A DNA stretch of 64,000 nucleotides, from positions 186,001 to 250,000 of the forward strand of contig DAHUXS010000003.1 of the NCBI GenBank assembly GCA_027306995.1, read 5' to 3'. This DNA is from Lysobacter sp. GTDB lineage: Bacteria; Pseudomonadota; Gammaproteobacteria; Xanthomonadales; Xanthomonadaceae. Position 1 is the stretch's first letter, and every line of letters starts with the position of its first letter. The position numbers and the translations under genes were made by a program. This document shows positions 1 to 64,000 of the stretch, one piece after another. Below the pieces are notes generated by a model, which was not told where the DNA came from, did not search any database, and worked only from the letters and a program-made list of their open reading frames with translations.

Positions 1-720
1 CAACCATACAAGATCGTGTTCCTCACCGGGACCGGTGGTTTGCTCGACGGCAACGATCGCGTCATCGATTCGATCAACCTCTCGACCGAGTACGAGCACT
101 TGCTAACTCAGCCCTGGATCCACGGCGGCATGCGGGTGAAGATCGAGCAGATCAAGGACCTGCTCGATGCGCTGCCGCTGTCGTCGTCGGTGTCGATCAC
201 GCGGCCATCCGAACTGGCGAAGGAACTGTTCACCCACAAGGGGTCGGGCACGCTGGTGCGCCGTGGCGAACGCGTGCTGCAGGCGAAGAGCTGGGATGAG
301 CTCGACCTGCCGCGCCTGCGCGAGCTGATCGATTCCGCGTTCGGACGCAAGCTGCTCCCGGATTATTTCGAGCGCACCAAGCTGCTGCGTGCCTATGTCA
401 GCGAGAACTATCGTGCCGCGGTGATCCTCACCGATGAGGGCGGTCGACCCTATCTCGACAAGTTCGCGGTGCTTGACGATGCGCAGGGCGAAGGCCTCGG
501 GCGCGCGGTATGGCAGCAGATGCGTGCGGAGACGCCGTCGCTGTACTGGCGCTCGCGTCGCCACAATCCGATCAATGCCTTCTACGATTCGGAAGCCGAT
601 GGCAGCCTGAAGAATGGGCTCTGGAAGTGCTACTGGTACGGCGTGGATGATTTCACCACCATCCGCGAGTGCGTGGAGCAGGCGATGTCGCGCCCAGCAA
701 CGCTGGAAGAACCGGCATGA
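1..720 (+). CDS. argB: Bifunctional N-acetylglutamate kinase/synthase, 3' part
   Basis: The frame is open from base 1 and 239 codons are visible; the start lies left of the window. The visible part begins in the end of the amino-acid kinase fold ([11 protein letters not shown], then the [16 protein letters not shown] helix) and runs into a GNAT-type acetyltransferase domain from about residue 95, with the acetyl-CoA loop around [17 protein letters not shown] and the conserved [16 protein letters not shown] stretch near the end. This fused arrangement is the one known from Xanthomonas, where one protein makes and phosphorylates N-acetylglutamate, the first two steps of arginine synthesis. Its stop overlaps the argC start (ATGA at 717-720), so the genes form one operon. 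The family assignment is firm; only the N-terminus is missing. Confidence 0.93.
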
Positions 721-1685
721 CGAAGAAGATCGGATTGGTCGGCGCGCGTGGCCATGTCGGCGAGGAACTGATCCGGCTGGTGGCCGCGCATCCGCATTTC
801 GAACTCGGGTTCGTGTCGTCGCGCGAACGCGATGGTCAGCGCGTGGCCGATCATGTCGCCGGATTCGATGGCGATCTGCACTATCGCAACCTCTCGCACG
901 AAGCCTTGCCGGGTGAGGACGTTGACACCTATGTGCTGGCGCTGCCGAACGGCAAGGCTGCGCAGTGCGTCGCCGAAATCGACAAGCGCGATGACGATCC
1001 GGTGATCATCGATCTCTCCGCCGACTACCGTTTCGACGACGGCTGGTATTACGGCCTGCCAGAACTTACCCGCGATAGTTATGCGGGGCAGCGCCGCATC
1101 AGCAATCCCGGTTGCTACGCCACCGCGATGCAGCTGGCGATCGCGCCCTTGCGCGAACATCTGGTCGGCCCGGTGCAATGTTTCGGTGTTTCCGGCTATT
1201 CCGGCGCTGGCACCACGCCCAGCGACAAGAACGATCCGGCCAAGCTGCACGACAACCTGATGCCGTATGCGCTGACCGGCCACCTGCACGAGCGCGAAGT
1301 GACGCGCCATTGCGCGGCGGTCGAGTTCATGCCGCATGTGGCGCCGCATTTCCGCGGGCTGACCATCACCAGCAATCTGCACCTGGATCGCGCCTTCACC
1401 CGCGATGAAGTCTTGGCGCGCTATCGCGACCGCTACGGCCATGAAGCGCTGGTCGACGTCTTCGACGAGGCGCCGTGGGTGAGCCGGATCGCGCATGCGC
1501 ATGGCGTCCACGTCGGCGGCTTCACGCCCGCGGACGATGGCAAGCGCTGGGTGGTGGTGTCGACACTCGACAATCTGCTCAAGGGCGCGGCGACGCAGGC
1601 CCTGCAGAATCTCAATCTCGCCTTCGGGTTCGACGAACTCGAAGGTATCGTCCCCCCCAAAGCTGGTCACGAGGCACGAGCATGA
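717..1685 (+). CDS. argC: N-acetyl-gamma-glutamyl-phosphate reductase
   Basis: ArgC reduces N-acetylglutamyl phosphate to the semialdehyde with NADPH, the third step of arginine synthesis. The 322-residue product starts with the nucleotide-binding turn [15 protein letters not shown] (residues 4-18) and carries the catalytic cysteine in SNPGCYATA (Cys133). The later HEREV and PHVAPHFRG stretches also fit the family. The ATG at 717 is chosen because it overlaps the upstream stop as ATGA; the frame is open further upstream, but that part lies inside argB. Its own stop overlaps the argH start in the same way. Length is normal for the family. Confidence 0.96.
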
Positions 1686-2971
1686 GCGATCTCCTCTGGC
1701 AGAAATCGGGTGTCAAGGTCGATGCCGACATCCAGGGCTTCCTGGCCGGCGACGATGTGATCCTCGATCGCGAATTCATGCTCTACGACATCGAGGCCAG
1801 CCGCGCCCATGCGCAGGGGCTGCAGCGGATCGGGGTGCTGACGGCAGAGGAAACGAACGCGATCGATGCCGAGCTGCAGCAGCTCGCCAACGATTTCGCC
1901 GCTGGCGACTTCGTGCTCGACGAACGCTACGAGGACATGCATTCGGCGATCGAGGCGCGCCTGATCGAGCGCCTTGGCGAGGCCGGCAAGAAGATCCACA
2001 CCGGCCGCAGCCGCAACGACCAGGTGCTGGTGGCGACGCGGTTGTGGCTGCGCGATCGCCTGCGCCAGGTGCATGCCTTGTGCATCGAAGTCGCGACCAT
2101 CGCGCTGGACCGCGCGCGCGCCGAGAAGATTCCGCTGGCGGGTTACACCCACCTGCAACGCGCGATGGTGTCGTCGACCGCGATGTGGTGGAGCGCCTGG
2201 GCCGAAGGTTTCATCGACGATGCGCAACGCGCCGCCGATACGTATCGTCTGGTCGACACCAATCCGTTGGGCACCGCTGCCGGTTACGGCGTGAACCTCG
2301 CGCTGGATCGCGACCACGTCACCGAAGCGCTGCACTTCGGTCGCCTGCAGGTATCGCCGATCGGTGCGCAGTTGTCGCGCGGCAAGTTCGAACTGGCGGC
2401 GCTGGAAGCGTTGGGCAGCGCGATGCTCGACCTGCGCCGCCTGGCCTGGGATCTCAGCCTGTTCACCAGCGGCGAATTCGCTTTCGTCGCACTGCCGTCG
2501 CAATACACCACCGGGAGTTCGCTGATGCCGAACAAGCGCAATCCCGACGTGATCGAGCTGATGCGCGCGAGCTACGCCAGCGTCGCCGCCGCCAAGAGCG
2601 AGATCGAGCACCTGCTGTCGTTGCCGTCCGGTTATCACCGCGACCTGCAGTTCAGCAAGGGCGCGCTGTTCCACGGGTTCGGCCGCGGTTTGAAGGCGCT
2701 GGCGTTGCTGCCGGATTTGCTGCGCGAACTGCGCTGGAACGAGGCGAGGATGGCGCAGGCACTGGAACCGTCGATGTATGCCACCGATCTCGCGATCGAA
2801 CTGGCGCGCGATGGCCTGCCGTTCCGCGATGCCTATCGCGAGGCCGCGAATCCCGAGCGCTGGGCGCAGCGCGATCCGCTGGCCAGCCTCGATGCGCGCG
2901 TGTCGCCGGGCGGACACGGCGATTTGCGCCTCGACACCTTGCAGGCGCGATTGGACGCCTTGCGCGACTAG
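1682..2971 (+). CDS. argH: Argininosuccinate lyase
   Basis: ArgH splits argininosuccinate into arginine and fumarate, the last step of the pathway. The 429-residue product shows the three conserved regions of the fumarase/aspartase superfamily: TGRSRNDQ at 108-115, the THLQ region around 156-159 that carries the proton-transfer histidine, and the mobile signature loop [11 protein letters not shown] at 278-288 with the catalytic serine. Start ATG 1682 overlaps the argC stop (ATGA 1682-1685). argG and the transcarbamylase are not in the window, so they are either upstream or elsewhere. The gene ends 10 bp before a convergent gene, with no clear terminator between them. Confidence 0.96.
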
Positions 2972-2981
2972 TCGTACCCGA

Positions 2982-3488
2982 TCAGAGCAGCGAAGCGGGC
3001 AGAGCGCCTTCGAGGCGCAACAGGAATTCCTTGGTCGGCAGTCCTCCACCGAAGCCGGTCAGCGTGCCGTCGCTGCCGATCACGCGGTGGCAGGGCACGA
3101 TGATCGGAATCGGGTTGCGGCCGTTCGCGGCGCCGACCGCACGCACTGCCGATGGCTGGTCGATGTGGCGGGCAAGATCGCCATAGGTCCAGGTATCGCC
3201 GAACGGAATTTCGAGCAAGGCATTCCAGACCGCCAACTGGAACGGCGTGCCGCGTGGCGCCAAGGGCAGATCGAACGTCTCGCGTTTTCCGGCGAAATAG
3301 TCGTCGAGCTGGCGCCGTACTTCATCGATCAGCGGATGCGAGGCTTCGACCCATCCACCATCGCGTTTCACCGGATGGCGATTGCGCGGGAACTCGATCG
3401 CGCGCAGGCCGTCGTCGCCGGCGGCGACCAGCAGCTGGCCGACCGGGCTGTCGACATGCATCCAGTGGACGGTCGTCTTCATCGTCAT
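2982..3488 (-). CDS. ogt: Methylated-DNA--protein-cysteine methyltransferase
   Basis: Suicide DNA-repair protein that moves the alkyl group from O6-alkylguanine to its own cysteine. In 168 residues it has the short N-terminal domain and the DNA-binding C-terminal domain with the acceptor site IVPCHRVIG (Cys133), the helix-turn-helix around TYGDLARHI, and the closing GFGGGLPTKEFLLRLEG. There is no Ada-type zinc domain, so it is the stand-alone Ogt type. ATG 3488 overlaps the stop of the upstream phosphodiesterase (ATGA); a second ATG at 3482 is possible. The pairing with a phosphodiesterase lipoprotein has no obvious functional logic. Confidence 0.93.
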   Translation of the reverse strand: MTMKTTVHWMHVDSPVGQLLVAAGDDGLRAIEFPRNRHPVKRDGGWVEASHPLIDEVRRQLDDYFAGKRETFDLPLAPRGTPFQLAVWNALLEIPFGDTWTYGDLARHIDQPSAVRAVGAANGRNPIPIIVPCHRVIGSDGTLTGFGGGLPTKEFLLRLEGALPASLL

Positions 3489-4738
3489 TTCGAGCTTGGC
3501 AGCAGCACGGAATCGAAGGTGCGCGGATCGCCGTCGTTGGCGCGTGGCTGCAGCCCGAGCAGATGCATCAACAACGGATAGACATCGACATTGTCGAAGA
3601 CCGGCAGCGTTGCGTCATGCGCGAATGCCGGGCCGCGCGCGATGAAGGTGGCGCGCATCGACGGCAGCTCGGGATCGTAGCCGTGCGAGCCGCGATCGCC
3701 TTCGGTCGCGCGCTTGTCGGCGCCGGAGCGCGCGATCATGTCCCAGCCTTCATCCATCTGGCAGACGATCGGCGGAATGCGCGGATTGCTGCCGTAATGC
3801 CAGCGCGCCGGCAATGCTTCTTTCTTCCAGCACTCGAAATGGTCGTGGCGGCCGAGCAGCTTGCGTTCGGAAACCGCTTCGAAGCCCGGGTTCGGCGCGA
3901 ATTCGGGAACCTGCCCGAGCGAAACCGCCTTGGCTTCTTCCTTCGATACGACGTCCTCGACGATCACCACTTGCCCCTTCGGAACCTTGGCGAAGCCGTG
4001 GTCGGAGACCAGCACGATGTTGGTGCGGTCGAGTTGCCCGCGTGCGCGCAAGGTGTCGACGATGCGCCCGATCGCAGTGTCGACCTCATGCAGCGCGGCG
4101 ATCGCCTCGGGCGAACCGGGGCCGTTGTCGTGTTCGGCTTCGTCCACCTCGTCGAAGTACACGGTGACGAAGGCCGGGCGCGTCGCCATCGGCGCGTCCA
4201 GCCATGCATTGACGGTATCCGCGCGCGCGTTGGCGCTGAACGACTTGTCGTATGGACGCCACAACGACGGCCGCACGCCGGCGATTGCGGCCTGGCTGCC
4301 GGGCCAGAACATCGTCGCCGAATGCAGACCGGCTTTCTCCACGCCCACCCACACCGGTTCGCCGCCCCACCAGCGTCCATCGCCGACCGCGACTTCGTTC
4401 GACACCTTGAAGTCGCCGAGCACCGCATCGTGCATGGTGTTCTGGATGATGCCGTGGTGGTCCGGGCGCAGGCCGGTGACGATGGCGTAGTGATTGGGAA
4501 AAGTCAGGGACGGATACGACGGACGCATGCCATCGATCGCACGCACGCCGTCGGCTGCAAGACGCGACACGTTCGGCATCAATTCCGGAGTGACGTCGTG
4601 CGCCCGCAGGCCATCGACCGAAATCAGCAGCAATGGCGAGTGTGATGGCGTGCGCGGGGCGCTGGCGCAGCCTGCCAGCAACAGGCAGGCGAGCAGCAGA
4701 AAACGCAAGGAGTTCGGCAGGCGGACTTGCGGATGCAT
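3485..4738 (-). CDS. Type I phosphodiesterase/nucleotide pyrophosphatase lipoprotein
   Basis: A 417-residue member of the ectonucleotide pyrophosphatase/phosphodiesterase (NPP) family in the alkaline phosphatase superfamily, probably hydrolysing phosphodiester or pyrophosphate bonds in the periplasm. The N-terminus is a lipoprotein signal ending in the lipobox LAGC, so it should be membrane-anchored. Metal and nucleophile signatures are visible: ISVDGLRAHD near the start, the nucleophilic Thr in LTFPNHYAIVTGL, VYFDEVDEAEHDNG, VSDHGFAKV, and a late GSHGYD histidine. The ATG at 4738 is chosen because it starts the lipoprotein signal directly; ATGs at 4762 and 4768 would add 8 or 10 residues. 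The real substrate cannot be told from sequence. Confidence 0.87.
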   Translation of the reverse strand: MHPQVRLPNSLRFLLLACLLLAGCASAPRTPSHSPLLLISVDGLRAHDVTPELMPNVSRLAADGVRAIDGMRPSYPSLTFPNHYAIVTGLRPDHHGIIQNTMHDAVLGDFKVSNEVAVGDGRWWGGEPVWVGVEKAGLHSATMFWPGSQAAIAGVRPSLWRPYDKSFSANARADTVNAWLDAPMATRPAFVTVYFDEVDEAEHDNGPGSPEAIAALHEVDTAIGRIVDTLRARGQLDRTNIVLVSDHGFAKVPKGQVVIVEDVVSKEEAKAVSLGQVPEFAPNPGFEAVSERKLLGRHDHFECWKKEALPARWHYGSNPRIPPIVCQMDEGWDMIARSGADKRATEGDRGSHGYDPELPSMRATFIARGPAFAHDATLPVFDNVDVYPLLMHLLGLQPRANDGDPRTFDSVLLPSSK

Positions 4739-4790
4739 GGGGAAACCGGATTGCCCTAACATCGTCATTCTCGCATCCCGGAGTGTCTCG

Positions 4791-5297
4791 ATGGTGTCGA
4801 TTTTGTTGATGATGGCGTTGCAGGCGACCCCGGCGGTGCCGGCGGTCAGCGCGATCGCCTGTCCGGCGTGGGAACGCGAAATGTCGTTTGCCGACAGCGT
4901 GCGCCGCCACGATGCTGCTGCTTTCGCCGAGCATGTCGATCCCGATGCGGTGTTCAGCGTCACGGGCAAGTCGCCGCTGCATGGGCGCGCCAGCATCGGC
5001 GAGCGTTGGGCGGGGCTCGTCTCCGGCAAGGCAGGGCGGCTCGATTGGTATCCCGATCACGTGATCGCCGCCAATTCCGGTGACATCGCGTGGTCGAGCG
5101 GCCCGGCGCTGTTCGAGACGGCCGATGGCAAGGGCGGCAAGACAATCATGCTGAGCCGCTTCAGTTCGGTCTGGCGCAAGAACGCCGATGGCGAATGGCG
5201 AGTGGTCTTCGATTCCGGAAGCGATCCGGTCAAGGCAAGTGCCGAGCAGGTGCAGGCATTCCAGGCGCATCGCGCCCGTTCCTGCGACATGGATTGA
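4791..5297 (+). CDS. SnoaL/DUF4440-like exported protein (NTF2 fold)
   Basis: A 168-residue protein with a hydrophobic N-terminus resembling a weak signal peptide (MVSILLMMALQATPAVPAVSA), followed by a one-domain body with typical SnoaL/DUF4440 features: the early SFADSVRRHDAAAFAEHVDPDAVF helix-strand unit, a GRASIGERWAGL helix and the final strands FSSVWRKNADGEWRVVFDSG. Proteins of this fold are often small enzymes or binding proteins, but the role here is unknown. It starts 52 bp from the divergent phosphodiesterase gene, so both promoters must share that gap, and it lies 11 bp upstream of the large glycosidase-like gene, probably in one operon. Confidence 0.75.
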   Translation: MVSILLMMALQATPAVPAVSAIACPAWEREMSFADSVRRHDAAAFAEHVDPDAVFSVTGKSPLHGRASIGERWAGLVSGKAGRLDWYPDHVIAANSGDIAWSSGPALFETADGKGGKTIMLSRFSSVWRKNADGEWRVVFDSGSDPVKASAEQVQAFQAHRARSCDMD

Positions 5298-5308
5298 GGA
5301 GAAGATCG

Positions 5309-8300
5309 ATGAGTGATCGTTTGCAGCGGATGGCCGCATTCGCAGTGCTGGCTGTTGCAGCCGCGTCGCCAGCTTATGTGCTGGCGCAGGACGAGAAGAT
5401 CGCGACGACGGTGGAGAAGTGGGATCGCTACGCCCTCGGCAATCATCGTTACGCGGTGGACGTCGCCACGGCCGCGCCGGCGGTGCAGGTGACGATCCCG
5501 TGGCGATTGCGCGATCGCGCGATTGGCGAGCACCGCATCATCGTCACCGATTCCGCCGGCCACCCCGTTTCCAATGTACTGCGCCGCCACGTCGACCAGG
5601 TATCGGCGACGCTGGTGTTCGAACCGGCGCAGGGCGCGGGTCGCTACTTCGTCTATTTCCAGCCGTTCCAGCAGACCGGCAGCCGCAATTATCCGAAGCT
5701 GTCCTATTTGCCCTGGCAGGACAGTGCCGCGCCGGCGTGGAGCGCGCGCATCGGCGCGGCATCGCCGACGAAGCTCGATGCATTGCCGCGGGCGAAGGTG
5801 GCCGGTTATGAAGCGATCGATCCGTTCGATGCCTATACCGAGATGGAACGCGTCGCGTCGTCGGTGGAAACTACGCGGGTGTTGCATGGTGCGCAACGGT
5901 CGCCGTTCCTGCTGTTCGGCGAGGATCGCGCACACCCGGTGCGGATGTTCGACCAGCTGCCGCAGCGCTGGGCGATGCGTGGCCCAGGAAAGCCCTTGCA
6001 TCTGTCGGCATCACGCGGCGAATTCCTCAGCTTCCAGCTTGGGCTGTGGACGCCGAATCGCGCTCTCAACGATGTGCGCATCACGCTCGATGCATTGCAG
6101 GGCGCCAATGGGGCGCGCATCGATGCCTCGAAGCTGCATCGCTTCGTGCTCGGTGGCACCGATTACACCGGACAACCGTTCGCGCAGCGCCATGACGTTG
6201 CGCAGGGCAGGATCGATCCGTTGTGGCTGGGACTCGACATTCCTGTCGATGCCAAGCCGGGCCGTTACAAGGGCGTGGCGACGGTCACCACCGATGCCGG
6301 CAGCCAGCGCCTGCCGATCGAGCTTGAAGTCGTATCCGACAAAATCGCCGCGCACGGCGACGACACACCGCAGAACTTCACGCGCCTGCGCTGGCTCGAT
6401 TCGACGCTCTACCAGGACGACAGCGTGGTCGCGCCGTACACGCCGGTGCAGGTGCAGGGCGATGTGCTGGCCATCCTCGGGCGCCATGTCCGCATCGGCA
6501 GCGACGGCTTGCCGGCCGCGATCGACAGCGAGTTCACGCCGCGCATGACGTCGATCGGCAAGACGCCGCGGGCCTTGCTCGCCGCGCCGATGCGGCTGGT
6601 GGTGGATGACGGCAAGGCGAATGTCGCGACCGCCGTCGCGTCGCCCAAGGTCGAAACGATCGGCCCGGCGCGCGTGCGCTGGAATGCGCGCTCGAATGTC
6701 GGCGCGCTGCAGCAGGACGTGCAGGGCGAACTGGAAGCCGATGGCAGCTTGCATTACCGCATCGCGTTGAAGGCGACGCAGGCGACCTCGCTGCGCGATA
6801 TCCGTCTCGAGATTCCCTTCGCCGCCGATGCCGCGCGCTACATGATCGGCCTCGGTCGCCCGGGCGACGAAACCGCCGATCGCTTCGACTGGAAGTGGGA
6901 CGTGCAGAAAAACCAGGACGGGGCCTGGATCGGCGACGTCAACGCCGGCATGGAATTCCGCCTGCGCGACGAGCGCTACGAACGTCCGCTCAACACCAAC
7001 TTCTACCACGACAAGCCGTTGAAGATGCCGCTGTCTTGGGACAATGGCGGCAAGGGTGGCATCCGCATGGCGCGCAGTGGCGACCGCTACGACGTGGTCG
7101 CCTTCAGCGGACCGCGCACGATGCAGGCCGGAGACACCCTGCGCTACGACATCGAATTGCGGATCACGCCGTTCAAGACCATCGATCCGCCACGCCATTT
7201 CTCGCAGCGCTATTTCCACAAATACGCGCCGCTGGACGACATCACCGGCATCGGCGCCACCGTGGTCAACATCCACCACGCCACGCCGATCAATCCGTGG
7301 ATCAACTATCCCTTCCTCGAACCGGCGAAGATGAAGGGCTATATCGACGCGGCCCACGCACGTGGCGTCAAGGTCAAGATCTACAACACCATCCGCGAAT
7401 TGTCCGACCACGCGCCGGAAGTGCCGGTGCTGGAAAGCCTCGGCCACGAAATCGTCAGCCCCGGCAAGGGCGGTGGCTGGTCGTGGCTGCAGGAACACCT
7501 CGACGGCGACTACATCGCGGCCTGGCACGTGCCGGAAATCCGCGACGCCGCGATCATCAATTCCGGCGCCAGCCGCTGGAACAATTACTACATCGAAGGG
7601 ATGGACTGGCTGGCGCGCAATGTCGGCATCGACGGCCTCTATCTCGACGACGTCGCCTTCGATCGCGTGACCATGAAGCGCGTGCGCAAGGCGCTGGCGG
7701 CGCACCGTCCCGATCCGTTGATCGACCTCCATTCCGCCAACCAGTACAACGAACGCGACGGCTGGAATTCCAGCGCGCTGCTCTACATGGAGCAGATGCC
7801 TTACCTCGATCGCCTGTGGTTTGGCGAATACTTCGATTACCAGAAGACCGCGCCGGCGTACTGGCTGACCGAGATCTCCGGCATCCCGTACGGCCTGATG
7901 GGCGAGATGCTGCAGGATGGCGGCAATCCGTGGCGCGGAATGGTGTTCGGCATGACCAATCGCATGCCGTGGACCGGCGGCGATCCGCGCAGGTTGTGGA
8001 AGGCCTGGGATGCGTTCGGCATCGAACAGTCGGAGATGATCGGCTGGTGGGCGCCCGACGTGCCGGTGAAAACGGGCCGCAAGGACGTGCTGGCCACGGT
8101 CTACCAGCGCAAGGGCAGGGCGATGGTCGCGATCGCGTCGTGGGCGCCGCAGGCGACATCGGTTCCGCTGCAGATCGACTGGAAGGCGTTGGGCATCGAT
8201 CCGGCGAAGGCGACGATCACCGCGCAGGAGATCGATGGATTCCAGGCCGCACGCACGTTCAAGCGCGATGAAGCGATTCCGCTGGAACCGGGCAAGGGCT

Positions 8301-8326
8301 GGTTGTTGGAACTGGAGGCGAAGTAG
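5309..8326 (+). CDS. Large exported glycoside hydrolase-like protein (DUF6067/GH123-like)
   Basis: A 1005-residue protein with a signal peptide ending AYVLAQ (about residues 1-27). The N-terminal half looks like beta-sandwich domains. The middle has sequences I associate with the DUF6067/GH123 N-terminal family, such as YMIGLGRPGDETADRFDWKW and IGDVNAGMEFRLRDERYERPL. The C-terminal third (from about residue 640) reads as a TIM-barrel-like domain with INPWINYPFLEP, ARGVKVKIYNTIREL and the acidic pair LYLDDVAFDRV that could be catalytic. It probably acts on an extracellular or periplasmic glycan; the substrate is unknown. Neighbours give no sugar-uptake context. The exact family name is from memory and unverified. 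Confidence 0.72.
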   Translation: MSDRLQRMAAFAVLAVAAASPAYVLAQDEKIATTVEKWDRYALGNHRYAVDVATAAPAVQVTIPWRLRDRAIGEHRIIVTDSAGHPVSNVLRRHVDQVSATLVFEPAQGAGRYFVYFQPFQQTGSRNYPKLSYLPWQDSAAPAWSARIGAASPTKLDALPRAKVAGYEAIDPFDAYTEMERVASSVETTRVLHGAQRSPFLLFGEDRAHPVRMFDQLPQRWAMRGPGKPLHLSASRGEFLSFQLGLWTPNRALNDVRITLDALQGANGARIDASKLHRFVLGGTDYTGQPFAQRHDVAQGRIDPLWLGLDIPVDAKPGRYKGVATVTTDAGSQRLPIELEVVSDKIAAHGDDTPQNFTRLRWLDSTLYQDDSVVAPYTPVQVQGDVLAILGRHVRIGSDGLPAAIDSEFTPRMTSIGKTPRALLAAPMRLVVDDGKANVATAVASPKVETIGPARVRWNARSNVGALQQDVQGELEADGSLHYRIALKATQATSLRDIRLEIPFAADAARYMIGLGRPGDETADRFDWKWDVQKNQDGAWIGDVNAGMEFRLRDERYERPLNTNFYHDKPLKMPLSWDNGGKGGIRMARSGDRYDVVAFSGPRTMQAGDTLRYDIELRITPFKTIDPPRHFSQRYFHKYAPLDDITGIGATVVNIHHATPINPWINYPFLEPAKMKGYIDAAHARGVKVKIYNTIRELSDHAPEVPVLESLGHEIVSPGKGGGWSWLQEHLDGDYIAAWHVPEIRDAAIINSGASRWNNYYIEGMDWLARNVGIDGLYLDDVAFDRVTMKRVRKALAAHRPDPLIDLHSANQYNERDGWNSSALLYMEQMPYLDRLWFGEYFDYQKTAPAYWLTEISGIPYGLMGEMLQDGGNPWRGMVFGMTNRMPWTGGDPRRLWKAWDAFGIEQSEMIGWWAPDVPVKTGRKDVLATVYQRKGRAMVAIASWAPQATSVPLQIDWKALGIDPAKATITAQEIDGFQAARTFKRDEAIPLEPGKGWLLELEAK

Positions 8327-8425
8327 GCGGATACGAGACGTCGGCCGGAGATGACGTTCGGCATATGTCGCAGGGTGGCAGGCGAAACTAGAGTGGCGTC
8401 TGCTTCGTCATCGTAGAGTTCTGCC

Positions 8426-9412
8426 ATGCCTTGCGTACGTTGCAGCACACTTGCTCTGGCCCTGATTGCCACGTTCGGCATCGACACCGCGGTGGCGGCC
8501 GTCCCTGCGCTGCCCGTGCTGGCGGCGCCGCAAGTGTTCGCGCCGGGCGTCGTTTCCGGTCCCGCCAACGACGAAGCGCCTGCCTTCAGTCCCGACGGCA
8601 ACACGCTGCTGTTCACCCGTAGCGGCACCAGCGGCAGCGTCATCATGGAATCGCATCGCGTGGATGGACATTGGTCCACGCCTGCGATGGCGTCGTTCTC
8701 GGGCACCTGGGCCGATCTCGCGCCACAGTTTTCACCGGACGGTTCGTACGCGGTCTATGTCTCGATTCGCCGTACCGATACCACGCCGGCACGCCAGCAG
8801 GTGGGTTTGTGGCGCGTGGACCGTGTCGGCAGCAATGGCTGGACTCAGCCGAAACGCCTGCCGGACACGGTCAATATCAGCGATGCCGTGTGGAAGGCCA
8901 GCATGACGCGCGACGGCAGCATCTACTTCCTCTCGATCGATCCGGGAAAAGACAAGGGCAAGCGCCTGTATGTTTCGCAGTACGCGCATGGCGTCTACCA
9001 GCCGGCGCAGCCGCTCTCGTTCAGCCATTATGGCGACAATGACGTCGATCCCGAGATCGCGCCGGACGGTTCCTTCATGGTGTTCGCCAGCGATCATCGT
9101 TTGGCAACCGGCGGCAAGGATCACCTGTTCATCGTCTTTCGCGAGGGCGGTGGCTGGGGTGCGCCGCAGGCGATTCGCTACGTGGGCGACGATTCTCCTG
9201 CCTTCAGCACCGACTATCTGCCGCACCTCGGGCCGGACCGGCGCACGCTGTACTTCACCAGCGATCGCACGATGCCGCAGGCCCACTATCCGCACACGCG
9301 GGCACAGGCGAACGAGTACTTGCAGCGCATCGAGCAATGGGACAACGGCAACCTCAACGCATGGTCGTTGCCGCTGGCGCCATTGCTGGACGCGCATGGA
9401 CACGCAGGCTGA
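8426..9412 (+). CDS. TolB/PD40-type beta-propeller protein, exported
   Basis: A 328-residue exported protein with a signal peptide ending near AVAAVPA and repeated propeller-blade motifs of the PD40 type: EAPAFSPDGNTLLFTR, LAPQFSPDGSYAVYVS, VDPEIAPDGSFMVFAS and LPHLGPDRRTLYFTS. These blades normally build the TolB-like six-bladed propeller used for protein or substrate binding. It is not TolB itself: it lacks the N-terminal TolB domain and the tol-pal genes are absent. Its stop lies directly against the stop of the convergent methyltransferase gene. Function unknown; it may bind an exported partner or act as an esterase-less propeller. Confidence 0.78.
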   Translation: MPCVRCSTLALALIATFGIDTAVAAVPALPVLAAPQVFAPGVVSGPANDEAPAFSPDGNTLLFTRSGTSGSVIMESHRVDGHWSTPAMASFSGTWADLAPQFSPDGSYAVYVSIRRTDTTPARQQVGLWRVDRVGSNGWTQPKRLPDTVNISDAVWKASMTRDGSIYFLSIDPGKDKGKRLYVSQYAHGVYQPAQPLSFSHYGDNDVDPEIAPDGSFMVFASDHRLATGGKDHLFIVFREGGGWGAPQAIRYVGDDSPAFSTDYLPHLGPDRRTLYFTSDRTMPQAHYPHTRAQANEYLQRIEQWDNGNLNAWSLPLAPLLDAHGHAG

Positions 9413-10171
9413 TTACTTCATCGGCTTGCGGAACTTGTAGGCGAACTGGTCGGTGTGGCCGCGGATGCTCTTGTCGAACACGATCAGCGAGTGATCGTCG
9501 GCCGGGTTGCGCAGCACGGCGCTTTCGCCGACGAACTTGAATCCGGCGGCTTCCACTTGCTGCTTCACGGTCGCCGGATCGATGCGATGCAGCGTCTCGG
9601 TCGCGTCGAGGCCGGAACCGGCAGTGGCGGCATGATCGATCACGATGAAGACGCCGCCGGGCTTGAGCGCGGCGAACGCCGCCTTATCCAGCAACGCGGG
9701 ATCGGTCGGGCCCATGAACTTGTCGGGATAGTCGTGGTAGTTCTGCGAGGTGAAGATGATGTCGACCGGCTGCGGTGCGCTGAGCGCATCGGCCGGCTGG
9801 AACACCACTTCGACATTGCCGAGCGTCTCCGGCAACTTCGCCGTTTCGTTCGCGTATTTGCGCATCGGTTCCGGCACTACCGCATAGACATGCCCCTTGT
9901 CGCCGACCACCTTGCTGAAGATGCGGGTGAAGTAACCGCCACCGGGTGCGATTTCCAGCACCTTGTCGCCGGGTTTGACGCCGGTGAATGCGGCGATCTC
10001 GGCGCCGTGCCGGCGTTCGTCGTCCTTGGTATCCCCGCTGCGCACGGGATCCGCGATGGCGGCCTTGACGTAGGCGGGCACCTTGTCGGCAGGCGCGTTC
10101 CTGGCGGTCGCGATGCAGACGGTGGTGGCGAGGGCGAGGCCGGACAGCAACGGAAGCAGGGTCTTCTTCAT
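9413..10171 (-). CDS. Class I SAM-dependent methyltransferase with a signal peptide
   Basis: A 252-residue protein with the Rossmann SAM-binding motif KVLEIAPGGGYFTRIF (about residues 72-87), an acidic second strand and a later DIIFTSQNYHDYPDK stretch, all usual for class I methyltransferases. The N-terminus (MKKTLLPLLSGLALATTVCIATARNA) reads as a cleavable Sec signal, which is unexpected because SAM is a cytoplasmic cofactor. The ATG at 10171 begins exactly at this signal; no better in-frame internal start follows it. Similar exported-looking methyltransferases are common in this bacterial group, but their substrates are not known to me. It is convergent with the propeller gene and is probably transcribed alone. 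Confidence 0.83.
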   Translation of the reverse strand: MKKTLLPLLSGLALATTVCIATARNAPADKVPAYVKAAIADPVRSGDTKDDERRHGAEIAAFTGVKPGDKVLEIAPGGGYFTRIFSKVVGDKGHVYAVVPEPMRKYANETAKLPETLGNVEVVFQPADALSAPQPVDIIFTSQNYHDYPDKFMGPTDPALLDKAAFAALKPGGVFIVIDHAATAGSGLDATETLHRIDPATVKQQVEAAGFKFVGESAVLRNPADDHSLIVFDKSIRGHTDQFAYKFRKPMK

Positions 10172-10309
10172 GGCGGGGCTCCGGGTTGGGACCGACACCA
10201 TACGCCGGACGCCCGTGGCGCTCCACTGCCACCAGTCACCCCGGGAGCACGGCCGACGGCAGTGCGATAATCGGAAATTCCCCGCACGCTGCACAGCAGG
10301 AGTTTCGCG

Positions 10310-11998
10310 ATGGCCGATTCGACACCGCCGGCACGCTCGTCCCGACACGATCCCACCCGACAGATCCGCGCCCCGCGCGGCGACCAGCTCAACTGCAGGT
10401 CGTGGCTCACAGAAGCGCCATACCGCATGCTGCAGAACAACCTCGATGCCGAGGTCGCGGAACGTCCGCAGGATCTCGTCGTCTACGGCGGCATCGGCCG
10501 CGCCGCGCGCGATTGGGAGTGCTACGACAAGATCCTCGCGACCCTGAAGACACTCGGCGACGACGAAACGCTGCTGGTGCAATCGGGCAAGCCGGTCGGC
10601 GTGTTCCCGAGCCATCCCGACGCGCCGCGCGTGCTGATTGCCAATTCGAATCTCGTCCCGCATTGGGCGACCTGGGAACACTTCAACGAACTCGATCGCA
10701 AGGGCCTGATGATGTATGGCCAGATGACCGCGGGTTCCTGGATCTACATCGGCTCGCAGGGCATCGTGCAGGGCACCTACGAAACCTTCGTCGAGATGGG
10801 ACGCCAGCACTACGGCGGCGATCTCACCGGCAAGTGGATCCTCACCGCGGGGCTGGGTGGAATGGGCGGCGCGCAGCCGTTGGCGGCGTCGTTGGCCGGT
10901 GCCTCCTCGCTCAACATCGAATGCCGCCAGTCGAGCATCGATTTCCGCCTGCGCACGCGCTACGTCGACGAGCAGGCCACCGATATCGATGACGCGCTCG
11001 CGCGCATCGAGAAGTACACCAAGGCCGGCGTAGCGAAATCGATCGCGCTGCTGGGCAATGCCGCCGAAATCCTGCCGGAACTGGTGAAGCGCGGCGTGCG
11101 TCCCGATTGCGTCACCGACCAGACGTCTGCGCATGATCCCGTGCATGGCTATCTGCCGCTGGGCTGGACGGTTGAGCAGTGGGAAGCCGAACAGAAGGCG
11201 AATCCCGACAAGGTGCGCGACGCCGCCAAGAAATCGATGCGCACCCATGTCGAGGCGATGCTGGCCTTCCACGCCCGGGGCATCCCGACCGTCGACTACG
11301 GCAACAACATCCGCCAGATGGCCTTCGACGAAGGCTTGAAGAACGCCTTCGATTTCCCCGGATTCGTGCCGGCCTACGTGCGTCCGCTGTTCTGTCGCGG
11401 CGTCGGTCCGTTCCGTTGGGTCGCGTTGAGCGGCGATCCGGAAGACATCTACAAGACCGATGCCAAGGTGAAGGAACTGATCCCAGACGATCCGCACCTG
11501 CATCGCTGGCTCGACATGGCGCGCGATCGCATCAGCTTCCAGGGCCTGCCGGCGCGCATCTGTTGGGTCGGACTCGGCCTGCGCCACAAGCTCGGCCTCG
11601 CCTTCAACGAGATGGTGCGCAACGGCGAACTGAAGGCGCCGGTGGTGATCGGTCGCGATCATCTCGATTCCGGCAGCGTCGCGTCGCCCAATCGCGAAAC
11701 CGAATCGATGAAGGATGGCAGCGATGCCGTGTCCGACTGGCCGCTGCTCAACGCCATGCTCAATGTCGCCGGTGGCGCGACCTGGGTGTCGCTGCACCAT
11801 GGCGGTGGAGTCGGCATGGGCTACTCGCAACATTCCGGCGTTGTGATCGTGTGCGACGGCAGCGAGGCCGCCGATAAGCGCATCGCCCGCGTGTTGTGGA
11901 ACGATCCCGGCACCGGCGTGATGCGCCATGCCGATGCCGGCTACGAGATCGCCCAGCAATGCGCGAAGGAGCAGGGGCTGAAGTTGCCGATGGCGTGA
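10310..11998 (+). CDS. hutU: Urocanate hydratase
   Basis: HutU converts urocanate to imidazolone propionate, the second step of histidine breakdown, using tightly bound NAD as an electrophile. The 562-residue product has the family start ([28 protein letters not shown]), the NAD loop [10 protein letters not shown] near residue 184, the [11 protein letters not shown] motif, and the later [15 protein letters not shown] and [17 protein letters not shown] stretches. No hutH, hutI or hut regulator flanks it; hutG lies about 44 kb away in this window. The 138-bp upstream gap must hold its promoter, but I see no clear operator. A purine-rich AGGAG lies just before the ATG. Confidence 0.96.
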
Positions 11999-12050
11999 GG
12001 GCGGCTCGCGGCCCAGAGCGGCCGTTCGGTGTCGATGAATTGTGAGTCTT

Positions 12051-12056
12051 GGAGGG
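12051..12056 (+). promoter_or_regulatory. Strong ribosome binding site deciding the CPBP protease start
   Basis: GGAGGG lies 8 bp before ATG 12065, while the upstream GTG (12029) and ATG (12035) in the same frame have no comparable site. This supports 12065 as the true start. Confidence 0.7.
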
Positions 12057-12064
12057 AGCACGGG

Positions 12065-12940
12065 ATGCTTGATGCGCGATTGTTCGCCTCGACCTGGCGT
12101 GGAGTTCCAGCGGCGTTGATCGGTACGCTGACCTACGCGCTGCTCGTGATCGGTGGTGTTCTCCTCACTTCGTTCGTTCTCCGCGCCCTGCAAATCAGTC
12201 TCCACGGGCATGGGGATGTCGAAGGCCCATTGAGCATCGTGTCGACTGCAATCACGTTGGCCATCGTCCTGGCCGCCACGGCAGTGGTGGCGAAGATCCG
12301 GCATCGCGGAGTGGTCGATTTCGGTTTGCGCGACGGCAGGTGGACGCGCAAGGCATTGCGCGGTGCGATGGTCGGTCTTGCGTTGTGTGCCGCACTGATC
12401 GGTACCCTCGCTTTGCTCGGAGCTATTCGCATCGAACCGTCGGGGCAGACGCTGGCTGGCGGGTTGTTGTATGCAGCCGTCTGGGCCGTCGGTTACTTGG
12501 CCGTCGGCTTGATGGAAGAAACCTTGTTCCGTGGTTATCCGTTGTTTCGCTTGACGGAAGGAATGGGGTTTCTTCCTGCCGCCTTGATCACTTCGTCCGT
12601 GTTCGGCGTGCTTCATCTGGGCAACGACAAAGAGACAGCCATCGCCGGGCTCAACGCCGTGCTGCTCGCCTTGGTGCTTTGCTGGAGCGTACGCGCCACC
12701 GGCTCATTGTGGTGGGCGATTGGATTTCACTCGGCCTGGGACTGGACCGAATCATTCCTGTTCGGCTGCCCCGATAGCGGCATCAAGGCGCAAGGACGCC
12801 TGTTCGACACCGTGTCGTCCGCTTCCGATTGGCTGAGTGGGGGAACAGCTGGACCCGAAGGCAGCGTGTTCGCGATTGCGGTCATCGTGCTTGCGGGGTT
12901 GTGGCTTTACCGCGAGCAGCGAAGTCGTTTGGCCGACTGA
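12065..12940 (+). CDS. CPBP-family intramembrane metalloprotease
   Basis: A 291-residue multi-pass membrane protein of the CPBP (Abi/Rce1-like) family. The three conserved motifs are visible: EETLFRG with Glu151-Glu152 and Arg156, the FGVLHLG histidine (His184), and the late FHSAWDW histidine (His222). These residues line the active site in the family. There are about seven or eight hydrophobic segments. The start at 12065 is preferred over 12029 and 12035 because of its strong ribosome binding site. CPBP proteins in bacteria often process prenylated or peptide substrates or give bacteriocin immunity; no peptide gene is seen beside it, so its target is unknown. Confidence 0.85.
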   Translation: MLDARLFASTWRGVPAALIGTLTYALLVIGGVLLTSFVLRALQISLHGHGDVEGPLSIVSTAITLAIVLAATAVVAKIRHRGVVDFGLRDGRWTRKALRGAMVGLALCAALIGTLALLGAIRIEPSGQTLAGGLLYAAVWAVGYLAVGLMEETLFRGYPLFRLTEGMGFLPAALITSSVFGVLHLGNDKETAIAGLNAVLLALVLCWSVRATGSLWWAIGFHSAWDWTESFLFGCPDSGIKAQGRLFDTVSSASDWLSGGTAGPEGSVFAIAVIVLAGLWLYREQRSRLAD

Positions 12941-12986
12941 TCACGCAATGGCTGTTCGCTTTGGTCTGGTGTGGACTTTTGGCGTC

Positions 12987-13744
12987 TCACGCCTTCAACT
13001 TGTAACCCGTCCGGAAAATCCACCACACCGCCAGCAGACACAGCGCCAGGAACCCCAGCGTCGCGCCGACGCTGATCGCCACGTTCACGTCGGACAGTCC
13101 GTAGAAACTCCAGCGGAATCCGCTGATCAGGTACACCACCGGATTGAATAGGGCGATCTTCTGCCAAAGCGGCGGCAGCATGCTGATCGAATAGAAGGCG
13201 CCGCCAAGGAAGGTCAGCGGCGTCACGATCATCAGTGGCACCACCTGCAGCTTCTGGAAGTCGTCCGCCCACAGGCCAATGATGAAACCGAACAGGCTGA
13301 AGCTCACCGCGGTCAGCAACAGGAAGCACAGCATCCATAGCGGATGCGCGATGTGGTACGGCACGAACAGCCGCGCGGTGACGAGGATCAGCACGCCGAG
13401 CATGATCGACTTGGTGGCCGCGGCGCCGACGTAACCGATCACGATTTCCAGCGGCGAGATCGGCGCGGACAGCAGCTCGTAGATGGTGCCGGCCCATTTC
13501 GGCATGTAGATGCCGAACGAGGCATTGGAAATGCTCTCGTTGAGCAGGGACAGCATCAGCAGGCCCGGGATGATGAAGGCGCCATAGCTGACGCCGTCGA
13601 CCGCGCCCATGCGCGAGCCGATGGCCGCGCCGAACACCACGAAGTACAACGAAGTGGACAGCACTGGCGAGGCGATGCTCTGGGTGATGGTGCGGAAGGT
13701 GCGCGCCATCTCGAAGCGATAGATGGCCTTGATGCCGTGGATGT

Positions 13745-13748
<4 letters not shown>
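12987..13748 (-). CDS. ABC-2 type transporter permease (YadH-like)
   Basis: A 253-residue inner-membrane permease with six hydrophobic segments, typical of ABC-2 permeases: a cytoplasmic amphipathic start ([20 protein letters not shown]), then [11 protein letters not shown], the [21 protein letters not shown] loop containing the family glutamate, and a C-terminal [22 protein letters not shown] helix. Its ATG overlaps the stop of the ATPase gene upstream (ATGA at 13745-13748), so the two proteins form one exporter. It looks most like E. coli YadH, whose substrate is not known. Confidence 0.88.
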
Positions 13749-14713
<965 letters not shown>

Positions 14714-14763
14714 GCGAAACCCGGGCTCATGGCAGTAGGACGCATCGTACTGCCTTGCAGTCT

Positions 14764-16146
14764 CTACAGGGGATTCACCCTGAACTTGCGGCCCTTGATC
14801 TTGCCGGCACGCAACTGTTCCAGCGCGTGCTTCGCCTTGTTGCGTGCGATCGCGACGTAGCTGCGGGTCGGGAAGACGTCGATCTTGCCGATGGCATCCT
14901 TCGACACCCCAGCATCGCCGGTGAGTGCGCCGACGATGTCGCCCGGGCGCAGCTTGTCGGTGCGACCGGCGTCGATGCGCAGCGTCGTCATCGTCGCTTG
15001 CGGAACCTCACGCGGCTTGCCCGCAAGCGGCACGACCTTCTCGTAGCGGATCGCCGTGCCCTGGCGCTCCTCGACCAATGCCGCACGCCCACGTTCCTGC
15101 GTCGATACCAGGCTCAAGGCCAATCCGGCCTTGCCGGCGCGACCGGTGCGACCGATGCGATGCAGGTAGGTGTCGACATCGGTCGGCAGTTCGTAATTCA
15201 CCACGGCCCCGATGTCGTCGATATCGAGTCCGCGCGCGGCGACGTCGCTGGCGACCAACACGTTGCAGCTGCGGTTGGCGAAGCGCAGCAGCACCTCGTC
15301 GCGATCGCGCTGTTCCATGTCGCCGTGGAGGGCGAGGGCGCTGAAACCGTAATGCGCCAGCGAACCGACCACTTCCTCGGTGTCGCGGCGCATGTTGCAG
15401 AACACCACGGTGGATTCCGGCCGGAATTGCAGCAGCAATGCCGCCAGTTGCGGCGCGCGGCGCGCGGGTTCGGCCTCGAAGAAATGCGTCTCGATGGAAG
15501 CGGGTTGCGCGCCGCCTTCGACGCTGACTTCCAGCGGATCGCGCAGCATCGCCTTGCCCAGCGTGCGGATCGTGTCCGGGAAGGTCGCCGAGAACAGCAG
15601 CGTCTGGCGTTCCTTCGGCGTGCGCTTCACCAGTGCGCGGATCGGTTCGTCGAAACCCATGTCGAGCATGCGGTCGGCTTCGTCGAGTACCAGCATGCGC
15701 ACGTTGCGCAGATCCAGTGCGTCCTTCTGCACCAGTTCCAGCACGCGTCCGGGCGTGCCGACCACCACGTGCGGCGCATGCGCCAGCGACGCCAATTGCG
15801 GGCCAAGCGGGATGCCGCCGCACAGCACCGACAGTTTGAGGTTGGCGATGCCGGTGGCGAGCTTGCGCAGGGCCTTGCCGACCTGGTCGGCGAGTTCGCG
15901 GGTCGGGCACAGCACCAGCGCCTGGGTTTGCACGGTGCCGGCATCGATGCCCTGCAACAGGCCCAGTCCGAAGGCCGCGGTCTTGCCGCTGCCGGTCGGC
16001 GCCTGCGCGATGAGGTCGCGGCCGTCGAGGATGGCGGGAAGGGCCTGCGCCTGGATCGGCGTCAGTGCGGTGTAGTCGAGCGCATCGAGGCCCGGTCGCA
16101 GGGACGGGATGAGCGCGAGATCGGCGAAAGATGCGGGTGTGGCCAT
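14764..16146 (-). CDS. dbpA: ATP-dependent RNA helicase DbpA
   Basis: A 460-residue DEAD-box helicase. Helicase motifs appear in order: the Q-motif with [13 protein letters not shown], Walker [37 protein letters not shown], and in the second domain [13 protein letters not shown] and [11 protein letters not shown]. The C-terminal 75 residues form the DbpA-type RNA-binding domain ([21 protein letters not shown], then RSYVAIA and a basic end [12 protein letters not shown]), which targets the enzyme to hairpin 92 of 23S rRNA during 50S assembly. The first ATG inside the long frame that begins the conserved part is 16146. Length matches E. coli DbpA closely. Confidence 0.93.
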
Positions 16147-16211
16147 CGCCCATGATCGCAGGTGTGGCGGGGCAGGCCAAATTTGCCGGGATCGCGGGTT
16201 AATCTGGGCCA

Positions 16212-16727
16212 ATGAATACATTCATTGCCTTGTTGCGCGCGGTCAATGTCGGTGGCACCGGAAAACTTCCGATGGAAGACCTGCGCGCGTTGTGTGCGAA
16301 GGTGGGGTTTCGCGATGCGCGGACGTATATCGCCAGCGGGAATGTGGCGTTGCACAGCGCCAAGAACGAGGCGCAGGTGAAGAAAGCGCTGGAGGCGGTG
16401 CTGCTCGAGTACGCAGGCAAGCCGGTCGGCGTGCTGGTGCGCTCGGGCACGGAGATGCGCGAGGTGTTGGAGGCCAATCCGTTCGCGGACTCGCCGTCCA
16501 ATCGGGTCGTGGCGATCTTCCTCGATGATGCGCCGCCGGTCGATGCGCTGGCCCACGCGAAGAACCAGCGCAAAGAACGCATCGCGCTGGGACGGCGCGA
16601 AATCTATATCGACTACGCCGATGCTGATGGCATGCGCGATTCGAAACTGCAGATTCCGGCAGCGAAGGCCGGCACGGCGCGCAACATGAACACGGTGGCG
16701 AAACTGGCGGAAATGGCCGGCGAATAG
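16212..16727 (+). CDS. DUF1697 protein
   Basis: A 171-residue cytoplasmic protein with the clear DUF1697 start MNTFIALLRAVNVGGTGKLPM, the LRALCAKVGFRDARTYIASGNV unit, and the late RDSKLQIPAAK and ARNMNTVAKLAEM stretches. The family has no known activity; its fold is described as having two ferredoxin-like halves. It is divergent from dbpA with about 65 bp between the starts and is followed by the MATE gene on the same strand after 42 bp. Nothing in the sequence shows its role. Confidence 0.88.
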   Translation: MNTFIALLRAVNVGGTGKLPMEDLRALCAKVGFRDARTYIASGNVALHSAKNEAQVKKALEAVLLEYAGKPVGVLVRSGTEMREVLEANPFADSPSNRVVAIFLDDAPPVDALAHAKNQRKERIALGRREIYIDYADADGMRDSKLQIPAAKAGTARNMNTVAKLAEMAGE

Positions 16728-16769
16728 TCGCGCACAGCAGGTAACATCGGCCGGACTTACGGAGGCCGC

Positions 16770-18188
16770 ATGCAGACCACGCAATCGCCCGAAATCACGG
16801 TGTCGCATTCGCTCTGGCGCGAACTGCGCGATGCCATCCGCGGCACCGAAGCCGATTACACCAAGATCCCGTTGCGCCGCGCGGTCCTGCTGCTTGCGGT
16901 GCCGATGGTGCTCGAACTGGTGCTGGAATCGACCTTCGCAGTGGTCGATATCTATTTCGTCGCCACCCTGGGACCGTCGGCGGTGGCCACTGTCGGCCTG
17001 ACCGAGAGCTATTTGTTCCTGCTTTACGCGGTGGCGATGGGCCTGGCGATGGCGGTGACGGCGGTGATTGCACGCCGGATCGGCGAGGGCAAGAAGGAAG
17101 AAGCGGCGATCTCGGCGGTGCAAGCGATCTTCGTCGCGCTGCTGGTCGCGTTGCCGGTGGCGGTCGTCGGCATCGTCTATGCGAAAGACCTGCTGCGGTT
17201 GATGGGCGCCGACGCCTGGGCGCTCGCCCATGGCTATCGCTACACGCAATGGATGCTCGGGGGCAATCTCGTCATCCTGTTGCTGTTCGTCATCAATGCG
17301 GTGTTCCGCGGCGCCGGCGACGCCGCGATCTCGATGCGCGTGCTGTGGCTGGCGAACGGACTGAACATCCTGCTGTGCCCGTTGTTGATCCTCGGCTACG
17401 GACCGGTGCCGGCGCTGGGCATCGAAGGCGCGGCGATGGCCACCAACATCGGGCGCGGCTGCGGCGTGCTGTTCCAGTTGTGGATGCTGCTGCGCGGCGG
17501 CAAGCACATCCGCGTGCTGGTCTCGCAGATCGCCGTGCATGGCGAGGTGTTGTGGAACATCGTGCGCACCTCGCTGGGCGGGATCGGCCAGATGATCGTG
17601 GCGATGACCGCGTGGATCTTCCTGATGCGCATCCTTGCCGACATCGGCAGCGCGGCGGTGGCGGGCGCAACCATCGCGATCCGGTTGATGATGTTCACGA
17701 TGACGCCGGCCTGGGGCATGTCGAATGCGGCGGCGACGCTGGTGGGGCAGAATCTCGGTGCCAACGAGCCGGGACGCGCGGAAGCGGCGGTGTGGCACAT
17801 CGGCTGGTACAACATGGGCTATCTGCTGGTGATCGCCGCCTGTTTCTTCCTGTTCCCGCAGCAACTCGTGAGCTTCTTCACCCACGATCCCGCGGTCATC
17901 AAGGTCGGCGCGGAATGGCTGCGCATCCTCTCGTATTCGCTCTATGTCTACGGCTGGTGGATGGTCAGCGTGCAGGCTTTCAACGGCGCAGGCGATACCG
18001 TTACTCCGACGCGCATCAACCTGGTGTTCTTCTGGCTGATCCAGATTCCGCTGGCGTGGCTGTTGGCGCTGCACTTCGACTGGAAGGAAACCGGCGTGTT
18101 CTGGGCGGCATTCGTTTCGGAAACATCGGTCGGCCTGTTCACGCTGTGGCTGTTCAGTCGCGGAAGCTGGAAGACGGCGAAGGTCTAG
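16770..18188 (+). CDS. MATE-family multidrug/cation antiporter
   Basis: A 472-residue inner-membrane protein with about twelve hydrophobic segments in two similar halves, as expected for MATE exporters, which expel cationic drugs or metabolites in exchange for Na+ or H+. The first half begins with VLLLAVPMVLELVLESTFAVVDIYFVATLGP and contains GLAMAVTAVIARRIGEGKKEEA; the second half has the matching TPAWGMSNAAATLVGQNLGANEPGRAEAA. A GGAGG stands 4 bp before ATG 16770. The hydrophilic N-terminal 30 residues are longer than in NorM. Substrate unknown. Confidence 0.92.
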   Translation: MQTTQSPEITVSHSLWRELRDAIRGTEADYTKIPLRRAVLLLAVPMVLELVLESTFAVVDIYFVATLGPSAVATVGLTESYLFLLYAVAMGLAMAVTAVIARRIGEGKKEEAAISAVQAIFVALLVALPVAVVGIVYAKDLLRLMGADAWALAHGYRYTQWMLGGNLVILLLFVINAVFRGAGDAAISMRVLWLANGLNILLCPLLILGYGPVPALGIEGAAMATNIGRGCGVLFQLWMLLRGGKHIRVLVSQIAVHGEVLWNIVRTSLGGIGQMIVAMTAWIFLMRILADIGSAAVAGATIAIRLMMFTMTPAWGMSNAAATLVGQNLGANEPGRAEAAVWHIGWYNMGYLLVIAACFFLFPQQLVSFFTHDPAVIKVGAEWLRILSYSLYVYGWWMVSVQAFNGAGDTVTPTRINLVFFWLIQIPLAWLLALHFDWKETGVFWAAFVSETSVGLFTLWLFSRGSWKTAKV

Positions 18189-18208
18189 ACCGCGGCTAAA
18201 CTGGGCAC

Positions 18209-18889
18209 ATGGCCGCGCATCCTCTCGACAATCCGTTCTGGTCGTCGCTCGACAGCCTGCATGCAGCGCACGCGCTGCGATCGGGCGAGGTGGCGTGTTA
18301 TCCGGCGGATATCGCGCCCTTCATCGGTGCGCCGCGAGTGGATGCATTCGAACCCGTGGCATTGTCGGCCCTGATGGCGCCGGGCGAAGCGCGCTTGATC
18401 CTCGGCGTGTTCCCGGACACCGCGCCGGCCGGCTGGGAAATCGAACGTTTCCCGGACTTGTTGCAGATGGTCTGTGAATCGCCACTGCCTGCTGTCGAAG
18501 GACCGGAGATCGTCGCGCTCGACGCCGACCAGCCGGAGGATGTGCTCGCGCTCACCGCACTGGTCTATCCGCACTATTTCCGGCCACGCACCATGGTGCT
18601 CGGTAATTATTTCGGGCTGCGCCCGCGGCAGTGGCTGGAAGCGATGGCAGGGGAGCGGCTGGGCATGCCGGGTTGGCGCGAGATGAGCGCGATCTGCACC
18701 CATCCCGATGCCGTCGGCCGCGGCCATGCGCGCCGACTCACCACCTTCCTCACCAACCGGACGCACGCCCGCGGCGATGTGCCCTTCCTGCACGTGAGCC
18801 CGGACAACGTGCGTGCCGTGGAGTTGTATCGGCGCCTCGGCTATCGCCTGCGCCGCAGCCTGCCGTTCGCGGTGCTGCGGCGCGGGTAG
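18209..18889 (+). CDS. GNAT-family N-acetyltransferase
   Basis: A 226-residue protein whose C-terminal half is a GNAT domain of the FR47 type. The acetyl-CoA loop lies at ICTHPDAVGRGHARRLTTFL, followed by the HVSPDNVRAVELYRRLGYRLRR motif that closes the fold. The N-terminal 100 residues are less conserved and may recognise the substrate. It follows the MATE gene by 20 bp on the same strand, so the two may be co-transcribed, but no functional link is evident. Acceptor molecule unknown. Confidence 0.88.
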   Translation: MAAHPLDNPFWSSLDSLHAAHALRSGEVACYPADIAPFIGAPRVDAFEPVALSALMAPGEARLILGVFPDTAPAGWEIERFPDLLQMVCESPLPAVEGPEIVALDADQPEDVLALTALVYPHYFRPRTMVLGNYFGLRPRQWLEAMAGERLGMPGWREMSAICTHPDAVGRGHARRLTTFLTNRTHARGDVPFLHVSPDNVRAVELYRRLGYRLRRSLPFAVLRRG

Positions 18890-18902
18890 ACCGCCGGACA
18901 CT

Positions 18903-19562
18903 TCATTCCCGCTCGAACTGCCTGAGTTCGTCCAGCTGCGCCTGCGCCTTGCGAATGCTCGCGGTCGAGGCGACATCGTCCATCCACTTCGCCAACTTGA
19001 TGCGCCGGGGATCGGCATGCGACCAGCGGTACAACCCCCAGGTCGCCAGCAGGCCGAATGCGCCGACCGCGAAGTTGATCCACACCCACAGTGGCGTGCC
19101 GGCTTGCGGCGGATGTTCGGCAAGTCCGGCGAAGGCGATCACCACCACGATCCACATGATCCACCACGGCAGCCCAAGCAGGACGGCGCCGAGCAGCTGG
19201 AACTTGCGCAGCAGCGTGAGGCGCTTCTGGATGGCAAGCACCGGGGCGGCATGGTCGATGCTGCCGATCAATCCCATGGTGATGCCGCCGTGGACGACGT
19301 TGGCGATGCCGAAGGCGTGCAGCACGATGCCGGCGAGTAGATAGCCTGCGGTGTGGAGATTGTTTTTCCAGCAGGCGATGCCGAGCAGCGCCAACGCCAC
19401 GCCCAGCAGGATCTGCAGCAACTGCCCCCAGAACAGCGGTCGCAGGCTGGCATGCAGCCGATCGCGCTTGCGCTCGGTCAGCAATTGCAGGTTGACTGCG
19501 TCCTGGTGGTCGAGGCGCTGGTTCAGCGATTGCCAGGCGGTCTTGAAGTCGTCGAGTTCCAT
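18903..19562 (-). CDS. Membrane protein next to an ECF sigma factor; candidate anti-sigma
   Basis: A 219-residue protein with a soluble N-terminus of about 45 residues (MELDDFKTAWQSLNQRLDHQD, then charged helix), two pairs of hydrophobic segments (about 47-95 and 115-170), and a charged C-terminal helix. I do not recognise a named family. It starts 29 bp after the stop of an ECF sigma factor on the same strand, and a short cytoplasmic helix followed by membrane segments is a common layout for anti-sigma factors, so that role is a reasonable inference. The N-terminus lacks the HxxxCxxC zinc motif of ZAS-type anti-sigma factors. The ATG at 19562 is the first one that gives this soluble start. 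Confidence 0.65.
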   Translation of the reverse strand: MELDDFKTAWQSLNQRLDHQDAVNLQLLTERKRDRLHASLRPLFWGQLLQILLGVALALLGIACWKNNLHTAGYLLAGIVLHAFGIANVVHGGITMGLIGSIDHAAPVLAIQKRLTLLRKFQLLGAVLLGLPWWIMWIVVVIAFAGLAEHPPQAGTPLWVWINFAVGAFGLLATWGLYRWSHADPRRIKLAKWMDDVASTASIRKAQAQLDELRQFERE

Positions 19563-19591
19563 GATGATGGGTGTCCCGTTGTCGAATGTCG

Positions 19592-20110
19592 TCAGAGTTC
19601 GTTGCGGATGCGCTGTTTCAGGCGTCCGATCTTGGTGGAGACGTTGGCTTCGCTGATGCCGAGGATGTCGGCGATCTCGCGCTGCGACCGTTCGTCGAGG
19701 TAGAGGATCAGCAGGGCGCGATCGAGCGGTTTCTGCGCGCGGATGAAGCGCTGCAGCAGTTCGACCTGCTGTTCGGTTTCGTGGTCGGTCGCGTTGTGGT
19801 CGGCGATGTCGTGCGTGTCGTCGAGCGGCACGAGATGGCGCCGCCGGCGACCGTCGCCGCGTCCGAAGCTGATCGCGACGTTGAGCGCGATCCGGTACAT
19901 CCAGGTCGAGAAGCTGCGCGCCGGATCGTATTGCGGCCATGCACGCCACAGCTGCATGGCGATTTCCTGGGTCAGGTCGGCGCGGTCCTCGGGCAGGCGC
20001 GACCAGGAATTGGCGACCTTGAACAGGATGCCGCGATGGCGCTCCAGCAGGGCGCCGAACGCCTCGCGCGTTTCCAGGTCGATCGCCGTCGGTTGCATCG
20101 CTTCGTCCAT
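19592..20110 (-). CDS. ECF-type RNA polymerase sigma factor
   Basis: A 172-residue sigma-70 family factor with region 2 (DRADLTQEIAMQLWRAWPQYDPARSFSTWMYRIALNVAIS, read in two parts, residues about 44-85) and region 4 (RSQREIADILGISEANVSTKI, about 141-161), and no region 1 or 3, as usual for extracytoplasmic function factors. The linker is charged and acidic (DDTHDIADHNATDHETEQQ). It would direct RNA polymerase to a small set of stress or envelope promoters. It is followed by the membrane protein that may restrain it. A short CCACGG/CCGTGG inverted repeat lies just upstream of its start at 20118-20137, of unknown meaning. Confidence 0.9.
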   Translation of the reverse strand: MDEAMQPTAIDLETREAFGALLERHRGILFKVANSWSRLPEDRADLTQEIAMQLWRAWPQYDPARSFSTWMYRIALNVAISFGRGDGRRRRHLVPLDDTHDIADHNATDHETEQQVELLQRFIRAQKPLDRALLILYLDERSQREIADILGISEANVSTKIGRLKQRIRNEL

Positions 20111-20180
20111 TCCTCTGCCACGGTTGCGGGGCCGTGGTGGGCGCCCGTTATCGTAGTGATTCGCGGCGGAGGGCGGTTTC

Positions 20181-20999
20181 TCACATTCCCGGCGTATCGA
20201 TCCCCAATCGGGACAGCAGGGCGATCGCGCTGGCCGGATTGCGTTCCTTGGCCGCGCTGATGAAGTAAAGGAAGACGTCGCGCGGCTGCACCGGTGCCGC
20301 GACCGGGGACACGTGCGGCAACTCGGCGGGGTCCTCGCCGCTGGCCCAGCGTTGCGCCAGCGCCGCCCACGCGGCGAGCTCCTCGTCGGGGTAGCCGGTT
20401 TCGATCCAGGTGCGGCTGCGCATCAGGCGCGCGTAGACGAAATCGCCGCTGATGTCGGCGATCTGCGGCAGGTCGGGCGAATCGGTGTGGACGATGGCCA
20501 TGCCGCGCGCACGGGCGATGGCGACGTAGTCGGCATTGACAAAGGCGGCATCGCGCACGTCGAGGACATGGCGCAGACGGCGGCCATCCAGCGTGTCCGG
20601 GATCAGGTCGAGGAAGGCGGTGAAATCATCGCGGTCGACCTGGGCGTTGCGGTCGAGCTGCCAGACCACCGGTCCCAGGCGGTTGCGCAGGTGCGCGAGG
20701 TCGCCGAGGAAGGTATCGACCTGCCCGCCGGTGGACGCCAGCCGTCGCGATTGCGTGATCCGCTTCGGCGCCTTGGCGCTGAAGACGAAATCGTCGGGCA
20801 CCGCATCGCGCCAGCGCGCATAGGTCTCGGGCTTCTGCGCCGCGTAGTAGGTGCTGTTGATTTCGATGCTGGTGACATGGCGGCTGGCGTACTCCAGCTC
20901 CCGCCGTTGCTGCCATCCCTTGGGATAGAAGCGGCCGCGCCACGGCTCGTATACCCAGCCGCCGATGCCAATCCTTATGGCTTCTTTGGTTCTGTCCAT
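20181..20999 (-). CDS. DUF72 (YecE-like) protein
   Basis: A 272-residue cytoplasmic protein with the TIM-barrel DUF72 pattern: IRIGIGGWVYEPWRGRFYPKG at the start, RELEYASRHVTSIEINSTYY, then FVFSAKAPKRITQSRRL, LGPVVWQLDR, and late YARLMRSRTW. The family is widespread and has no accepted activity. The ATG at 20999 gives the conserved N-terminus; the longer open frame upstream overlaps two real genes on the other strand and is an artefact of high GC. It is divergent from the serine hydrolase with about 100 bp between them. Confidence 0.9.
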   Translation of the reverse strand: MDRTKEAIRIGIGGWVYEPWRGRFYPKGWQQRRELEYASRHVTSIEINSTYYAAQKPETYARWRDAVPDDFVFSAKAPKRITQSRRLASTGGQVDTFLGDLAHLRNRLGPVVWQLDRNAQVDRDDFTAFLDLIPDTLDGRRLRHVLDVRDAAFVNADYVAIARARGMAIVHTDSPDLPQIADISGDFVYARLMRSRTWIETGYPDEELAAWAALAQRWASGEDPAELPHVSPVAAPVQPRDVFLYFISAAKERNPASAIALLSRLGIDTPGM

Positions 21000-21101
21000 G
21001 GGCCGGATTGGATGCGCATCCGCGGGCTTGTGCAAGTGCCGATTGCGCGAACTGTGGGATCGGCTACGCTTGTGCCAACGGACTGGAACAGGGTTCCCAC
21101 T

Positions 21102-22715
21102 ATGCATCTGATTTTCCGCCGCTTTCTGGTCGTGACGTTGGTCGCGGTGTGCGCCGTCGCCAATGCCGCGCCCCAGTCCGCGAACGCCCCTGCAAGCACG
21201 TCGACGGCGATCGATCCGTCGCGCCTCGCCGCTTTCGACGCCTATGTCGACGCCGTGCGCAAACAGTTCGACGTGCCGGGCATCGCGGTGGCGATCGTGC
21301 AGGACGGCAAGGTGGTGATGGAGAAGGGTTACGGCCTGCGCAACATCGACGACGGCAAGCCGGTCGATGCCCACACCATGTTCGCCATCGCGTCGAACAC
21401 CAAGGCGTTCACCGCGGCTTCGCTGCAGATGCTGGCCGAAGACGGCAAGCTCGACATGAACGACAAGGTGATCGATCACCTGCCGTGGTTCCGCATGTCC
21501 GATCCCTACATCACCAACGACATGCGCATCCGCGACCTGCTCGCGCATCGCAGCGGCTTGAGCCTCGGCGCCGGCGATCTCCTGTACTGGCCGACTTCGA
21601 GCTATACCACGCGCGAAGTCGCCGAGCGCCTGCGCAACGTGCCGATCACCGGCCAGTTCCGCGCCCAGTACGCCTACGACAACATCCTGTTCGCGGTCGC
21701 CCAGCTGGTGATCGAGGACGCCAGCGGCATGTCGTACAAGCAGTTCCTGCAGACGCGTTTCTTCAACCCGCTGGGCATGACGGAAACCCGCTACAACAGC
21801 GACGACCTCAAGTCCGGCGACAACGTCGCCACCGGGCACGCCAAGTTCAATTTCAAGGAACTGAAGACCGTGGGCACCACCACCTGGCGCAACGCTTCGG
21901 GCGCCGGTGGTCTGTATTCCAGCGTGCATGACCTGACGCGGTGGATGAACGCCCAGCTCGCCGGCGGCCAGATTCCCGGCAGCGACAAGCGACTTTTCAA
22001 CGAGAAGAGCCAGCGCCAGATGTGGTCGGTGCTGACGCCGATTCCGGTTGGCAAGCCATCGGTGCCGGAGTTGCAACCGATGGTGCCGAACTTCAGCGGC
22101 TATGGCGAAGGCTGGTTCCTCAGCGATTACGCCGGCAATCGCCTGGTCTGGCATACCGGCGGTTGGCCGGGCATGGTCTCGCGAGTGACGCTGGTGCCGG
22201 ATCGCAAGCTCGGCGTCGTGGTGCTGACCAATCAGGAAGTGGGCGCCGCCTTCCAGGCCGTGACCTACAAGGCGCTGGATATCCTGCTCGGCCGTTCCGA
22301 TTACGACTGGCTGGGTGCATATGCCAAGGCGGTGGCCAAGGCATCGGGCGATTCCGACGACAGCTGGAAGAAGCACCAGGCTGCACGCGATGCCAAGTCG
22401 AAGCCCTCGTTGCCGCTGTCCGGTTACGCCGGCACCTTCCGCGATCCGTGGTATGGCGATGTGGTGGTGAAGCAGGGCGCGAAGGGGTTGGAGATGCAGT
22501 TCGCGAAGACCGCGGAACTGGTTGGCGACATGGAGCCGTGGCAGAACGACACCTTCATCGTCCATTGGCGCGAGCGCGCGTTGAACGCCGATGCCTTCGT
22601 CAGCTATGCGCTGGATGCCGACGGCAAGGTGCGCGAAGTGCGGATGGAGCCGGTGTCGCCGCTCACCGATTTCAGCTTCGATTTCCAGGACCTGCGCCTG
22701 ACCCCCGCCAAATAA
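21102..22715 (+). CDS. Exported beta-lactamase-fold serine hydrolase with DUF3471 tail
   Basis: A 537-residue protein of the class C beta-lactamase/penicillin-binding (S12) family. A signal peptide ends near AVANAAP. The active-site residues are present: the SxxK tetrad SNTK at 98-101, the YxN triad YDN at 192-194 and HTG at 351-353. From about residue 440 a lipocalin-like C-terminal domain (LSGYAGTFRDPWYGDVVV) matches what is usually called DUF3471. Such enzymes act on D-amino-acid peptides or esters in the periplasm; true beta-lactamase activity is less likely given the long extra domain. It begins with its own promoter region opposite the DUF72 gene. Confidence 0.9.
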   Translation: MHLIFRRFLVVTLVAVCAVANAAPQSANAPASTSTAIDPSRLAAFDAYVDAVRKQFDVPGIAVAIVQDGKVVMEKGYGLRNIDDGKPVDAHTMFAIASNTKAFTAASLQMLAEDGKLDMNDKVIDHLPWFRMSDPYITNDMRIRDLLAHRSGLSLGAGDLLYWPTSSYTTREVAERLRNVPITGQFRAQYAYDNILFAVAQLVIEDASGMSYKQFLQTRFFNPLGMTETRYNSDDLKSGDNVATGHAKFNFKELKTVGTTTWRNASGAGGLYSSVHDLTRWMNAQLAGGQIPGSDKRLFNEKSQRQMWSVLTPIPVGKPSVPELQPMVPNFSGYGEGWFLSDYAGNRLVWHTGGWPGMVSRVTLVPDRKLGVVVLTNQEVGAAFQAVTYKALDILLGRSDYDWLGAYAKAVAKASGDSDDSWKKHQAARDAKSKPSLPLSGYAGTFRDPWYGDVVVKQGAKGLEMQFAKTAELVGDMEPWQNDTFIVHWRERALNADAFVSYALDADGKVREVRMEPVSPLTDFSFDFQDLRLTPAK

Positions 22716-22733
22716 CCGGACGCACGCCGACGC

Positions 22734-23960
22734 ATGAGGATCGAGGAACGCCGGATCGACGTCGACCAGTTGCAGCCGGGCATGTACGTGTGCCGGCTCG
22801 ACCGGCCGTGGGACGGCACGCCGTTCCCGTTGCAGGGCTTCCTGGTGCGCAACGACGATGACGTGCGCGAAATCGAACGCTGGAGCAGCGTGGTCTTCAT
22901 CGACGTCGAGCTGTGCGAACCGGCGCAGCGTCTCCGCTTGATGACGTTGGCGCCACGCGCGGACCGCATCGTCACCCGCGCCGAGCGCGAGCAGGACGAG
23001 CAGGCATTCCAGCAGCGTTTCGAACGTGAAGTGCGCATCGCGGAGAAGGCGTTCACCACGTTCACCGAGCAGGCCTCGGTCTTGCTGGATGCATTGCGCA
23101 GCCGCGATACCCTCGACCAGCAGAGCGTGGATGCCGCCGTCACCCCGGTGGTTGCAGCGGTCACGCGCAACCAGGACGCCTATTTCTGGCTGATGGCGTT
23201 GAAGCGCCATTCCGACTACGCCTATCGCCACGCCACCAATTGCTGCGCGCTGGCGATCGCCTTCGGTCGCGCGTTGTCCTATCCAGAAAGCGGATTGCTG
23301 TCGCTGGCCCGCGGCGGGCTGTTGATGGACATCGGCATGGCCAGCGTGCCGGCCAACGTGGTCGATCGCCCCGGCATGCTGCACGCTTCGCAGGCGATGG
23401 AAATGCGCAACCACGTCGAGGAGGGTTGCCGCCGCTTCGACGCCGCCGGTTTCAACGACTCCGAGGCGCGCGACATGCTCGCCTGCCACCATGAGTTCTT
23501 CGACGGCAGCGGCTACCCGCGACGGCTCGCCGGAACCGGGATTCCGCTGAGTGGGCGCATTGCCTCGATCGTCGATGCCTTCGACGCCATGTCCAGCGAT
23601 CGTCCCTATCGTGCGGCGATGACGCGTGATGCCGCCTTGCGCGAGCTGTATCGCGGCCGCGACCGCCAGTTCCAGAGCGAGCTGGTGGAGGAGTTCGTAC
23701 GCTGCCTCGGCGTCTATCCGGTCGGCACCCTGGTGGAATTGAGCAGCGGCGAAATCGGGATCGTCGTCGCGCAGAACAATGCGCACCGGCTGCGTCCGCG
23801 CTTGATGCTGCTGACCATGCCGGACAAGGCCCTGCGCGATCCCTTTGTCCCGTTCAATCTGCTCGGCAACGAAGTGGACGAGAACGGCGAACGCCTCGGC
23901 ATCGTGCGCAGCGTCCACGGCAACACTTACGGGCTGGATCCGACGGAGTTGTTCCTGTGA
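22734..23960 (+). CDS. HD-GYP domain protein with altered HD dyad
   Basis: A 408-residue protein with an N-terminal DUF3391-like domain (IDVDQLQPGMYVCRLDRPWDGTPF) and a C-terminal HD-GYP domain (about 150-330), the fold that hydrolyses cyclic-di-GMP. His166, His227, the His252-His253 pair, the GYP loop DGSGYP at 257-262 and the DAFDA motif at 281-285 are present. The HD dyad itself reads Met198-Asp199 (LLMDIGM instead of LLHDIGK), so one metal-binding histidine and the following lysine are lost. It may be inactive or bind metal differently. It ends with a GTGA overlap (23957-23960) with the EAL gene, so both are made together. Confidence 0.88.
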   Translation: MRIEERRIDVDQLQPGMYVCRLDRPWDGTPFPLQGFLVRNDDDVREIERWSSVVFIDVELCEPAQRLRLMTLAPRADRIVTRAEREQDEQAFQQRFEREVRIAEKAFTTFTEQASVLLDALRSRDTLDQQSVDAAVTPVVAAVTRNQDAYFWLMALKRHSDYAYRHATNCCALAIAFGRALSYPESGLLSLARGGLLMDIGMASVPANVVDRPGMLHASQAMEMRNHVEEGCRRFDAAGFNDSEARDMLACHHEFFDGSGYPRRLAGTGIPLSGRIASIVDAFDAMSSDRPYRAAMTRDAALRELYRGRDRQFQSELVEEFVRCLGVYPVGTLVELSSGEIGIVVAQNNAHRLRPRLMLLTMPDKALRDPFVPFNLLGNEVDENGERLGIVRSVHGNTYGLDPTELFL

Positions 23961-25195
23961 GCGGCTATCGCCGCGTGCTCGCCGAGATGGTCACCCTCAT
24001 GCGGCAGGAGGATCCCTTCGGCTTGCTGGTGGTGCGTCTGCGGCGCCTGCGCGAAACCGAGCTCTCGTTCGGCCATGCGATTGGCGAGCAATTGCAGCGC
24101 GAAACAGAACTGCTGATCCGCGACGCACTGCGCCCCGGCGACATGCTGTTCCACATCGGCGAAAGCGATTTCGCGATCCTGCTGCCGGCAGTGCGTGGCG
24201 AACCGCATGCCGAACTTGCCGCGGCCAAGATCGCACGCTTGTTCGACCATCCGATCCAGCTCGATCGCCACTCGGTGCTGGCGCGTGTCACGGTTGGCGG
24301 CGTGGTGTCGTCGCCGCAGGAACGCACGCCGGAAGAAATGCTGATGGCGGCCGATCACGCCTGTGCATGGGCGATCCATTCCCGGCACGGTTACGAGATG
24401 GCGCGCGGTCAGGAATTGCGTCCGCCGGTCGGCCACAGCGTGTTGGCCGAAGCGCTGCGGATGAACGCCTTGCAACTCCACCTGCAACCGATCCAGGAAA
24501 TCGCCACGGGCAGGACCGTCGCCTACGAAGCGCTGGCGCGCTGGACGCTGGCGGACGGGCGTTCGGTGTCGCCGGCGGATTTCGTGCCGATGGCGGAGCA
24601 GAGCGGCTTGATCGGCGAACTGACGGTATGGAGCCTGCACGCCGCCATGCGCCACCTCGCGACGTGGAACAAGGTCGCCCCCGACGTGGTGTGCGCGGTG
24701 AACGTGTCGCCGCTGTTCGCGGCCGATGCCGGATTCCGCAGCCTGGTCGAGCGTGCGTTGTCGATCTGGAGCGTCCGCCCCGAGCAACTGATGCTGGAAA
24801 TCACCGAAACCGCGTTTGCCAACAACATCGAGGCGGTGATCGATTCGATGATTGGGCTGAAGGACAAGGGCATCGGAATCGGCATCGACGATTTCGGCAG
24901 CGGCTACGCCACCTTCTCCTACCTGAAGGATTTCCCGGTCTCCGAGCTCAAGATCGATCGCATGTTCATCACCGATCTGGCGCGCGACACGCGCCTGCGC
25001 CAGCTGGTGGCGTCGATGATCGACATGTCGCATCGCCTCGGCATCCACTGCGTGGCCGAAGGGGTGGAGGACCAGGTGACCCTCGACGTGTTGACCGAGC
25101 TCGGTTGCGACCAGGCGCAGGGCTATGTCATCGGTCGCCCGGCGCCCGCCGAGGAAGTGGTGGCGGCGATGCTGGGCGCCCGCAACCCGGCCTGA
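23957..25195 (+). CDS. Cyclic-di-GMP phosphodiesterase, degenerate GGDEF plus EAL
   Basis: A 412-residue cytoplasmic protein. Residues about 20-145 form a GGDEF-like domain whose active-site loop reads GESDF (68-72), so it should not make cyclic-di-GMP and may instead bind GTP or partners. The EAL domain (about 160-405) keeps the residues needed for hydrolysis: EAL at 191-193, Asn249, Glu281, DDFG at 311-314, Lys332, Glu368 and the QGYVIGRP end. It lacks any membrane or PAS sensor region. GTG 23957 is chosen since it overlaps the HD-GYP stop and lies in frame with the whole domain. Likely role: lowering cyclic-di-GMP, with motility or biofilm consequences. Confidence 0.92.
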   Translation: MSGYRRVLAEMVTLMRQEDPFGLLVVRLRRLRETELSFGHAIGEQLQRETELLIRDALRPGDMLFHIGESDFAILLPAVRGEPHAELAAAKIARLFDHPIQLDRHSVLARVTVGGVVSSPQERTPEEMLMAADHACAWAIHSRHGYEMARGQELRPPVGHSVLAEALRMNALQLHLQPIQEIATGRTVAYEALARWTLADGRSVSPADFVPMAEQSGLIGELTVWSLHAAMRHLATWNKVAPDVVCAVNVSPLFAADAGFRSLVERALSIWSVRPEQLMLEITETAFANNIEAVIDSMIGLKDKGIGIGIDDFGSGYATFSYLKDFPVSELKIDRMFITDLARDTRLRQLVASMIDMSHRLGIHCVAEGVEDQVTLDVLTELGCDQAQGYVIGRPAPAEEVVAAMLGARNPA

Positions 25196-25230
25196 ACATT
25201 TCGTTCGCGTATTCCCGGCACAATGTCGGA

Positions 25231-27075
25231 ATGATCTTCCGCTGGTTCGAATCCCTCGTCGACCCCTTCGCCCCCGGCCACGACGGTACGCCGCCGTCGT
25301 CGATCTGGCGTTTCTATTGGCATTACCTGCGCCAGGTGCGCGGCGTGCTGGCCGCGATCTGCGTGGTCGGCTTCTTCGTCGCGCTGGTCGAAGTTTCGCT
25401 GTTCGACTTCGTCGGCAAGCTGGTCGACATGGCCGGCAAGATGGCGGCGCCGGACTTCTTCCGCGTCCACGGCGGCGAGCTGCTGTGGATGGCCTTCGTC
25501 ACCGTCGTCGCACGGCCGTTGCTGCTCGGCATCCACGACATGCTGGTGAACCAGTCGCTGGTGCCATCGTTCACCGCGCGCATCCGCTGGCAACAGCATC
25601 GCTACGTCAATCGCCAGAGCATGGCGTTCTTCCATAACGATTTCGCCGGCCGCATCGCCAACCGCATCATGCAGACCGGTGCATCGCTGCGCGAATCGGC
25701 GGCGCAGATCGTCGATGCGTTGTGGTACGTCATCATCTACACGCTCACCGCGCTCTATCTGTTCGCCAAGGCCGATCCCCGGCTCACCGTGCCGCTGGTG
25801 CTGTGGCTGTTCGGCTACATCGCATTGCTGTGGTACTTCGTGCCCAAGACCAAGGTGCGTTCGCTGGCGGCATCCACCGCGAAGTCGAAATTCATGGGCC
25901 GCGTGGTCGACGGTTACACCAATGCCGCGACGCTCAAACTATTCCCGCATGCGGGGCTGGAAGACGAATACGTCCGCGAGTCGGTGCAGGAGAACGTCGA
26001 CAAGGTGCGAGCGATGACGCGCCTGACCACCGCGATGGACGTGGCGATCACCACGCTCAACGGCCTGATGATCGCCGGCACCGGCGCGCTCGGGCTGTGG
26101 CTGTGGTCGCAGGGCAGGGTGAGCGCGGGCGCGATTGCGTTGTCGACGGGCCTGGCGATTCGCATCAGCAACATGTCGGGCTGGATCATGTGGGTGGTCA
26201 ACGGCATCTTCGAAGCCATCGGCACCGTGCAGGACGGCATGCTCACTGTCGCGCAGCCGCTGACAGTGGTTGATGCGCCGGAAGCCAAACCGCTGGTGGT
26301 GACGCGCGGAGAAGTGCGCTTCGACGACGTGCATTTCCATTACGGCAAGGCCGGCGGCGTGATGGCGGGATTGAACCTGCACATCGCACCGGGAGAGAAG
26401 GTCGGCCTGGTCGGTCCGTCCGGCGCCGGCAAGACCACGCTGGTGAACCTGCTGCTGCGCCTCTACGACCTCGAATCCGGCCACATCCTGATCGACGGCC
26501 AGGACATCGCGCACGTCACTCAGGCCAGCTTGCGCGGGCAGATCGGCATGGTGACGCAGGACACTTCGCTGCTGCATCGCTCGATCCGCGACAACCTGCT
26601 GTACGGGCGTCCGGCGGCGACGTCGGAGCAAGTGGCGGCGGCCGTGCATGGTGCGCGCGCCGACCAGTTCATCCCGGAACTGGTCGACAGCGATGGCCAT
26701 ATCGGTTACGACGCCCATGTCGGCGAGCGCGGCGTCAAGCTTTCGGGTGGCCAGCGCCAACGCATCGCGATTGCGCGCGTGCTGCTGAAGGATGCGCCGA
26801 TCCTGGTGCTGGACGAGGCGACATCCGCACTCGATTCCGATGTCGAGGCGGCGATCCAGGACAGCCTCGATGACTTGATGCAAGGCAAGACGGTCATCGC
26901 GATCGCGCACCGGCTGTCGACGATCGCGCGGATGGACCGGTTGGTGGTGATGGACAAGGGGCGCATCGTCGAATCCGGCACCCATGCCGAACTGATCGCG
27001 CAGGGCGGGCTATATGCGCGGTTGTGGCAGCGCCAGACCGGTGGCTTCGTCGCGCTGGACGACGACAGCGATTAA
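25231..27075 (+). CDS. ABC exporter, fused permease and ATPase
   Basis: A 614-residue half-transporter with an N-terminal membrane domain (six segments, about 40-320) and a C-terminal ATPase domain with Walker A GPSGAGKTT, Q-loop VTQDTSLL, signature LSGGQRQR, Walker B LVLDEATSALD and switch His in AIAHRLSTI. It should work as a homodimer like MsbA or related multidrug and lipid exporters. It begins 35 bp after the EAL gene, on the same strand, and ends with a 4-bp overlap with the convergent receiver-domain gene. The N-terminal 30 residues are hydrophilic. The substrate is not evident from sequence. Confidence 0.93.
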   Translation: MIFRWFESLVDPFAPGHDGTPPSSIWRFYWHYLRQVRGVLAAICVVGFFVALVEVSLFDFVGKLVDMAGKMAAPDFFRVHGGELLWMAFVTVVARPLLLGIHDMLVNQSLVPSFTARIRWQQHRYVNRQSMAFFHNDFAGRIANRIMQTGASLRESAAQIVDALWYVIIYTLTALYLFAKADPRLTVPLVLWLFGYIALLWYFVPKTKVRSLAASTAKSKFMGRVVDGYTNAATLKLFPHAGLEDEYVRESVQENVDKVRAMTRLTTAMDVAITTLNGLMIAGTGALGLWLWSQGRVSAGAIALSTGLAIRISNMSGWIMWVVNGIFEAIGTVQDGMLTVAQPLTVVDAPEAKPLVVTRGEVRFDDVHFHYGKAGGVMAGLNLHIAPGEKVGLVGPSGAGKTTLVNLLLRLYDLESGHILIDGQDIAHVTQASLRGQIGMVTQDTSLLHRSIRDNLLYGRPAATSEQVAAAVHGARADQFIPELVDSDGHIGYDAHVGERGVKLSGGQRQRIAIARVLLKDAPILVLDEATSALDSDVEAAIQDSLDDLMQGKTVIAIAHRLSTIARMDRLVVMDKGRIVESGTHAELIAQGGLYARLWQRQTGGFVALDDDSD

Positions 27076-27629
27076 ACGACCTGCGCCGCCTGGTTACCGT
27101 GCGGGCGCGCGGGACGACCCTGCCAATCGAGCAGGCGTTCGAGGTGCGAGAACACGTCACCACGCCCGAACGGCTTGCGCAGGAAGGCGTCGGCGCCGAT
27201 GCGCTGCGCGTAGTACTGCTCGGTCGCCTGTTCGTTGCCCGACATCATGATCACCGGGATGTCGCGCGTGCCGGGATCGCGGCGCAGGGTGCGCAATACG
27301 CTGAAGCCATCCATGCCCGGCATCACGATGTCGAGCAGGATTGCGTCGGGGCGTTGTGCATGGATGCTGGTCATCGCGTCTTCGCCGGAAGCGGCGGTCG
27401 TGACCTGCACGCCGGCCTGTTTCAGCATGCGCCCAAGCACCGAGAGCACGGTGCCGGAATCGTCGACGATCAATAAGCGCGTGCCGTGGCAGGGATTGCG
27501 TCGCGGATGGCGGCGGCGTTCCTCGCCAGCGTAACCATCGGTTGGAAGATCGGTTGCGGCGACAGGTGCGGTGGCTTCCCCCGGCACCTTTGTCGGTACC
27601 GGCCAACGCAGAAAATCGATCCAGCCCAT
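27072..27629 (-). CDS. Single-domain response regulator with N-terminal extension
   Basis: A 185-residue protein with a receiver domain (about 50-170): the acidic pair in LLIVDDSGTV, the phosphorylated Asp in LLDIVMPGMDG, the Ser in MMSGNE and the Lys in FLRKPF. The first 48 residues form a variable extension rich in Pro and Arg (GEERRRHPRRNPCHG) that resembles no domain I know. There is no output domain, so it likely acts on another protein. No histidine kinase is adjacent. Its stop overlaps that of the ABC exporter tail to tail, at 27072-27075. Confidence 0.87.
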   Translation of the reverse strand: MGWIDFLRWPVPTKVPGEATAPVAATDLPTDGYAGEERRRHPRRNPCHGTRLLIVDDSGTVLSVLGRMLKQAGVQVTTAASGEDAMTSIHAQRPDAILLDIVMPGMDGFSVLRTLRRDPGTRDIPVIMMSGNEQATEQYYAQRIGADAFLRKPFGRGDVFSHLERLLDWQGRPARPHGNQAAQVV

Positions 27630-27697
27630 GAATCCCCCAGCTCAGCGTCCGATGCCGAAAAGTCGATTGTAGCGGGGGATCCGGGCTTGTGCTCGAT

Positions 27698-28564
27698 TCA
27701 GCGCGCCGTCGCCGCGGACAACCGCGCCAGGCCGATCAGTCGTGCCGCGCGCAGGCCGCCAAGCACCAGCGTGCCCAGTTGCAGCACCAGCATCGCCATC
27801 GCGACATTGCCCTTGATCAGGTCGAGCACGATCAGGGGCGACACCAGTGCCGCCAGTCCCATCGTCACGACATAGACCAGTGCCACCGAGAACGGGCGGC
27901 GCAGCATCAGGCCGATGCCGCGCAGTGCCGCGCGCCACGCCGTACGCAACTGGCCATCGGCGGCGAACTGCGCGCGCGTCGCATCCAGTGCGCATTGGGC
28001 GATCGCGAACGCCGCCACCATTACGGCCGTTCCCACGTACTGCAGGTGCTTGGCCTGGCTGGTCAGGATGGCGGCGTCGGCGGATTTTCCGATCACGCCG
28101 AACACGACGCTGGCGAGGCCGAGCAGTGCGCCGAGCGGAATCGCCAGGATCAGCCAGACGCGGAACTGGCGCCAGTATTCGCGCAGGCCGCCGTGCAGCA
28201 ATTCGCCGAAACCGAGCGGACGTCCTTCGCGCAGGCTCGCCACCAGCATGCCGGAGAGCAGCGGCGACAGCAGCAGGGCGAACGCGAAGGTCACGCCGAT
28301 ATGCAGGCCGAGTGCCTGGCCGCCACCGTGGCCGAGCATCGAGAAGATGCCGTCGGCCAGCAGCGGCACGTTGTTGCCGGCATCGATGTCCGCTGCCTGC
28401 GGGCTGTACCCGAAGGTGTTGGCGATCATCGCGCGCAGCGGCACGCTGGCGGCGATCGCCGGGATCAGCGCGGCCAGCAGCCACAGGATCAACATGCGCC
28501 AGTGGCGCGGAGCACTCGTCAGTCCGCCGATCAGGGCGCGGAACCCGTTGACGCGGCCGCTCAC
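27698..28564 (-). CDS. Multi-pass membrane protein coupled to M1 peptidase
   Basis: A 288-residue protein with about six hydrophobic segments and short loops. I do not recognise the family. GTG at 28564 overlaps the stop of the upstream M1 peptidase gene (GTGA, 28561-28564), so translation is probably coupled. Cytoplasmic-type positive residues sit in the first part (VNGFRALIGGLTSAPRHWRM), and a glycine-rich stretch GHGGGQALGLHIGV lies at the third segment. It could be a transport or assembly protein for products of the peptidase, but there is no motif to prove it. Confidence 0.7.
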   Translation of the reverse strand: MSGRVNGFRALIGGLTSAPRHWRMLILWLLAALIPAIAASVPLRAMIANTFGYSPQAADIDAGNNVPLLADGIFSMLGHGGGQALGLHIGVTFAFALLLSPLLSGMLVASLREGRPLGFGELLHGGLREYWRQFRVWLILAIPLGALLGLASVVFGVIGKSADAAILTSQAKHLQYVGTAVMVAAFAIAQCALDATRAQFAADGQLRTAWRAALRGIGLMLRRPFSVALVYVVTMGLAALVSPLIVLDLIKGNVAMAMLVLQLGTLVLGGLRAARLIGLARLSAATAR

Positions 28565-30768
28565 AGCAGCTGCCCCTGGGCGATCGCCAGCTGCAGCCAG
28601 CCCATCGCGCGCGTCGCCAGCGACATCCGGTGCGGTTCGACGGTGCGACCGTTGTCGATCTGCGACACGTCCAGCCCATGCAGGCCCTGCGGATCAAGCT
28701 CGGCCTTCACGACCTTGGCCGGACTGCTCCATTGGTAGCGGAACCAGCGCTGGTCCCCGTCGAGGTTCACCATCTTGACGCTCCCGTCGTCGAACGTGAC
28801 TTTCAGTTGTTGCGGTACCGCCGCGCCGTCACGGCGCACGACCACGGTGGATTCGAACGGATACGGGCCACCGCTCTTGGCGTCCGGATGCTGCTTTTTC
28901 CACGCGGCGCGCGCATCGTCGATCGACTTGTCGACCTCGGCCTGCGTCATCGCCGTGCGCTTGCCGTCGACCAGGCGATAGCCGTTGCCCGGAGTTTGTT
29001 CGCGCACGTCGATGCTGGAGACGCGATCGTCGATCTTGCGGGCGTTGAACACCGCGATGTCGAACGAGCGATTGACCACGTCCGGACGACCGCTGCCTTC
29101 GGCCAGCGCATCGCGGAAATCGGTCAGTGTCGGATGACGGAACTTCCAGCGTTCGTAGTAGAACTTCATCGCGCGGCCCATCGCTTCGTGGCCGATCTGC
29201 GCTTCGATGTCATTGAGCATCGTCGCGGTGCGCGAATACACCGTGTTGTAGCTGCCGGGCAGGCGATCCCAGGAATTCTCGCCAACCGGATCCTTCGGAT
29301 CGTCGAGTCCGGCGCTGAGGCGTTCGAGCGCGCGCAACGGCATCACCGTCCCCAGGCCGAAGCGCTTGCTGAAGCTCGATGCCAGCGACAACGCCTGGTG
29401 GCGATCGCTGAGCATGCGATCGTCCCAGTACTGGTTGACACCTTCGTCGAGCGCCGGTTCCTCGAATTCGTTGGAAGCGAGGATGCCGTAGAAATAACCG
29501 TGGCCGAATTCGTGGATGGTGACGAAATCGATCAGGTACTGGCCGGTCGTGCCCGGCGAGAAATCCTTGGCATGATCGGCGGTGAAGAAGGTCGGGTATT
29601 CCATGCCGCCGGCTTCGTCGGCATTGTGCGGCGGCACCACGGCGGTCACCGTGCGATAGGGATACGGGCCGAGGGTGTCGGAGAAATAGGTCAGCGAATC
29701 GAGCGTTGCCTTCAACACCGGCTGGGCGTCCATCGCGTATTCGCGCGGCACCAGCACGCGGACCTTCACCGACGGGCTGCCCGGGTGCGTCCACGTTGCT
29801 TCCAGCGGCGTCGCCGTCTTGTTGTCGGCGGTCCAGGCGAAGTCGTGGACGTCGTCCTGCGTGTAGCGATACGACACCAGGTTGCCGGATTCGGTGGGCG
29901 TGCCCTGGAGTTCGCCGGTGGCGCCGACGGTATAGCCCTTCGGCACGTGCAGGGTGACGTCGAAGCTGCCGAAATCGGCGTAGAACTCGCTGTTCATGTG
30001 GAATTCGTGGGCGTTCCAGCGTGGCGCTGTCGCGCCACGTTCGCCCGGGAGTTCCAGCACGCCGATCTTCGGGAACCACTGCCCGACCAGGTGGAAGGTA
30101 TCGAAGTAGCCGGTGCGTGCAACGACGCGCGGCAACTGGTCGAAGAAGGCGATGTCGAAGGTGGTGCTGGCGCCGGCCGCCACCGGTTGCGGCAGGTCGA
30201 CGCGGACCACGGTGTGGTCGGTCTCGGGGCCGTTGTCGGGATGCACATAACTCCAGCGCGCGACCTGTTCGCCCTGCTTGATCGAATCGAGGCGGATGTA
30301 GCCCCAGTCGTTGTCGCCGGTGGCGACTTCGCTGCGGAACTTGAAGCCGCGGTTGCGTTCGCTGAAGAAGGTGCTGCCGTTGCTTTCGAAGCCGTTGAGA
30401 TAGAGGTGCAGGTAGATGCTGCACACCGGCTGGTTGCTGCGGTTGCGCCAGGTCAGCTGTTGGCGGCCGGTGACGGTGTGCTTGACCGGATCGAGCGTTG
30501 CGTCGATGGCGTACTTCACCACGCGATCCGACAGCGTCGCGGCATCAGCCTTGCGCGGACCACCCCAGGCGTCGGTCGAGCTTGCAGCGGTCGGCGCCGC
30601 GGCATCGGCGGCGGCCAGCGGGATTGCCGGGCAGGATGCGGCAGGTGCCGCTGCGGCTTCAGTTGCGGGCGGCGCCGGTGTCGGCGACGAGGGTGTGATG
30701 CGTGCTGCCAGGGGCAGGACGATCGCGAGGCAAGCGAGCGGGACGAGACTTGAACGCCAGGTGCGCAT
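28561..30768 (-). CDS. Exported M1-family metallopeptidase
   Basis: A 735-residue exported zinc peptidase. The N-terminus is a signal sequence followed by an Ala/Pro-rich linker (about 25-70). The zinc site is complete: His419-Glu420-x-x-His423 in TIHEFGHGYF and Glu442 in EEPALDEG, 18 residues after the second histidine. The exopeptidase loop that is GAMEN in aminopeptidase N reads GGMEYP here, which is normal for the more distant exported M1 subgroup. It probably degrades peptides in the periplasm or outside. The gene is coupled to a membrane protein by a GTGA overlap. Start at 30768 begins the signal sequence directly. Confidence 0.9.
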   Translation of the reverse strand: MRTWRSSLVPLACLAIVLPLAARITPSSPTPAPPATEAAAAPAASCPAIPLAAADAAAPTAASSTDAWGGPRKADAATLSDRVVKYAIDATLDPVKHTVTGRQQLTWRNRSNQPVCSIYLHLYLNGFESNGSTFFSERNRGFKFRSEVATGDNDWGYIRLDSIKQGEQVARWSYVHPDNGPETDHTVVRVDLPQPVAAGASTTFDIAFFDQLPRVVARTGYFDTFHLVGQWFPKIGVLELPGERGATAPRWNAHEFHMNSEFYADFGSFDVTLHVPKGYTVGATGELQGTPTESGNLVSYRYTQDDVHDFAWTADNKTATPLEATWTHPGSPSVKVRVLVPREYAMDAQPVLKATLDSLTYFSDTLGPYPYRTVTAVVPPHNADEAGGMEYPTFFTADHAKDFSPGTTGQYLIDFVTIHEFGHGYFYGILASNEFEEPALDEGVNQYWDDRMLSDRHQALSLASSFSKRFGLGTVMPLRALERLSAGLDDPKDPVGENSWDRLPGSYNTVYSRTATMLNDIEAQIGHEAMGRAMKFYYERWKFRHPTLTDFRDALAEGSGRPDVVNRSFDIAVFNARKIDDRVSSIDVREQTPGNGYRLVDGKRTAMTQAEVDKSIDDARAAWKKQHPDAKSGGPYPFESTVVVRRDGAAVPQQLKVTFDDGSVKMVNLDGDQRWFRYQWSSPAKVVKAELDPQGLHGLDVSQIDNGRTVEPHRMSLATRAMGWLQLAIAQGQLL

Positions 30769-30853
30769 GAGAGAATCCCCGATGGATCACGCAAGAGTGA
30801 GCCGGCGAGGAACGCACTGCAACCCTGACCAATGGCAGGGGGTGGAACCTGTT

Positions 30854-31150
30854 CTAGGCCTCGTCGTCGCCGCTGATTTCCACCAGCATGTCGAGATCGA
30901 ACGCCAGCGACTCCATCTCGCGCTGCACGCGTCCGGCGGTGGCGTTGTTGGCGAGATCGAGTTCGATCTCGTGCACTTTCGGTCCGACCAGATCGCTCAA
31001 GCCCGCCGAGCTTGAATCCCAATCATCGAGATGGGGCATCAGGTCGTCCACTTCCTCGATCGAATGGATGCCGTCCATGCTGTCGATCAGGTTCAACATG
31101 GTGCGAACCTGGTCGTCGCTGCCGGTCATCCTCGCGCGCATCATCGGCAT
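30854..31150 (-). CDS. Small acidic protein of unknown function
   Basis: A 98-residue protein, strongly acidic (for example SIEEVDDLMPHLDDWDSSS), with predicted helices and no signal peptide or cysteine. I do not recognise it. GAGGAG lies 7 bp before ATG 31150, a good ribosome binding site that supports a real gene. It sits alone between the cyclophilin and M1 peptidase genes, on the same strand, with 60-85 bp gaps. It may be a small regulator or an orphan of this lineage. Confidence 0.6.
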   Translation of the reverse strand: MPMMRARMTGSDDQVRTMLNLIDSMDGIHSIEEVDDLMPHLDDWDSSSAGLSDLVGPKVHEIELDLANNATAGRVQREMESLAFDLDMLVEISGDDEA

Positions 31151-31213
31151 GGCACGGTCTCCTCGGGAGCCGTGCCCAGCATAGACCTGTTGTGCGCGTG
31201 ATGCGTGAAAAAA

Positions 31214-32137
31214 TCAGCGCTGCGGAATGCCGCGCACCACGGGCCCGATGTTGCAGATGTCGATGTGGCCGGCCTTGTGCACGTACCAGCCGTCCTGGCG
31301 ATTGCGGCGCGCTTCGATCATCTCGGCGAATTGCGGGCTGTCGCTGCGCAGCACCTCGATCGCCTCGCGTTGTTCCGGCGGCACCTCGCTGGCGAGATGA
31401 ATGGCGGTGATCGGCACGCGCATGTCGGGCTTGTCGAACATGCCCATCGGATCGGGACCGCGATGGATCGCGCTCAGGTACTGCATGCCTTTCAACACGC
31501 GACCAACGGTGGTGATGTTGAGATCGAGCTGGCGTGGCGCCTGTCCGGTCACGACATACAGCTCGGCGCCATTGCTGCTGTCGGGGGCATTGCTGCGACC
31601 GGCACCCAGCGTGCCGTAGCAATGCGTCATCCACGCGCGTCCCGTCTTCGGATCGCGCGCGGCGGGGAAGTCGCCGGAGAAGCCGACTTCCGGCGCCCAG
31701 CCGTCGCGGTCGGGCAGTGCGGTGAATGCAAGCCCCTTGGACGCTCGATCGAATTCGGCGGGCAGATGTTGTTGTGCAGGCGCCGGGTAGGGCTTGGCCT
31801 TGCCGGCTTCGTCGGCATCGGGGTCGCCGAACTGGACGACGAAGTTGTCCTGCGACCGGTACACCGACAGTCCGTCCCAGAACTTGCCGCGGGCGAGGGC
31901 CTGGATGTTGGCGACATGCGCCGGCGCGAACTGCGGCGCCAGCTCGATCACCACGCGCCCGCCGTTGACGTCCATGTAAAGGATGTTCTGCGGATCGGGG
32001 CGATACCAGGCGCCGGCCGGCGCACTGTCGATGATCTCCTTGCTGCTGCGCTGCTTGGGCGGCTTGGAGGCGGCCGCGCCGGCGGTGAACGCGATGGCGC
32101 ACAACAACGGGACGAGCAAGGCAGCGGTCTTGGGCAT
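31214..32137 (-). CDS. Periplasmic cyclophilin-type peptidyl-prolyl isomerase
   Basis: A 307-residue exported protein with a signal peptide (about residues 1-22, ending FTAGAAAS) and a cyclophilin domain: [33 protein letters not shown] holds the usual start, [14 protein letters not shown] carries the catalytic arginine region, and the later [17 protein letters not shown] closes the fold. It is about twice the size of the short PpiA-type enzyme, with a long loop and a C-terminal extension of about 60 residues. It would catalyse proline isomerisation during folding of exported proteins. ATG 32137 is used since it begins the signal peptide. Confidence 0.88.
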
Positions 32138-32200
32138 ATCGATCCTCCGGAAGGTGCCCGGGAGGATAGCGCGGAGGGGATATCGATCACCCATGACTAC

Positions 32201-32240
32201 CAGCACATTCGCTATATCGAAATCAACACTAGTATTCACT
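32201..32240 (+). promoter_or_regulatory. AT-rich promoter/operator candidate for the padR operon
   Basis: This 40-bp stretch is clearly more AT-rich than its surroundings. TAGTAT at 32230-32235 matches a -10 element at four of six positions and lies 27 bp before ATG 32263; no good -35 is seen. CTATAT at 32212-32217 and CTAGTAT at 32229-32235 look like a direct repeat about 17 bp apart that could bind the PadR protein. No binding site of a close relative is known to me, so this is inference. Confidence 0.3.
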
Positions 32241-32262
32241 CCAACATAGAGGGGCAAAGGCA

Positions 32263-32619
32263 ATGGACGACAGCCTGCGCAAATTCCATAAAGAACTGAG
32301 TGCCGGGACGGTGGCGCTGGCCTTGCTCGCGGTGGTCGAATCGGCGACCGAACCGATGCACGGCTACCTGATCGCCAAACAGCTCGAACGCGATGGCGGC
32401 GGCGTACTCGCCGGCAAGCAGAGCGCGCTGTACCCGGTCCTGCGCAACCTCGAAGGCGCCGGGCTGTTGTCCAGCTCCATCGAACCTTCCAGCAGTGGCC
32501 CGCCGCGTCGCTGCTACCAGATCACCACCGCGGGCCGCACCGCATTGCGCGCATGGGCAGAAGCCTGGCGCGAAACCCGCGATTCCGTCGATTCCGTCCT
32601 CAAAGGGGCCAGGGCATGA
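32263..32619 (+). CDS. PadR-family transcriptional regulator
   Basis: A 118-residue winged-helix protein with the PadR pattern: AGTVALALLAVVESATEPMHGYLIAKQLER, the recognition part SALYPVLRNLEGAGLLSS, and the wing RRCYQITTAGRTAL. It is coupled to the next gene by an ATGA overlap at 32616-32619, an arrangement in which PadR usually represses its own operon and responds to membrane or small-molecule signals through its partner. GAGGGG at 32249-32254 serves as ribosome binding site. No effector can be named. Confidence 0.92.
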   Translation: MDDSLRKFHKELSAGTVALALLAVVESATEPMHGYLIAKQLERDGGGVLAGKQSALYPVLRNLEGAGLLSSSIEPSSSGPPRRCYQITTAGRTALRAWAEAWRETRDSVDSVLKGARA

Positions 32620-33542
32620 ACATGACAGCGCTGCCGACCAGCATTCCCGACTATCTCGAACACCTGCGCCGTTCGCTGGCAGGCGCCGATCCCGCGATGA
32701 TCCAGGACGCGTTGTACGACGCCGAGGAATACCTGCGATCCGAGATGGCCGAAAACCCCGGCAAGTCCGAGGCCGAAGTGATCGCCGCGGTGGCCTCGAG
32801 CTACGGCGCCCCGGATGAAGTCGCCGACATCTATCGCGACACCGAAGTGAAGGTGCAGGAAGCCTTGCGTCCGCCGCGCCCGCAAGTGCGCGCCGACATC
32901 CACAAGACATCGTGGTTGCGCAGCGTGTTCGGCGTCTTCAGCGATCCCTACACCTATGGCGCGCTGTTCTACATGCTGCTGTCGCTGGCCACCGGCATCT
33001 TCTACTTCACCTGGACGGTGACCGGCGTCAGCCTGTCGTTCGGCCTGATGGCGTTGATCATCGGCGTGCCGTTGCTGCTGCTGTTCATCGGCGCGACCCG
33101 CATCCTGTCGCTGGTGGAAGGACGCATCGTCGAAACGATGCTGGGCGAACGCATGCCGCGCCGCACCGTCTATCACGATCGCGATCTCCCGATCCTGGAT
33201 CGCATCAAGGACATGCTGGTCGATCCGCGCACCTGGTCGACCTTCCTCTATTTCCTGTTGATGCTGCCGATCGGCATCGTCTACTTCACCATCGCCGTCA
33301 CCGGCATGACCACTGCGTTGGCGTTGATCGCATCGCCGCTGGCCGATTGGTTCGGCGACTTCAACGGCTACCACGTGTGGATTGGCGATGTCATGTTGTC
33401 GGATTCCGCGTCCGCCTTCTGGTTGTGGCCGATCGTGGTGCTGGCCGGCGTGGTGTTGCTGGTGCTGACCCTGCACCTGGTGCGTGCGATCGGACGCGTC
33501 CATGGCCGCATCGCCAAGCACCTGCTGGTCAAGCTCGATTGA
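32616..33542 (+). CDS. HAAS/sensor-domain membrane protein
   Basis: A 308-residue protein with an N-terminal soluble helical domain (about 1-85; IPDYLEHLRRSLAGADPAMIQDALYDAEEYLRSE) of the HAAS type often paired with PadR regulators, followed by a duplicated membrane part of about five or six segments. Each half has the VDPRTWSTFLYFLLMLPIGIVYF-like start (also seen as SDPYTYGALFYMLLSLATGIFYF), which matches the putative sensor domain family. It is translated with PadR and likely modulates it. The signal sensed is unknown. The two similar halves suggest an internal duplication. Confidence 0.85.
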   Translation: MNMTALPTSIPDYLEHLRRSLAGADPAMIQDALYDAEEYLRSEMAENPGKSEAEVIAAVASSYGAPDEVADIYRDTEVKVQEALRPPRPQVRADIHKTSWLRSVFGVFSDPYTYGALFYMLLSLATGIFYFTWTVTGVSLSFGLMALIIGVPLLLLFIGATRILSLVEGRIVETMLGERMPRRTVYHDRDLPILDRIKDMLVDPRTWSTFLYFLLMLPIGIVYFTIAVTGMTTALALIASPLADWFGDFNGYHVWIGDVMLSDSASAFWLWPIVVLAGVVLLVLTLHLVRAIGRVHGRIAKHLLVKLD

Positions 33543-33633
33543 GGGCGGGGCGCTGCGATCTGCAGCGTCGTCCACGCAGCGTTAATGATCCATCCGGATA
33601 GTCTGTGCCTCCCTCGATGCTTGGAGAATCCGG

Positions 33634-34317
33634 ATGAATCTTTCGATCAAGGCAGGCGTGGTTGCTGCCATCGTGGTCAGCATGCTGGCCGGTTGCGCCA
33701 GTTACACCGGACAGACCAACGATCCCAATGATCCCAACCGCACCGGTCGCGGCGCGCTGATCGGTGCCGGCATCGGTGCTGCGGTCGGCTTGTTGGCCGG
33801 CACCAGCGCCAAGAATCGTCGCGAGAAGGCAATGCTCGGCGCCGGTATCGGTGCGCTGGCGGGTGGCGGTATCGGTGCCTACCAGGATCGCCAGGAAGCC
33901 GAATTGCGCCGACAGACCGCTGGCACCGGCGTGCAGGTGCAGCGCGATGGCGACGTCATCAAGCTCAACCTGCCGGACGGCGTGACCTTCGATTTCAACA
34001 AGACCGATGTCAAGCCGCAGTTCTATCCGGCGCTGAACAACATCGCGCACACCATCGCGCAGTACAACCAGACCATCGTCGAAATCAATGGCCACACCGA
34101 CAACGTCGGCACCGTCGCGGTCAACCAGCGCATTTCCGAACAGCGCGCGCAATCGGTCGCCGGCTATCTGTCGGCGCAGGGCGTGCAGGGCGTACGCATG
34201 GAAACGCACGGCTACAACTTCCAGTATCCGATCGCCGACAACACCACCGATGCCGGACGCGCGGCCAATCGTCGCGTCGAGATCCGCCTGGTGCCGCTGA
34301 CCGGCAACGGATCCTGA
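33634..34317 (+). CDS. OmpA-family lipoprotein with glycine-zipper segment
   Basis: A 227-residue lipoprotein (lipobox MLAGC at about 18-22) with a glycine-zipper region (ALIGAGIGAAVGLLAG and AMLGAGIGALAGGGIGA) and a C-terminal OmpA/MotB peptidoglycan-binding domain from about residue 115, including NGHTDNVGT and the NRRVEIRLV end that holds diaminopimelate-contacting residues. It resembles E. coli YiaD and should tie the outer membrane to the cell wall. It has a good terminator-like hairpin after it. Confidence 0.9.
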   Translation: MNLSIKAGVVAAIVVSMLAGCASYTGQTNDPNDPNRTGRGALIGAGIGAAVGLLAGTSAKNRREKAMLGAGIGALAGGGIGAYQDRQEAELRRQTAGTGVQVQRDGDVIKLNLPDGVTFDFNKTDVKPQFYPALNNIAHTIAQYNQTIVEINGHTDNVGTVAVNQRISEQRAQSVAGYLSAQGVQGVRMETHGYNFQYPIADNTTDAGRAANRRVEIRLVPLTGNGS

Positions 34318-34351
34318 TTCCGATCGAACCATCGCCCACTGGTCGTACTCC

Positions 34352-34382
34352 GGAAAACCCCCTGTCCACCAGGGGGTTTTCC
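34352..34382 (+). terminator. Hairpin terminator after the OmpA-like gene
   Basis: A 12-bp perfect stem (GGAAAACCCCCT / AGGGGGTTTTCC) with a 7-base loop begins 35 bp after the stop. The T-run is part of the stem rather than after it, so termination strength is uncertain, but it insulates the copC promoter downstream. Confidence 0.6.
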
Positions 34383-34403
34383 ATGACCGGCAAGCGGAAA
34401 CCG

Positions 34404-34436
34404 CTTGACTCCGGACTGGACTCCAGGGGCGAGAAT
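34404..34436 (+). promoter_or_regulatory. MerR-family (ZntR/CueR-type) metal-responsive promoter of copCD
   Basis: A -35 TTGACT (34405-34410) and a -10-like GAGAAT (34431-34436) are separated by 20 bp, longer than the usual 17, as in promoters that MerR-family activators twist into shape. Between them lies the dyad ACTCCGGACT-GG-ACTCCAGGGG (34408-34429). From memory of the E. coli zntA promoter (operator ACTCTGGAGT-CG-ACTCCAGAGT with a 20-bp spacer), 17 of 22 operator positions are the same. The ATG of copC follows 39 bp after the -10. The regulator gene is not in the window. Confidence 0.75.
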
Positions 34437-34475
34437 CCATTCAATTGACCCATCCCGTTCAACAGGAGTTCGTCC

Positions 34476-34853
34476 ATGTCTTCCCGCATCCATCTCCGCC
34501 ACTGGATTGCCGCGCTCGCGCTTTCCGCAAGCGCCACCGCGTTCGCGCATCCCAAGCTCGTTTCCACCACGCCGGCCAATCACGCCACGGTGGCCGCGCC
34601 CGCCAGCATCAGCGTCACCTTTTCGGAAAAACTGCTGCCGGTGTCCGGCGCCGAACTGGTCATGACCAAGATGCCCGGCATGACGATGCCGCCGATGAAG
34701 ATCGCGGCCAAGGCTGCAGTGTCGGCGGACGGAAAGTCCCTGGTGCTCACTCCGGCCAAGTCGTTGTCGACGGGGACGTATCGCGTCGATTGGCACGTGG
34801 TGTCCACCGACACGCACGCGGTCAAGGATTCCTTCGAATTCACCGTGAAGTAA
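34476..34853 (+). CDS. copC: Periplasmic copper-binding protein CopC
   Basis: A 125-residue protein with a signal peptide; cleavage after AFA would leave His25 as the first mature residue, the N-terminal ligand of the CopC Cu(II) site. The matching Asp112 and His114 are present in STDTHAVKDSFEF. A methionine-rich loop with Met63, 66, 69, 71 and 74 (VMTKMPGMTMPPM) fits a Cu(I) site. It carries copper in the periplasm for tolerance or supply. It is followed by copD after 10 bp and is driven by the MerR-type promoter upstream. The family call is firm. Confidence 0.92.
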   Translation: MSSRIHLRHWIAALALSASATAFAHPKLVSTTPANHATVAAPASISVTFSEKLLPVSGAELVMTKMPGMTMPPMKIAAKAAVSADGKSLVLTPAKSLSTGTYRVDWHVVSTDTHAVKDSFEFTVK

Positions 34854-34863
34854 GCCGCATCCG

Positions 34864-35784
34864 ATGTTCGATGGCTGGCTGGTCTCCGCGCGCCTGGCCC
34901 AGTATTTGGGGCTGATGGCGGGGTTCGGCCTGGCGTTGTTCACGTGGCAGGCGCTGTTGCGCGAGCACGCCGATGCAGTGATTACGCGACGCCTGTTGCG
35001 GTTGGCCGGCGTCGCTTCGATGCTCGCCGTGCTCGCTTCCGTCTTCGGGTTGTGGGCGATGGCGCATGCCATGGGCGGCGGTGATGCGAGCGACACCTGG
35101 ACCACCGCATGGATCCTGCTGACGCAAACGACGGCGGGGATGGCGTGGATCGTTCGTGTCGTGTTGCTGGCATTGGCGGTGTGCCTCGCGGCATCGTCGC
35201 GATTGCGGGTCGGCATCCGCGTTGCAGGAATGACCGTGCTTGCTGCCGGTGCGCTGTCGACACTGGCATGGGCCGGTCACGGCGCGATGAGCGAAGGCGA
35301 GGGCGCATGGTTGCACCTGGTTGCCGACATCGCCCATCTGCTTGTTGCAGGCGCATGGTTCGGTGCGCTCGTGGCGCTGGTTCTCGTTGCAAGGCAAGCA
35401 TCGGGGGAAGCCGACGCGGCTTCCGTTCGCCTGCTTGCAGATGTTTCCCGCGGATTCGCGCGTTTGGGCAGCATGATTGTCATTGTGCTGTTCGCCAGCG
35501 GCGTCGCCAATTACATTTTCGTTGTCGGTCCCGATGTGTCGGGAATATTCGCGAACACGTATGGTCGCCTGTTGCTGGCCAAGCTGGGCGTGTTCGCCGG
35601 CATGCTGGCGCTGGCCGCCGCGAACCGGTTCCGCTTCGCGCCTGCACTGGCGCGTGCCCTGCAGGAAGGCGATGCGGCATCGGCGGTTTCCACGCTGCGA
35701 CGCAGCCTGCGAGTGGAAACCACCTTGGCTGTCGTCGTTCTTGTCCTCGTTGCTTTGCTGGGAACGCTCGATCCAACCGGGTGA
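34864..35784 (+). CDS. copD: Copper resistance inner-membrane protein CopD
   Basis: A 306-residue protein with about eight hydrophobic segments, the CopD family layout. Histidines such as AMAHAMGG and the WAGHGAMSEGEGAWLHLVADIAHLLVAGAWFGAL region lie at membrane borders where copper ligands are expected. CopD with CopC is linked to copper import into the cytoplasm. It follows copC in one operon under the MerR-type promoter, and a strong hairpin terminator follows its stop. Confidence 0.9.
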   Translation: MFDGWLVSARLAQYLGLMAGFGLALFTWQALLREHADAVITRRLLRLAGVASMLAVLASVFGLWAMAHAMGGGDASDTWTTAWILLTQTTAGMAWIVRVVLLALAVCLAASSRLRVGIRVAGMTVLAAGALSTLAWAGHGAMSEGEGAWLHLVADIAHLLVAGAWFGALVALVLVARQASGEADAASVRLLADVSRGFARLGSMIVIVLFASGVANYIFVVGPDVSGIFANTYGRLLLAKLGVFAGMLALAAANRFRFAPALARALQEGDAASAVSTLRRSLRVETTLAVVVLVLVALLGTLDPTG

Positions 35785-35807
35785 TACTGCGCGTCTGTTG
35801 CCGAATG

Positions 35808-35838
35808 CAAAGCCCCCGGAGCCGGGGGCTTTGTTTTT
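35808..35838 (+). terminator. Rho-independent terminator after copD
   Basis: A 12-bp GC-rich stem (CAAAGCCCCCGG / CCGGGGGCTTTG) with a 2-base gap is followed by a run of five T (35834-35838), a standard terminator for the + strand. It also lies at the end of the convergent czcA-like gene, where it may act in reverse with less force. Confidence 0.8.
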
Positions 35839-35846
35839 GTGCGGCA

Positions 35847-38800
35847 TCAGCGGGTGGCACGCGTTTCCAGCCATTCGTAAAGCACCGGCAGCAGGATCAG
35901 CGTCAGCAATGTCGAGCTGATCAATCCGCCGACCACGACGGTCGCAAGCGGTCGCTGCGTTTCCGCGCCGACACCGGTCGAGAGCAGCATCGGCACCAGT
36001 CCCAGGATCGCCACGCTCGCCGTCATCAGCACCGGGCGCAGGCGCAGTGCGGTGCCTTGCACCACGGCCTCGCGCACCGACAATCCCTTGTCGCGCAGTT
36101 CGTTGAGGAAGCTCACCAGCACGATGCCGTTGAGCATCGCCACGCCGAACACCGCGATGAAGCCGATCGCCGAGGGCACCGACAGGTACTGCCCGGTGAC
36201 GAACAGCGCGAGCAGGCCGCCGATGGTGGCGAAGGGGACGTTGGCGATGATCAGGGTGGCGTACCGGATCGAGTTGAACGCGGTATAGAGCAGCACGAAG
36301 ATGAAGAAGATCGTTACCGGCACGATCACCGCCAGTTTGGCCAGGGCGCGTTGCTGGTTCTCGAAGGCGCCGCCCCATTCGATCCAGTAGCCGGGCGGCA
36401 GCTTGACCTGCTGGCCGATGGTGGCGTTGGCGTCCTTCACGAAGCCGTCGACGTCACGGCCACGCACGTCCATCTGGATCACCGCGTAACGCTGCAACTG
36501 CTCGCGACGCACGAAGGAGTAGCCTTCGCCAACACTGACGGTGGCCACTTCCGACAATGCCACCACTGCGCCAGTCGTCGTGCGCAGCGGAATGCGCCGC
36601 AAGGCTTCGACGGAATCCCGGGTGCTGTCATCAAGGCGTACCGCGATATCGAAACGCTTGACGCCATCGAGCAACACGCTCACCGGTTCCCCGCCCAGTC
36701 CGTTGCGGACGATGGTCAACACATCCTCGGCATTCATGCCGTAGCGGGCCAGGGCATCGCGATTCACCGCGATGCGGATCTGCGGCTTGCCGACGTTGGC
36801 TTCCAGCGACAGGTCGGCCACGCCGGGGACGCGCCCCAACGCCGTCTTGATCTGGCCGCTGAGCTTGTCGAGTTGTTGCAGGTCCTGCCCGTACAGTTTT
36901 AACGCCAGGGTGGCGCGCACGCCGGAGATCAGTTCTTCCACGCGCATCTGGATCGGCTGGGTGTAGCCGGGCACGACGTTCGGCACGACCTTTTCCAGTG
37001 TTTCCTGCATCGCGCGCTCGAGCCCCTTGATGTCGCGGCCGGTGGTCCATTCCTTCTCCGGCTTCAGTGCCGTGTAGATCTCCATGTAGTTGACGTCGGC
37101 GGTCTCGCCTTTTTCCGCACGGCCGATCATCGCCAGCGTGGTGTCGACTTCCGGAAACTTCTTGAAAGCCTCGGCGATCACGTTGCTGGTGCGGATCGAT
37201 TCGTCCAGCGAGGTCGAGGGAATCCCGGTGACGCGCCACATGATCGAGCCTTCCTGCAGCTGCGGCATGAATTCCTTGCCGAGGAAGGGGAAGATGGCGA
37301 GGCTCGCGACCAATGCCGTCACGGCGCCGATCACCACCACCTTCTTCTTCGCCAGCGCCTTGTCGAGCAATGGCCGATAGACGCGCTTGATGCGGGCCAC
37401 CAGCCAGGTGTCGCGTTCTTCCTTCGGCTTGAGGATGAGCGCGGCCAGCACCGGAATCAGGGTGAGGCTGAGGATGAGCGAGCCGGCCATCGCGAAGGCG
37501 ATGTTGAAGGCCATCGGCTTGAACATCTTGCCTTCCAATCCCTCGAGCGAGAACAGCGGCAGGAAGACCACGATGATGATGCTGATGGCGAAGGCGATCG
37601 GGTTGGCGACTTCCTTCGCGGCCGCCAGCACGGCCGACGTGCGATCGACCTTTTCGCCGCGCTCGTGACGCTCGGCCATGATGCGGAAGACGTTCTCCAC
37701 CATCACCACTGCGCCGTCGACCATCATGCCGATGCCGATCGCCAAGCCCGCCAGCGACATCAGGTTGGCCGAGAGTCCCGCCTGGCCCATGCCGATGAAG
37801 GCGATCAGCATCGCCAGGGGCAGGGTGACGATGACAACGATCGCCGAACGGATTTCGCCGAGGAACAAGAACAGAACGATCGCGACCAACAGCGAGCCTT
37901 CGATCAAAGCGCGTACGGCGGTGCCGACCGCCTTGTTGACGAGATCCGTGCGTTCGTAGATCGGCCGCAGCACCATGGTCTTCGGCAATGCGGCGCGCAC
38001 GACGTCGAGCTTGCCCTTGACCGCTTCGACCACGTCCTTGGCGTTTTCGCCGATGCGGGCGAGCGCCTGGCCCATCACGACTTCCTGGCCATCGCGAGTG
38101 ACGGCGCCGAAACGCGGCGCCGCCGCCTCGACGACGGTCGCGACATCGCGCAGGTAGACCGGCGAGCCCGCGTCGCTCTTCAGCACGATGGCGCCGATAT
38201 CGCCGGTCGTCTTGAGCAATCCGAGGCCGCGCACCAGGAATTGCTCGCGGCCGACATCCATCACGTTGCCGCCGACCTGTCCGTTGTTGGCGGGAATCGC
38301 ATTGATCACGTCGGCGAAGCCGAGCCCGCGCGCATAGAGCCGTTCGGGATCGATCCGTACCTGGAACTGGCGTTCGCCACCGCCCCAGGAACTGACATCG
38401 TCGACACCCGGCGCGGTGCGCAGGATCAGCCGCACCGTCCATTCCTGCCAGGTGCGCAGGTCCATGTCGCTGACCTGTTGCTTGCCCATGCCGGGCGCGC
38501 GCTCGACCGTGTACCAGTACACCTGTCCGAGTCCCGAGGTGTTCGGGCCCATCGCGGGTTTTCCGTAACCCTGTGGCAGGCGATCGCCGATCTCCTGCAG
38601 ACGCTCGCCAACGAGTTGTCGCGCGAAGTAGATGTCCATGTCATCGGCGAAATACACCGAAACGTAGGACAGGCCGAACAGGCTGACCGATCGGATTTCC
38701 TTCACCTTGGGCAGGCCCGCGAGCGCGGATTCCACGGGGGTGGTCAGTAGCTGTTCGACATCCTCGGCAGCGAGTCCCGGCGATTCGGTATAGATGTTGA

Positions 38801-38939
38801 CCTGCACCGGGGTCACGTCGGGGAAGGCATCGATCGGCACGTTGCGTATCGCGCGCAGGCCGAGGAAGGCGACCACGGCGAAGACGATCAGGACCAGGAA
38901 CTTGTAACGGAGGGAGACCTCGACGAGACGATTCAGCAT
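35847..38939 (-). CDS. Heavy-metal efflux RND pump (CzcA/CusA family)
   Basis: A 1030-residue inner-membrane pump with the heavy-metal RND pattern: the N-terminal MLNRLVEVSLRYKFLVLIV segment, RNVPIDAFPDVTPVQV, two large periplasmic loops, and the membrane motif GIGMMVDGAVVMVENVF with the proton-relay Asp. The second half ends in the LRLRPVLMTASVAILGLVPMLLSTG and VVGGLISSTLLTLILLPVLY stretch. It exports metal ions with the adaptor and outer-membrane channel encoded upstream. Which metal (Co/Zn/Cd versus Cu/Ag) cannot be judged from these residues. It begins 37 bp after the adaptor gene. Confidence 0.92.
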   Translation of the reverse strand: MLNRLVEVSLRYKFLVLIVFAVVAFLGLRAIRNVPIDAFPDVTPVQVNIYTESPGLAAEDVEQLLTTPVESALAGLPKVKEIRSVSLFGLSYVSVYFADDMDIYFARQLVGERLQEIGDRLPQGYGKPAMGPNTSGLGQVYWYTVERAPGMGKQQVSDMDLRTWQEWTVRLILRTAPGVDDVSSWGGGERQFQVRIDPERLYARGLGFADVINAIPANNGQVGGNVMDVGREQFLVRGLGLLKTTGDIGAIVLKSDAGSPVYLRDVATVVEAAAPRFGAVTRDGQEVVMGQALARIGENAKDVVEAVKGKLDVVRAALPKTMVLRPIYERTDLVNKAVGTAVRALIEGSLLVAIVLFLFLGEIRSAIVVIVTLPLAMLIAFIGMGQAGLSANLMSLAGLAIGIGMMVDGAVVMVENVFRIMAERHERGEKVDRTSAVLAAAKEVANPIAFAISIIIVVFLPLFSLEGLEGKMFKPMAFNIAFAMAGSLILSLTLIPVLAALILKPKEERDTWLVARIKRVYRPLLDKALAKKKVVVIGAVTALVASLAIFPFLGKEFMPQLQEGSIMWRVTGIPSTSLDESIRTSNVIAEAFKKFPEVDTTLAMIGRAEKGETADVNYMEIYTALKPEKEWTTGRDIKGLERAMQETLEKVVPNVVPGYTQPIQMRVEELISGVRATLALKLYGQDLQQLDKLSGQIKTALGRVPGVADLSLEANVGKPQIRIAVNRDALARYGMNAEDVLTIVRNGLGGEPVSVLLDGVKRFDIAVRLDDSTRDSVEALRRIPLRTTTGAVVALSEVATVSVGEGYSFVRREQLQRYAVIQMDVRGRDVDGFVKDANATIGQQVKLPPGYWIEWGGAFENQQRALAKLAVIVPVTIFFIFVLLYTAFNSIRYATLIIANVPFATIGGLLALFVTGQYLSVPSAIGFIAVFGVAMLNGIVLVSFLNELRDKGLSVREAVVQGTALRLRPVLMTASVAILGLVPMLLSTGVGAETQRPLATVVVGGLISSTLLTLILLPVLYEWLETRATR

Positions 38940-38976
38940 GATCCCGTCCCCAGCGGATGATCGGCGGGAAGAGTTT

Positions 38977-40116
38977 TCATTCGGCCTCTCCCAGCTGCGA
39001 CTTCAGCATTTGCGCCTTCAGCTTGAAGGCGCCATCGACGACGACGGTGTCGCCGGTCTTCAGCCCTTCGCGGATTACCGTGCGTTCGCCCAGCGTTTCG
39101 CCGGTGCGCACCGGAACGGGCTCGATCGCGCCCTTGGCGTCGCGACGAAACACCACGGTTTCGCCCTGCAGTTGCACGATCGCCGCGACGGGCACCGACA
39201 ATGCGTTCGCGGAACGATTGGTCGTTGCATCTTCGCCATCGGCTTTCAGGATGACTTCGACGAAATCCCCCGCGTGCAGGATGTCATCGCGATTCGGGAC
39301 CTCGACGCGCACGCTGGCGTTGCGGGTGGCGTCCGAAGTGCGATGGGCGCTGCGCAATACCTTGCCGGCCAGCTGCTTGCCGTTGAACACGATGGTTGCA
39401 TCGTGACCAGGTTCGATCCGCGGCGCCGTGCCCGGGGCGAGGCGTGCATCCACCCACACTGCCGATTCGTTGACCAGGCGATAAAGCGCCTTGCCGGGTT
39501 CGATGCGTTCCCCGATCACGAAATCGTCTTGGGTAATGCGGCCGGCGTGCGGCGCGAACAGGGTGAATTGGCCATTGACGGTTCCGCTGGCGCTGCCCGG
39601 CAATCCATAGGCCTGCGCTTTCGCACGGGCGCGGTCGAGGGCGACGCGCGCTTCGGTGATGCGACGTCCGGCCACGGCTTCCGGGCCCAATGCCGCGACT
39701 CGGCGATATTCCTGTTCGGCGACGCGCAGGTCGGCCTGTGCATCGGAGACTTGCACGCTCGCCAGCGTCACCAGAGGTGCACCGGCACGCACTTCATCGC
39801 CAAGCTTGGCGTGGCGACGGACCACCAGCGATTCGACGCGCGGCGTGATCAGCGTGGTGCCATAGGCGCTGTCCAGCACTTCGCCCGGAACGCGAATCGA
39901 CCCGCTGACCTGCGATGCCTGCACGGCTTCGACCCGGATGCCGGCAGCTTTCAACGTCGCATCATCCATGCGCAGTCCTTCACCGGGCGTTGCAATCGTT
40001 TCAGTTGCGGCAGGCGGCGCGGGCGGCGTCGAACGACCACACGCCGACAAGCCGAGCGCGATCAGCGCAGCGGGAAGGGCATTCAAGGGGAATGATTTCA
40101 TCGAAACAGGTCTCAT
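38977..40116 (-). CDS. RND efflux periplasmic adaptor lipoprotein (CzcB-like)
   Basis: A 379-residue membrane-fusion protein. A lipoprotein signal ends in LSACG, then comes a barrel-sandwich domain split by a helical hairpin (AQADLRVAEQEYRRVAALG, about residues 155-200) and the later SVPVAAIVQLQGETVVF stretch. It would bridge pump and channel. ATG 40116 overlaps the stop of the TolC-like gene (ATGA), so it is preferred over ATG 40101. Few histidines or methionines are visible, so it may not bind metal itself. Confidence 0.9.
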   Translation of the reverse strand: MRPVSMKSFPLNALPAALIALGLSACGRSTPPAPPAATETIATPGEGLRMDDATLKAAGIRVEAVQASQVSGSIRVPGEVLDSAYGTTLITPRVESLVVRRHAKLGDEVRAGAPLVTLASVQVSDAQADLRVAEQEYRRVAALGPEAVAGRRITEARVALDRARAKAQAYGLPGSASGTVNGQFTLFAPHAGRITQDDFVIGERIEPGKALYRLVNESAVWVDARLAPGTAPRIEPGHDATIVFNGKQLAGKVLRSAHRTSDATRNASVRVEVPNRDDILHAGDFVEVILKADGEDATTNRSANALSVPVAAIVQLQGETVVFRRDAKGAIEPVPVRTGETLGERTVIREGLKTGDTVVVDGAFKLKAQMLKSQLGEAE

Positions 40117-41390
40117 GGCGTGGCCTCCAGTCCGGTCCAGCGTTCGAGCTGGCCGGTGGCGGCAAGGGCGTCGGTCCAGCTGCGCCACACCCGCGCTTCG
40201 AGCGCGGCGCCGGCGAGCTGGGTGTCCAGGGTCTGGCGCAGTTGCAGCAGGAAATCGGAGGGCGAGATGTCGCCCCCGCGCAGCAGTTTTTCCAGCAACG
40301 CGCCGCGGCGATCGCCATCGGTGCCGCGGCTGGAGGACCATTGCGTCCATGCGCTGCGCGCAGCGGCATAACCGGCGATTGCGCTGCGCTGGTCGGCCTC
40401 GAGTTGCAGGCGAAGCCGCGCGACTTCCGCGTCGGCGACTGCGGCATCCGCTTCGGCGGCGCTCACCTCCGCGCGATACGAATTGCGCACATGCAGCGGA
40501 ATGCTGACCGAAATGCCGGCGACGCGATCGCGGCGGCGGCCGTCGTACTGGATCGTGCCGGCGCGGATACCGACGGTCGGATCGGCGATGCGATTTTTCT
40601 TCGCGACCGCGATCTCGCGTTGCACGGCAAGCGCTTCCGCTTGCGCTGCCTGCAGGTCGGGAAGTCGCGTGATGTCCGTCGTCGCCGGCACGCGGTCCGG
40701 CAGTTGCGTGGTCGGCAATGCGGCAAGCATGGTCGAGTCCGGATCGCCGCCGACCGCGCGGAAACGCGCCTGCGCATCCGCCTGTTCGGAGACCAGCGTC
40801 GATTGCTCGGCCAGCGCTTCATCCAGCGCCAGTTGCGTCAGATCGCGTTCCAGCCCGGAAATATCCTGCGCGGCGAACTGCTTTTTCGCGATATCGGCGA
40901 AACGGCGCACGGCATCCAGGCGGCGTTCGCCGATCTGCAAGCGTTCGCGACTGCTCAGCACGTCGGCCAGCGATGCGAGCCAGCGACGCGCAAAATCGCG
41001 CCGCACGATCCGCGCCTGCATTTCCGACAAATTCAATCGCGCGGATGCCGCGTCCCGTCGCGCGCCCCGTTTGCCGCCGAGATCGAGCGTCAGCTTGATG
41101 CCGCCGGTCAGCGTGCGGTCCGGGCCGTTGTCGTCAGCCGCGAACTCCGCTTCGGGGTTGTAGATGGGGCGACCCGCGGCCGTCAGTCGTGCGCGTGCGG
41201 CAATGATCCTGGCATCGATCGCGGTCGAGTCTGGATGCCGGCGCCATGCTTCGGCGAGTGCGGATTGCAGGGAGGTAGGTGCGCGCGAATCGATGTTCGC
41301 GGCAACAGGTTGGAATGGGGCTGCCTGCACGGCCATCGGGCCATACAGGACGGCGACCCCGACGGCGCAAGCCGCGAGTCTTTGCAACAT
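40113..41390 (-). CDS. TolC-family outer-membrane channel (CzcC-like)
   Basis: A 425-residue exported protein with the two-repeat coiled-coil pattern of TolC-type channels: LQSALAEAWRRHPDSTAIDARIIAARARL near the start and RNSYRAEVSAAEADAAVADAEVARLRLQ in the second half. The signal peptide ends near MAVQAAP. The conserved PE-x-E strand (YNPEAEFAADDNG) is typical of heavy-metal efflux channels. It is first in the three-gene efflux operon and is coupled to the adaptor gene by ATGA. Confidence 0.9.
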   Translation of the reverse strand: MLQRLAACAVGVAVLYGPMAVQAAPFQPVAANIDSRAPTSLQSALAEAWRRHPDSTAIDARIIAARARLTAAGRPIYNPEAEFAADDNGPDRTLTGGIKLTLDLGGKRGARRDAASARLNLSEMQARIVRRDFARRWLASLADVLSSRERLQIGERRLDAVRRFADIAKKQFAAQDISGLERDLTQLALDEALAEQSTLVSEQADAQARFRAVGGDPDSTMLAALPTTQLPDRVPATTDITRLPDLQAAQAEALAVQREIAVAKKNRIADPTVGIRAGTIQYDGRRRDRVAGISVSIPLHVRNSYRAEVSAAEADAAVADAEVARLRLQLEADQRSAIAGYAAARSAWTQWSSSRGTDGDRRGALLEKLLRGGDISPSDFLLQLRQTLDTQLAGAALEARVWRSWTDALAATGQLERWTGLEATP

Positions 41391-41430
41391 GGAATTTCAC
41401 TCCAATCGAATCGGTCAGTGACGGACAACG

Positions 41431-41448
41431 GGAGCGCATGCGCGCTCC
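41431..41448 (-). promoter_or_regulatory. Hairpin in the leader between the His-rich gene and czcC
   Basis: A 7-bp perfect inverted repeat (GGAGCGC / GCGCTCC, 4-base loop) lies in the 65-bp gap before the channel gene. It has no T-run, so it is not a clear terminator; it might be a processing or attenuation site. Confidence 0.35.
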
Positions 41449-41455
41449 GGGTGCG

Positions 41456-41854
41456 TCAGGCCGCGATCGGAGGTCGGAACGGCGTCGGCCAGCGGCTGCT
41501 GGCGAGAATCGTTTGCAGATGCCATGCCGGTCGTGTCACCGGAGGCGGATTGAAGGCGTGCAAATGGAATTCAGCTGGCGTGGCGGCCGCCTGTCCGCAG
41601 CAATGGGCGAAATGCAGGAGCGCGTGCAGCGGAGCGGCACCTTCGCCTTCCTGGGCAGGTTGCACGATGCCCACCGATGCGATCGTCAGCGATGCATCGC
41701 CAATCTCGACGTGTTGTCCTGCAGGCGCGTGGGCGATCTCGTGCAGCTCACCCAGCGACGAAGCGACCGGGCGCAACGCCATCGACAGCGCCAGGACCGC
41801 CAACGCGATCAGGCGCAATGCAGCGGTCCAGCGGCGGCGGAATCGGAGCTTCAC
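41456..41854 (-). CDS. Small exported histidine-rich protein before the metal efflux operon
   Basis: A 132-residue protein with a basic, hydrophobic N-terminus (MKLRFRRRWTAALRLIALAVLALSMA) that reads as a signal peptide or anchor. The rest has many possible metal ligands: ELHEIAHAPAGQH, LHALLHFAHCCGQ and FHLHAF. I do not recognise a family. It lies 65 bp upstream of the RND operon on the same strand, so it may be a periplasmic metal buffer or sensor for that pump. The final 40 residues are Pro-rich. The gene is weakly supported but its location and composition argue for it. Confidence 0.6.
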   Translation of the reverse strand: MKLRFRRRWTAALRLIALAVLALSMALRPVASSLGELHEIAHAPAGQHVEIGDASLTIASVGIVQPAQEGEGAAPLHALLHFAHCCGQAAATPAEFHLHAFNPPPVTRPAWHLQTILASSRWPTPFRPPIAA

Positions 41855-41892
41855 CTGGCGAGGATAGCCGGGCCGCCGGAGCGGACACTATT

Positions 41893-43203
41893 TCATTTGG
41901 CTTGGCGATGCGCTGCCGGCTTGCGCGCGGTCTTCTTCGCCGGCGCTTTCTTCTTCGGCGCCACGTCATTCGCGGCGATGAAGTCGCGCACCTGCGGATA
42001 GACTTGGGTCCGCCAGCGCTTGCCGCTGAAGATGCCGTAATGGCCGGCGCCTTCCACCGTCAGATGCGTCTGCCTGGCCTGCGGGACGCCACTGCACAGC
42101 TTGTGCGCCGCGCGGGTTTGGCCTTCGCCGGAAATGTCGTCGAGTTCGCCTTCGATCGTCATGATCGCGGTATCGCGGATCTTCGACGGATCGACGCGCT
42201 CGCCGCGCACGTCCCACAATCCGCGCGGCAGCAGGTGTTCCTGGAAGACGACGCGGATGCAGTCGAGGTAGTACTCGGCCGGCATGTCGAGCACGGCGTT
42301 GTATTCGTCGTAGAAACGACGATGCGCGGCGGTGGTGTCCTGGTCGCCCTTGACCAGGTCGCGGTAGAAATCCCAGTGCGACATCGCATGGCGTTCGGGA
42401 TTCATCGCGATGAAGCCGAGGTATTGCAGGAAACCGGGATAGACGCGGCGACCGGCGCCGGGCAGGTTGCCGGGCACGACCTGGATGACGTTCTGTTCGA
42501 ACCATTCCAGCGAATTGCGTGTAGCCAGGCTGTTGACCGCAGTTGGCGATTGGCGGGTATCGATCGGGCCGCCCATCATCACCATCGAACGCGGCGTTGC
42601 TTCGCCGCGCGCCGCCATCAGCGAGACCGCGGCCAATGCCGGAACGGTCGGCTGGCACACGCTGATCACGTGCAGGTGTTCGGTGCCGATGAAGCGGATG
42701 AATTCCTGCAGGTAGGCGACGTAATCATCGAGGGTGAAGGCGCCGGCATCCTTCGGCACCACCCGCGCGTCGGTCCAGTCGGTCAGGTAGACCTTGTGGT
42801 CGTGCAGCAGGCTCTTGACGGTATCGCGCAGCAGAGTCGAGTGATGGCCGGAGAGCGGCGCCACCACCAGCACGGTCGGCGAGTCGTGCAAATGCTCGAC
42901 GACATTGGCGTCATCGGAGAAACGCTTGAAGCGCAGCAGCCGGCAGAACGGCTTTTCCATCGCCACCTTTTCCAGCACCGCGCATTCCGCGCCCTTGACC
43001 TCGATGCTGTGGATGCCGAATTGCGGCTTCTCGTAATCCTTGCCGAGGCGGTGGAACAGTTCGGCGCCCGCGGCCAGTTCCTGCGAGCCGGGGACCTGCG
43101 ACAACCAGCTGCCCGGTGCTGAATACATCTGGGAGACCGCTTCGGCCCAATAGGACCAGGGTTCAAGCAGGGCGCGATTGATTTCGTGGAGCTGGTAGAG
43201 CAT
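41893..43203 (-). CDS. phaZ: Intracellular poly(3-hydroxybutyrate) depolymerase
   Basis: A 436-residue cytoplasmic enzyme of the PhaZ1 type that breaks down stored polyhydroxybutyrate. The cysteine nucleophile sits in HVISVCQPTVPA at position 183, the number known for Ralstonia PhaZ1; conserved early sequence MLYQLHEINRALLEPW and the GPIDTRQSPTAVN region also match. The late His in GAGHYGIFSGKRW fits the triad. The last 20 residues are a Lys/Ala/Pro repeat (KKKAPAKKTARK) like nucleic-acid or granule-binding tails. ATG 43203 is the first in-frame start of the conserved part. No PHB synthase is in the window. Confidence 0.93.
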   Translation of the reverse strand: MLYQLHEINRALLEPWSYWAEAVSQMYSAPGSWLSQVPGSQELAAGAELFHRLGKDYEKPQFGIHSIEVKGAECAVLEKVAMEKPFCRLLRFKRFSDDANVVEHLHDSPTVLVVAPLSGHHSTLLRDTVKSLLHDHKVYLTDWTDARVVPKDAGAFTLDDYVAYLQEFIRFIGTEHLHVISVCQPTVPALAAVSLMAARGEATPRSMVMMGGPIDTRQSPTAVNSLATRNSLEWFEQNVIQVVPGNLPGAGRRVYPGFLQYLGFIAMNPERHAMSHWDFYRDLVKGDQDTTAAHRRFYDEYNAVLDMPAEYYLDCIRVVFQEHLLPRGLWDVRGERVDPSKIRDTAIMTIEGELDDISGEGQTRAAHKLCSGVPQARQTHLTVEGAGHYGIFSGKRWRTQVYPQVRDFIAANDVAPKKKAPAKKTARKPAAHRQAK

Positions 43204-43277
43204 GGAACCTCCGTTGCCGCACCGCAGCATACGCCATCGGACGCTTGGAGGCATGCCTGCCCATTCAGGATCGGCGT

Positions 43278-43895
43278 TCAGCCTGCAATTGGACGCTCCA
43301 GCGCGGTCAGGCCGGAGGCATCGAGGCGCGGTGACAACCAGCAGTGGCCGCCAAGCGCGGTGAATCCGAGGCCGGTGAGCCGTTTGCGATAGAACGCAGC
43401 CGGGCGAGCGATGTAGCCGTCGTGGTCGCCTTCGATCTCGTCCTCGCGGCAGAAGGCTTCGAGGAAGGCGATGCCACCACAGAGGTCGGCAAGGCCGGAC
43501 AGGCCGGCATCGAGTTCGCGCGTCGGGACGTAGTGCATCACGTCGCTGCACACGAGCAGGTCGGCGGGGCCGGAAGGACGCAAGGTCGCGAAATCGGCGA
43601 AGGTCGCGTAATGGACGTTGCGGCTGCGACCGTAGCGTCGCACTGCGTATTCGCTGCTGTCGAATCCGAGATAAGTCGCTTTCGGACGCAGCGCGAGCAA
43701 CGGCGCGCGCCACGCGCCTTCGCCACAACCGATGTCGAGCACGGTGCGAACCGGACGCTCGAGGATCGACTCCGCCATCGCCACCGCCAGCGCGACCTTG
43801 CGTTTCAGGCGCTGCGCGCCGCCGATGCTGCCGTCGCGATACCAGCGATCGAAATAGTTGCGGTCGTATTGTTTGACGGGAGCAGGCTTGCTCAT
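43278..43895 (-). CDS. Class I SAM-dependent methyltransferase
   Basis: A 205-residue cytoplasmic enzyme with the SAM motif VLDIGCGEGAWRAPLL (about 52-67), a following acidic residue in YLGFDSSEYAV, and LLVCSDVMHYVP for motif II. There is no signal peptide. The substrate is unknown. It lies 74 bp upstream of phaZ on the same strand and is divergent from the HemJ-like gene, about 78 bp away. Confidence 0.87.
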   Translation of the reverse strand: MSKPAPVKQYDRNYFDRWYRDGSIGGAQRLKRKVALAVAMAESILERPVRTVLDIGCGEGAWRAPLLALRPKATYLGFDSSEYAVRRYGRSRNVHYATFADFATLRPSGPADLLVCSDVMHYVPTRELDAGLSGLADLCGGIAFLEAFCREDEIEGDHDGYIARPAAFYRKRLTGLGFTALGGHCWLSPRLDASGLTALERPIAG

Positions 43896-43973
43896 GCACA
43901 GGACTCGTTGATGTATCCGGGAACGGACGCTTTCTTCGTGTCATGCTAACGGTTCGTCGCCGAGGAGAACACG

Positions 43974-44432
43974 ATGAGCCCCGCGTTCTATCTGTGGATC
44001 AAGACCATCCATATCGTTTTCGTGATCGCGTGGATGGCCTGCGTGTTCTACCTGCCGCGCATCCTCGTCAACATCGCCGAAGCCGGCGACGACGCGGCCG
44101 TGCGCGCGCGGCTGATGCTGATGGGACGCCGTCTCTACAAGTTCGGCCACAACATGTTCGGCATGGCCTTCATTTTCGGATTGACGTTGTGGCAGGGCTG
44201 GCGAGTGTTGCCGTCGCGCCTGCCGAACGTGGTTGCCGGCATGCACTGGATCGACGCCAAGCTGACGCTGGTCGCGCTAATGCTGGTCTATTTCATCGTC
44301 TGCGGACGCTGGCTGAAGGACGTCGAGAAGGGACGCGCGTTGCCGTCGGCGAAGACGCTGCGGGTCTTCAACGAATTGCCGGTGCTGGTGCTGGTCGCGA
44401 TCGTTTGGCTGGTGCTGGCGCGGCCGTTCTGA
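43974..44432 (+). CDS. HemJ/CopD-family membrane protein
   Basis: A 152-residue protein with four hydrophobic segments. It matches the HemJ type of protoporphyrinogen IX oxidase: an early histidine in LWIKTIHIVFVIAWMACVFYLPRIL (His13), and a lysine in HWIDAKLTLV (Lys96), with CGRWLKDVEKG after the third segment. HemJ replaces HemG/HemY in heme synthesis in many bacteria. Annotation pipelines may label it CopD family because of remote similarity. Whether other protoporphyrinogen oxidases exist in the genome is not visible. It ends 3 bp before the convergent patatin gene. Confidence 0.75.
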   Translation: MSPAFYLWIKTIHIVFVIAWMACVFYLPRILVNIAEAGDDAAVRARLMLMGRRLYKFGHNMFGMAFIFGLTLWQGWRVLPSRLPNVVAGMHWIDAKLTLVALMLVYFIVCGRWLKDVEKGRALPSAKTLRVFNELPVLVLVAIVWLVLARPF

Positions 44433-44435
44433 GGA

Positions 44436-45632
44436 TCAGGAGTCCGCGGGTTCGTTCTTCTGCACGCGGCGATGGACGTCGTGCAGGGCGAATCCCTTGC
44501 GGCGATCCGGCAGGTCGAAGAATTCCGGATGCTGCAAGGTGCGTGAGGTGTCGGCGAGTCCGGCGTCCCAGTGTTCGCGCATCATCCGCGTGCCGAACGC
44601 GTAATCCTTGAACTGCTCCTCGCAGGGATTCGCCTGGTAGATCAGGTGGACGATGTTGAACACGCGATCGTCCAGCCACGGCGCCAGCACGTCCTTCAAT
44701 TCGTCCGGAACCTTGCTTTCGGGGAGATGCCCGATCAGCTTGGTCAGCGCAGTGCGCAATTCCTGCGTGCGCGCCACCATGTCGGTGCCGTGGCGGGTGC
44801 GGCTGGAATACTGGATGTCCTTGGCGCGCTCCAGCACATCCATCAAGGTTTTCGGGCGTTCGCCGCGCGCGCTCCACAAGTCGACCTGGATGGCGAGGGT
44901 GTCCTCGCGCGGCCATTCGTCGAGCACGTGTTCCAGCGGCGTGTTCGAAACCAGTCCACCGTCCCAGTAATCGCGACCATCGATGCGCACGGCCGGGAAT
45001 GCCGGCGGCAGCGCGCCGGAGGCCATGACGTGCTGCGGGCCGATACGGTCGTGGAGGCTGTCGAAGTAGCGGAAATTGCCGGATTCGACGTCGGTCGCGC
45101 CGACCGTCAGGCGCATCCCGTCCTTGGCGTTGATGCGATCGAAATCGACGCGGCGTTCCAGCGATGTGCGCAATGCGGAGGTGTCGTAGAAGCTGGTTGC
45201 CTGCGGACTGCCATCCGAAAGCGCGAATGGCGGAATGATGCGCGGGGTGAAAAATCCTTGTTGGCCCTGCCACAGCGCCGCGTATGCGCTGGCCGAGGCC
45301 GCCCAGGCTTCCAGTCCCGGCGTCGTCGGGATTCCTTCGAGCATCGCGCGCACCCACAACGCCGGCAGCGAGGCATTGCCGGCGGGCTGGCAGATGTCGT
45401 CCCAGAATCCTTGCAGCGCGTCGAGGCGATGCTCGGGCGGATTGCCGGCGATCAGTGCGGCATTGATCGCGCCGATCGAGATGCCGGCGATCCAGTTGGG
45501 TTCGATGCCGGCTTCATGCAGCGCTTGGTAGACGCCGCACTGGTAGGCGCCAAGCGCGCCGCCGCCTTGCAGCACCAGTGCGACGGTGGGATAGCGCGCG
45601 ACGCGTTCCGGAAGGGTGTTGCCGTGTGGCAT
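44436..45632 (-). CDS. Patatin-like phospholipase with DUF3734-like tail
   Basis: A 398-residue enzyme with the patatin features: oxyanion stretch VLQGGGALGAYQCGV (20-34), nucleophile motif GISIG with Ser52, and the dyad Asp in WDGGL (Asp224). The C-terminal 130 residues (MDVLERAKDIQYSSRTRHG onwards) match the extension usual for the group found beside 3-hydroxybutyrate dehydrogenase. It is 14 bp after the acetoacetate decarboxylase gene. It could cleave lipids or polyester granule components; no signal peptide is present. Confidence 0.88.
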   Translation of the reverse strand: MPHGNTLPERVARYPTVALVLQGGGALGAYQCGVYQALHEAGIEPNWIAGISIGAINAALIAGNPPEHRLDALQGFWDDICQPAGNASLPALWVRAMLEGIPTTPGLEAWAASASAYAALWQGQQGFFTPRIIPPFALSDGSPQATSFYDTSALRTSLERRVDFDRINAKDGMRLTVGATDVESGNFRYFDSLHDRIGPQHVMASGALPPAFPAVRIDGRDYWDGGLVSNTPLEHVLDEWPREDTLAIQVDLWSARGERPKTLMDVLERAKDIQYSSRTRHGTDMVARTQELRTALTKLIGHLPESKVPDELKDVLAPWLDDRVFNIVHLIYQANPCEEQFKDYAFGTRMMREHWDAGLADTSRTLQHPEFFDLPDRRKGFALHDVHRRVQKNEPADS

Positions 45633-45646
45633 GGGTGTCGCTCGCT

Positions 45647-46390
45647 TCAATCCTGCGCCAGATAGTCGTGGACGACCGTGCCGAGATCGAGGGTCAGGTC
45701 GGCGACGAAATGCAGCGCCGATTCGACCTTCAACACGGGCAGGTCGGCGACCGGCGCCAATGCATGCGGATGCAACTCCAGCGATGCCGGGCCGGTCCAT
45801 GCGCCCTTCAGCGTCACGTTCGTCGTGAAGTAGCGCACCAGTTCCAGGATGCGCGGCGTGCCATCCACGTGCGGAATGATCTTGAGCAGGAAGTTGGGCG
45901 CGGCCAACGCCTTCAGCACCGTGGCTTCGTCCACCGGACGATGCTTGTAGCCCATCGTGCCGGTGGCCACCCGCACCGGGCCGTAGTCGAGCGTGCCCAC
46001 CAGGGTGTCGCTGTGCGTCTTCAATTTCGGACTGGCCAATTCCTTGGGGAATCCCCACAGTTCGCGCCCGCCGGCAATCGGCGGGTGATCGTCCAGGTAC
46101 ATGGCATGGACGTAACCGCCTTGCTGGCCCTGGAAGCTCACCGGGATCACCTGTCCGGACTCGGTGTAATCGCCGAATCCGGTGGAGTCCGGCATGCGGA
46201 TGAATTCGTACTTCACCAGCGGCTCGCCGATTTCCAGCGGCTCCGGCACCACCGCACGCAACGCATCGGGATCGGTGCGATAGGTGATGATCATGAATTC
46301 GCGATTGACGAACCGGTACGGCCCGCGCGGATATGCGGGACTGGTGAGCGGCATCGCGAAGGCGGTCTTGCGGACGTCGTCAATGTTCAT
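45647..46390 (-). CDS. adc: Acetoacetate decarboxylase
   Basis: A 247-residue enzyme that decarboxylates acetoacetate to acetone. The Schiff-base lysine lies in [17 protein letters not shown] (Lys116), close to the clostridial Lys115; the neighbouring second lysine is replaced by Glu117, which is seen in many proteobacterial members and may change the pKa tuning. Other conserved parts are [18 protein letters not shown] and [10 protein letters not shown]. It lies between the bdhA and patatin genes in one operon (9-bp and 14-bp gaps). The operon suggests removal of acetoacetate made by BdhA. Confidence 0.9.
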
Positions 46391-46399
46391 GGTGAGCCC

Positions 46400-47188
46400 T
46401 TACAGCATCGTCCACCCGTGCGAGACCACGATCGATTGCCCAGTCAACGCATTGGTTTCGAATGCCGCAAGGAACAGCGCGAGGTTGGCAACGTCGTCGA
46501 CGGTGGTGAATTCGCCGTCCACCGTGTCCTTCAACATCACTTTCTTGATGACGTCCTCTTCGCTGATGCCGAGTTCCTTGGCCTGTTCGGGAATCTGCTT
46601 CTCCACCAGCGGCGTGCGCACGAAACCGGGGCAGATCACGTTGGCGCGGATGCCGAATTCGGCGCCTTCCTTCGCCACCGTGCGCGCCAGGCCGAGCAGG
46701 CCGTGCTTGGCGGTGACGTAGGCCGACTTCAGCTTCGACGCCTCGTGCGAGTGCACCGAGCCCATGTAGATGATCGCGCCCGGCGCCTTGCGCTTCTCCA
46801 TGTCGCGCATGCATTCGCGCGTCGTCAGGAAGGCGCCGTCGCAATGGATGGCGAGCATCTTCTTCCAGTCGTCGAGCTTGAAATCGGTGATCTTGTTGAT
46901 GATCTGGATGCCGGCGTTGGAGACCAGAACGTCGACCTGGCCGAACTGCGCGATCACCTTGGCGATGCCGTCGATCACCTGCTGTTCGTTGGTGACGTCC
47001 ATCGCGACCGCCATGGCCTGGCCGCCGGCGTCGCGCAATTCCTTGGCGGTGGCTTCCGCGGCGTCCAGGTTGAGGTCGGCGATGGCGACGCGGCCACCTG
47101 CTTGCGCGTAAACCTCGGCGATGCGCTTGCCGATGCCGCTGGCGGCGCCGGTGACGACGCAAACTTTGCCGTCAAGAGTCGTTTTCAT
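46400..47188 (-). CDS. bdhA: 3-Hydroxybutyrate dehydrogenase
   Basis: A 262-residue short-chain dehydrogenase that oxidises 3-hydroxybutyrate to acetoacetate with NAD. It shows the nucleotide loop [16 protein letters not shown] (13-28), NAG at 91-93, and the catalytic set Ser144, Tyr157 and Lys161 in [10 protein letters not shown] and SAYVTAKHG. The [13 protein letters not shown] loop is typical of 3-hydroxybutyrate dehydrogenases. It is first in an operon with adc and the patatin and thus connects to the phaZ depolymerase about 3 kb downstream. Confidence 0.92.
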
Positions 47189-47269
47189 GTGTGCTCCGGA
47201 TTGTGCGATGCAGCGAAGGGTGCAGGGTCGGACGCTAGCACAGCGTGAATCGAAACTTTCAGCAACCTG

Positions 47270-48967
47270 TCAGCGCTTGTCGGCGGTGGGCGCGAACACG
47301 GCGGGATCGGGCAGTTCGACCGGAATCCCCTGGGCGTCGCAGTCCTTGCGGGTGCATAGCGCGGCTCGCAGGCGTGGCGTGGCCTGCAGCATGACGTGGA
47401 ACAGGGAGTTCTCTTCCAGCGCGCCGCGGAAGGCGGTCGCGCCCGGGCCGCGCGCCCACCCGCCGACGTCTTCGCCGCCGTGGGTTTCCGCCGACATCGG
47501 GATCAAGGCTTCCTGCATGTAGTCGGGATCTTCGGTATTGACGTCGGTCAGGTTGGGACGACCGTTTTCGATGTTCTGGAAGCTGCTGCCGAGATGGGGA
47601 TAGTGCTTCGGGCCTTCGGGTTGCTGGTCGGTGGCGCCGACGTTGCCGGGGCCGTTGGCATAGCCGAGGGTGGTGTAGGGCAGGCCGGAAGCGTCGCGGG
47701 CGTATTCCTTGGGATCGCCGCCTTCGCCGCTGCCGCCCTTGACCTTGCCGAGGATCGGATTGCCGCGGGTCGGGTACCCGGCGAAGGTCATCGTGTGCGC
47801 GTGGTCGGCGGTGACGATGATCAGGGTGTCGTCGGCCGATGTCATCTCGGAGGCCGCGCGCACCGCGTCGGAGAAGGCGATGGTGTCGGTGAGCGCGCGA
47901 TAGGCGTTGCCGGCGTGGTGGGCGTGATCGATGCGACCGCCTTCGACCAGCAGCACGAAACCGGTGCGGTTCTTCTGCAGGCGCTGGATCGCCGCGCGCG
48001 TCATCTCGGCCAGCGACGGTTCGCCGGCGGCATCCTTCGGGCGGTCGTGTTCGTACTGCATGTGGTCGGGCTCGAACAGCGCGAGCAGGGCGCCGTTCGG
48101 CGATGCGTCCGCGAGTTGCTTCGCGTTCCACACATAGCTGCCGCCGGGATGGCGCGATTTCCATTCCGCGATCAGGTCACGATCGTCGAGGCGCTGGCCG
48201 ACCTTGTCGTCGTATTCGGGGTCGCGTTGCGAAGCCGGCATGAAATATTCGCGGCCGCCGCCCATCAGCACGTCGGGGCCGGTGCCGTAGCGCGACTCCA
48301 CCATCTGCCGCGCGATGTCGATGCAGCCGGCCTGTTTCGCCGATTCCGGCATTTCGGTGTCGCCTTCCCAGTTGCGGTCGGCCGAATGCGAGAAGGTCGC
48401 GGCGGGCGTGGCGTGGGTGACGCGGGTGGTGGTGACGACACCGGTCGCCATGCCGTTGGCGGCGGCCAGTTCCCACAAGGTCAGTGTCGGCGACTTCAAT
48501 GCGCCGGCGCAGTCGCCGCGCTTGGCATCCTGGCCGATGCTCAACACGCCGATGCGCGTCTTCACGCCAGTCGCGATCGCCGACATGGTGCCGGCCGAAT
48601 CCGGTGTCTGCGAATCGGTGTTGTAGGTGCGGCTGAAGGCAGTGCCGGGGAAATCCTCGAACGACAGATGGTTCTCTTCGCCCGACTGGCCCTTGCGCTG
48701 GCCTTCGAGGATGCGGGCTGCCGCGACCGTGGTGATGCTCATGCCGTCGCCGAGGAAGACGATCACGTTCTTCGCCTTGCCCTGCATAGCGCCACGGCTG
48801 GCGGCTTCGGCGGCACCGTTGCGGAACCACCACGCCGGCGTTTCGCCGTCGGGGTGCTGGATCCGCGGCACCTCGACCTTGGGAGCCGTGGTGGTTTTGG
48901 CGGGCGTGGCGGCGCAGGCGAGGCCGCTGCTCAGGGTCAGGAGAAGGGCGGGGATGGCGTGGCGCAT
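47270..48967 (-). CDS. Exported alkaline phosphatase (PhoA family)
   Basis: A 565-residue exported enzyme. The signal peptide ends near SGLACAA. The active site is complete: metal Asp74 in FLGDGMS, the nucleophile Ser124 in QTPDSAGTMSA, VEGGRIDHAHHAGN, TADHAHTMTF, and a late ETHGGEDVG histidine. It is longer than the 450-residue E. coli PhoA, with extra loops around residues 415-480. It releases phosphate from phosphomonoesters in the periplasm. I see no Pho box upstream, but the 130-bp gap to the divergent symporter was only read by eye. Confidence 0.92.
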   Translation of the reverse strand: MRHAIPALLLTLSSGLACAATPAKTTTAPKVEVPRIQHPDGETPAWWFRNGAAEAASRGAMQGKAKNVIVFLGDGMSITTVAAARILEGQRKGQSGEENHLSFEDFPGTAFSRTYNTDSQTPDSAGTMSAIATGVKTRIGVLSIGQDAKRGDCAGALKSPTLTLWELAAANGMATGVVTTTRVTHATPAATFSHSADRNWEGDTEMPESAKQAGCIDIARQMVESRYGTGPDVLMGGGREYFMPASQRDPEYDDKVGQRLDDRDLIAEWKSRHPGGSYVWNAKQLADASPNGALLALFEPDHMQYEHDRPKDAAGEPSLAEMTRAAIQRLQKNRTGFVLLVEGGRIDHAHHAGNAYRALTDTIAFSDAVRAASEMTSADDTLIIVTADHAHTMTFAGYPTRGNPILGKVKGGSGEGGDPKEYARDASGLPYTTLGYANGPGNVGATDQQPEGPKHYPHLGSSFQNIENGRPNLTDVNTEDPDYMQEALIPMSAETHGGEDVGGWARGPGATAFRGALEENSLFHVMLQATPRLRAALCTRKDCDAQGIPVELPDPAVFAPTADKR

Positions 48968-49099
48968 GGCGGGTCGCTGGCGGTTCGCAGACGGAATTGG
49001 ACCGGTGATTATGTTTGGAATGAATGGCAGCCAGATTGCAATGAGGACAGGACGGCCGCCTGCGGTATCGTGTGCGTTTCGATCCCCTGGAACGTGTTC

Positions 49100-50413
49100 A
49101 TGGCCTGGTGGTTCCGCATCAAATTCTGGAAGCGCGTGGTGCTCGGCTTCGTGCTGGGCGCCCTGGCGGGTTGGGTGTTCGGTAAGGACGCCGAGACGTG
49201 GTTCGGCCCGCTTGGCGACCTCTACGTCACCCTGATCAAGATGATCGCGGTGCCGCTGGTGTTCTTCGCCGTGATCAACGCAGTGGCGTCGCTGGCCGGG
49301 CAGAAATCGATCGCCGCGCTGGCCGGTCGTACTTTCCTGTGGTTCGCCATCACCGCAGTGCTCGCGGTCGGCGTCGGCCTGGCCGCGGGCTACGTGTTCC
49401 AGCCGGGCGTCGGTGTCGGCGTGCTCCAGGTCGCGTCCGATTACAAGCCGAAAGAAGTCCCCGGCGTGCTCGACATGTTGCTCAACATCGTGCCGTCCAA
49501 TCCGTTCGCGGCGCTGGCCGGTGCTGCCAGTGGCAAGGTCGATGGCACCACGGTGCTGATGCCGCGCAACGGCACCGTGCTGCAGGTGATCTTCTTCGCC
49601 GGCCTGGTCGGCTTTGCCCTGGTCAAGCTCGGCGAGCGCACCCTGCGCCTGCGCGAACTGGTGCGCGAGGCCAGCGACACCATGATCCAGGTGACGCGCT
49701 TCGTACTCGAGTTCACCCCGATCGGCACCTTCGGCCTGATCGCCGCGTTGGTCGGTGGCTACGGCTTTGCCCAACTCAAGCCGCTATTCCAGTTCGTGGT
49801 CGCGCTGTACGCCGCCTGCGCCTTCCACATCGTCGTGGTCTACACGCTGTTGCTGGTCGTCCACCGCCTCAATCCGTGGAAATTCTTCCGCGGCGCCTTC
49901 CCGGGCATGCAGGTCGGTTTCGTCGCATCGTCCAGTTTCGCGGCGATGCCGGTGGCGCTGCGCTCGGTGCAGCACAACCTCGGGGTCAACAAGGATTACG
50001 CCAGCTTCGCGGTGCCGCTCGGCGCGACCATCAAGATGGACGGCTGCGGCGCGATCTACCCGGCGCTGGCCGCGGTCTTCATCGCCCAGTACACCGGTAT
50101 CCATCTCACCACCACCCAATACGTGATGATCGCGATCGCCTCGGTGCTGGGCAGCTTCGGCACCGCCGGCGTACCGGGGACCGCGGTGATCATGGCGACA
50201 GTGGTGCTGTCTGCCGCGGGCTTGCCGTTGCAGGTGATCGGCTATCTCTACGCCATCGACCGCATCCTCGACATGATGCGCACGATGACGAATGTGACCG
50301 GCCAGATGCTGGTGCCGGTGCTGGTGGCCAAGGAAACCGGATTGCTCGACCAGAAGGTCTACGACGCCGCCGACACCAATGTCGGCCTCGTCGATGCGGA
50401 AATGCAGAGCTGA
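49100..50413 (+). CDS. Dicarboxylate/amino acid:cation symporter with altered NMDGT motif
   Basis: A 437-residue membrane transporter of the DAACS (GltP/DctA) family with eight hydrophobic segments, then two re-entrant hairpins: HP1 reads ASSSFAAMPVALRS and HP2 reads GTAGVPGTAVIM. The TM7 motif that is NMDGT in most members is KMDGC here (50033-50047), so the asparagine and threonine that help bind Na+ are changed, and the substrate may differ. The TM8 region DRILDMMRTMTNVTG keeps the Arg and Asn. The ATG at 49100 is chosen; a GTG at 49094 is also possible. It runs with a GNAT gene 4 bp downstream. Confidence 0.87.
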   Translation: MAWWFRIKFWKRVVLGFVLGALAGWVFGKDAETWFGPLGDLYVTLIKMIAVPLVFFAVINAVASLAGQKSIAALAGRTFLWFAITAVLAVGVGLAAGYVFQPGVGVGVLQVASDYKPKEVPGVLDMLLNIVPSNPFAALAGAASGKVDGTTVLMPRNGTVLQVIFFAGLVGFALVKLGERTLRLRELVREASDTMIQVTRFVLEFTPIGTFGLIAALVGGYGFAQLKPLFQFVVALYAACAFHIVVVYTLLLVVHRLNPWKFFRGAFPGMQVGFVASSSFAAMPVALRSVQHNLGVNKDYASFAVPLGATIKMDGCGAIYPALAAVFIAQYTGIHLTTTQYVMIAIASVLGSFGTAGVPGTAVIMATVVLSAAGLPLQVIGYLYAIDRILDMMRTMTNVTGQMLVPVLVAKETGLLDQKVYDAADTNVGLVDAEMQS

Positions 50414-50417
50414 CACC

Positions 50418-50855
50418 ATGAGTGCGGTGGAAGCCGTCGCCGATGTCGTGCTGGTCGAGCGCTTCCCCGGCGTCGATGACTACCGGCGCCTGCGCAGCAT
50501 CACCGGCCTGTCGCCGAAAGGCGAAGAGGCCGCGCGGCGGGCGCTAGCGAACACGTTGCATGGCGTGAGCCTGCTGCGTGGGGACGAAGTCGTCGGTATG
50601 GGGCGCATCATCGGCGACGACGGCTGTTTCTACTTCGTGGTCGATATCGCCGTGCTCCCGGAACTGCAGGGGCAGGGGCTCGGCCATCGCATCATGGCGG
50701 CACTGGATGCGTGGGTGCGCGAACGGGCGCCGGAGACGGCGCATGTGTCGCTGTTCGCCGACGGCGACGCCAAGTACCTGTACGAGAAATACGGTTTCGT
50801 GCAACTGACCAAATCGGTGGCGATGGCCTATGTCGTCCCGTCCGTGGCGACTTGA
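50418..50855 (+). CDS. GNAT-family N-acetyltransferase
   Basis: A 145-residue acetyltransferase with the GNAT core: VGMGRIIGDDGCFYFVVDIAV, the acetyl-CoA loop PELQGQGLGHRIMAALDAWV and YLYEKYGFVQLTKSVAM at the end. It follows the symporter by 4 bp. Its small size and order match the GNAT proteins that acetylate amines or amino-acid-like compounds, but the substrate is unknown. Confidence 0.88.
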   Translation: MSAVEAVADVVLVERFPGVDDYRRLRSITGLSPKGEEAARRALANTLHGVSLLRGDEVVGMGRIIGDDGCFYFVVDIAVLPELQGQGLGHRIMAALDAWVRERAPETAHVSLFADGDAKYLYEKYGFVQLTKSVAMAYVVPSVAT

Positions 50856-50905
50856 ACCGGCTTCAACCGGCCCCATCCCATTCCTTACTTGTTTGCGAAG
50901 ATGAA

Positions 50906-50909
50906 GGAG
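50906..50909 (+). promoter_or_regulatory. Ribosome binding site deciding the ferritin-like start
   Basis: GGAG (within AAGGAG) sits 6 bp before ATG 50916. The earlier TTG 50889 and ATG 50901 lack such spacing; 50901 overlaps the site itself. Confidence 0.65.
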
Positions 50910-50915
50910 CGAACC

Positions 50916-51386
50916 ATGCAGAACGATCTCAAGCAGCAGGCCATCGATACCCTCAACCGCATCATGGAGATGGAGTTGGCCGGTGTGGTGCGTTACACGC
51001 ATTACGGGCTGATGGTCTACGGCTACGGACGCATCCCGATCGTGTCGTGGATGAAATCGAACGCCGATGAGTCGTTGGCGCACGCCAGCAAGGCCGGTGA
51101 GCTGGTGACACTGCTTGGCGGTCATCCGTCGCTGCGGATCGGGCCGTTGCTGGAAACCCACCAGCACGACATCGGCGACATCCTGCGCGAAAGCCTCGCG
51201 CACGAGAAAGCCTCGCTCGAGATCTATTACGAACTGCTGCGCCTGAGCGAAGGCAAGTCGGTGCTGCTGGAGGAATATGCGCGCGACATGATCGTCGCTG
51301 AGGAAATGCACCTCGACGAGGTCAACAAGATGCTGCGCCGCCCCGGCGACGTCGAGAGCTTCCACGACCACGGCGGAGACCACTGA
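50916..51386 (+). CDS. Bacterioferritin-like ferritin-fold protein
   Basis: A 156-residue four-helix ferritin-fold protein. Glutamates and histidines usual for the di-iron site are seen: Glu18/Glu20 in IMEMELAGVV, Glu52 with His56 in DESLAHA, Glu97 in HEKASLEIYYELL, and Glu129 with His132 in VAEEMHL. In bacterioferritin the first pair is spaced ExxH, whereas here it is ExxxH, so alignment should be checked. It probably stores or detoxifies iron. The C-terminus is His/Asp-rich (FHDHGGDH). It is followed after one base by a zinc-finger protein gene. Confidence 0.84.
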   Translation: MQNDLKQQAIDTLNRIMEMELAGVVRYTHYGLMVYGYGRIPIVSWMKSNADESLAHASKAGELVTLLGGHPSLRIGPLLETHQHDIGDILRESLAHEKASLEIYYELLRLSEGKSVLLEEYARDMIVAEEMHLDEVNKMLRRPGDVESFHDHGGDH

Positions 51387-51387
51387 C

Positions 51388-51654
51388 ATGGCCACCGGCT
51401 GGGCCGGCGATGGCGCGGTGCAGGACCAGATCGACGCCACCGTGAAGGACGCGATCAAGCGCGCCCGCAGTCAGCTGCCGCAGGGCCCGAGCCTGGAACG
51501 TTGCGAGGAATGCGATGCGCCGATCCCCGAGGCGCGCCGCAAGGCGCTGCCGGGCGTGCGCCTGTGCGTGCCGTGCCAGCAGGCGCGCGACGAGGAAGAC
51601 GCACAGCACAGCGGTTACAACCGCCGCGGCAGCAAGGATTCGCAGCTGCGTTGA
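51388..51654 (+). CDS. DksA/TraR-type C4 zinc-finger protein
   Basis: An 88-residue protein with an N-terminal helix (QDQIDATVKDAIKRARSQL) and a four-cysteine zinc site Cys39, Cys42, Cys60 and Cys63 (CEECDAPIPEARRKALPGVRLCVPC in two parts). It lacks the long coiled coil of DksA, so it belongs to the short TraR/YbiI group, whose members may bind RNA polymerase. It begins 1 bp after the ferritin-like stop and is likely co-translated with it. Confidence 0.9.
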   Translation: MATGWAGDGAVQDQIDATVKDAIKRARSQLPQGPSLERCEECDAPIPEARRKALPGVRLCVPCQQARDEEDAQHSGYNRRGSKDSQLR

Positions 51655-51664
51655 AGCCGCGCGA

Positions 51665-52153
51665 TCAGATCCTGCTGTAGTTCCAGCCGATCGGCCGTCC
51701 GTCCTTGTATGGCATCACGCCGTGGAAGGCGCGCGGATCGTCGTCGAACACCAGCGGCAGGAAGTGACGATCGCCTTCCCACATCGGCAGGTCGTAGATT
51801 CGCTCGACATCCACCCATTCCAGCGTGCCTTCCTCGTTGCGGTCGGGCGCGGTGCCGGTGAACTTCGTGATCAGGAAGACGAAGCCGAGCCAGTCCTCGC
51901 CATTCTTGCCGAAGCCCGGCCAACTGATGGTGCCGCGTAGTTGCAGCGCGTCGCAGGCCAGTCCCGCTTCCTCCTCGATCTCGCGGCGCATGCCCGCAAC
52001 CACGTCTTCGTCCGCTTCCAGCTTGCCGCCGAGGCCGTTGTACTTGCCGAGGTGCTCGTCGCCGGGACGCGCATTGCGGTGGACCAGCAATACCTTGCGA
52101 CGGTCGGGCGAGAGGATGTAGCCGAGCGTGCCGACGATGGGTGTATAAGGCAT
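51665..52153 (-). CDS. Nudix hydrolase, probably 8-oxo-dGTP diphosphatase type
   Basis: A 162-residue enzyme with a complete Nudix box at residues 43-65 (GKLEADEDVVAGMRREIEEEAGL in two runs, with all required Glu residues). It starts with an antimutator-like segment IVGTLGYILSPDRRKVLLVHRN and has WPGFGKNGEDWLGFVFL in the middle. It could remove oxidised nucleotides. Convergent with the zinc-finger gene and divergent from the thioesterase gene. Confidence 0.9.
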   Translation of the reverse strand: MPYTPIVGTLGYILSPDRRKVLLVHRNARPGDEHLGKYNGLGGKLEADEDVVAGMRREIEEEAGLACDALQLRGTISWPGFGKNGEDWLGFVFLITKFTGTAPDRNEEGTLEWVDVERIYDLPMWEGDRHFLPLVFDDDPRAFHGVMPYKDGRPIGWNYSRI

Positions 52154-52182
52154 GGATCGATATCGTGGGGTGTGTGCATAGC

Positions 52183-52719
52183 ATGACCGAAAACACGCCG
52201 GCGCCGCCGGAACATCCGCGCGAACTGACCATGCGCTTCCTCGCCGAGCCCGGCGACGTCAATTACGGCGGCAAGGTCCACGGCGGCATCGTGATGAAGT
52301 GGATCGACCAGGCCGGCTATGCCGTCGCGGTCGGCTGGTGCGGACGCTATGCGGTGACGGTGGCGGTGGGCGGCATTCGCTTCGTCGCCCCGATCGGCAT
52401 CAGCGATCTCGTCTCCATCAACGCCAAGCTGGTCTATACCGGCAGCACCTCGATGCATATCGCAGTCGACGTCAACGCGCGCGATCCGCGTGGGGGCAGC
52501 GATCGCTTGTGCACCCACTGCGTGATCGTCTTCGTCGCCGTGGACCAACAGGGCGGGCGACCGGTGCCGGTGCCGCAGCTCACCCAGGAAAGCGACGAGG
52601 ATCGCCGCCTCGCCGAATACGCGCTCAAGGTGATGGACCTGAGCAAGGACATCGAGCACACCATCGCCCGCTATCGCGATGCGGAAACGGATGCCAGAAA
52701 CAGTGAAGCCGCCCAGTAG
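52183..52719 (+). CDS. Hotdog-fold acyl-CoA thioesterase
   Basis: A 178-residue hotdog protein of the YciA/BACH type: NYGGKVHGGIVMKWIDQAGYAVA holds the key helix, AVTVAVGGIRFVAPI the strand after it, and VTGST-like YTGSTSMHIAVDV the next. It should hydrolyse acyl-CoA in the cytoplasm. The C-terminal 40 residues form a charged helix. ATG 52183 is preferred to the weak GTG 52141, which lies in the Nudix promoter region. Confidence 0.87.
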   Translation: MTENTPAPPEHPRELTMRFLAEPGDVNYGGKVHGGIVMKWIDQAGYAVAVGWCGRYAVTVAVGGIRFVAPIGISDLVSINAKLVYTGSTSMHIAVDVNARDPRGGSDRLCTHCVIVFVAVDQQGGRPVPVPQLTQESDEDRRLAEYALKVMDLSKDIEHTIARYRDAETDARNSEAAQ

Positions 52720-52750
52720 GCGGCCTCTGCTGATTCGATGATCGCGAAGA

Positions 52751-53374
52751 TCAGCCCGAGATGCGGCGGGCCGTGATCAGGTGCTGGGACCAGTAGCCGT
52801 CCAGCTTGGAGACGGTGACGTCGCGGCCGGTGCGCGGGGCGTGCAGGAACTTGCCTTCGCCGATATAGATGCCGACGTGGTCGATGCCGCGGCCACGGCC
52901 GAAGAACACCAGATCGCCTTCGGCCAGGTCATCGGCCTGGACCTTGGTGCCCTGGTGGGCGATTTCGCGGGAGACGCGCGGCAGGTTGATGCCGAGCGCG
53001 GTGCGGAAGACGTAACCGACCAGTCCGCTGCAATCAAAACCATTCGTGGTGGTGCCGCCCCAGCGGTAGGGGATGCCCAGCAGGGTCATGGCGCGCGCAA
53101 GCACTTTCTGGATGCGGCCCTGGTCGGCGCTGCTGATCGCGCTGCCCACCGGCATGGCCGAGGGGTCGAGCTGGCTGAGGGTCTGGTTGAGCGGGTTGCC
53201 ATCGACCTGGTCGATGACGCTGCCGCCAATGGCATCGAGACGGTCGGCGCCGGTCTCGGTTTCGTGTGCAAATGCCGGCGCTGCGAAGGCGGTACCGACA
53301 ACTAGCATCAATGTAATGGCGGCCTTCTTCCTGAGGCGGCCGAGGCGTTGGGAGCGCGTCTCGGTCATCGTCAC
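52751..53374 (-). CDS. NlpC/P60 cell-wall peptidase, paralogue 1
   Basis: A 207-residue exported peptidase with a signal peptide ending near FAAPAFA and a C-terminal NlpC/P60 domain (about 85-205) with Cys115 in GFDCSGLV, His166 in DHVGIYIG and His178 in FLHAP. It cuts within peptidoglycan peptides. Residues 38-85 form a linker. A related gene lies 143 bp upstream on the same strand. The two share the order and spacing of active-site residues and probably arose by duplication. Confidence 0.9.
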   Translation of the reverse strand: MTMTETRSQRLGRLRKKAAITLMLVVGTAFAAPAFAHETETGADRLDAIGGSVIDQVDGNPLNQTLSQLDPSAMPVGSAISSADQGRIQKVLARAMTLLGIPYRWGGTTTNGFDCSGLVGYVFRTALGINLPRVSREIAHQGTKVQADDLAEGDLVFFGRGRGIDHVGIYIGEGKFLHAPRTGRDVTVSKLDGYWSQHLITARRISG

Positions 53375-53516
53375 TGGTTCTTCATTCGGCTAAACGGGGG
53401 GAGAGTTTGCCCGACCAGACGACAGAGTTTGTTTAAGAAATCGTAAAAAAGGGTTAAAAAATGGAACTGAATGCACAAAATTTGGCATCCACCGTCATTT
53501 CTCCCTCACACAGCCT
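53375..53516 (-). promoter_or_regulatory. AT-rich intergenic region before NlpC/P60 paralogue 1
   Basis: The 142-bp gap contains A-runs near 53441-53462 that stand out from the GC-rich surroundings. Read on the - strand, TTGTGC, 16 bases and TAACCC could form a weak promoter for the downstream gene. No terminator for the upstream paralogue is clear. Confidence 0.3.
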
Positions 53517-54065
53517 TCACGGGTAGATCACGCGCCGGGCACCTGAATAGCGGGCCAGCCAATAAGGTGTGTCGATCTTTTCCAGGCGGACCACGGTCCC
53601 GGTGCGAGGGGCATGGATGAAACGGCCTTCGCCGACATAGATGCCAACGTGGCTGATCTGGCCATCGGCGCCAAAGAAGATCAGGTCGCCGGTCTGCAGG
53701 GCATCGAGGGCGATCCGCGGCCCCTCGACCTCGGCCAACTCGCGCGAAGTCCTTGGCAGGCGCATGTCCAGCATGTCGCGGAAGACATAGTTGACCAGGC
53801 CGCTGCAGTCGAAGCCGCCACCCGGGCTGGTGCCGCCCCAGACGTAGGGCGTGCCGACCAGGCTGATCGCCCGCATCAGGACGGCATTGGCGGCGTCGGT
53901 GCCGTGCAATGGGGTCACGTTCCAGTGCCCGGCAGCCGCAGGGGGCGGAGGCAAGGTGGTGTTGTCGGGGTTGCCGGCCATCGCCAAGCCTGGGCAGGCG
54001 AGGGCGAGCAGGGCCAGGCCCATGCCGGCCCGGGCGCGGATCGATGCAGTTCGCACTGGCGACAT
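53517..54065 (-). CDS. NlpC/P60 cell-wall peptidase, paralogue 2
   Basis: A 182-residue exported peptidase. The signal peptide ends near GLAMAGN, a proline-rich linker (TTLPPPPAAAG) follows and then the NlpC/P60 domain with Cys87 in GFDCSGLV, His139 in ISHVGIYVG and His151 in FIHAP. It is shorter than paralogue 1 mainly in the linker. ATG 54065 starts the signal peptide; upstream frame is not conserved. It is likely a peptidoglycan-remodelling DL-endopeptidase. Confidence 0.9.
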   Translation of the reverse strand: MSPVRTASIRARAGMGLALLALACPGLAMAGNPDNTTLPPPPAAAGHWNVTPLHGTDAANAVLMRAISLVGTPYVWGGTSPGGGFDCSGLVNYVFRDMLDMRLPRTSRELAEVEGPRIALDALQTGDLIFFGADGQISHVGIYVGEGRFIHAPRTGTVVRLEKIDTPYWLARYSGARRVIYP

Positions 54066-54176
54066 GGAGCCCCTCCCCGGATAATGTCCAACGGCGCATG
54101 GCCGACCGGACGTGATCGGTGGCTGAAGTCTGCCCGCATCCGATACCAAATTTCAATACCTTACAAGCAGATATTC

Positions 54177-54665
54177 ATGAAAATTGAGAAAGACAAGGTC
54201 GTGCGCTTTCATTATTCGGTCGGCCCGATCGGTCAGCCAGCCGAGGAAAGCTCGAAAGAGCGCGGCGAGCCGCTCGCCATCCTGGCTGGCCACGGCAACA
54301 TCATCCCGGGCCTCGAGAAGGCGATGGAAGGCCGTGAAACCGGCGACACCTTCGAAGTCGACGTGCCGGCGGCCGATGCCTACGGCGAGCGCCGCGAAGG
54401 CCTGAGCCAGCGCATCCCCAAGAAGCATTTCGGCACCGCCAAGCTGGAGCCGGGCATGCAGGTCGTGCTCAACACCAACTTCGGCCCGCGCGCGGTGACG
54501 ATCGAGAAGGTCGGCATGACGGCGGTCGACGTCGACCTCAACCACCCGATGGCCGGCAAGGACCTGCATTTCGACATCGAAATCGTCGAAGTGCGCGATG
54601 CCACCCCCGAGGAGCTCGAGCACGGCCACGTCCACGTCCACGGCGATGGTGGGCACCACCATTAA
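54177..54665 (+). CDS. slyD: FKBP-type peptidyl-prolyl isomerase SlyD
   Basis: A 162-residue cytoplasmic isomerase and chaperone with the SlyD start MKIEKDKVVRFHYSV, the insert-in-flap part GNIIPGLEKAMEGRETGDTF, and a short histidine-rich tail (HGHVHVHGDGGHHH) that can bind nickel. It is shorter than E. coli SlyD (196 residues), whose metal tail is longer. The ATG at 54177 starts the conserved part. Its stop is 8 bp before a GTG-started oxidase gene. Confidence 0.93.
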   Translation: MKIEKDKVVRFHYSVGPIGQPAEESSKERGEPLAILAGHGNIIPGLEKAMEGRETGDTFEVDVPAADAYGERREGLSQRIPKKHFGTAKLEPGMQVVLNTNFGPRAVTIEKVGMTAVDVDLNHPMAGKDLHFDIEIVEVRDATPEELEHGHVHVHGDGGHHH

Positions 54666-54673
54666 GGGACGGT

Positions 54674-55942
54674 GTGGCCAGCACTGATCTGCCAGCCACC
54701 GATGTCCTGATCGTCGGTGGTGGCGTGGCCGGATTGGCATCGGCGCTGGCATTGCTGCGCGCCGGCCGTTCGGTTCGCCTGATCGAGGCGCGTACGCTCG
54801 GCAGCGGCGCGTCGCACGGCAATTGCGGCACCCTGACGCCGAGCCACGCGCCGCCGCTGGCGGCGCCCGGCACGGTGTTGAAGGCATTGAAGTGGATGCT
54901 GACGCCGGATGCGCCGCTTTACGTGCATCCCGGCTTCGATCCGGCGCTGTGGCGCTGGCTGATGCGTTTCGCTCTGCGCTGCAACCTGCGCGACTGGGAA
55001 CGCAGCGCGCGCGCCAAGCACGCCATCCTCGAGCACTCGTTGCAACGCATCCGCGCCTGGGTCGACGAACTCGCGCTCGATTGCGGATTCCACGATTCGG
55101 GCGAGGACTATGTGTTCCGCACCCAGCGCCTGTTCGAACACGACCAGGAAGAATTTCCGCTGTTGCGCGAGCTCGGCGTCCAGGTCGAGGCGATCGACGG
55201 GCGCACCTACGAATCGATGGAGCCGGCGCTGAAACCGGGCATCGCCGGCGCGATCCGTTTCAGCGGCGATTCGATGCTGCGCCCCGATCATTATGTCGAC
55301 GAGCTGGCGCGCAATGTCCGCGCGCTGGGCGGGCAGATCCATGAATCCTGCGCGTTGTCGGGATTGCAGCAAGGCAGTCTCGGTTGGGAGATCGAAGCCG
55401 GTGGTGTGCGGTTTGCCGCGCGCAATGTCGTGGTCGCGGCCGGTTCGTGGTCGCCGTTGCTGGCGCGTGCCCTCGGCGCCGGCTGGTTGCGCGGCCTGAT
55501 CCAGCCCGGCAAGGGCTATTCGATCACCTATTCGCGTCCCGCATTGACGCCGCAGCGGCCGGTGATCCTGCGCGAACGCTCGGTCTGTGTGACCACCTGG
55601 GGCGATGGCTATCGCCTCGGCAGCACGATGGAATTCTCCGGCTACGACGACAGTCTCAATCCGCGCCGGCTCGCCGCGCTGGAGCGGGGCGCTCGCGAAT
55701 ATCTCCACGATCCGGTTGGCGCCGAAGTGCAGGAACGCTGGTGCGGCTGGCGACCGATGTGCGTCGATGACGTGCCGCTGATCGGTGCCGTGCCCGGGCG
55801 TCCCGGACTGTGGCTGGCGACAGGCCACGGCATGATGGGGGTGGGAATGAGCGCCGCGACCGGCGAACTGATCGCCGATCTCGTCTGCGGGCGGGCGACG
55901 CATCTCGATCCCGCTGCCTACGCACCGGCGAGGTTCGCATGA
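54674..55942 (+). CDS. FAD-dependent amino-acid oxidase/dehydrogenase (DadA-like)
   Basis: A 422-residue flavoprotein with the dinucleotide loop DVLIVGGGVAGLASALALLRAG (10-30, read in parts) and the late FAD motif GLWLATGHGMMGVGMSAATG. It resembles D-amino-acid dehydrogenases (DadA) that feed electrons to the respiratory chain, but substrate residues are not judged. The start is GTG 54674, which gives the N-terminus directly. Its stop overlaps the hutG start as ATGA (55939-55942), so both products may work on the same amino-acid pool. Confidence 0.87.
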   Translation: MASTDLPATDVLIVGGGVAGLASALALLRAGRSVRLIEARTLGSGASHGNCGTLTPSHAPPLAAPGTVLKALKWMLTPDAPLYVHPGFDPALWRWLMRFALRCNLRDWERSARAKHAILEHSLQRIRAWVDELALDCGFHDSGEDYVFRTQRLFEHDQEEFPLLRELGVQVEAIDGRTYESMEPALKPGIAGAIRFSGDSMLRPDHYVDELARNVRALGGQIHESCALSGLQQGSLGWEIEAGGVRFAARNVVVAAGSWSPLLARALGAGWLRGLIQPGKGYSITYSRPALTPQRPVILRERSVCVTTWGDGYRLGSTMEFSGYDDSLNPRRLAALERGAREYLHDPVGAEVQERWCGWRPMCVDDVPLIGAVPGRPGLWLATGHGMMGVGMSAATGELIADLVCGRATHLDPAAYAPARFA

Positions 55943-56724
55943 CGAATACGCCGATTTTTTCGCTGCACCGGGGCAGCGCGCCGTTGCTGGTCAGCCTGCC
56001 GCACGATGGCAGCGAAATCCCGGACGACATCGCGCAACGACTGGCGCCGGATGCGCGCAAGGCGCCGGATACCGATTGGTGGGTTTCGCGGCTGTACGCA
56101 TTCGCCAAGGAACTCGGCGCATCGATCCTGGTGCCGCGCCATTCGCGTTATGTCGTCGATCTCAATCGTCCACCCGACGACACTTCGCTCTACCCCGGCC
56201 AGAACACCACCGGCCTGTGCCCGATCGTGCAGTTCAGTGGTACGCCGGTGTATCTCGAAGGCGGCGAGCCCGATGCCGCCGAAATCACGCGGCGCGTGGA
56301 TGTGTATTGGCGGCCGTATCACCAGGCGCTGCAGGATGAGTTGAAACGCATCCGCGACTTGCATGGGCGCGCAGTGCTGTGGGAAGGGCATTCCATTCGC
56401 GGCGAACTGCCATTCCTGTTTGAAGGCCGGTTGCCTGATTTCAATCTCGGCACCGTCGGCGGTGCGAGTTGCCGGCCGGAGCTGCAGCAACGGCTCGAAG
56501 CTGTGCTGGAAGCGCAAACAGGCCACACGCATGTGGTCAACGGGCGCTTCAAGGGCGGTTACATCACCCGCCACTATGCAGATCCGGTCAACGGCATCGA
56601 TGCGGTGCAGCTGGAACTGGCGCAGCGCACCTACATGGACGAACAGCGCGTCGAATGGGATGACCACAAAGCACAGCGCCTGCAACAGGTGTTGCAGGCG
56701 TTGCTGGAAACCGCGCTGGACTGA
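55939..56724 (+). CDS. hutG: N-formylglutamate deformylase
   Basis: A 261-residue enzyme that turns N-formylglutamate into glutamate and formate, the last step of one histidine degradation route. It has the family LVSLPHDGSEIP start, RHSRYVVDLNRPPDDTSLYPGQ, and EGHSIRGELPFLFEGRLPD with likely metal-binding residues. It overlaps the DadA-like gene by ATGA. hutU is far away in the window (10310-11998), and hutH and hutI are not seen, so the pathway is split on this chromosome. Confidence 0.9.
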   Translation: MTNTPIFSLHRGSAPLLVSLPHDGSEIPDDIAQRLAPDARKAPDTDWWVSRLYAFAKELGASILVPRHSRYVVDLNRPPDDTSLYPGQNTTGLCPIVQFSGTPVYLEGGEPDAAEITRRVDVYWRPYHQALQDELKRIRDLHGRAVLWEGHSIRGELPFLFEGRLPDFNLGTVGGASCRPELQQRLEAVLEAQTGHTHVVNGRFKGGYITRHYADPVNGIDAVQLELAQRTYMDEQRVEWDDHKAQRLQQVLQALLETALD

Positions 56725-56727
56725 AGG

Positions 56728-58680
56728 TCAGTGGGCGGCAGCAGGTGGGCTGCCGTCCCCGATGTTCTTCTTCAGGAACGTTTCCATGCGTTCGAACAAC
56801 TGGGTGCGGTTGTCGACACCATAGAAGCCGTGGCCTTCACCGTCGGCGACCATGGTTTCGACCTTGACGCCCTTGGATTCCATCGCGTTCCTCAGCGCCT
56901 TGAACTGGTCGATGGGGACGCGTTGGTCGATGGAGCCGGCGGCCAGGAAGACCGGGACCTTGATCTTGTCGATGTTGCGTGCCGGCGAATTGGCCGCGAG
57001 TACGGCGGGATCGGTGCCAACCGCGCGGTCCAGATAGCGCATGCCGGATTTGCGTTCCTGGATATCGCCGACCTTGCGCATCAGGCCGAGGTCGTAGACG
57101 CCGACGTAGCCGATTGCGCATTTGTAGAGCTCGGGGAAGCGGATCACTTGCATCATCGCGGCATAGCCGCCGTAACTGGCGCCGAAAGTGCAGATGCGGC
57201 CGGGGTCGGCGCCCTTGTGCTCGATCACCCACTTCACGCCGTCGGCGATGTCGTCCTGCATCTTGCCGCCCCATTCGCGGTAGCCGAGGCGTTCGAAGTC
57301 CTCGCCGCGCCCGCCGGACCCACGGTAATTGACCTGCAACACCGCATAACCGCGGCTTGCGAGGAATTGCACCTCCGGATCGAAGCCCCAAGTGTCATTG
57401 ACGCCATGAGGACCGCCGTGTGGCATCACCACCATCGGGCCAGCGCCATTGTGGTTGGTGGTGAGGAAACCGTGGATGGTTTCGCCGTGGCGGGACTGGA
57501 ATTCGATGGGGATGACCGTGGCCATCTGCTCGGGCTTGAGCCAGGGACGATATTCGGCCACACGTTGCATCTTGCCGTTGTCACGGTCGAACAGGTACCA
57601 CGCGCCCGAATCATGGTCCGAATTCGTGGAGAGCAGCACCTTGCGGCTGTCGCGGGTGAAGGAGTGGATGTAGACCAGGTGGCCGGGGAACGCGTTCATC
57701 AGGCCCGCATGGAGTTGCGCGTATTCCGACTTCGGATCCAGATACACCACGGACGGCTTTGCATAGTCGGAAATCAACGCGAACGGCGGGCCATTGCGCC
57801 CGGCGCGCAGGACTGTTCCGACATCAAAGCCTGGTTTGCTCGAAACCAGCGTTCTTGCCCCGGTCTTGAAGTCCAGTTTGTAGAAGGATTCCGCTTCGCC
57901 ATGGTCGCTGATCGCCGCATAAGCGGTGTTGTCGTCCTTGTCGAAGAACAGCATGGAGATTTTCCAGCCGCCCAGTGATTTCGGCATCGGCGTCCACGCC
58001 GCTTCCGGAGTCGGGCGATAGAAAAGCAGGGGCTCGTCGTTGTCGGTCCTGCGCAGGAACGCACGTGCGCGCCCATGGGTGTCGACCCACAGCATGGATG
58101 CGTCACTGATGCGCTCGACCTGCTCGCGGGCACCGGTGCGGGTGTCGACCTTGTACAGGACCGTATCCGGCTTTTCCCCGCAGTCCCAGCATTCGAATTC
58201 GATCAGCACTTTGCCGGGTTCGTCGTCCAGCACCTTGATGACTTGGGCAAAGCCTTCGTCCTTGCGGCGGCCGCTTTGGAAATCGTGGTCGCGAAAATAT
58301 CCGAACAAAGTCTGCTGGCTTTTGCCGGTCGGATCCGTCGAGAAGATTTGCCCAATGCTGTAGGGGCGCGGCTCGAGCGCCATATTGGTGGCGCGCGCCA
58401 CGGTGATGATGTTGTCCGCGCTCCAGGTGATGTCGGAGACGTGCTCCATGTTGCCGAAGCGGAGGATTTGAGTCTTGCCGACGCCATCCAGCGGCACGAC
58501 CTGCAACTGGGTTTCCCGATTGTCGGCGGTTGGTACCCCCATCGCGATGTACTTGCCATCGGGCGACAAGGCGACTTCATTCACCTCGCCCCAACGGGCG
58601 AAGTCGCGGGCGGTCGGTTGTTGTGCGAATGCAGCACATGGCAATAGCAGCGCCAGGAGCGCGGCAGTGGTCGTCTTCAT
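56728..58680 (-). CDS. Exported S9-family prolyl oligopeptidase-like peptidase
   Basis: A 650-residue peptidase with a signal peptide ending near CAAFAQQ, an N-terminal propeller (about 30-380) and a C-terminal alpha/beta-hydrolase domain. The nucleophile is Ser502 in FGASYGGYAA; the acid lies in GSIDQRVP and the histidine in GEGHGFY near residue 625. It resembles dipeptidyl or acylaminoacyl peptidases of the S9 family. The ATG at 58680 starts the signal peptide. It stops 3 bp after the convergent hutG. Confidence 0.9.
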   Translation of the reverse strand: MKTTTAALLALLLPCAAFAQQPTARDFARWGEVNEVALSPDGKYIAMGVPTADNRETQLQVVPLDGVGKTQILRFGNMEHVSDITWSADNIITVARATNMALEPRPYSIGQIFSTDPTGKSQQTLFGYFRDHDFQSGRRKDEGFAQVIKVLDDEPGKVLIEFECWDCGEKPDTVLYKVDTRTGAREQVERISDASMLWVDTHGRARAFLRRTDNDEPLLFYRPTPEAAWTPMPKSLGGWKISMLFFDKDDNTAYAAISDHGEAESFYKLDFKTGARTLVSSKPGFDVGTVLRAGRNGPPFALISDYAKPSVVYLDPKSEYAQLHAGLMNAFPGHLVYIHSFTRDSRKVLLSTNSDHDSGAWYLFDRDNGKMQRVAEYRPWLKPEQMATVIPIEFQSRHGETIHGFLTTNHNGAGPMVVMPHGGPHGVNDTWGFDPEVQFLASRGYAVLQVNYRGSGGRGEDFERLGYREWGGKMQDDIADGVKWVIEHKGADPGRICTFGASYGGYAAMMQVIRFPELYKCAIGYVGVYDLGLMRKVGDIQERKSGMRYLDRAVGTDPAVLAANSPARNIDKIKVPVFLAAGSIDQRVPIDQFKALRNAMESKGVKVETMVADGEGHGFYGVDNRTQLFERMETFLKKNIGDGSPPAAAH

Positions 58681-58756
58681 GGATTCCCCTTCCATTGACT
58701 GGTCTGGTGAGATTACTGCAAGGGACGCGCCGTGCGGAAGTGGGTGGGGGCGGGTT

Positions 58757-59431
58757 TCAGCTGGTGGCTTTCACTGCGCGCAACTCCCAGCGCAACCAGT
58801 GGCGTTGTGGAGGATCGCGTTCCTCGGGCTTGCCGCGCATGCGCCGCGACCAGTGGCGGAAACGTTGCGCCAGTCGCTTGCCGCCGGTTTCGTACTGCTT
58901 GGCCGGGCGAATCGGGTTGTCCGTGCTGTCGGCATCGGCATTGCGCGCTTCGTCGGGGTGCACCCAGTCCTGGCGAACCAGTTCGAAGTGGCCACGGAAT
59001 CCGTAGATCCGGCCGATCGGCGCATCGCCGGTGAAATACGCCAGGGTGTCTTCGGTGATGAAGTTGACGTGGGTCGGATCCACGAAGGCTTCCGGGTATG
59101 GCCACGCGGGCGTCACTGCATAGAAGCGGCCGCCATCGGCGAGCGCGCGCCAGATCTCGTTCATCAGTTCAATGAAGGGCAGGCGGGTTCCACCGTTGCC
59201 ATCGGCGAGCAGGCGCGGCACGTGCTCGATGAAATCGAAGGCCGAGATCGAATCGAAATAGTCGTCGGGATAGGGGATCGCCTCGATCACCACGTTGGCG
59301 CGACGATAGGTGAAACCGGCATCGCCCGCGTCGAGCGGGCGCATGTCGACGCCGTGCAGTTCCGCGCGATCGTAAGGGTTGCGCGGGAACTTGCCGCAGC
59401 CGAGGTCGAGGTGGCGATCGCCGGCCATCAC
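58757..59431 (-). CDS. Class I SAM-dependent methyltransferase coupled to parE
   Basis: A 224-residue protein with the SAM motif HLDLGCGKFPRNPYD, acidic VDM and the SISAFDFIEHVPR motif. The C-terminus is basic (RFRHWSRRMRGKPE). It starts at GTG 59431, which overlaps the parE stop (GTGA 59428-59431), or at ATG 59428. No family substrate is known to me; the coupling to parE may be accidental. Confidence 0.87.
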   Translation of the reverse strand: MMAGDRHLDLGCGKFPRNPYDRAELHGVDMRPLDAGDAGFTYRRANVVIEAIPYPDDYFDSISAFDFIEHVPRLLADGNGGTRLPFIELMNEIWRALADGGRFYAVTPAWPYPEAFVDPTHVNFITEDTLAYFTGDAPIGRIYGFRGHFELVRQDWVHPDEARNADADSTDNPIRPAKQYETGGKRLAQRFRHWSRRMRGKPEERDPPQRHWLRWELRAVKATS

Positions 59432-61317
59432 ACGTCCAGCGTGGCGAGGTCGCCCTTCTGTTCCAGCCAGGCCTTGCGATCGCTGGCGCGCTTCTTGGCC
59501 AGCAACATGTCCATCAGGCCACGGGTCGCGTTCTCGTCGTCATTGGTCAGCTGCACCAGTCGGCGGGTATCGGGGTGGATCGTCGATTCGCGCAACTGCT
59601 GCGGATTCATCTCGCCCAGCCCCTTGAAGCGGGTGATCGTCACCGCGCCCTTCATTTTCTCGCGCTCGATGCGTTCGAGCATCAGGCGCTTCTCTTCCTC
59701 GTCCAGCGCGTAGAACACCTGCTTGCCGACATCGACGCGGAACAGCGGCGGCATGGCGACGAAGACGTGGCCGGCATCGACCAGTGCCGGGAAGTGGCGC
59801 AGGAACAGCGCGCTCAACAGCGTGGCGATGTGCAGGCCGTCCGAGTCGGCGTCGGCGAGGATGACGACCTTGCCGTAGCGCAGGCCGGAGATATCGTTCT
59901 TGCCGGGATCGCAGCCGATGGCGACGGCGAGGTCGTGCACTTCGGTCGAGGCCAGCACCTGTCCCGATCCGACTTCCCAGGTGTTGAGGATCTTGCCGCG
60001 CAACGGCAGGATCGCCTGGAAATCCTTGTCGCGCGCCTGTTTGGCGCTGCCGCCGGCGGAGTCGCCTTCGACCAGGAACAGCTCGGTGCGCGAAAGATCC
60101 TGGCTGATGCAGTCGGCGAGCTTGCCGGGCAGGGCCGGACCTTGCGTCACTTTCTTGCGGACGATTTGCTTCTCGGTCTTCAATCGTGCCGATGCGCGTT
60201 CGATCGCGAGTTGCGCGATCTTCTCGCCGAATTCGATGTGCGCGTTCAACCACAGCGAAAACGCATCGTGGCTGGCCGATTCGATGAAGGCCGCGGCTTG
60301 GCGCGAGCTCAACCGTTCCTTGGTCTGGCCGGAGAACTGCGGTTCCTGCATCTTCAGCGACAACACGAAGGCGACGCGGTCCCACACGTCTTCCGGCGCC
60401 AGCTTGACGCCGCGCGGCAGCAGGTTGCGGAAGTCGCAGAACTCGCGCAACGCGCCGGTGAGCCCGGAACGCAGGCCGTTGACGTGGGTGCCGTGCTGCG
60501 CGGTCGGGATCAGGTTGACGTAGCTTTCCTGCACCAGTTCGCCTTCCGGCAGCCACGCGACCGCCCAGTCGACGATCTCGGTGTCCTTCTTCATCTGTCC
60601 GACGAAAAGATCGGGCGGCAACGATTCGTTGTTGGCGAGCTCACCCTTCAGGTAATCGCGCAGGCCGTCTTCGTACAGCCACTCATTCTTCTCGCCGCTG
60701 GCTTCGTCGAACAGGGTGACGGCGAGGCCCGGGCACAACACGGCCTTCGCGCGCAGCAGGTGGCGCAGAGCGCGCGCGCTGAACTTCGGTGTGTCGAAAT
60801 ACTTCGGGTCCGGCCAGAAGTGCAGGCGGGTACCGGTGTTCTTCTTGCCGACGCTGCCGACGATCTCTAGCTTCGACACGCGATCGCCGTTGGCGAAACC
60901 CATGTGGTACTCGTTGCCCTCGCGCTTGATGTAGACATCGACGCGGGTCGATAGCGCGTTCACCACGCTGACGCCGACGCCATGCAGGCCGCCGCTGAAG
61001 GTGTAGTTGCGATTGTTGAACTTGCCGCCCGCGTGGAGGCGGGTGAGGATCAGCTCGATGCCGGGAATCTTCTCTTCCGGGTGGATGTCCACCGGCATGC
61101 CGCGACCGTCGTCGGCGACTTCGCAACTGCCATCGGCATGGAGGATGACGTCGATGCGGCTGGCGTGGCCGGCCAGCGCCTCGTCGACGGCGTTGTCGAT
61201 CACTTCCTGCGCCAGGTGGTTCGGGCGGGTGGTGTCGGTATACATGCCCGGGCGGCGCTTGACCGGATCCAGGCCGGAGAGGACTTCGATGTCCGCGGCG
61301 TTGTAACGGGTATTCAT
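59428..61317 (-). CDS. parE: DNA topoisomerase IV subunit B
   Basis: A 629-residue ATPase subunit of topoisomerase IV, which unlinks daughter chromosomes. It has the GHKL ATPase domain (VIDNAVDEALAG, ADDGRGMPVDI, GGLHGVGVSVVNA), the transducer, and the TOPRIM part LFLVEGDSAGGSAKQARD with ILADADSDGLHI. Its end lacks the long insertion of GyrB, which supports ParE over GyrB. The start at ATG 61317 is preferred; the upstream open frame runs over the next real gene. parC is not in the window. Confidence 0.94.
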   Translation of the reverse strand: MNTRYNAADIEVLSGLDPVKRRPGMYTDTTRPNHLAQEVIDNAVDEALAGHASRIDVILHADGSCEVADDGRGMPVDIHPEEKIPGIELILTRLHAGGKFNNRNYTFSGGLHGVGVSVVNALSTRVDVYIKREGNEYHMGFANGDRVSKLEIVGSVGKKNTGTRLHFWPDPKYFDTPKFSARALRHLLRAKAVLCPGLAVTLFDEASGEKNEWLYEDGLRDYLKGELANNESLPPDLFVGQMKKDTEIVDWAVAWLPEGELVQESYVNLIPTAQHGTHVNGLRSGLTGALREFCDFRNLLPRGVKLAPEDVWDRVAFVLSLKMQEPQFSGQTKERLSSRQAAAFIESASHDAFSLWLNAHIEFGEKIAQLAIERASARLKTEKQIVRKKVTQGPALPGKLADCISQDLSRTELFLVEGDSAGGSAKQARDKDFQAILPLRGKILNTWEVGSGQVLASTEVHDLAVAIGCDPGKNDISGLRYGKVVILADADSDGLHIATLLSALFLRHFPALVDAGHVFVAMPPLFRVDVGKQVFYALDEEEKRLMLERIEREKMKGAVTITRFKGLGEMNPQQLRESTIHPDTRRLVQLTNDDENATRGLMDMLLAKKRASDRKAWLEQKGDLATLDV

Positions 61318-61373
61318 GCGGATAGTGTACGGGCAGCGGCGATTCAGTTTGGCCGATGCAATATTGCGGCGAT

Positions 61374-61399
61374 CCGGGAATCTCCCGGTGGAAGGAGGT
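61374..61399 (+). promoter_or_regulatory. Hairpin plus consensus ribosome binding site of small exported gene
   Basis: A 6-bp perfect inverted repeat (CCGGGA / TCCCGG, 3-base loop, 61374-61388) directly precedes GAAGGAGG (61391-61398), which is a nearly ideal ribosome binding site 5 bp before ATG 61404. The hairpin may affect translation or stability. Confidence 0.5.
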
Positions 61400-61403
61400 T
61401 GCA

Positions 61404-61655
61404 ATGAAATTGCGTTCGATTGCCGTACTTGCCGTCGCTGCCCTGATTGCCATGCCGCTGATGGCGCAACAGGCCAGCCAGAAGGCCGATGCGTCCACCA
61501 AGCCGGCGGACAAGGCGGCCCAGAAGGACGACGCCAAGGCGAAAAAGGACGACCACGAGCACGCGGCCGCCAAGAAGGACACGGCCAACGCCCGCGCTGC
61601 CGCGCGCGAGGCCAAGAAGGGCAAGGAGCTGGAAGAGGAAACGCACCCGCTCTGA
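61404..61655 (+). CDS. Small exported lysine/alanine-rich protein
   Basis: An 83-residue protein with a clean signal peptide (MKLRSIAVLAVAALIAMPLMA) and a mature part of charged, low-complexity sequence (KPADKAAQKDDAKAKKDDHEH, AREAKKGKELEEETHPL). I do not recognise it. The very strong ribosome binding site and a strong terminator right after suggest high expression. It could be a secreted or periplasmic disordered protein. Confidence 0.68.
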   Translation: MKLRSIAVLAVAALIAMPLMAQQASQKADASTKPADKAAQKDDAKAKKDDHEHAAAKKDTANARAAAREAKKGKELEEETHPL

Positions 61656-61676
61656 TGGTCCCATGACGGATACACG

Positions 61677-61703
61677 ACGCCCCGCAATGCGGGGCGTTTT
61701 TTT
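61677..61703 (+). terminator. Rho-independent terminator after the Lys/Ala-rich gene
   Basis: A 9-bp stem ACGCCCCGC / GCGGGGCGT with a 3-base loop is followed by T-run to 61703. It is a strong + strand terminator and may also separate the lipoprotein gene on the other strand. Confidence 0.9.
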
Positions 61704-61726
61704 GTTCCAGTGGAACCAGGCAGGCG

Positions 61727-61987
61727 TCAGGGCGTGGTTTGCGGCTGTTGCGTCTGCTCCGGCTGCTGTTCCTTGTGGTCGGAGTCGGACTGCTTGTCCT
61801 CTTTCTTCTTGTCGTCGCCATCGGGGACGACCGCGCGCACGGCGGCGGCAGTGCCCTTGACCGCGAGTTTTCCGGCGCCGTAAACGACCTTGACCGGCGC
61901 CGTGACCACCGAAGTGAGGCAGCCCTGCAGGCTCATCGCCATCAGCGTGATCGCCAGGATCATCAGTGTGCGTTGGATGTTCTTCAT
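61727..61987 (-). CDS. Small lipoprotein of unknown function
   Basis: An 86-residue protein with a lipoprotein signal ending in the lipobox LQGC (about 17-20), a short conserved-looking region (TSVVTAPVKVVYGAGKLAVKG) and a polar Lys/Asp/Gln tail (DDKKKEDKQSDSD, PEQTQQPQTTP). The tail resembles those of small envelope lipoproteins. The start at 61987 follows a possible ribosome binding site AAGGAG. No known family. Confidence 0.7.
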   Translation of the reverse strand: MKNIQRTLMILAITLMAMSLQGCLTSVVTAPVKVVYGAGKLAVKGTAAAVRAVVPDGDDKKKEDKQSDSDHKEQQPEQTQQPQTTP

Positions 61988-62177
61988 GGTCTTGATGATA
62001 CGTGCTCCTTGCGAATGAACCTGCCACGCACCTGAACAAGATGTCATCGCAGCATGAACGGATCGCCTCGCGGTTCAGTGGAGGTTGCGCGCGTCGAAGC
62101 ACTGTGCGGGTGCTGCCGCTGGCAGTGGTCCAACTTCTTTTCTCCCCTCCCGAACAGAAGAAACCGAGGTGAATCCA

Positions 62178-62693
62178 ATGAATGCGAACAAGATCCGGAT
62201 TGCGACGATTGCAGTGGGCGCCGTGTTGATGGCGCCGGCGGCATTTGCACAGGTCAGCGTGGGCGGCGCGGTACGCGGTGGCGTGCAAGCCGGCCCGGTC
62301 GGTGCCGGCGTCGGTGCACAAGGTGGCGCTTCCGCCAACGGGGTCGCCAATGGAATTGGCCATGCCGTCGGTGGTGCCGGCCAGGCTGCAGGACAGACCG
62401 TAAGCGGCGTGGTGCATGGCGTGCACGACACGGCGCAGGGCGCGGTGAACACGGCGGGCCAGGCTGCGAACCAGGTGGGCGCCGCGGCGTCCGGGACTGC
62501 TTCCGGCGCGGCGCAGGCCGTGCAGTCGACCGATACTTCGGCGTCGGGCGGTGCGAAGGTCGATGCCGGCCTCGGCAATGGCGGTGTCAATGCCAGTGCC
62601 GAGGGCAAGGGCGAGGCCAAGGTGAAGGCGAACGGTCGTCATCGCGGCCACCACGCCCATCCGGCACAGGCTCAAAGCTCGAAGACGCAGTAA
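62178..62693 (+). CDS. Exported glycine/alanine-rich protein
   Basis: A 171-residue protein with a signal peptide ending AAFAQ and a mature part made almost fully of Gly, Ala, Val, Gln and Ser in repeats such as GAVRGGVQAGPVGAGVGAQGG and GQAANQVGAAASGTASGAAQA. A basic end (RHRGHHAHPAQ) follows. It looks like a disordered or matrix-forming envelope protein; no family is known to me. GAGGTG lies 6 bp before ATG 62178. Confidence 0.65.
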   Translation: MNANKIRIATIAVGAVLMAPAAFAQVSVGGAVRGGVQAGPVGAGVGAQGGASANGVANGIGHAVGGAGQAAGQTVSGVVHGVHDTAQGAVNTAGQAANQVGAAASGTASGAAQAVQSTDTSASGGAKVDAGLGNGGVNASAEGKGEAKVKANGRHRGHHAHPAQAQSSKTQ

Positions 62694-62740
62694 CCAGGCG
62701 CAACGAACCGGCCACGGCGCAGTGGCCGGGTCCTGCCGCG

Positions 62741-62768
62741 AGGCCCCGCTTCGGCGGGGCTTCGTTTT
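62741..62768 (+). terminator. Rho-independent terminator after the Gly/Ala-rich gene
   Basis: A 7-bp core stem GCCCCGC / GCGGGGC closed by the very stable TTCG loop, extended by two weaker pairs, followed by TTCGTTTT. It separates the gene from pyrG. Confidence 0.85.
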
Positions 62769-62788
62769 GCAGGGTATCCGCCTCGTGA

Positions 62789-64000
<1,212 letters not shown>

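Follow-up and report, generated by a model that had tools for sequence, protein, structure and literature searches.

The copCD locus and its upstream region

The window analysed here is a stretch of 64,000 nucleotides of a Lysobacter genome, and all positions refer to it unless another contig is named. It carries copC, coding for a periplasmic copper-binding protein, followed by copD, coding for a copper homeostasis membrane protein (Table 1); the cut-offs applied to these two proteins and to the regulator described below are curated NCBIfam model cut-offs. Convergent with copCD lies a CusA/CzcA-type RND efflux operon (35847-41390, minus strand), whose CzcA scores 1080.9 bits to TIGR00914, and before this operon stands a small reading frame (about 41460-41860, minus strand) with a His-Cys-Cys motif, recognized by eye.

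Table 1. Coordinates of the copCD promoter region, its genes and the candidate regulator
Feature	Position	Strand	Basis or remark
OmpA-family gene upstream of copC	33634-34317		ORF list; family by eye
Intrinsic terminator-like hairpin	34359-34376	+	separates copC from the OmpA-family gene; 1 found, shuffles mean 0.1
-35 hexamer TTGACT, copCD promoter	34405-34410	+	read from sequence; matrix match
22-bp imperfect dyad ACTCCGGACTGGACTCCAGGGG, proposed operator	34408-34429	+	zntA likeness, matrix, genome-wide pattern
-10 hexamer GAGAAT	34431-34436	+	20 bp from -35; read from sequence
copC, 125 aa	34476-34853	+	NF033814 112.5 bits (cut-off 95); PF04234 74.3 (cut-off 23.3)
copD, 306 aa	34864-35784	+	NF033808 258.7 bits (cut-off 195)
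Metal-type MerR regulator	G000:C2:2229-2624	-	outside the window, on another contig than copCD

The DNA upstream of copC (34400-34440) reads accgcTTGACTccggactggactccaggggcGAGAATcc. As a first-pass annotation of this DNA had described, TTGACT and GAGAAT are separated by exactly 20 bp (34411-34430); the element ends where that annotation placed it and starts one base later than the 34404 given there, which is the preceding C. The annotation had also given an agreement of 17 of 22 positions between the dyad and the zntA operator of Escherichia coli, and the same count, 17 identical positions of 22, was obtained for 34408-34429 with the operator taken from E. coli K-12 MG1655 (NC_000913.3). The consensus in Permina et al. 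2006 (PMC1526738, in the part of the paper used here) is the same 22-mer as the MG1655 zntA operator. The internal symmetry of the copC dyad extends to 6 of 10 pairs only. We propose that this dyad is the operator of the MerR-type regulator listed last in Table 1.

Sister promoters and specificity within the genome

Two other promoters of the same build are present in this genome, TTGACT-19 bp-TAGAGT upstream of a multicopper oxidase gene and TTGACT-20 bp-TAGAGT upstream of the regulator gene itself. The MerR type assigned to the copC promoter by the first-pass annotation, defined by a spacing of 19-20 bp with the dyad inside it, describes all three (20 bp at copC and the regulator, 19 bp at the oxidase gene). 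The genome scan for the operator that had been suggested there returned three places: TTGACTCN{8,9}CTCCA has 3 matches in 2,831,150 bases, upstream of copC, of the oxidase gene and of the regulator gene, and its reversed control has none in the 2.83-Mb genome. Since this pattern was written after viewing the three sites, from their shared core, the absence of a fourth match is the informative part of the result. The looser TTGACYCN{8,9}STCMA gave the same 3 genome matches and 0 controls, and a 26-base pattern with up to 3 mismatches found the copC site only, missing the two sister promoters.

Run over 106,402 bases of own DNA, a matrix built from 33 foreign regulator-promoter sites, with the copC site left out of training, exceeded 8 bits at three places only: the regulator (45.0 bits), the oxidase gene (31.9) and copC (28.2). 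The best scores in 40 Markov sequences of 106,402 bases each ranged from -5.5 to 6.6. Because the copC score is lower than that of every training site (36.7-52.9 bits), this site is a good, but not typical, member of the putative operator set; the E. coli zntA operator reaches 29.3 bits on the same matrix. The neighbouring czcCBA-like operon was considered as a further target and rejected, as the copC site is the only matrix match above 8 bits in the window.

The candidate regulator and its gene cluster

The first-pass annotation had made its reading depend on the presence of a MerR-family regulator in the genome, and the scan gave three MerR_1 matches in 2.83 Mb, one of which is of the metal type. 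The other two were discarded as regulators of copC: the match at C3:80507 adjoins pheT- and ihfA-like genes and the one at C8:9340 an MFS gene (both by eye), neighbours in which no role in metal handling is recognizable. The metal-type regulator belongs to a cluster in the order multicopper oxidase, copB (CopB, PF05275, 284.5 bits), regulator and P-type ATPase, and the probable GTG start of the ATPase overlaps the regulator stop. The ATPase passes the cut-offs of both the Cu-type subfamily (TIGR01511, 571.8 bits, cut-off 397) and the Cd-type subfamily (TIGR01512, cut-off 313.5), the latter with a lower score of 390.4 bits. It also carries CPC, N-x6-YN-x4-P and MSLSS sequences, which we take to be a Cu(I) signature.

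The regulator itself scores below the curated cut-off of every model it was compared with: CueR (TIGR02044, 116.9 bits, cut-off 147.4), ZntR (TIGR02043, 124.8 bits, cut-off 167.95), the MerR mercury model (TIGR02051, 130.7 bits, cut-off 150.85) and CadR-PbrR (TIGR02047, 112.9 bits, cut-off 151.45). Of the ZntR- or CueR-like activator postulated in the first-pass annotation, the metal-type MerR protein, here located in a copper cluster, was thus found, but by these cut-offs it is neither CueR nor ZntR.

Related regulators and their operators

Related regulators were collected from two sources. Named genome contigs provided 14 of 23 loci (55-94% identity), nine loci with 30-40% identity (L049-L057) being left out, and a search of 199 relatives, 107 of which have a regulator match at 1e-25 or better, provided its best 30 loci. 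Dokdonella, Coralloluteibacterium, Luteimonas and Lysobacterales MAGs were the nearest named loci in the regulator search, which makes Lysobacterales the likely order of this genome. Together these are 48 regulator copies and 38 distinct proteins, 35 of them, own regulator included, at least 50% identical to our regulator; these 35 are referred to here as the clade. The two sources overlap, six contig loci being the same DNA as loci of the relatives, and counts are given by distinct protein (loci of the same DNA: L010/L035, L035/L075, L036/L076, L037/L077, L039/L091, L040/L084 and L042/L082). In a tree the clade forms one side of a branch with support 80/72 and long outgroup branches, so the tree gives weak support to its separation from CueR, ZntR, MerR and CadR.

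Of the 35 distinct regulators, own included, 34 are preceded by a TTGAC site whose spacer is 20 bp, at a distance of 56-77 bp from the start codon; the exception is L103 (genome G050), where the 130 bases upstream of the regulator lack the site. The conservation of TTG[AG]C is by construction, as the site search required these bases. Constant in all 34 sites are CT at columns 7-8, GA at 10-11, T at 18 and A at 21, and the operator word of the clade is of the TTGACTCTGGACC type. Furthermore, in 91 loci (478,167 bases, own included) every match above 12 bits precedes a regulator, oxidase or copC gene, except for mirror-image or shifted readings of such sites. In L035, 537 bases separate the oxidase site from the aligned start downstream of it, and another gene may therefore stand between the two. 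In genome G050 (L020, L103) the regulator search gave four matches at 1e-25 or better.

A homologue (1e-10 or better) of our ATPase, oxidase, CopB, CopC or CopD flanks the clade regulator in 39 of 44 loci, which corresponds to a copper-gene homologue near 32 of the 35 distinct regulators with our own locus included; L043 was counted solely by an oxidase match of 32-37% identity. No such homologue was found in the examined flanks of L047, L048, L079, L102 and L103, and the regulators of the first two are the same as those of L045 and L046, whose loci have the ATPase. Besides the clade regulator, the contigs of L045-L048 code for another regulator, which is MerR-like (43-44% identity, with a Cys at the third position) and located near CzcA-like genes. 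In a Xanthomonas campestris plasmid the order is oxidase, CopB, cytochrome c, NTF2-like, DUF411, four-helix copper-binding protein and clade regulator, the latter named 'heavy metal-responsive transcriptional regulator' and having its own site of 52.1 bits.

copC and its promoter in relatives

Of 149 genomes, 22 have a copC-like match, as have 2 of 17 genomes of the same genus (own included in both counts). Among the 25 other copC-like loci, with flanks of about 1.5 kb, a site before copC is present in L031 only. This locus belongs to the congener G014, which has two copies of copC and two of the regulator (L010, L031, L075). In L010 copCD is placed between the oxidase gene and the regulator, directly before the latter, and sites were found there only for the regulator and the oxidase gene and none for copC. 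L031 is a stand-alone copCD pair with its own site (39.1 bits). ACAGGAGTTC and AGAATC are kept in this leader; in its alignment with our copC leader, CGCTTGACTC-GGAC, AGAATC and the ribosome-site stretch are kept and much of the rest differs. In G050 (L020), copC and copD are also found just before a clade regulator, and the operon link between copCD and the regulator rests on these two genomes, G014 and G050.

DNA-reading residues and proposed metal pocket

In an alignment with CueR and ZntR of E. coli, taken from the genome record, all 35 clade regulators carry an Asp in the recognition helix, as ZntR does, at a position where CueR has Lys and MerR Glu. Within the MerR family, Asp has been correlated with G6/C13 in the operator, mainly in gammaproteobacterial HMRTR regulators (PMC5045206); the partial text of that paper used here is not explicit about the position, which was matched to the Asp column by the Lys/Glu/Asp pattern. 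G and C are indeed found at positions 6 and 13 of our copC site and, by eye, of its two sister sites. The Asp that its recognition helix shares with ZntR would let the regulator read a DNA word of the ZntR type.

Two C-terminal cysteines, eight residues apart, are present in 35 of 35 clade regulators, and the column of ZntR Cys79 and CueR Ser77 is occupied by Met in 30, Val in 5 and Cys in none; three of the 35 have an extra Cys elsewhere. Our regulator has Met at this third-ligand position and lacks the third Cys of Zn/Cd/Hg sensors. As a Cys at this position of CueR and GolS widens the response to divalent metals (PMC7911910, part of the paper) and the clade has none, a monovalent metal is favoured for the clade sensor. 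Since five members have Val, the Met would be at best a helper and would not be required throughout the clade. The combination of the ZntR-type Asp with the missing third Cys points to a copper sensor that probably uses a zinc-type operator, the unusual pairing that the first-pass annotation had anticipated.

It is conceivable, as a tentative and rather doubtful extension, that these regulators are a distinct lineage of copper sensors within the MerR family, in which a DNA-reading head of the zinc type is combined with a Cu(I) pocket made of two cysteines (Cys-x8-Cys) and a mostly conserved Met in place of Ser77, perhaps a Cys2-Met site, that this lineage is widespread in the order to which this genome belongs, and that it recruits stray copCD pairs by means of the zinc-type operator. 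To our knowledge, a Cys2-Met copper site has not been described for the MerR family.

A copper regulon and the alternatives

All these data make it very probable that the site in front of copC is the operator-promoter of copCD, and that it is one of at least three promoters forming a copper regulon under one MerR-family activator encoded on another contig. The sequence itself shows the site with its spacing, its two sisters, the regulator and, among relatives, the conserved operator of the regulator gene; binding, metal and activation are what we infer. According to this proposal, the metal-free regulator dimer would keep the promoter, whose spacer is too long, in an unfavourable form. Once cytosolic Cu(I) is bound by the two C-terminal cysteines, the dimer would distort the DNA and thereby bring -35 and -10 into a position suited to RNA polymerase, and copCD would be turned on along with oxidase-copB and regulator-ATPase. 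The kind of mechanism is already known; new are the combination and the rule that holds throughout the clade.

The same regulator could control copCD and sense divalent metals (Zn, Cd, Pb) instead, a reading that we consider improbable. It agrees with the likeness of the operator to that of zntA, with the higher score of the regulator to the ZntR model than to the CueR model, both below cut-off, with the Cd-type cut-off passed by its own ATPase and with the presence of CzcA-like genes in 6 of 44 related loci. However, a Cys at the third-ligand position was found in none of the 35 regulators, the ATPase scores higher as Cu-type, its neighbours are an oxidase and CopB, joined by CopC and CopD in two relatives, and copper induces a regulator that bears the product name of a clade member (PMC10667631, in the part used here). 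A different explanation is that copCD is driven by a two-component system similar to CopRS or CusRS, or by both this and the MerR-type regulator, the dyad being a relic. In support of it, copABCD of Pseudomonas syringae lies with copRS (PMC10141476, partial text) and the genome has 31 matches to the CopR model, but none of these reaches the CopR cut-off of 279.2 bits, the best one (251.9 bits) adjoins ribulose-epimerase and phosphatase genes (by eye), and the promoter core is kept in the G014 copy while much of the remaining leader differs. The preference of the first-pass annotation for a MerR-type regulator over CopRS was in this way sustained as far as the CopR cut-off goes, and it falls short of removing two-component input altogether, to which we give a very small probability.

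Least probable is that copCD has an ordinary sigma-70 promoter, active constitutively, and that the dyad arose by chance. The -35 is near consensus and the -10 matches 4 of 6 positions, but a search of 34280-34520 for sigma-70 promoters with a spacer of 16-18 bp gave none, and chance is hard to reconcile with the genome-wide specificity (3 matches, 0 controls) together with the 28.2-bit matrix score.

The proposed copper regulon under a MerR-family activator offers one-component control for copCD, for which CopRS is the usual assumption. It would also be a case in which the operator type does not tell the metal, so that naming a regulator after a ZntR-like operator, or after a best hit to MerR or ZntR, would assign it the wrong metal. 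Additionally, the matrix is a specific means of locating this proposed regulon in related genomes, including the plasmid-borne copper cluster.

Comparison with known systems

The CueR/HmrR regulons (cueR, copA and cueO in E. coli) are also governed by a MerR-family activator, and the targets of E. coli CueR are an oxidase and a Cu ATPase, as proposed here (PMC1526738 and PMC10141476, both in part). Like CueR, all 35 clade regulators have two sensor cysteines without a third Cys at position 77, and the 19-bp spacer of the CueR regulon is found here at the oxidase promoter. In contrast, the operator is of the ACTCTGG type and not of the ACCTTCC type of CueR, the spacer is 20 bp at two of the three promoters, the reading helix has Asp instead of Lys, eight residues instead of seven separate the sensor cysteines, Met replaces Ser at the Ser77 position, the score is below the CueR cut-off, and copB and copCD are part of the proposed regulon. 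With ZntR-zntA of E. coli the system has in common the 22-bp operator word, the 20-bp spacer and the recognition Asp, and a ACTCTGGAGT-type 22-bp operator in a 20-bp spacer, as defines ZntR sites, is found at copC with the 17 of 22 agreement; Cys79 and the adjacent Cys114-Cys115 of ZntR are not in our regulator, which also remains below the ZntR cut-off. The gammaproteobacterial HMRTR regulators share the pairing of Asp with the operator bases and have 22-bp sites, and the clade is probably this HMRTR group; in the part of that paper used here, copper is mentioned once, in a general list, and the group is not tied to copper (PMC5045206).

In the literature searched, mostly without subscription journals, we found no report of an operator of this type before copCD; PMC7015863, used in part, provided general background. 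In Stenotrophomonas maltophilia, cueR and the ATPase are induced by copper and gold (PMC7911910, partial text), but this regulator, with a 19-bp promoter and its gene after the ATPase, was taken as a true CueR and rejected as support for our proposal. For a Xanthomonas candidate gene, the portion used of PMC13115771 reports no CueR-like structure. Closer to the present case, the strongest copper induction in Pseudoxanthomonas spadix ZSY-33 (log2 8.66 and 7.23) was that of a gene named 'heavy metal-responsive transcriptional regulator', whose number adjoins that of a P-type ATPase gene and differs by four from that of copB (PMC10667631, in part). A clade member at 69% identity has the same product name, and from this name and the gene order we infer that the P. 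spadix gene is in the clade. MerR-family regulators of Alteromonas (cd04787), compared by description, also adjoin copper P-type ATPases, and a copCD pair located apart from copAB is induced 10-13-fold by copper in these bacteria (PMC8478169, in the sections used here).
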